Assembly: GCA_016928395.1 (NCBI GenBank)
Contig: JAFGKV010000145.1
Coordinates: 1-18,623, forward strand
Origin: Candidatus Fermentibacterota bacterium
GTDB taxonomy: Bacteria > JAFGKV01
Reading direction: 5' to 3'
DNA: 18,623 bases
Shown: one piece after another, positions 1-18,623 of the stretch
Layout: each line of letters opens with the position of its first letter
How positions within the stretch are numbered: the first letter of the stretch is position 1
Position numbers and translations under genes: made by a program
The notes under the pieces: model-generated
Seen by the model: the letters and a program-made list of their open reading frames with translations, nothing else
Database searches by the model: none
Told to the model about the DNA's origin: nothing

Positions 1-1
1 A

Positions 2-1153
2 GTTCGCGGTCAGGCGGTGGCAACTTTCGGCGTCGCAGACGGAATCCGGGGGGAGGCGGCGTCTTCCTCCGGCCGAGGCGTCTATGGCGTGAACACCGCA
101 ACGACGGGGCTGGCGTATGGCATCTATGGCCTAAGCAGCTCCACAGGAGGTGGTTCGGGCGTTGTCGGCAAGGCGCCCCAGTATGGGGTGATCGGCGAGG
201 CAGCGAGCACACTGGACTACAGTCTCGGTGTGTGGGGATTCGCATCGAATTCCGCCGGAAGAACATTCGGCGTGTGTGGAAGAAGCGCGTCGACCGAAGG
301 AACAGGCGTCTGGGGCTGGGCGACCGCCTCGACCGGGAGTACCTGTGGTGTCAGGGGCGAGAGCGCATCCACGGACGGCACAGGTGTCTCCGGTGTGGCC
401 TTTGCCACCGATGGCCAGACCTACGGGGGCTGGTTTCGGAGCGCATCACCGTCCGGAAGAGGCGTGTATGGCGAGGCACAGGATGGGTTCGGTATCTACG
501 GTCTAGGCACCGTAGGTGTAAGTGGCACCACTATCTACGCGGACGGCACGGGTGTTATGGGCGTGGCCGTGGAGACCACTGGCTCGTCTATTGGCGTGTT
601 CGGGCAAACTAGCTCCCCCTCCGGTTACGGCGTCTACTCCTCGGGCAACTTCGCCGCGTCGGGCACGAAGAGCTGTGTCGTGAAGACATCGAAGGGGCCG
701 GCGATGCTCTACTGCCAGGAGAGCCCCGAGAACTGGTTCGAGGACTTCGGGGAGGGGCAGCTTATGAACGGCCGCTGCCATGTCGAGCTCGATCCCCTGT
801 TCTTGGAGACGGCGACTATCAATGGTGCCAACCCCATGAAGGTGTTCATCACGCCGGATGATCCGATGTGCGAGGGAGTCGCGGTGGTGCGTAGCACAAC
901 GGGGTTCGATGTCATCGAGCTGCATGGCGGTGAAGGCAGTTCCAGCTTTGCATACCGCGTCGTTGCCAAGCGAAAAGGGTACGAATCAAGGCGCCTCGAC
1001 TACTGCCAGGCGGCAGAGAAAGACTCCTACTTGTTCCCCAAGCTACGGGATCAGGAAGCAGGAAAGGCGTTAGGCGTGAGGGGGCAGGCGGGTGGCCCTG
1101 CTTTCCAGGACACTGGCGGCGAACCCTCTTCGCCACTGGGAGGTGTACAATGA
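2..1153 (+). CDS. GVxG-repeat surface/secreted protein, N terminus cut off by window edge
   Basis: The frame is open at the left edge (it reads VRGQAVATFGV before a GTG at 17), and the repeat pattern is already running there, so the gene starts outside the window. About 220 residues consist of degenerate repeats of roughly 17 residues, often paired into units of about 34, with the pattern GVxGxAxSxxGxGVYG and alternating S/T-rich turns. This looks like a stacked beta-strand or beta-helix fibre. A non-repetitive C-terminal domain follows (from about KSCVVKTSKG), with the motifs ESPENWFEDFG, VFITPDD, GFDVIEL and FAYRVVAKRKG. I recognise this cap as recurring at the ends of such repeat proteins in environmental bacteria, but no function is known to me. 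The stop overlaps the next start as ATGA, so the two genes are probably translationally coupled. A phage tail fibre is an alternative, but no phage genes are nearby. Confidence 0.8.
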   Translation, partial: VRGQAVATFGVADGIRGEAASSSGRGVYGVNTATTGLAYGIYGLSSSTGGGSGVVGKAPQYGVIGEAASTLDYSLGVWGFASNSAGRTFGVCGRSASTEGTGVWGWATASTGSTCGVRGESASTDGTGVSGVAFATDGQTYGGWFRSASPSGRGVYGEAQDGFGIYGLGTVGVSGTTIYADGTGVMGVAVETTGSSIGVFGQTSSPSGYGVYSSGNFAASGTKSCVVKTSKGPAMLYCQESPENWFEDFGEGQLMNGRCHVELDPLFLETATINGANPMKVFITPDDPMCEGVAVVRSTTGFDVIELHGGEGSSSFAYRVVAKRKGYESRRLDYCQAAEKDSYLFPKLRDQEAGKALGVRGQAGGPAFQDTGGEPSSPLGGVQ

Positions 1154-1713
1154 GGGGCGTGCGTGCAGCGTTGACGGTGGCGCTGCTCTGCGGGGCAGCC
1201 ACGGCCCAGACCTACGTCCTGAAGGAGTCGACCTTCGGGTCTGCGGGAGGCGCGATGTCGGGGACGACCTATGCCGTAACCGGGACCTTGGGGCAGCCGT
1301 CGCCGGTGGGCAGCTCCGCGGGCAGCAGCTACCAGACCTACCATGGGTTCTGGCACGCGGCGGGCTGGGCGCCGTTGGACGCCATGGTACTTGCCATCAC
1401 GCTAGTGAGTTCGACTACGGCCCGGCTGAGCTGGGATCCGGTGGCGTTGGCAACGGCGTATGACCTGTACCGGAGCACCAGCGCCTACTTCACGGCGAGT
1501 GGTTCACCGTGGCAGACCGTGAGCGCGCCAACGGTCCAGTACGACTTCACCGACGGGATCGGGAACTTCGCACTGACTCATTACTTCAAGGGCAAGGCAC
1601 GGAACGCGGCGCAGACCTCGCCGGAATCCAACACCGTGGGTGAGTTCGAGCGCAGCAGCACGAGTTCGGCCGCGAAGCCGGGAGGATTCTCGTTGAGTGC
1701 AGGAGAACGCTGA
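1150..1713 (+). CDS. Small secreted protein with FN3-like C-terminal domain
   Basis: This 187-residue protein begins with a clear signal peptide: basic MRGVR, a hydrophobic core, and a likely cleavage after the small residues of GAATA, before QTY. The next segment has the pattern GGAMSGTTYAVTGTLGQP followed by GFWHAAGW. I have seen this type of leader domain in secreted proteins of FCB-like bacteria, and its role is unknown. Residues of about 75-170 look like a fibronectin-III-type beta sandwich (ARLSWDPVALATAYDLYRS, then YDFTDG and HYFKGKARN). Its ATG overlaps the upstream stop by 4 nt, so it is probably co-translated with the GVxG-repeat protein and may be exported with it. No anchor or sorting signal is visible. 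The gene ends shortly before the hairpin at 1731-1766. Confidence 0.8.
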   Translation: MRGVRAALTVALLCGAATAQTYVLKESTFGSAGGAMSGTTYAVTGTLGQPSPVGSSAGSSYQTYHGFWHAAGWAPLDAMVLAITLVSSTTARLSWDPVALATAYDLYRSTSAYFTASGSPWQTVSAPTVQYDFTDGIGNFALTHYFKGKARNAAQTSPESNTVGEFERSSTSSAAKPGGFSLSAGER

Positions 1714-1730
1714 AGGGATCTGACAAGATC

Positions 1731-1766
1731 ATATAGGACAAGTCCAACATAGGACGAGTCCTATAT
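1731..1766. terminator. Inverted/direct repeat, possible bidirectional terminator
   Basis: ATATAGGAC (1731-1739) is the exact reverse complement of GTCCTATAT (1758-1766), giving 9-bp arms around an 18-bp loop. The same stretch also reads as two direct copies of a 15-bp unit (1731-1745 and 1747-1761, 13 of 15 identical), each containing AGGAC(A/G)AGTCC. It starts 17 bp after a plus-strand stop and lies between convergent genes, which suits a terminator. There is no following T-run, so it could instead be a protein site or a repeat element. Confidence 0.45.
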
Positions 1767-1785
1767 GGCCAGCGACCCCACTCCT

Positions 1786-1809
1786 TCGCGCCTAACGTCG
1801 CGCCTACCG
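1786..1809. repeat. 12-bp tandem duplication
   Basis: TCGCGCCTAACG (1786-1797) is followed directly by TCGCGCCTACCG (1798-1809), 11 of 12 identical. It is noncoding and of unknown role. Confidence 0.6.
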
Positions 1810-1885
1810 CCCGAGGCGTCCTCCCTCACTATCCCATCGCTCCTGTACTCTCACCCACGTTCCGTACTCGGCGGAAGCCCTATCC

Positions 1886-1906
1886 CGCGTTCCGGGTTCC
1901 GAGTTC
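1886..1906. repeat. Heptamer tandem repeat (CGNGTTC x3)
   Basis: Three heptamers lie in exact phase: CGCGTTC, CGGGTTC, CGAGTTC. Only the third base varies. The run lies just outside the 3' end of the kinase gene. Confidence 0.65.
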
Positions 1907-1927
1907 GCAGGCGCGGGTCCGCCTCCC

Positions 1928-4900
1928 TCAGCTCCATCTCGGCTCGGCCAGCAGTCTCCTGGCAAACTGCTCCAGCGTCTGAGACGCAGCCAGTCCCCTG
2001 ACACCCTCAACAGTTTCGACCGCCAGGGTCTTTTCAAGCTTCGCGATGGCCTGCTCCATCGACTCACGGTCTTCCTGGTGAAATGGTTGGTCCAGCCCCA
2101 CCAGAAACGCCTCCAGCGCTCCCGCCATGTCTCCGAACCGATCCTTGAGCCGAGCAACCGCGCGTATGATCTCCACGATCTGCGGAACAGCTTTGGTCTC
2201 GTTGGCAAGGGCCAGCGCGTTTCGGTAGCATTGCTCAGCCTCACGGGACTCATCGAGTTCCATACAGTGATCGGCCCTGAACATGAGCGCCATCGTCTGA
2301 CCATGCCGGTCACCGATGGCCTCTGCCTCATCGTGGGCCTCTTCAAGAATGGCTTTCGCGCAGTCAGGCAGCCCGCGGGCGGCGAGAGACACCCCCAGAT
2401 GCGCCAACGTGTTGGCAAGCCCGCGGCGGTCTCCCAATGCCCGTTTGATAGCGACACTCTCCTCGTATCTTCGCACGGCCCCCTCGTCGTTGCCACGCCG
2501 ATGGGCCACGATACCCAGCGTGGCCAGCGCACGGGATTCACTCAAGCGGTCTCCGACCGCCCGCGCAAGCACCAGCGCCTCATCTGCCAGTCGTCGGGTC
2601 TCGGAGAGGTCCCCACGCTGCAGTGCCATACCTGTGAGGTTCTGCAGGACCGTTGCCTTCCCCGGCTTATGATCGATCTGGGTGAAGATGGCGAGGGCTC
2701 GCTCGTAGTGCGTGACTGCTTCGTCGATGCGCCCGAAGCCATCGGCGATGACGCCGAGATTGGCGTGGCATGCACCTTGACCCTGGAGATTGCCGATATC
2801 CTCCCAGGTGACCAATGCGTGTGCGATCAGATCCTTGGCATCATCCGTATCGCCCAAGGCGATGGAGGCGATGCCGGCGGTATTGGCCGCGGAGGCCGCG
2901 TCGATCCGCAGATCGAGTGCTTCGGCCATCGCCCTCGCTTCCTGTGCCGAATCGCGTGCCTCCTGATAACGGGCAAGCCGATAGATCAGTGCACTCCAGC
3001 ATGTCAGCGCCACGGCGAGCGCCTTGAGGCCCCACTCATCTGTCTTCCACGCCTTCCGAAGCGCCTCAACAGTTCCACCGAACGCCATCTCCCCCTCGCG
3101 AAACCTCGAACGGTGCTCGAAGAACCGGTGCATGCCTCGGAGATAGAAGAGCAGGAGTTCGCTCCGGGAAGCGGACAACGCATGTTCCCAGCCCCCACGG
3201 ATGTTGGCCATCTCTCGTTCTATCTCGTCGAAGACCGACGCTTCACTGGCGGCTGCCAGCCCATGCTCGTGCTTCTGCACGAATGCCCCGTAGAACTCTG
3301 CGTGCAACTCCTCAGTCTCCGACCGTTCCCCCGGTAAGCGCGTCAGCTCCTCACGGGCGTACTGGTGCAGCAGCTCATGGACGGAGTATCGGTTGGATCG
3401 GTTCCGCGCTATCAGCGACTTGTCGACGAGACGTGAAATGGTCACCAGAGAGGCCCCGACCACTGCCCGCGCAGCCTCCAGGGTGAATCCTCCGCGGAAG
3501 ACCGATAGGCGTCGATAGATGCTCTGTTCCGAGTGCCGCAGGAGATTCCAGGAATGGTCGAACACCGCGCGCATGCTCCGGTGGCGAGGCGGTGCCCCGG
3601 GAAGCCGGGCGGCAAGCTGATCGATGTCTTCGGAGAGGCGCCCGGCGATGGCTTCGCAGGGAACGTCATCGACGGATGCAGCCGCTAACTCGATGCCCAG
3701 GGGATTGCCGCCGACAAGCTGGCAGATGGTCGCGATGGATTCCCAGTCTGTTGGCTTAGGGATGAACCCCGCCGAGGCACGTCGCGCAACATGATGGAAT
3801 AGCATGAGCGCGGGATGGTTCGCCGGATCGGGAGCATCGGTCGGGGCGGGGACGCCCAACCCGGCGATCTCCACCACGGTCTCCATCGGCAGACCTGTGC
3901 GTTCACGGCTGGTGACCAGGAACACCAGGCCAGAGCCTGCCGCCAGGAGCTCGTCGAGCAGGCCACGGCCGTCCAGGAGGTGCTCCATGTTGTCGAATAC
4001 CAGGAGCATGCGTTTACCCTTGAGGAACGCAAGAAGTTGCTCCTTGGGGTCCACCGTCCCGCGGAACGTCGCGCCGACAGCCGACGCAACTGCGGGAATC
4101 AGAAACGCGGAGGAGGGCACGGGGGCAAGAGGTACGAGATGTGCGCCGTCCTGGAAGAGACCGCGCGCCTCTTCGGCGGCCTCAATGGCGAGACGGGTCT
4201 TGCCGATTCCTCCGGGTCCCACCAGAGAGATGAGCCGATGTGCGCCGTCAGTCAGAAGGTGGAGCAGGTGTTCCTGCTCGCGTTCCCGACCGATGAACGG
4301 CGTCATCCACCCTCCCTGATTGACGCCTTCGGCAGACTGACCGGGGGAATTGATCCTGACAAGGATCTCCTCCAGGAGCTTGCTCACCATGCCGGCATCG
4401 CGCACCCGCTTCGAACGATCCCGATCGAGCATCCATGCGAGCAGCGAGACCAGCGAATCGGGCGCCTCAGGCTGGAATTCGCTGATCAGGGGAGCAGGCC
4501 GCTCTACCAGCCCAGGCAGATCTTCCTCCGTGGCCGGAGTACCGAAAGGGAGCGTGCCCGCCAGCATCTCGAAGACCATCAGGCCCAGTGACCACAGGTC
4601 GGACTCAGGGCCGAGGGATTCCCCCCGGAACCCCTCGGGACTCAAGTAGGCCAGTGTTCCGATCAGCCGTTCAGTCTGTTCTGAAGGGCTCACAGACGAC
4701 AGCGCCGCGATGCCGAAATCCGACAGGCGGGGGGTTCCATCGGCAGCCATGAGCACGTTTGCCGGCTTCACATCGCGATGTATGACGCCATGCTGGTGGG
4801 CGTGGTGCAGAGCGGAGGCCAGGTCAATGGACACCTCGATAGTCCATTGAAGCGAGAAGCGATGCTCTCGCGTCAGGAGATCGCGAAGGGATCCGCCGCC

Positions 4901-5167
4901 GATGAAATCCGTCACTAAGAACGGGATGCCGTGGTGGATTCCCGAGGCGCGCAACTGCACCACACACGGATGCGAAAGCGTTCCCAGCAAGGCCGCCTCA
5001 CGCATGAGGGTCTCCTGGAGGCTCTGATCAGCGCCTTCCAGGAGCTTGATGGCAACCGGCTCGCCGTTCAATGTGTCGATTCCGCGATACACTCGGCCGG
5101 AGGCGCCGTGTCCGATGGGGTCGCCGATTGCGAAACGTCTGGCCAGCAGGCCGCTTACCTCATCCAT
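1928..5167 (-). CDS. Ser/Thr protein kinase fused to STAND-type NTPase and TPR repeats
   Basis: This 1079-residue protein joins three parts. Residues about 11-270 are a Hanks-type kinase: glycine loop GHGASG (19-24), Lys41 in VAIKLL, catalytic HRDVKPAN (130-137), DFG (150-152) and SPE (176-178). All key residues are present, so it is probably active. Residues about 290-500 form a STAND/AP-ATPase-like module: FIGRERE, Walker A GPGGIGKT (317-324), Walker B LLVFDN (388-393), LVTSRE, and GGNPLGIELAAA. A winged-helix-like stretch follows (LSVFRGGFTLEAARAV). From about 610 to the end are many TPR-like helical pairs, usually ligand or partner binding. No membrane helix or DNA-binding domain is obvious, so it is probably cytosolic. 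The ATG at 5167 sits 10 residues before the kinase fold but has only a weak ribosome site. It is the last gene of a minus-strand run, 35 bp after the small membrane protein. Such architectures are known in signalling and conflict proteins; the target here is unknown. Confidence 0.93.
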   Translation of the reverse strand: MDEVSGLLARRFAIGDPIGHGASGRVYRGIDTLNGEPVAIKLLEGADQSLQETLMREAALLGTLSHPCVVQLRASGIHHGIPFLVTDFIGGGSLRDLLTREHRFSLQWTIEVSIDLASALHHAHQHGVIHRDVKPANVLMAADGTPRLSDFGIAALSSVSPSEQTERLIGTLAYLSPEGFRGESLGPESDLWSLGLMVFEMLAGTLPFGTPATEEDLPGLVERPAPLISEFQPEAPDSLVSLLAWMLDRDRSKRVRDAGMVSKLLEEILVRINSPGQSAEGVNQGGWMTPFIGREREQEHLLHLLTDGAHRLISLVGPGGIGKTRLAIEAAEEARGLFQDGAHLVPLAPVPSSAFLIPAVASAVGATFRGTVDPKEQLLAFLKGKRMLLVFDNMEHLLDGRGLLDELLAAGSGLVFLVTSRERTGLPMETVVEIAGLGVPAPTDAPDPANHPALMLFHHVARRASAGFIPKPTDWESIATICQLVGGNPLGIELAAASVDDVPCEAIAGRLSEDIDQLAARLPGAPPRHRSMRAVFDHSWNLLRHSEQSIYRRLSVFRGGFTLEAARAVVGASLVTISRLVDKSLIARNRSNRYSVHELLHQYAREELTRLPGERSETEELHAEFYGAFVQKHEHGLAAASEASVFDEIEREMANIRGGWEHALSASRSELLLFYLRGMHRFFEHRSRFREGEMAFGGTVEALRKAWKTDEWGLKALAVALTCWSALIYRLARYQEARDSAQEARAMAEALDLRIDAASAANTAGIASIALGDTDDAKDLIAHALVTWEDIGNLQGQGACHANLGVIADGFGRIDEAVTHYERALAIFTQIDHKPGKATVLQNLTGMALQRGDLSETRRLADEALVLARAVGDRLSESRALATLGIVAHRRGNDEGAVRRYEESVAIKRALGDRRGLANTLAHLGVSLAARGLPDCAKAILEEAHDEAEAIGDRHGQTMALMFRADHCMELDESREAEQCYRNALALANETKAVPQIVEIIRAVARLKDRFGDMAGALEAFLVGLDQPFHQEDRESMEQAIAKLEKTLAVETVEGVRGLAASQTLEQFARRLLAEPRWS

Positions 5168-5202
5168 GCGGTATGCTCGTGTTACTCACCCAGCCTCATT
5201 CG

Positions 5203-5589
5203 CTAGTTCACCCAATAGCCATGCCCGAAGAGGGCGGCTCCTGAAAGAAACCACCAGGCCAGCGCCCCCACCACGCTCCAGAATCTGGTCAGGGGACGTT
5301 CGGAGAAGAAGGCGTTCCTCACCAGCCACAGGAGTAGGCCCGACCCAACGATGTATCCAAGGACTCCGAAATACGCGACCAACGGGCTCTTGAGATCCCG
5401 CAAGCCACCGATAGGGCCGGTCCATAGCGTCAAGTACGTTGTGGTGCCAATGCCATAATCCACAACCGGCTCATGGGGGAAGACGAAAACCGCCAGGTAG
5501 ACCGAGGCGACCAGGTAGCCAAGGACAACCCCAAGGAACCCATACAGAGGAACTCGTGGAATGCGATACGGATCGATGGGTTCACTCAT
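5203..5589 (-). CDS. Small multi-pass membrane protein
   Basis: From the chosen start this is a 128-residue hydrophobic protein with likely membrane segments at about 16-37, 69-90 and 102-121, plus a weaker hydrophobic stretch at 43-60. The N terminus (MSEPIDPYRIPRVP) is short and polar. The frame could start 9 codons earlier at 5616, but the ATG at 5589 has a good AAAGGAG site 8 nt upstream. It overlaps the stop of the transglutaminase-like gene by 8 nt, so translation is probably coupled. I do not recognise a family. Its position between that gene and the kinase-STAND gene suggests a membrane anchor, sensor or pore for the same pathway, which is inference only. Confidence 0.82.
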   Translation of the reverse strand: MSEPIDPYRIPRVPLYGFLGVVLGYLVASVYLAVFVFPHEPVVDYGIGTTTYLTLWTGPIGGLRDLKSPLVAYFGVLGYIVGSGLLLWLVRNAFFSERPLTRFWSVVGALAWWFLSGAALFGHGYWVN

Positions 5590-7177
5590 GCTGTGCGCTC
5601 CTTTCCTGACCGCCAAGCCTACGCCTGGCAGACGATCGGATCCTGGATGCAGATCCGTGTTCAGTACTCACCAGATCCCGTGTCCACAGGAAGTCACGCT
5701 CAAAGGCGCGAAGCAGCCGGGTGCGATCCGCATCCAGACGGGCCAGCTCCTGGTCAATGCCTCGGCTCGGCGACAGCAGGATCGCATAGAGGAGGTGTTC
5801 TTCTTCCACGAAGCCAGCGCCGCAGTCCCCGGCGATGGCGCGGGCATCATCGATACAGCGACGGTAGTTCAAGGTCGCCCGTGGTGGGTCATCCTGGCTC
5901 ACGTGAACCGCCACATCGGCACGCCAATCGTCATCCCGGCTCGCGACACCTTCCGCCGAGAGGAACGACCTGACACGCTGCCCAGAGCGTGCACGGAGGG
6001 CTTCTAGCAGGTGCCGGGATTCCAGGGTCCCACGGCTGACTCTTCGCGCCACGGTCTGGGAAAGGCCGAGGATCGACAACGCCCCCGGGCTCAAGGGGAA
6101 TTCCAGCGGCACCACGGTATGACGCGCAGCGGCCACATCCAGGGCAAACTCCAGCGAGCAGTCATCCAATCGCCTCTGTGCGGCGTCCACGGCTTCCCGG
6201 AAGGGAAGCGAGTGGCCGGAGTAGAGAGTGACACCGGTTGCCTCCAGCGGTAGCAGCCTGCCGCTGCGTACGGCCTCCCTGATCCGTTCCTGAGATTCAA
6301 TCACCGGCTCGAGGCGTTCGCTGCCGGTCCTCCAACACCCGACCATCGCGTGCTGATCGGCGTGCTCCCCTCGGCAGACAACAATCACCACAGGCTGAAG
6401 ATGCACGCTCTCCAGGCAGGAGGCGAACAGGAGCGATAGGTCGATGCACGTACCCGCGCCAGCACGCGTATGGGGATTCGGGATGACCCTGTGCGGTGGC
6501 CGAATCGCCTGTCCATCGGTTTCGTAACTGGGAGCCTCAAGAACATACTGGAGATTGTAGCGCACCTGGAGCGTCTCGTAGATCTGTCTCACCACGTCTT
6601 CAGCCTCCGATCCATCACCTACGGATTGGACGGGTGATGCTCCTCGGCCTCTTTCGAACACAGTCTGGCCGGCGTCTGCAAGAATCTGCTGGATGATGAA
6701 CTGCCCGGGCTGCACATAGCAGGCAAGAGTCTTGCGCGCCTCTTGCGCCAACGACCACTCATAGAAACCCAGGACGAGAACCTCACTGCGGAAGACCACG
6801 TGGCCATCCACCGCGATAGATAGGGTTGCGTACCGACGCGCTTCGAGCCCCTGGAGGCGATCATAGCATAGTTGCAGCGGAATCGGCGCGAGCCGAGCAA
6901 CGGCGCCGTGCCCGAGGGCGTGTACGGGCAATGTCAACGGCAGTGCGTATCCTGGGATGTCGATGGTCAGAGTGAACGGCTCGACAGACGAGTCGCTGCG
7001 GTTGACAATCTCGATGTGATCGATGATGGGGATATGGCAGTGGTGAAACGCGTAGCTGATCGCGGGTGCACCGACGAACGCGATCTCCAGGTCGCCATGG
7101 CGGAACCTGCGTGTCGAAGGGGGATTGCTCCTAGACACGGAAGCCGCTCCTTGGACGGGGTCGTGATCTTCTGGCAT
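5582..7177 (-). CDS. DUF4011-helicase-type N-terminal module with transglutaminase-like domain, fused to a Clp-N pair
   Basis: This protein has 531 residues in the longest reading. Residues about 25-360 match from memory the N-terminal region of the large DUF4011-type helicases. They comprise a beta domain (HIPIIDHIEIVNRSD, then LACYVQPGQF), a transglutaminase/papain-fold-like core with Cys244 in GTCIDLSLLFASCLE and His276 in HAMVGCW, and the closing motifs LPLEATG and FALDVAAARHTVVPLEFP. The third catalytic residue is not certain. The helicase part is absent. Instead, residues about 365-410 and 433-490 resemble the two repeats of a Clp N-terminal domain (ESRHLLEAL and EEEHLLYAIL), which normally binds substrates or adaptors. 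A basic tail follows. No signal peptide or membrane helix is seen. An alternative GTG start at 7138 has a better ribosome site. It is the first gene of a tight trio with the membrane protein and the kinase-STAND gene. It may be a protease or a peptide-binding regulator; the activity is unproven. Confidence 0.8.
   Translation of the reverse strand: MPEDHDPVQGAASVSRSNPPSTRRFRHGDLEIAFVGAPAISYAFHHCHIPIIDHIEIVNRSDSSVEPFTLTIDIPGYALPLTLPVHALGHGAVARLAPIPLQLCYDRLQGLEARRYATLSIAVDGHVVFRSEVLVLGFYEWSLAQEARKTLACYVQPGQFIIQQILADAGQTVFERGRGASPVQSVGDGSEAEDVVRQIYETLQVRYNLQYVLEAPSYETDGQAIRPPHRVIPNPHTRAGAGTCIDLSLLFASCLESVHLQPVVIVVCRGEHADQHAMVGCWRTGSERLEPVIESQERIREAVRSGRLLPLEATGVTLYSGHSLPFREAVDAAQRRLDDCSLEFALDVAAARHTVVPLEFPLSPGALSILGLSQTVARRVSRGTLESRHLLEALRARSGQRVRSFLSAEGVASRDDDWRADVAVHVSQDDPPRATLNYRRCIDDARAIAGDCGAGFVEEEHLLYAILLSPSRGIDQELARLDADRTRLLRAFERDFLWTRDLVSTEHGSASRIRSSARRRLGGQERSAQHE
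7147..7152 (-). promoter_or_regulatory. Shine-Dalgarno site supporting an alternative GTG start
   Basis: On the minus strand AAGGAG lies 8 nt before a GTG at 7138, in frame with the transglutaminase/Clp-N gene (codon 14 of the longest frame). The ATG at 7177 has no comparable site. The conserved domain begins after both, so homology cannot decide. Confidence 0.5.
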
Positions 7178-7282
7178 CCGGTTCGTGCCTGATGTCGTAG
7201 TATGCGCGCTCCAGGCCCGCGGTCAAGGGCCTGTTCATCTCAGAGAGAAGCTGCCAGACCGCTCGTGTCCGCGCTCGCAAAC

Positions 7283-7302
7283 TCAGAATCAGAAGTCAGG
7301 AG
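7283..7302. repeat. Short 6-7-bp-period repeat (TCAGAAG-like x3)
   Basis: TCAGAA, TCAGAAG and TCAGGAG follow one another directly. This resembles the other heptamer runs in the window. Confidence 0.5.
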
Positions 7303-7411
7303 TCGACCCCCCACAACGCGGCACACGGGCGGGCGAGCGGGCTGCCGGCTTCGCTTCGCTCGCAGGCTCCAGGGTTCAGTGGGGCGGCCTGCCGACTATG
7401 GTTCCGCCCCC

Positions 7412-7446
7412 ATCTCCTCGCTCCTCACTCCTATCTCCTCACTTCT
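7412..7446. repeat. Heptamer tandem repeat (CACTCCT-like x5)
   Basis: Five in-phase heptamers are present: ATCTCCT, CGCTCCT, CACTCCT, ATCTCCT, CACTTCT. They form a pyrimidine-rich tract on the plus strand, purine-rich GGAG on the transcribed RNA. It is noncoding. Confidence 0.7.
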
Positions 7447-7505
7447 CAAAGCGGCTCTGTCGTTGACCCTGCGCCTGGTCGAGGGGCGTGAAGCTCCAGC
7501 GTAGC

Positions 7506-8228
7506 TCAGTGTCGGACTCTGGTGCTTCGGATTTGCCCTCTGGCGGGAGCCTGCAGCAGCAGGGTGTATTCCCCGTCGGGAACGTCCTCAAAGCGGGCTA
7601 GGAGGTATGCTTCGCCGGGAACCGCAGCCAATTGAGCCACGCGGGTGAACTCCGACGAGGTGGCGATGAGCACAACAAAAGGATGTGGCGCCGCACCCTT
7701 GGGGTGGCGCACGGTGACGGCGGATTCGGCGGCATCGGCAACAACACGGAGCATCGGTTCATCGGGGCTCTCTACCATGGCCGGGCCCCTTCTATCCTTG
7801 CCCCGCACGCGGATCGGCGGGGCCACGGGTTCGAATGCGAGGAGCGGGCCGGCCGGAGTCATACGTGGCAGCGCTTCGTCGCGGATCCACGCCAGTCGTG
7901 CCGCAGACTGGAGCCCGATCCGCAGGGCCGCGCTGGTCGACTTCATGAGGTTCCGTGACCAGCGAAGCAGCCTCCGTTCGACCTCGGACGGGATCTCGGC
8001 GTCGAAGGCGTAGCTTCGAAGGCGCTTCCGGAGTTGCGCCAGCGCGGGATCGACCGTATGCCGCGCCGAAAAAACGGCGGCCCGGTGGTCTCGGAGGAGA
8101 CGATAGGCCCTTGCCCGCGCCGCGCACTCCGGACACGCGGCCAGATGCAGGTCGAGTCGAAAGCCATCCTCCTCTGCCGCTTTGCCCGCGACGTACTCGA
8201 GTATCCGCATCAGTGAGGGGTGATCCAT
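7506..8228 (-). CDS. Zinc-finger anti-sigma-like protein without a membrane helix
   Basis: This 240-residue protein has an N-terminal helix pair and the motif HLAACPEC (His28-x3-Cys32-x2-Cys35), the signature of zinc-finger (ZAS/zf-HC2-type) anti-sigma factors. Such proteins hold a partner sigma factor inactive. The usual membrane segment is not seen; residues about 90-125 form an arginine-rich, possibly amphipathic helical linker. The C-terminal part, from about 150, looks like a small beta sandwich (VRHPKGAAPHPFVVLIATSSEF, then YTLLLQAP) and may be the sensor. The start is well supported: TAGGAGT lies a few nt upstream and overlaps the stop of the sigma gene, with only 9 nt between the genes. 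That arrangement supports a sigma/anti-sigma pair, with a cytosolic signal rather than an envelope one inferred. Confidence 0.78.
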   Translation of the reverse strand: MDHPSLMRILEYVAGKAAEEDGFRLDLHLAACPECAARARAYRLLRDHRAAVFSARHTVDPALAQLRKRLRSYAFDAEIPSEVERRLLRWSRNLMKSTSAALRIGLQSAARLAWIRDEALPRMTPAGPLLAFEPVAPPIRVRGKDRRGPAMVESPDEPMLRVVADAAESAVTVRHPKGAAPHPFVVLIATSSEFTRVAQLAAVPGEAYLLARFEDVPDGEYTLLLQAPARGQIRSTRVRH

Positions 8229-8237
8229 CAGAGACTC

Positions 8238-9098
8238 CTATGATCGCGCCGTGTGCCGCTCTTCCATGAGTAACATACCCGTCTCCAGCGCGTTTCTCGC
8301 CCGGCGTCTCACCTTGTGACACCAATCCGAGAGGGAGGCAGAGGGTTTCGGGCCAAAGAAGGTCGAGAGATGCAGATCACCAACGGGGCCGGTCAAAGCT
8401 CGCGCCCGATCGTACTCCTGCTCCGGGTACACGTCCCGAACAGGTGCAACGAGCCTCTGCCAGAACCACGGACAATGGTCGCGGCAGAGCGGTCTCCGGC
8501 CGGCGTCTGTGAACGCGTGGCGGGACATATCATCATACACGCGCCGCGTGAGGGTGAAGAGCGAGCGGGAGCCGAGTTGTTCAGCCACTTCGCGTGGGCG
8601 CCACTCAAGGAATCCGATGAGACAGAACGCCAAGGCCTGATGCGGCTTTGCGCCGCACGCCAGAACGAGAAGGAGAAGCTCCTGTGTCGCCGCCTCGATC
8701 TCCTGCGATGGTTGGGCAGCGATCTCGGGGATCTCAGCCAGAGGCCTGAGCCGCCGCTGATACTGTGGCGTGGGTTGATCGGGGGTGGATGCCGCCGCCA
8801 CGTGAGTTCGGCGTAGATGGTGATCGATCTGGCTGTCTGCCATGACCCGCAAGAGTGTGTAGACAGAAAACTGGGGATCGTAGCGACCATCCCTGAGAAA
8901 CGGGAGAGCGGCCGCAAAGGTCTCCGAGACGATGTCGGCGGCATCCGCCGAATGCACCCTTCCGGCGACATAGCCCCGCAAGGCCTCGAAGAAGTGCTCG
9001 TACAACGTGCCGAACGCACTGTCGTCGCCACCCTGAACCCGCGCCGCGAGCTGGCGCTGTTCCTCGGAGGAAAGGTAGCGGTGGGCCTCTCTGTGCAT
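8238..9098 (-). CDS. Divergent ECF-type RNA polymerase sigma factor
   Basis: From the ATG at 9098 the protein has 286 residues. Residues about 26-98 match sigma-70 region 2: a helix with DDSAFGTLYEHFFEALRGYV, the core motif DIVSETFAAAL (55-65), then FSVYTLLRVMADSQIDHHLRR. The usual region 4 is hard to recognise; its place may be taken by LEWRPREVAEQLGSRSL (164-180), which resembles a helix-turn-helix. About 95 further residues, rich in Arg, Trp and Cys, follow, so the protein is clearly longer than the usual ECF length of about 180-200. The open frame extends to 9326, but the upstream part is Arg/Pro-rich and not sigma-like; the ATG at 9098 has a modest GAGGG site. It is followed after 9 nt by the anti-sigma-like gene. 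Target promoters are unknown. Confidence 0.75.
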   Translation of the reverse strand: MHREAHRYLSSEEQRQLAARVQGGDDSAFGTLYEHFFEALRGYVAGRVHSADAADIVSETFAAALPFLRDGRYDPQFSVYTLLRVMADSQIDHHLRRTHVAAASTPDQPTPQYQRRLRPLAEIPEIAAQPSQEIEAATQELLLLVLACGAKPHQALAFCLIGFLEWRPREVAEQLGSRSLFTLTRRVYDDMSRHAFTDAGRRPLCRDHCPWFWQRLVAPVRDVYPEQEYDRARALTGPVGDLHLSTFFGPKPSASLSDWCHKVRRRARNALETGMLLMEERHTARS

Positions 9099-9594
9099 GG
9101 CACCCTCGTGTAGCCGTCTCTCGTGTCGCACCCCGAAGGACTCCCGCAAAGACCCCATGCGCCGGGGATGCTCCGAGCCGCCGGCCGCCATCGCAGGGAG
9201 CCACGCGCTCGGAACTTGAGCGTCGCGGACGGGGACACTCCGGTTATGCCCTCGCAGAATGCAAGATAGATGCGTATATGCCCGAGGCAAGATTCCCCCC
9301 TGCAGCCACTGTTCGTTCAATCGCATGACGGCGATGGCTCCAGGACACGGGTAGGCCGCCCGTCTGACATCGTTGTTATTCTGCGTCTAAAAGCATGGGT
9401 CGTGCCGCGACGACCGCCCTGCCCCTGAGTCCTCTCTTTCGGCACCCCCTTACACCGCTCCCACGGATGTAATGACTGCAGGCCACCGTCTCGTTATTGT
9501 GCGCGGCAGACACCGCGTTTCGGGAAAGCGCGTCAGATGCTCGTGGTGCCCGACGCCGCCCAGCCGGCGGTCGGACCCGGAAGTGAGGAGCAGG
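9099..9594. other. Divergent intergenic region between the sigma and glycosyltransferase genes
   Basis: This stretch of 496 bp separates the sigma start (minus) from the glycosyltransferase start (plus), so it must carry promoters in both directions unless transcription enters from outside. Both genes have open frames extending into it, but composition and ribosome sites favour the inner starts. I see no RNA gene or strong promoter match. Confidence 0.55.
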
Positions 9595-11400
9595 ATGAGG
9601 GTACCCATAGATGGTGACCATGGATTGGGCACGACCATAGCCCGGCACGCCCTGCGTCCAGCCTATGCCGTTGCCCTTCTTCTGGTGGTGCACTTCGCCG
9701 CCTGTGCCTGGTCAATCGCCCGCCAGTCCCTCACCTATGACGAATCCAACCACTACGCCTACGGCATGAAGATCAGCCGGCTCGACCCCGACCTCGGCCC
9801 CCACGACAGCAAGATGCCATTCTCCGTTGTCAATACGATTCCGTACCACCTGTCAGTGGCGTTGGGCAAGCTTCCCATCCTCCACGGTCTCGCGTCAGGG
9901 CTTGCCTCCTTCGACGCCGCGCGGGTGGTCACCGTGTGTTTTTCCCTGCTCCTGGGCGTGGGCGTGTTTCGCTGGAGCCGGGCTCTGTATGGGGTGCATG
10001 GCGCGCTCCTGTCGCTAGCGCTCGTGGCGTTCGACCCGACCATCCTCGCCCATGGATCGCTGGTCACCACGGACCTGTTTGCATCGCTCATGGTCCTGGT
10101 TGCGCTCTACCGCTACTGGGTGTTCCTCCGGGAACCCACTGTGCCGCATGCGGCCCTGAGCGCTACGACCCTGGGCCTGGCCCAGCTCTCCAAGTACACC
10201 GCAGTCTACCTGTACCCACTGTTCGTGCTGCTCTTCCTCGGGGCAGCCGGCACAAGAACGTGGAGAGACAGGGGCGTTGGAGAACCGGGGAGGCTTCTGC
10301 GCCGCGGCGCGGGCTTCTTCGCCCTCTTCGTCGCGGCAAGCATCGTGATCATCAATGCGGGATTCCTGTTTCACGGCACGGCCACGCCGCTTCGGGACTA
10401 CCGGCTCCGCAGCCATCTTTTCCTCTCGCTGCAGCGCACACCCCTCCTCCGAAGCCTCCCGCTGCCCCTTCCCGTGCCGTTTGTCGAAGGCCTCGACCGG
10501 GTAAAGCACAACGAGACCACGGGCGCCACCTTTCCGGGCATCTACCTCCGGGGCGAGGTGCGCAGAAGCGGCGAGGAAGGCTTCCGGGGGTTCAAGACCT
10601 ACTTCCTGTGGTGCTGGCTCCTGAAGGTGCCGCTGGCGACCCAGCTCCTGGTTTCCATGGCTCTCCTGGGCCTGCTTCGCCCTGACCCGCGGCGAGGATG
10701 GCGGAAAGATGAGGCATTCCTGCTGGTGCCGTCCCTGTTTTTCATGGCCTACTTCTCGCTGTGCTTCAATGCCCAGCTCGGCATCCGCTTCCTCCTGCCC
10801 ATCTTTCCTTTGATGCACATATTCTGCGGAAGGCTGCTCAAGGACTGGCCCGCGGTCTCGCCCAGGCGCCGCGTCGCGTATGGTACGCTGGTGGTCTATC
10901 TCGCTGCATCAGCCGCATCGTATGCGCCGCATTTCATACCCTACTTCAATGAGCTGGTGCCGGATCGTACACGGACATACCGCTTCCTTGCCGACTCCAA
11001 CCTGGACTGGGGCCAGGCCACTCCCTCGATCCGCGACTACCTGAGGAGCCATCCGGGCACCCAGTTTCACCCGCCCCATCCCATGCCCGGTCGCATCCTG
11101 GTGGCCGGCAATGCCTTGGTCGGCCTCACTGATCCGGAGTGGTTCCGGTGGCTCCGGGAGAACTTCGAACCCGTCGGCCATGTGGCCTATGCCGTGTTTG
11201 TGTTCGAGGTGACGGAACACGATCTGAGAGAACTCAAACGGCGGGGTGCACTCTCTCATCCCCTCAAGAATCCCATCGGCCCCGGGGCGGGCCTCCCCGG
11301 CGGTGAGGGGCTCCGCCGGGAGGGTGGGGGTCAGTCCCCTCAGGAGAGGGGAATGGCCCGCTGGATCCAGCCGCCTCCGATGACCGTGTCGGCGTCATAG
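9595..11400 (+). CDS. GT39/PMT-family membrane glycosyltransferase
   Basis: From the ATG at 9595 (GAGGAG 4 nt upstream) this is a 601-residue polytopic membrane protein. The first helix (about 21-40) leads into the acidic pair Asp49-Glu50 in LTYDESNHYAYG, the position of the catalytic DE motif in lipid-phosphate-sugar-using GT39/ArnT-type enzymes. HDSKMPF stands where these proteins often have DHPPL. Many hydrophobic segments follow, then DSNLDWGQ (467-474), a motif I know from this group, in a C-terminal non-membrane part. The likely role is sugar transfer from a polyprenyl-phosphate sugar onto protein, lipid or glycan outside the membrane; the acceptor is unknown. The frame could start at 9472, but that extension is Arg-rich and has no ribosome site. 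The last ~45 residues are low-complexity, run through a hairpin, and overlap mnmA by 61 bp, so the original stop may have been lost. Confidence 0.88.
   Translation: MRVPIDGDHGLGTTIARHALRPAYAVALLLVVHFAACAWSIARQSLTYDESNHYAYGMKISRLDPDLGPHDSKMPFSVVNTIPYHLSVALGKLPILHGLASGLASFDAARVVTVCFSLLLGVGVFRWSRALYGVHGALLSLALVAFDPTILAHGSLVTTDLFASLMVLVALYRYWVFLREPTVPHAALSATTLGLAQLSKYTAVYLYPLFVLLFLGAAGTRTWRDRGVGEPGRLLRRGAGFFALFVAASIVIINAGFLFHGTATPLRDYRLRSHLFLSLQRTPLLRSLPLPLPVPFVEGLDRVKHNETTGATFPGIYLRGEVRRSGEEGFRGFKTYFLWCWLLKVPLATQLLVSMALLGLLRPDPRRGWRKDEAFLLVPSLFFMAYFSLCFNAQLGIRFLLPIFPLMHIFCGRLLKDWPAVSPRRRVAYGTLVVYLAASAASYAPHFIPYFNELVPDRTRTYRFLADSNLDWGQATPSIRDYLRSHPGTQFHPPHPMPGRILVAGNALVGLTDPEWFRWLRENFEPVGHVAYAVFVFEVTEHDLRELKRRGALSHPLKNPIGPGAGLPGGEGLRREGGGQSPQERGMARWIQPPPMTVSAS
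11292..11323. terminator. GC-rich hairpin between convergent genes
   Basis: CCTCCCCGGCGG (11292-11303) pairs with CCGCCGGGAGG (11313-11323), giving an 11-bp stem with one bulged base and a 9-nt loop. It lies just downstream of the mnmA stop and inside the run-on tail of the glycosyltransferase frame. No T-run follows on either strand, so intrinsic termination is likely but not certain. Confidence 0.55.
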
Positions 11401-12416
11401 AGCACCACGGCCTGCCCCGGCGTCACCGCAGGCACCGGAGTCTCGAACCGCAGTACGGCCCCGTCCTCACCCGCGTGGCGAACCTCGGCCCGTACGGGGC
11501 GATGCCCAGAGCGCACCTGGGCCAGGCAGGAGAAGGAGGCACGGCCGGGCCGGACCGCATGCCAGATCATCCCGGAGGCGGTTAGGCCCGCGGCCAGGAG
11601 GTCACCCCGATCCGTGGTCACCGTGATCGCGCCGGTATGCGGGTCGATGCCCTTGACATAGGCGGGTGCACCCAGAGCGATACCGAGGCCGCGGCGTTGG
11701 CCGACGGTGAAGCGGTGAAACCCATCGTGGGTTCCCAACAGCGACCCATTGGCACTCACGACGGCGCCCGGCCGGCCCGGCTCATCGAAGAGAGTGCGTA
11801 GGAACTCCGGTAGCTTCTCTCCCAGGCCGACGACGCAGGCGTCCTGGCTCTCGGCGCGGCCGGCGCAGGGGAGCCTGAGGTCCCTGGCGAGGCTCCGAAC
11901 CTCTGTCTTGGACAGGTCGCCCAGGGGGAAAATGACCCGGGCCAGGTGGTCACCCGTGAGAGCAAACAGAAAGTATGACTGATCCTTGGCGCGATCTCTG
12001 GCGCGCAGAAGAACCGGTGCGGCTTCCGGCTCCCGCACGACTCGGGCGTAGTGGCCGGTGGCGATCCAGTCTGCTCCCACATCGCGCGCCATGTCGAGCA
12101 GCGCGTCGAACTTGACGGCCGGATTGCAGATCACGCAGGGATTCGGGGTCCGGCCGCGGGCGTACTCCTCCCAACTGGGCCGAAGCACGACGTCCCGGAA
12201 CCGGGAGGCACGGTCAAGGATGCGGAGGTGAATCCCGAGCTGGTCGGCCACAACCTGTGAGCCGGCGACAGGATCCTCGACGGTGGATGCGGGCTCAGGC
12301 GGCTTCAGACGCAAGGTGATTCCGATGACCTCATAGCCTTCTTGCTGCAAAAGCGCCGCCGCCACACTGGAGTCTACGCCACCACTCATGGCGACGGCAA
12401 TGCGCTTCGTCTTCAT
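11340..12416 (-). CDS. mnmA: tRNA-specific 2-thiouridylase MnmA
   Basis: From the ATG at 12416 this 358-residue protein matches MnmA along its whole length and is of normal size. MnmA adenylates U34 of Lys, Glu and Gln tRNAs and inserts sulfur at C2 in the cytosol. The PP-loop motif SGGVDSS is at 11-17. The first catalytic cysteine lies in TPNPCVICN (Cys97, corresponding to the E. coli ICN cysteine; Cys94 is nearby). The second, Cys194, is in AESQDACVVG and forms the transient persulfide/disulfide. GHYAR (121-125), KDQSYFL (144-150), FTVGQRRGLG and the C-terminal beta-barrel are also present. The frame extends upstream to a GTG at 12518, but homology begins at MKTKRIAVAMSGG. The ribosome site is weak. 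It lies downstream of a larE remnant on the same strand and converges with the glycosyltransferase. Confidence 0.96.
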   Translation of the reverse strand: MKTKRIAVAMSGGVDSSVAAALLQQEGYEVIGITLRLKPPEPASTVEDPVAGSQVVADQLGIHLRILDRASRFRDVVLRPSWEEYARGRTPNPCVICNPAVKFDALLDMARDVGADWIATGHYARVVREPEAAPVLLRARDRAKDQSYFLFALTGDHLARVIFPLGDLSKTEVRSLARDLRLPCAGRAESQDACVVGLGEKLPEFLRTLFDEPGRPGAVVSANGSLLGTHDGFHRFTVGQRRGLGIALGAPAYVKGIDPHTGAITVTTDRGDLLAAGLTASGMIWHAVRPGRASFSCLAQVRSGHRPVRAEVRHAGEDGAVLRFETPVPAVTPGQAVVLYDADTVIGGGWIQRAIPLS

Positions 12417-12524
12417 GGCGGCCGTGCCACGTCGTGGGTCCTGGCCATGGAGGCGCGGACGGGCGAAGTGTCGCGGCGAATGTGGAAGTTCTCCGCGCAC
12501 AGCCGCGTCGCGCGCCACATGACT

Positions 12525-12546
12525 ACTATTCTCATGTTAGAATAGT
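12525..12546. promoter_or_regulatory. Perfect 8-bp-arm dyad upstream of mnmA, possible operator
   Basis: ACTATTCT (12525-12532) and AGAATAGT (12539-12546) are exact reverse complements separated by CATGTT. This AT-rich 22-bp dyad stands out in GC-rich DNA and lies about 109 bp before the mnmA start, just beyond the larE remnant. It could be a repressor site or a small hairpin overlapping a promoter. No -35/-10 pair is clear. Confidence 0.4.
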
Positions 12547-12576
12547 GCCTTTTCGCTCCGCCACCAGGACCGGCCG

Positions 12577-13132
12577 TCATGACTCCGGTTGTGACCTGGC
12601 CCCGCGGTCGATGGTCTCGCTTTGGGAGCCCATCCGGTAGCCAGCCCTGCAGGTCGAGGGTGACGAAGGAGTGGCCGGCGGCACGACAGGTGCTGCTCAC
12701 AGCTTCGGCTGTCTCGGATTCAGGCAAACGGAAGAAATCGCTCCGCGGAGCTTCGATCCCCGCCACGTCGCCGTGATCCCGCAGGCCCTGTTCGGCCCGA
12801 TCGATGTGGGCCAGACGCCGGGGAGGGATCTCCTGGCCATAGGGAATACGCGAGGCCGGGCAAGCAGCGGCAGGCGCGTCCCAGGTGGGCAGGCCCAATT
12901 CATCGGTCATTGCCTGGATCCAGCGCACGCCCAACAGGGGAACAACCGCTTCGACGGCTATTTCATGACTCGCCTGCAGGCGGGACGTGGCGGTCACGGC
13001 CAGAACGCGCTCTCCCAGGGCGTCGTAAGCCGCGGCCAGGAGAAGCGAGCTGTCGACCCCGCCGGAGAAGGCTACCAAAACGCTGTCCATCCGGGCCAGA
13101 TGCGTGATCAGGCGATCGTAGTCAGTGATCAT
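12577..13132 (-). pseudogene. larE: Decayed larE (sulfur transferase for nickel-pincer cofactor synthesis)
   Basis: The intact family (about 270 residues) is a PP-loop protein that gives sulfur to the pyridinium cofactor of lactate racemase. Here the start (MITDYDRLITHLARMDSVLVAFSGGVDSS) and the core ELGLPTWDAPAAACPASRIPYG, with its conserved cysteine, are plain. Three lesions are visible. About 85 residues are missing at about 12902-12925, where LGVRWIQ jumps to ELGLPTWD, losing the RCYxCK and GTNxDD region. About 8-9 residues are missing near 12775-12781, where EQGLR jumps to DHGDVAGIE, losing the GFxxVRVR part. A 4-bp tandem duplication (AGCCAGCC on the plus strand, 12639-12646) shifts the frame after LDLQG. 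Removing it restores GYRMGS and a stop at 12577, as expected for LarE. The open frame as it stands runs from 13183 to 12413 and overlaps the mnmA start. A diverged functional paralogue is possible but unlikely. No larB or larC is in the window. Confidence 0.8.
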
Positions 13133-13400
13133 GCGGTCCCGTCTCCATTCGCCTCCACACGGAGTGACGCCTGGATCCGACATACTACCGGGTTCGGCTC
13201 CTTGCCCGATGTCCAGGAAGGGGAGGTCTTCGCCAGCTTCGCCCTTCAGGGCCTCCTACGCAAGTGCTGAGCCATCTGCGCAGCGACAGAGTCTCCTCGA
13301 ACTTGACTGTGAATCCCAGGCGGCGCAAGTTGGGAGGTGAAGGCTTTCATAGTGGGACATGTGCCCCGGCGTCATGTCACCTACGGCCAGGAGGGGCACC

Positions 13401-15032
13401 ATGAGCCGGCTCGCTTCGATTCTACTTCCGCTCGCGTTTCTGCTGCAGTCTGCAGAGTCGCAGAAACCCATGAGCGTGATCCACACGCTGTCATCTCTGG
13501 AGCAGCCTGATTATTCCTTCGGTCGGTCGGTCGCGTTCATCGGCGACGTGAGCGGCGACGGTGTCGCCGACATCCTGATCGGGGATTCCGGGTTCAGGGC
13601 ATGCGTCTTCTCAGGCAAGACCGGCGCGTTGCTGCGCACATTAGGATCGCCTTCCGAAGAGGTTGGCGACTTCGGCTTCTCAGTGGCTGGGCTCGCTGAT
13701 GTAACCGGCGACAACGTCTCAGATCTCATTGTCGGCGCCCCGGCAGAGGACTCTGGAGCATCTGCCGCTGATGCGGGCAGATCCTACGTGTTCTGCGGGG
13801 TGACGGGGACTGTTGCACAGACTCTCATCTCTCCACACGAGGAGGAGTCGGGGCGTTTCGGCCACGCGGTGGCAGGGGTTGACGATGTTGACGGCGACGG
13901 CATCGACGACCTGATCGTGGGAGCTCCATACGAGAATCCTGGAACATCGCCACCGGACGCGGGGCGTGTCTACGTCTTCAGCGGGGCGACCGGCATGGTG
14001 ATACGTGAGCTTGTGTCGCCCGGCGAGATCTACGGTCAGGCAGGCGGGCATTTCGGTGCGTCGGTCTGCGGCGCTGGGGATCTGGATGGCGATGGCACTC
14101 CCGACGTCGTGGTTGGGGCACCCGGCGAGCACCCACCTTCGGGCGAGCTCGGGCCAGGTCGAGTGTATGCCTTTAGCGGCGCGATAGGGCTACCCCTGTG
14201 GACAGGAGCCTCCCTCGACCTCGAAGACGGCGGCGGGTTTGGGTTGTCGATTTCGATGGTGGGAGACATCGATGGCAATGGCATTTCCGAGTGCCTGGTG
14301 GGCGCTCCCTTTGAGGACGATGACTGGTTCATCTTCAACTGCGGGCGCGCCTACATCCTGAGCGGCGCTGCCGGGACGGCGGTTCGCATTGTGCAGCCGC
14401 CCTATGGAGAGCGGGACGGGCAGTTTGGTTTCAGCGTCTCGTGCGCAGGGGATATTGATGGGGACGGGTGTTCCGACTACATCGTGGGCGCGCTGCTGGA
14501 GGGACTATCGCCAGAGGGCGAAGACTGGATCGGCCGTGCCCATGTGTTCAGTGGTGCTTCCGGAGAGGCGGTGTGGTCGCTCGACTCCCCCAATCCATGG
14601 TACGGCGGGAGTTTCGGCATTGCCGTGGCAGGAGGCTTCGATGTGACCGGCGACGGGGTGCCTGAAGTCATCGTGGGCGCCCCTGGTGAGAACCCTGCAC
14701 GTGCCTACGTGTACGGTCCCGAGATGGTGCTCAACGGACAGGTCGAGGGGGGAGCGCTGGCTCTCTCGTGGACCCCTGTGGTCGGTGCATTCCAGTATTG
14801 GGTCTATGGGGCGGAAAACGCTGCCTACTGCCTGCCCGGCATGGCTCCGGGCTACGAAGACCGCCTGGTGGTCCTCCCTCCTAGCACTGAGTCGTGGAGT
14901 AGCTCTCACGGAATCGGCGACCCGAACAGCAACTGGGCTTACGTGATACTGGCGGTCAGCTCAACCGAGTCGGAGCTCTGCCGTTCCGGCCGCGCGGGAG
15001 AACACGACTTCGACGTCGGCTATCTTCCATAA
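13401..15032 (+). CDS. Secreted seven-repeat FG-GAP (integrin-alpha-like) beta-propeller protein
   Basis: From the ATG at 13401 (AGGAGG about 8 nt upstream) the 543-residue protein begins with a signal peptide (MSRLASILLPLAFLLQSAESQ). Seven FG-GAP repeats follow, each of about 60-65 residues with the pattern xFGxSVxGxxDVDGDGxxDxIVGAP, for example DVSGDGVADILIG, DVDGDGIDDLIVG and DIDGDGCSDYIVG. The DxDGDG loops are typical calcium sites; repeats 2 and 5 carry Asn substitutions (TGDN, DGNG). Seven repeats are the number needed for a closed seven-bladed propeller. The last ~100 residues (ALSWTPVVGAFQYWVYG) look like an FN3-type domain, in the same style as the secreted protein at 1150-1713. No anchor or sorting motif is visible. 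Such proteins often act in adhesion or at the cell surface, but the ligand is unknown. The frame could start at 13359, but that extension lacks a signal-peptide shape. Confidence 0.92.
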   Translation: MSRLASILLPLAFLLQSAESQKPMSVIHTLSSLEQPDYSFGRSVAFIGDVSGDGVADILIGDSGFRACVFSGKTGALLRTLGSPSEEVGDFGFSVAGLADVTGDNVSDLIVGAPAEDSGASAADAGRSYVFCGVTGTVAQTLISPHEEESGRFGHAVAGVDDVDGDGIDDLIVGAPYENPGTSPPDAGRVYVFSGATGMVIRELVSPGEIYGQAGGHFGASVCGAGDLDGDGTPDVVVGAPGEHPPSGELGPGRVYAFSGAIGLPLWTGASLDLEDGGGFGLSISMVGDIDGNGISECLVGAPFEDDDWFIFNCGRAYILSGAAGTAVRIVQPPYGERDGQFGFSVSCAGDIDGDGCSDYIVGALLEGLSPEGEDWIGRAHVFSGASGEAVWSLDSPNPWYGGSFGIAVAGGFDVTGDGVPEVIVGAPGENPARAYVYGPEMVLNGQVEGGALALSWTPVVGAFQYWVYGAENAAYCLPGMAPGYEDRLVVLPPSTESWSSSHGIGDPNSNWAYVILAVSSTESELCRSGRAGEHDFDVGYLP

Positions 15033-15052
15033 CATCTCCGCATCGCGAAATG

Positions 15053-15083
15053 CACGGGGGCGGGCCCGGAGGCCCGCCCCGTG
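15053..15083. terminator. Convergent GC-rich terminator hairpin
   Basis: CACGGGGGCGGGCC (15053-15066) pairs with GGCCCGCCCCGTG (15071-15083), a 13-bp stem with one bulged G and a CGGA loop. It lies between the stops of the FG-GAP gene (plus) and the macroglobulin gene (minus), which are 67 bp apart, so it can serve both. The T-run is weak on both sides. Confidence 0.7.
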
Positions 15084-15099
15084 AGGCACCAATCGGATT

Positions 15100-18000
15100 C
15101 TACTCAGCAGCGACAATGGTGAGCATCGCGCCCGTGGAGTAGGCGTTGAACTCCGGGGCGTACATGGATTGCACCGTGGCGGGTGAGACCTTGAAGGTCC
15201 CCGCCATGTTGGCCCGCAGCCGGTACTTGAACGTGTACTCACCCACGGGCACGCGCTCGAAGAAGAAGTTGTTCCCCGAGTCGCGCACCTCCTCGTACCA
15301 GCCGATGCCAAGATCCCATTTGAACCGCGACACCGCGTTTTCAGGCTCGAGCCCGGCAGCCCGGGGATCGCGCAGGTGTACATACTCGGCCTCGTGCTTT
15401 GACCGCAGCGAGATCTGCACCTCGATCTGATCACCGACCGCGATCTTTGTGCCCTCCGCCAAAGGCTTGAGCACGAATCCACTGCCCGTGCTCTCCCGCC
15501 GGAAGTAACGCCTGGAGACCTGGAAGAAGTCGCCACGCTCCGCGTCGGGCAGTTTCTCGGTGGAGAAGTGCCAGGTTGCCGAGGCAAACGCGAATCCTTT
15601 TGCCTCCTTTTCCACTACGACGGTGGCGGTCTCGGGGCCCACCTTGTCACCAGGGATTACGATCTGATTCTTCTTGCCGGTGTATTCGTCGGGCTCGAAC
15701 GTGAAGGTCACCGTCTGGTTGCCGACGGTGACCGTGGCATCTTCGCGAATCCCCAGTGCTCCCTCGGCTTTCAGATAGTGGATTAGCGAGTAGATTACCT
15801 CGGCCGTGGCCTTGGTCGACTTCCACTGGTTCAGCTTCTTGTTCAGCAGAAGCCACTGCACCAGCCCGTCGCGGTGGGGATCCTGCGGCCGCAACTCCGT
15901 GAGAGTTCGCAGGGCGAAGGCATGGGTTTCAATTGTGTCGTTGTACCACAGCCACGACCGGTCTTCCTGGGCCCAGAAGGTGCCCTGGTCGTCGGTGCGC
16001 TTCGCCGAGTCCATGACGCTGTCCCACACGAGCTGGGCATCGTCGAGACGGCCCGCCCGCTTGAGCGTGAGGGTTAAGTAGCCCTTGAGATAGGGCGAGT
16101 GCTCCCGCCAGTGCTTGAAGGAGAACGCGAGGATCTCCTCCCGCTCCTCGGGCGTGAGCATGTCGCCCGTCCACGAGGGATCGGGGTAGCAGGTCGCTAC
16201 ATAGTTCAACAGGGTCAGGAACTCCCAGCAGCAGTCCTTGTCCATCATGACCCGCAGCTCATCCCGGAAATACCGTGCCAGGTAGGACCAGCCGCGTCGC
16301 ACCATATCCTTCGGCACATCCACGCCGAACTCCAACCCCTTGGCGAAGCCGTGCATGATGTACAGGGTCATGTAGGGCGACGGGGGGCCGCCCGGCCACC
16401 ACGGGAAGGCGCCCAACGAGGTTTGCGCCTTGCGCAGCTTGGCCAAGGCTACGTCGCGTTCCGCCTTGGCAACGCGGGAGTCCAACACATTGGTCAGGCC
16501 ATGGCCGCTGTCCCTCCCGCCCTGGGCCTGCTGCAACCATGGGCTCTCCTCCAGAAGCATCGTGCGGTTGGGATCCGCCTCGTCAAAGGTCTCCAGCCTG
16601 GTCTGGCGCGCGGCGAACTCGGCAGCCATGCTCTGGATTGCCGGATACTGGTCGTACAGGCTGGACACGATGCCCGTGGAGAGGAACCGGTTCAGGGTTT
16701 GCTCTGTGCACTCATAGGGATAGTTCACCAGGTAGGGCAATGCCTGGAGCACCGTGAAGAACAACTGGGCATCCACGGTGACCACCATCTGGTCGTTCAC
16801 CAAAGTTGGGTCGCCGCCGTGTGCCAGATCCTCGAAAGTCATAACCTTGCGATCCTTGTTGCGCAAGGTCACGAAGCGTGACTGCACCAGATGCATGCGC
16901 CCGGGTAGCACGGGCAATGGCCGCAGTTCGCCGTCGCTCAGATCGCCAGAGCGAGCCATAACCTTGAACGCCGCCGTACCGACCTTCTTGGGCGCTGCGA
17001 CCGTGAACGAGACACTGGTCCCACCCCCAGGCGAGACATTGAACGGTTGGCGCGCGTGGTCCTGCGACAACCCAAAAGCCTCCAAGAGGCTCTCATGTGT
17101 GTCAGGGTCGATGATATCCAAAGTGACGTCGCCCTGCATCGGCGCGTCCGAGGCATTGTTCACCACGACCTTGATCTCGGCCCGATCGCCTTCGCGCAGG
17201 AACCGAGGCACATAGGGGCGGACCATAAGATCCTTCACGGTCTTGGCTTCCACCGTCCGCGCTCCGGAACGAAGATCGCGGGTCACGGCGTGGATCCAGA
17301 CATTCCATGCGGTCACGGCATCGGGCACCGTGAACTGGATGGAGGTGCTGCCATCGCGATCGGTGATGAGGTGCGGTTCCCAGAAGGCCGTTTCCGCGAA
17401 GTCGCTCCGCAAGGCCTCCTCGGCCGGCGCCTCTGAAGCTGCCGGGGCTTCGGCGGGCTTCTCCGCGTCGGCAACCTCTTCCCGCCCACCGACATTGCTC
17501 TGGGCACTCAGCACGTCCGCAGAACCCTCGGCCTCCATTGCCATCGGCGCGGGGGGTACGGCCGAGCGCATCACTGATCCTGACTTGAAGTGCATGTGAT
17601 CCATGCGGCCTCCCGGGCCTCCGATCCCATAGCTGTCGTAGGCCTTCAGGCGGTCGACGCTGGGAACAGGATAGCCCAAGGGTTCACTGAAGTAGGCATG
17701 CTCGAAGATCTCGCCGTCCACGCTCCCCAGGCTAATTCTGTAGGCGGGGGCGCCCGCGCGGGTCGGGTACAAGAACCGGGGATTTGGCGGCGAATGGGGG
17801 GCGAAGATATCCAGGCTGCGATCGTACATGTAGGCGAGAATCTCCGCGGCATTGGCCTCCAGGGGTGAATCGTCGGGGCCTTTGACCGTCACCTTCCACT
17901 CCTCGTGGGATCCCGGGGTCAGCTTGTCGCGGAACGTGGAGAAACTCACCGCGAGATCCTTGTTGTCCCACGGGACGTAGATCGCCTGGGAGAACTGCAT

Positions 18001-18623
18001 GATCTGATGGTCCGCCACGGTCATGACCGTGAGGCCGAATCCCCCGCGGTCGTCTTCGCCCACGGGGATATCGATGATGGTCGAGTCTCGACCCGCGGTG
18101 AGCACGCGGCGATGGGCGAGGGCGCCGCCCTTATAGATATCCACGTACAGGGGCGCGCCCTGGACCCCCGAGAACACCAGCACGCGGGCGGTGCCGCCCA
18201 CCGGAACGAAACCCTTCTCCACTTTTGCCACCAGAGGCAAGGGCAAGACGGTTGTGGGGCCGGCAACCATGAACTCCCGGGAGGTTTCGTAGATTGCCCC
18301 GAAATCATCCTTTGTTTCGTAGGTAATCCGGTAAGCGCCGGGCGGCAGCTCATCCAGCTGCACGGGGGCCGAGCCGGTGTCATTGTGGATCGTGACGCCA
18401 TGGGATCGCTCGGGACCGTTCTTCCAGGTTCGCAATGTCCGCTCCGGGGAGTAGCTTCGATCCCATCGGGGGCGAAGGCTGTCTCCCGGGGTGTGATACG
18501 CATCGGCCGGATCTCCCGGGGCGCCCACCATCTCGAGCTCGTCCGCCGGGAGCAAGGCACGGGCCGGCTGCTCCAACGCGTACAGCCTCCAGGCGCCGTT
18601 GCCCGCACGGCCGGCGCCGTCGA
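15100..18623 (-). CDS. Bacterial alpha-2-macroglobulin-family protein, N terminus beyond the window
   Basis: The frame is open to the right edge (reading GAWRLYALEQPARALL before the first possible start), so over 1170 residues are present and the N terminus with any signal peptide is missing. Residue numbers count from 18576. Several beta-sandwich MG-type domains come first (about 60-310). A flexible Ala/Pro/Glu-rich linker (about 318-390) matches the position of a protease bait region. The A2M signature follows: FAETAFWEPHLITDRDG, FTVPDAVTAWNVW and RPYVPRFLREGDRAEI (392-467). The thioester motif CTEQ is at 623-626, so covalent trapping is possible. The thioester domain continues with FPWWPGG (724-730), and the C-terminal domain holds HLRDPRAAGLEPE. 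Relatives in Gram-negative bacteria are periplasmic or surface protease inhibitors, thought to trap invading proteases. The usual partner, pbpC, is not in this window. Confidence 0.93.
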   Translation of the reverse strand, partial: DGAGRAGNGAWRLYALEQPARALLPADELEMVGAPGDPADAYHTPGDSLRPRWDRSYSPERTLRTWKNGPERSHGVTIHNDTGSAPVQLDELPPGAYRITYETKDDFGAIYETSREFMVAGPTTVLPLPLVAKVEKGFVPVGGTARVLVFSGVQGAPLYVDIYKGGALAHRRVLTAGRDSTIIDIPVGEDDRGGFGLTVMTVADHQIMQFSQAIYVPWDNKDLAVSFSTFRDKLTPGSHEEWKVTVKGPDDSPLEANAAEILAYMYDRSLDIFAPHSPPNPRFLYPTRAGAPAYRISLGSVDGEIFEHAYFSEPLGYPVPSVDRLKAYDSYGIGGPGGRMDHMHFKSGSVMRSAVPPAPMAMEAEGSADVLSAQSNVGGREEVADAEKPAEAPAASEAPAEEALRSDFAETAFWEPHLITDRDGSTSIQFTVPDAVTAWNVWIHAVTRDLRSGARTVEAKTVKDLMVRPYVPRFLREGDRAEIKVVVNNASDAPMQGDVTLDIIDPDTHESLLEAFGLSQDHARQPFNVSPGGGTSVSFTVAAPKKVGTAAFKVMARSGDLSDGELRPLPVLPGRMHLVQSRFVTLRNKDRKVMTFEDLAHGGDPTLVNDQMVVTVDAQLFFTVLQALPYLVNYPYECTEQTLNRFLSTGIVSSLYDQYPAIQSMAAEFAARQTRLETFDEADPNRTMLLEESPWLQQAQGGRDSGHGLTNVLDSRVAKAERDVALAKLRKAQTSLGAFPWWPGGPPSPYMTLYIMHGFAKGLEFGVDVPKDMVRRGWSYLARYFRDELRVMMDKDCCWEFLTLLNYVATCYPDPSWTGDMLTPEEREEILAFSFKHWREHSPYLKGYLTLTLKRAGRLDDAQLVWDSVMDSAKRTDDQGTFWAQEDRSWLWYNDTIETHAFALRTLTELRPQDPHRDGLVQWLLLNKKLNQWKSTKATAEVIYSLIHYLKAEGALGIREDATVTVGNQTVTFTFEPDEYTGKKNQIVIPGDKVGPETATVVVEKEAKGFAFASATWHFSTEKLPDAERGDFFQVSRRYFRRESTGSGFVLKPLAEGTKIAVGDQIEVQISLRSKHEAEYVHLRDPRAAGLEPENAVSRFKWDLGIGWYEEVRDSGNNFFFERVPVGEYTFKYRLRANMAGTFKVSPATVQSMYAPEFNAYSTGAMLTIVAAE

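Follow-up and report, generated by a model that had tools for sequence, protein, structure and literature searches.

The question raised by this locus is whether five adjacent minus-strand genes, for a sigma factor, an anti-sigma factor, a transglutaminase-like/Clp_N protein, a small membrane protein and a kinase-STAND-TPR protein, work together. The initial annotation had proposed that they do, with the example of a STAND trigger activating a protease that destroys the anti-sigma factor. Our preferred answer, to which we give a probability of roughly 0.4, is that the five genes form a cytoplasmic signalling module in which the kinase-STAND sensor and the thiol-peptidase protein free the sigma factor from its zinc anti-sigma factor. 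The window, by which we mean the whole 18,623-nucleotide stretch of DNA analysed, is contig C186 of a 4.8-Mb genome.

Table 1. Coding and non-coding features of the five-gene locus, in window coordinates.
Feature	Position	Strand	Basis
Sigma-70 family (ECF-like) sigma factor, 286 aa	8238..9098	-	profile vs PDB ECF sigma, 1.5e-12
Predicted soluble zinc (ZAS-type) anti-sigma factor, 240 aa	7506..8228	-	zf-HC2 4e-4; ChrR (2q1z) 0.0022
531-aa transglutaminase-like/Clp_N protein	5582..7177	-	NCBIfam NF058533 N-terminus 9.1e-47; Clp_N 1.3e-5 vs PDB
128-aa membrane protein, three hydrophobic segments, no known family	5203..5589	-	sequence
Ser/Thr kinase - STAND (NB-ARC/AfsR-like) NTPase - TPR protein, 1079 aa	1928..5167	-	Pfam
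Candidate sigma70-like promoter TTGACC-16-CATACT, just upstream of the 531-aa gene	7199..7226	-	consensus scan and Prado127 alignment
Conserved non-coding leader of the sigma gene	9235..9342	-	81% over 95 bp in Prado127; holds TTGCCY-16-TATCTT

Gene calls and domain searches bore out the five genes where the initial annotation had placed them, together with its account of their spacing. The sigma and anti-sigma genes are 9 nt apart, the 531-aa and membrane protein genes overlap by 8 nt (the membrane protein start being the ATG at 5589 that gives this overlap), and 35 nt separate the membrane protein gene from the kinase-STAND-TPR gene. The gap between the two subgroups, put at about 330 bp, measures 328 nt (7178-7505). 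GC3 lies between 0.69 and 0.73 across all five genes, and the locus is flanked by genes for MnmA, a PP-loop protein and an alpha-2-macroglobulin.

Prado127 (Ca. Eisenbacteria, placed in the same genus) has all five genes in unchanged order, with 60-67% protein identity; its locus was assembled from two contigs whose ends share an exact 30-base sequence within the sigma gene. Conservation of gene order and close junctions in Prado127, together with a paralogous cluster of three of the genes, makes the set more than a chance arrangement. The full set was found only in these two species; because they are related, and share the flanking genes too (alpha-2-macroglobulin 83% and MnmA 71% identical), the conserved order is partly inherited.

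Region 2 of the sigma factor gives a weak Pfam match (Sigma70_r2, 0.0037) that is borne out by the profile comparison with a solved ECF sigma factor, where the region is clear. Region 4 is degenerate: PDB matches are confined to region 2, and the register obtained by global hhalign to ECF sigmas is at most suggestive. A C-terminal extension of about 95 residues is found in this phylum alone within 376 genomes. An open frame upstream would lengthen the sigma protein by 76 aa (9099-9326). This stretch was not accepted as coding: across its first 31 codons, which are conserved, substitutions are spread evenly among the codon positions (7/8/10), unlike those of the sigma gene itself (31/15/57%), so that the conservation is of the DNA and not of a protein.

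The product of the adjoining gene is predicted to be a soluble ZAS-type anti-sigma factor, and its pairing with the sigma factor as cognate is suggested by adjacency and co-conservation. Residues H3, H28, C32 and C35 occupy the ChrR zinc-ligand positions and are invariant in three homologues, and a search of the sequence for a transmembrane segment found none. The protein resembles ChrR-type factors in its His...Hx3Cx2C motif, its predicted solubility and its place beside an ECF-like sigma gene, but differs from them in its linkage to protease-like and kinase genes and in its C-terminal region, which is unclassified and gave no match to the C-terminal part of ChrR.

The 531-aa protein combines an N-terminal region, a transglutaminase-like thiol-peptidase domain and a double Clp_N domain (about 364-502). 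Its match to the ProA model NF058533 covers 312 of 1903 positions, all N-terminal, at 159 bits; as ProA membership is defined by a full-length score of at least 1500 with helicase-nuclease, its identification as ProA was rejected. Residues C244, H276 and E312 are conserved, in this order, in aligned relatives across phyla, the third being E or D and Glu in nearly all. The corresponding N-terminal region of giant helicases has been described as a transglutaminase-like peptidase (PMC3710099). The thiol-peptidase domain profile matched the PDB marginally (0.44), and the AlphaFold2 model, built from a two-sequence alignment, reached a pLDDT of 36 and was left unused, so the fold assignment rests on sequence. 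The protein is cysteine-protease-like, with a predicted Cys-His-Glu site. Clp_N passes the cut-off in both Eisenbacteria homologues (8.8e-6 and 2.5e-6); the double Clp repeat motif is present, and the closest structures are ClpC N-domains.

In the kinase-STAND-TPR protein, the Pfam matches to Pkinase (6e-48) and TPR_12 (1e-22, above cut-off) stand beside matches to NB-ARC (2e-4) and AAA_16 (2e-6) that both fall under the curated cut-offs. The kinase residues K41, HRD and DFG are present, and the closest solved kinase is PknB. The NTPase is of AfsR/NB-ARC type, with a P-loop GPGGIGKT (317-324), LLVFDN and GNPL; the P-loop, Walker B and GxP-type motif expected of a STAND protein were thus read in the sequence, beside the TPRs. 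Identity to the Prado127 homologue is 63%, and the active-site motifs are kept there.

To see which of these links recur, the neighbours of the 531-aa protein were tabulated for its four full-length homologues (the window, Prado127, a paralogue in the same genome and a protein of genome G389, from another phylum). The initial annotation had asked about the sigma pair, the kinase-STAND gene and the small membrane protein. The sigma pair recurs, and so does phosphorylation/TPR signalling, not always together; the small membrane protein accompanies the 531-aa protein only in the window and Prado127, and among 98 genomes searched its homologues are present only in the two closest. The paralogous locus (C260) holds contiguous sigma, anti-sigma and 531-aa-type genes, with a 2-nt gap and a 4-nt overlap of the latter two, at about 33%, 25% and 38% identity to the window proteins; no membrane or kinase-STAND gene lies next door. 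Its 609-aa transglutaminase protein carries an added N-terminal FHA domain (1.2e-11), a phosphothreonine-binding domain. The G389 protein, also 609 aa with an FHA-transglutaminase-ClpN layout and 35% identical to that of the window, has a DUF1598 gene as its next neighbour and a gene for a Ser/Thr kinase-TPR protein after that. The sigma pair is absent beside it, so an anti-sigma factor cannot be the sole substrate of the family. A more distant relative (G322) has a related transglutaminase-like domain in a single protein with NB-ARC-TPR, to which it is directly fused. Two sub-links thus recur, one joining the sigma/anti-sigma pair to the protease-like protein and the other joining the protease-like protein to Ser/Thr phosphorylation or STAND-TPR signalling.

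In a broad sample of 386 genomes, the transglutaminase-ClpN form was confined to Eisenbacteria loci. The transglutaminase-like domain also occurs in a stand-alone 462-aa protein (G095) and heads proteins of about 2000 aa in several large genomes, one of which (G030) gives a full-length ProA match. About 40 further matches to the thiol-peptidase profile in two other phyla were weaker and mostly to proteins of other layouts. A Rhizobium match (L009), sitting in the frame of an unrelated gene, was regarded as spurious.

Because a promoter-like site lies in the 328-nt gap and aligns in Prado127 (TTGACC-16-CATCTT), the two subgroups are possibly transcribed separately, and may be separate transcripts of one circuit; the promoter calls are consensus matches only, and the scan alone is near the chance rate. 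The conserved leader of the sigma gene is unique in each of the two genomes, and reveals no regulon since it is never repeated elsewhere. An Rfam scan gave no match.

The sequences establish the gene order, the domains, the conservation of catalytic and zinc-binding residues and the two recurring sub-links; from these we infer the direction of phosphorylation, cleavage at the thiol site, the anti-sigma factor as substrate and the trigger. At rest, the zinc anti-sigma factor would hold the ECF-like sigma factor. A stress or invader signal would be detected by the TPR/STAND part of the kinase protein, the small membrane protein possibly serving as its anchor or co-sensor, and oligomerization with ATP would turn the kinase on. 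Phosphorylation would direct the transglutaminase-like/Clp_N protein to the anti-sigma factor; Clp_N, joined by FHA in the paralogue, would dock the target, and the Cys-His-Glu site would cut it and so free the sigma factor. That a protease destroys the anti-sigma factor, as the initial annotation suggested, is plausible. By analogy, every kind of step has a precedent in another system: CalpL cleaves the anti-sigma factor CalpT (PMC12751052), cleavage of Csx30 by Csx29 relieves CASP-sigma (PMC10028731), and PknB phosphorylates RseA for ClpC1P2 (PMC10027907). More tentatively, the locus could represent an undescribed class of sigma switch. A STAND-kinase would activate a dedicated thiol-peptidase that carries a ClpC-type docking domain of its own and destroys a zinc anti-sigma factor, FHA paralogues would read the phosphorylation in trans, and an NLR-like sensor would be coupled to transcription by regulated proteolysis without CRISPR.

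The main rivals to the module are an adaptor role and two independent neighbouring units, both of which we consider unlikely. As an adaptor, the 531-aa protein would use Clp_N and its docking region to deliver the anti-sigma factor, perhaps in phosphorylated form, to the ClpCP of the cell, or would titrate partners of ClpC, with the thiol site structural or minor. The resemblance of Clp_N to ClpC N-domains suits this role, for which PknB-RseA-ClpC1P2 is a direct precedent (PMC10027907), but the Cys, His and acidic residues are kept across phyla, as would hardly be expected of an unused site. If there were two units, the ZAS sigma/anti-sigma pair would sense redox or zinc alone, next to a separate transglutaminase-membrane-kinase unit. 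Such a division is consistent with the 328-nt gap, with the promoter-like site aligned before the 531-aa gene in both species and with the G389 homologue that has no sigma pair. The C260 locus argues against it, since there the three-gene set is kept at such low identities and the anti-sigma and transglutaminase genes overlap.

We regard as improbable that the kinase phosphorylates the sigma or anti-sigma factor directly and that the transglutaminase-like protein is a downstream effector or modifier (cross-linking or deamidating, for example). Six ECF groups have been proposed to be under linked Ser/Thr kinase control (PMC8999054), but this sigma factor retains its DAED-like motif (DAAD/DAED/DAID) and is encoded with an anti-sigma factor, on which grounds assignment to the kinase-activated ECF43, which has lost the motif and has no anti-sigma gene, was rejected. 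Still less credible is an anti-phage or other conflict system with transcriptional output. Anti-phage ProA has the thiol-peptidase domain too, defence systems often contain STAND and kinase domains, and transglutaminase-helicase giants have been described in conflict systems (PMC3710099). However, the MnmA, PP-loop and alpha-2-macroglobulin flanks kept in Prado127 indicate a stable chromosomal place without mobile or defence-island signs, PADLOC yields generic kinase matches only, and no relative turned up among the viral contigs searched.

The proposed signalling module has familiar parts, and their combination is apparently undescribed: no account of the five-gene set was found in the literature searched, which took in few subscription journals. 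In kind it looks like a protease-controlled anti-sigma switch. The CalpL-CalpT-CalpS system of CRISPR type III likewise has a protease (Lon-SAVED, activated by cA4), an anti-sigma factor and a sigma factor, but is without a kinase, STAND, Clp_N or a thiol-peptidase of the 531-aa family. It is also CRISPR-linked, whereas the present locus is not within the window, where no cas-like genes were seen among the genes scanned or read. Mycobacterium tuberculosis employs a PASTA kinase and a general ATP-dependent protease encoded elsewhere, unlike the linked, dedicated predicted thiol-peptidase of the window. What its PknB-RseA/SigE-ClpC1P2 pathway has in common with the window is a Ser/Thr kinase, an anti-sigma factor and Clp-dependent removal (PMC10027907). 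The type III-E Cas7-11/Csx29-Csx30-CASP-sigma system shares a TPR-linked cysteine protease, an inhibitor and an ECF-type sigma factor (PMC10028731), but its protease is of the CHAT (caspase-like) type and activated by target RNA, its inhibitor is different and it has no kinase.

If the proposed module is real, a single compact locus would connect a sigma factor with three modes of signalling (Ser/Thr kinase, STAND sensing and regulated proteolysis), in a phylum that has been little studied by experiment. The giant helicases of the ProA/MTES_1575 type have an N-terminal transglutaminase-like region homologous to that of the 531-aa protein, which itself has no helicase, DUF4011 or Vsr-type nuclease and carries Clp_N instead; the module would then hint at a role for the thiol-peptidase domain with which the anti-phage helicase ProA also begins.

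The sigma gene of the module is preceded on its 5' side by a conserved non-coding leader of 95 bp, which occurs once per genome. Upstream of the five genes lies a bacterial alpha-2-macroglobulin gene (bMG10, A2M) that is 83% conserved in the Candidatus Eisenbacteria isolate Prado127, where it is also upstream of the same module. An extended internal segment of the Prado127 PP-loop (LarE-like) gene, with RCYHCKK in it, is missing from the window's copy, which has probably either become a pseudogene or been rearranged.

GVYG/GVxG-repeat proteins are encoded close to both the module and its paralogue on contig C260. In another phylum, a DUF1598 gene closely follows an FHA-transglutaminase-ClpN gene. 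A stand-alone transglutaminase-like protein of the ProA-N type (4e-64), which also has a weak GYF_2 match, is encoded within a cluster of unclassified genes.

Coordinates of the features discussed
Feature	Position
Sigma-gene leader	9235-9342
Repeat proteins, window	1-1153
Repeat proteins, C260	L006:840-3146
Alpha-2-macroglobulin gene	15100-18576
PP-loop gene, window	12413-13183
PP-loop gene, Prado127	L057:3988-4845
DUF1598 locus	L114:4801-7964
Stand-alone ProA-N-type gene	L053:7307-8695
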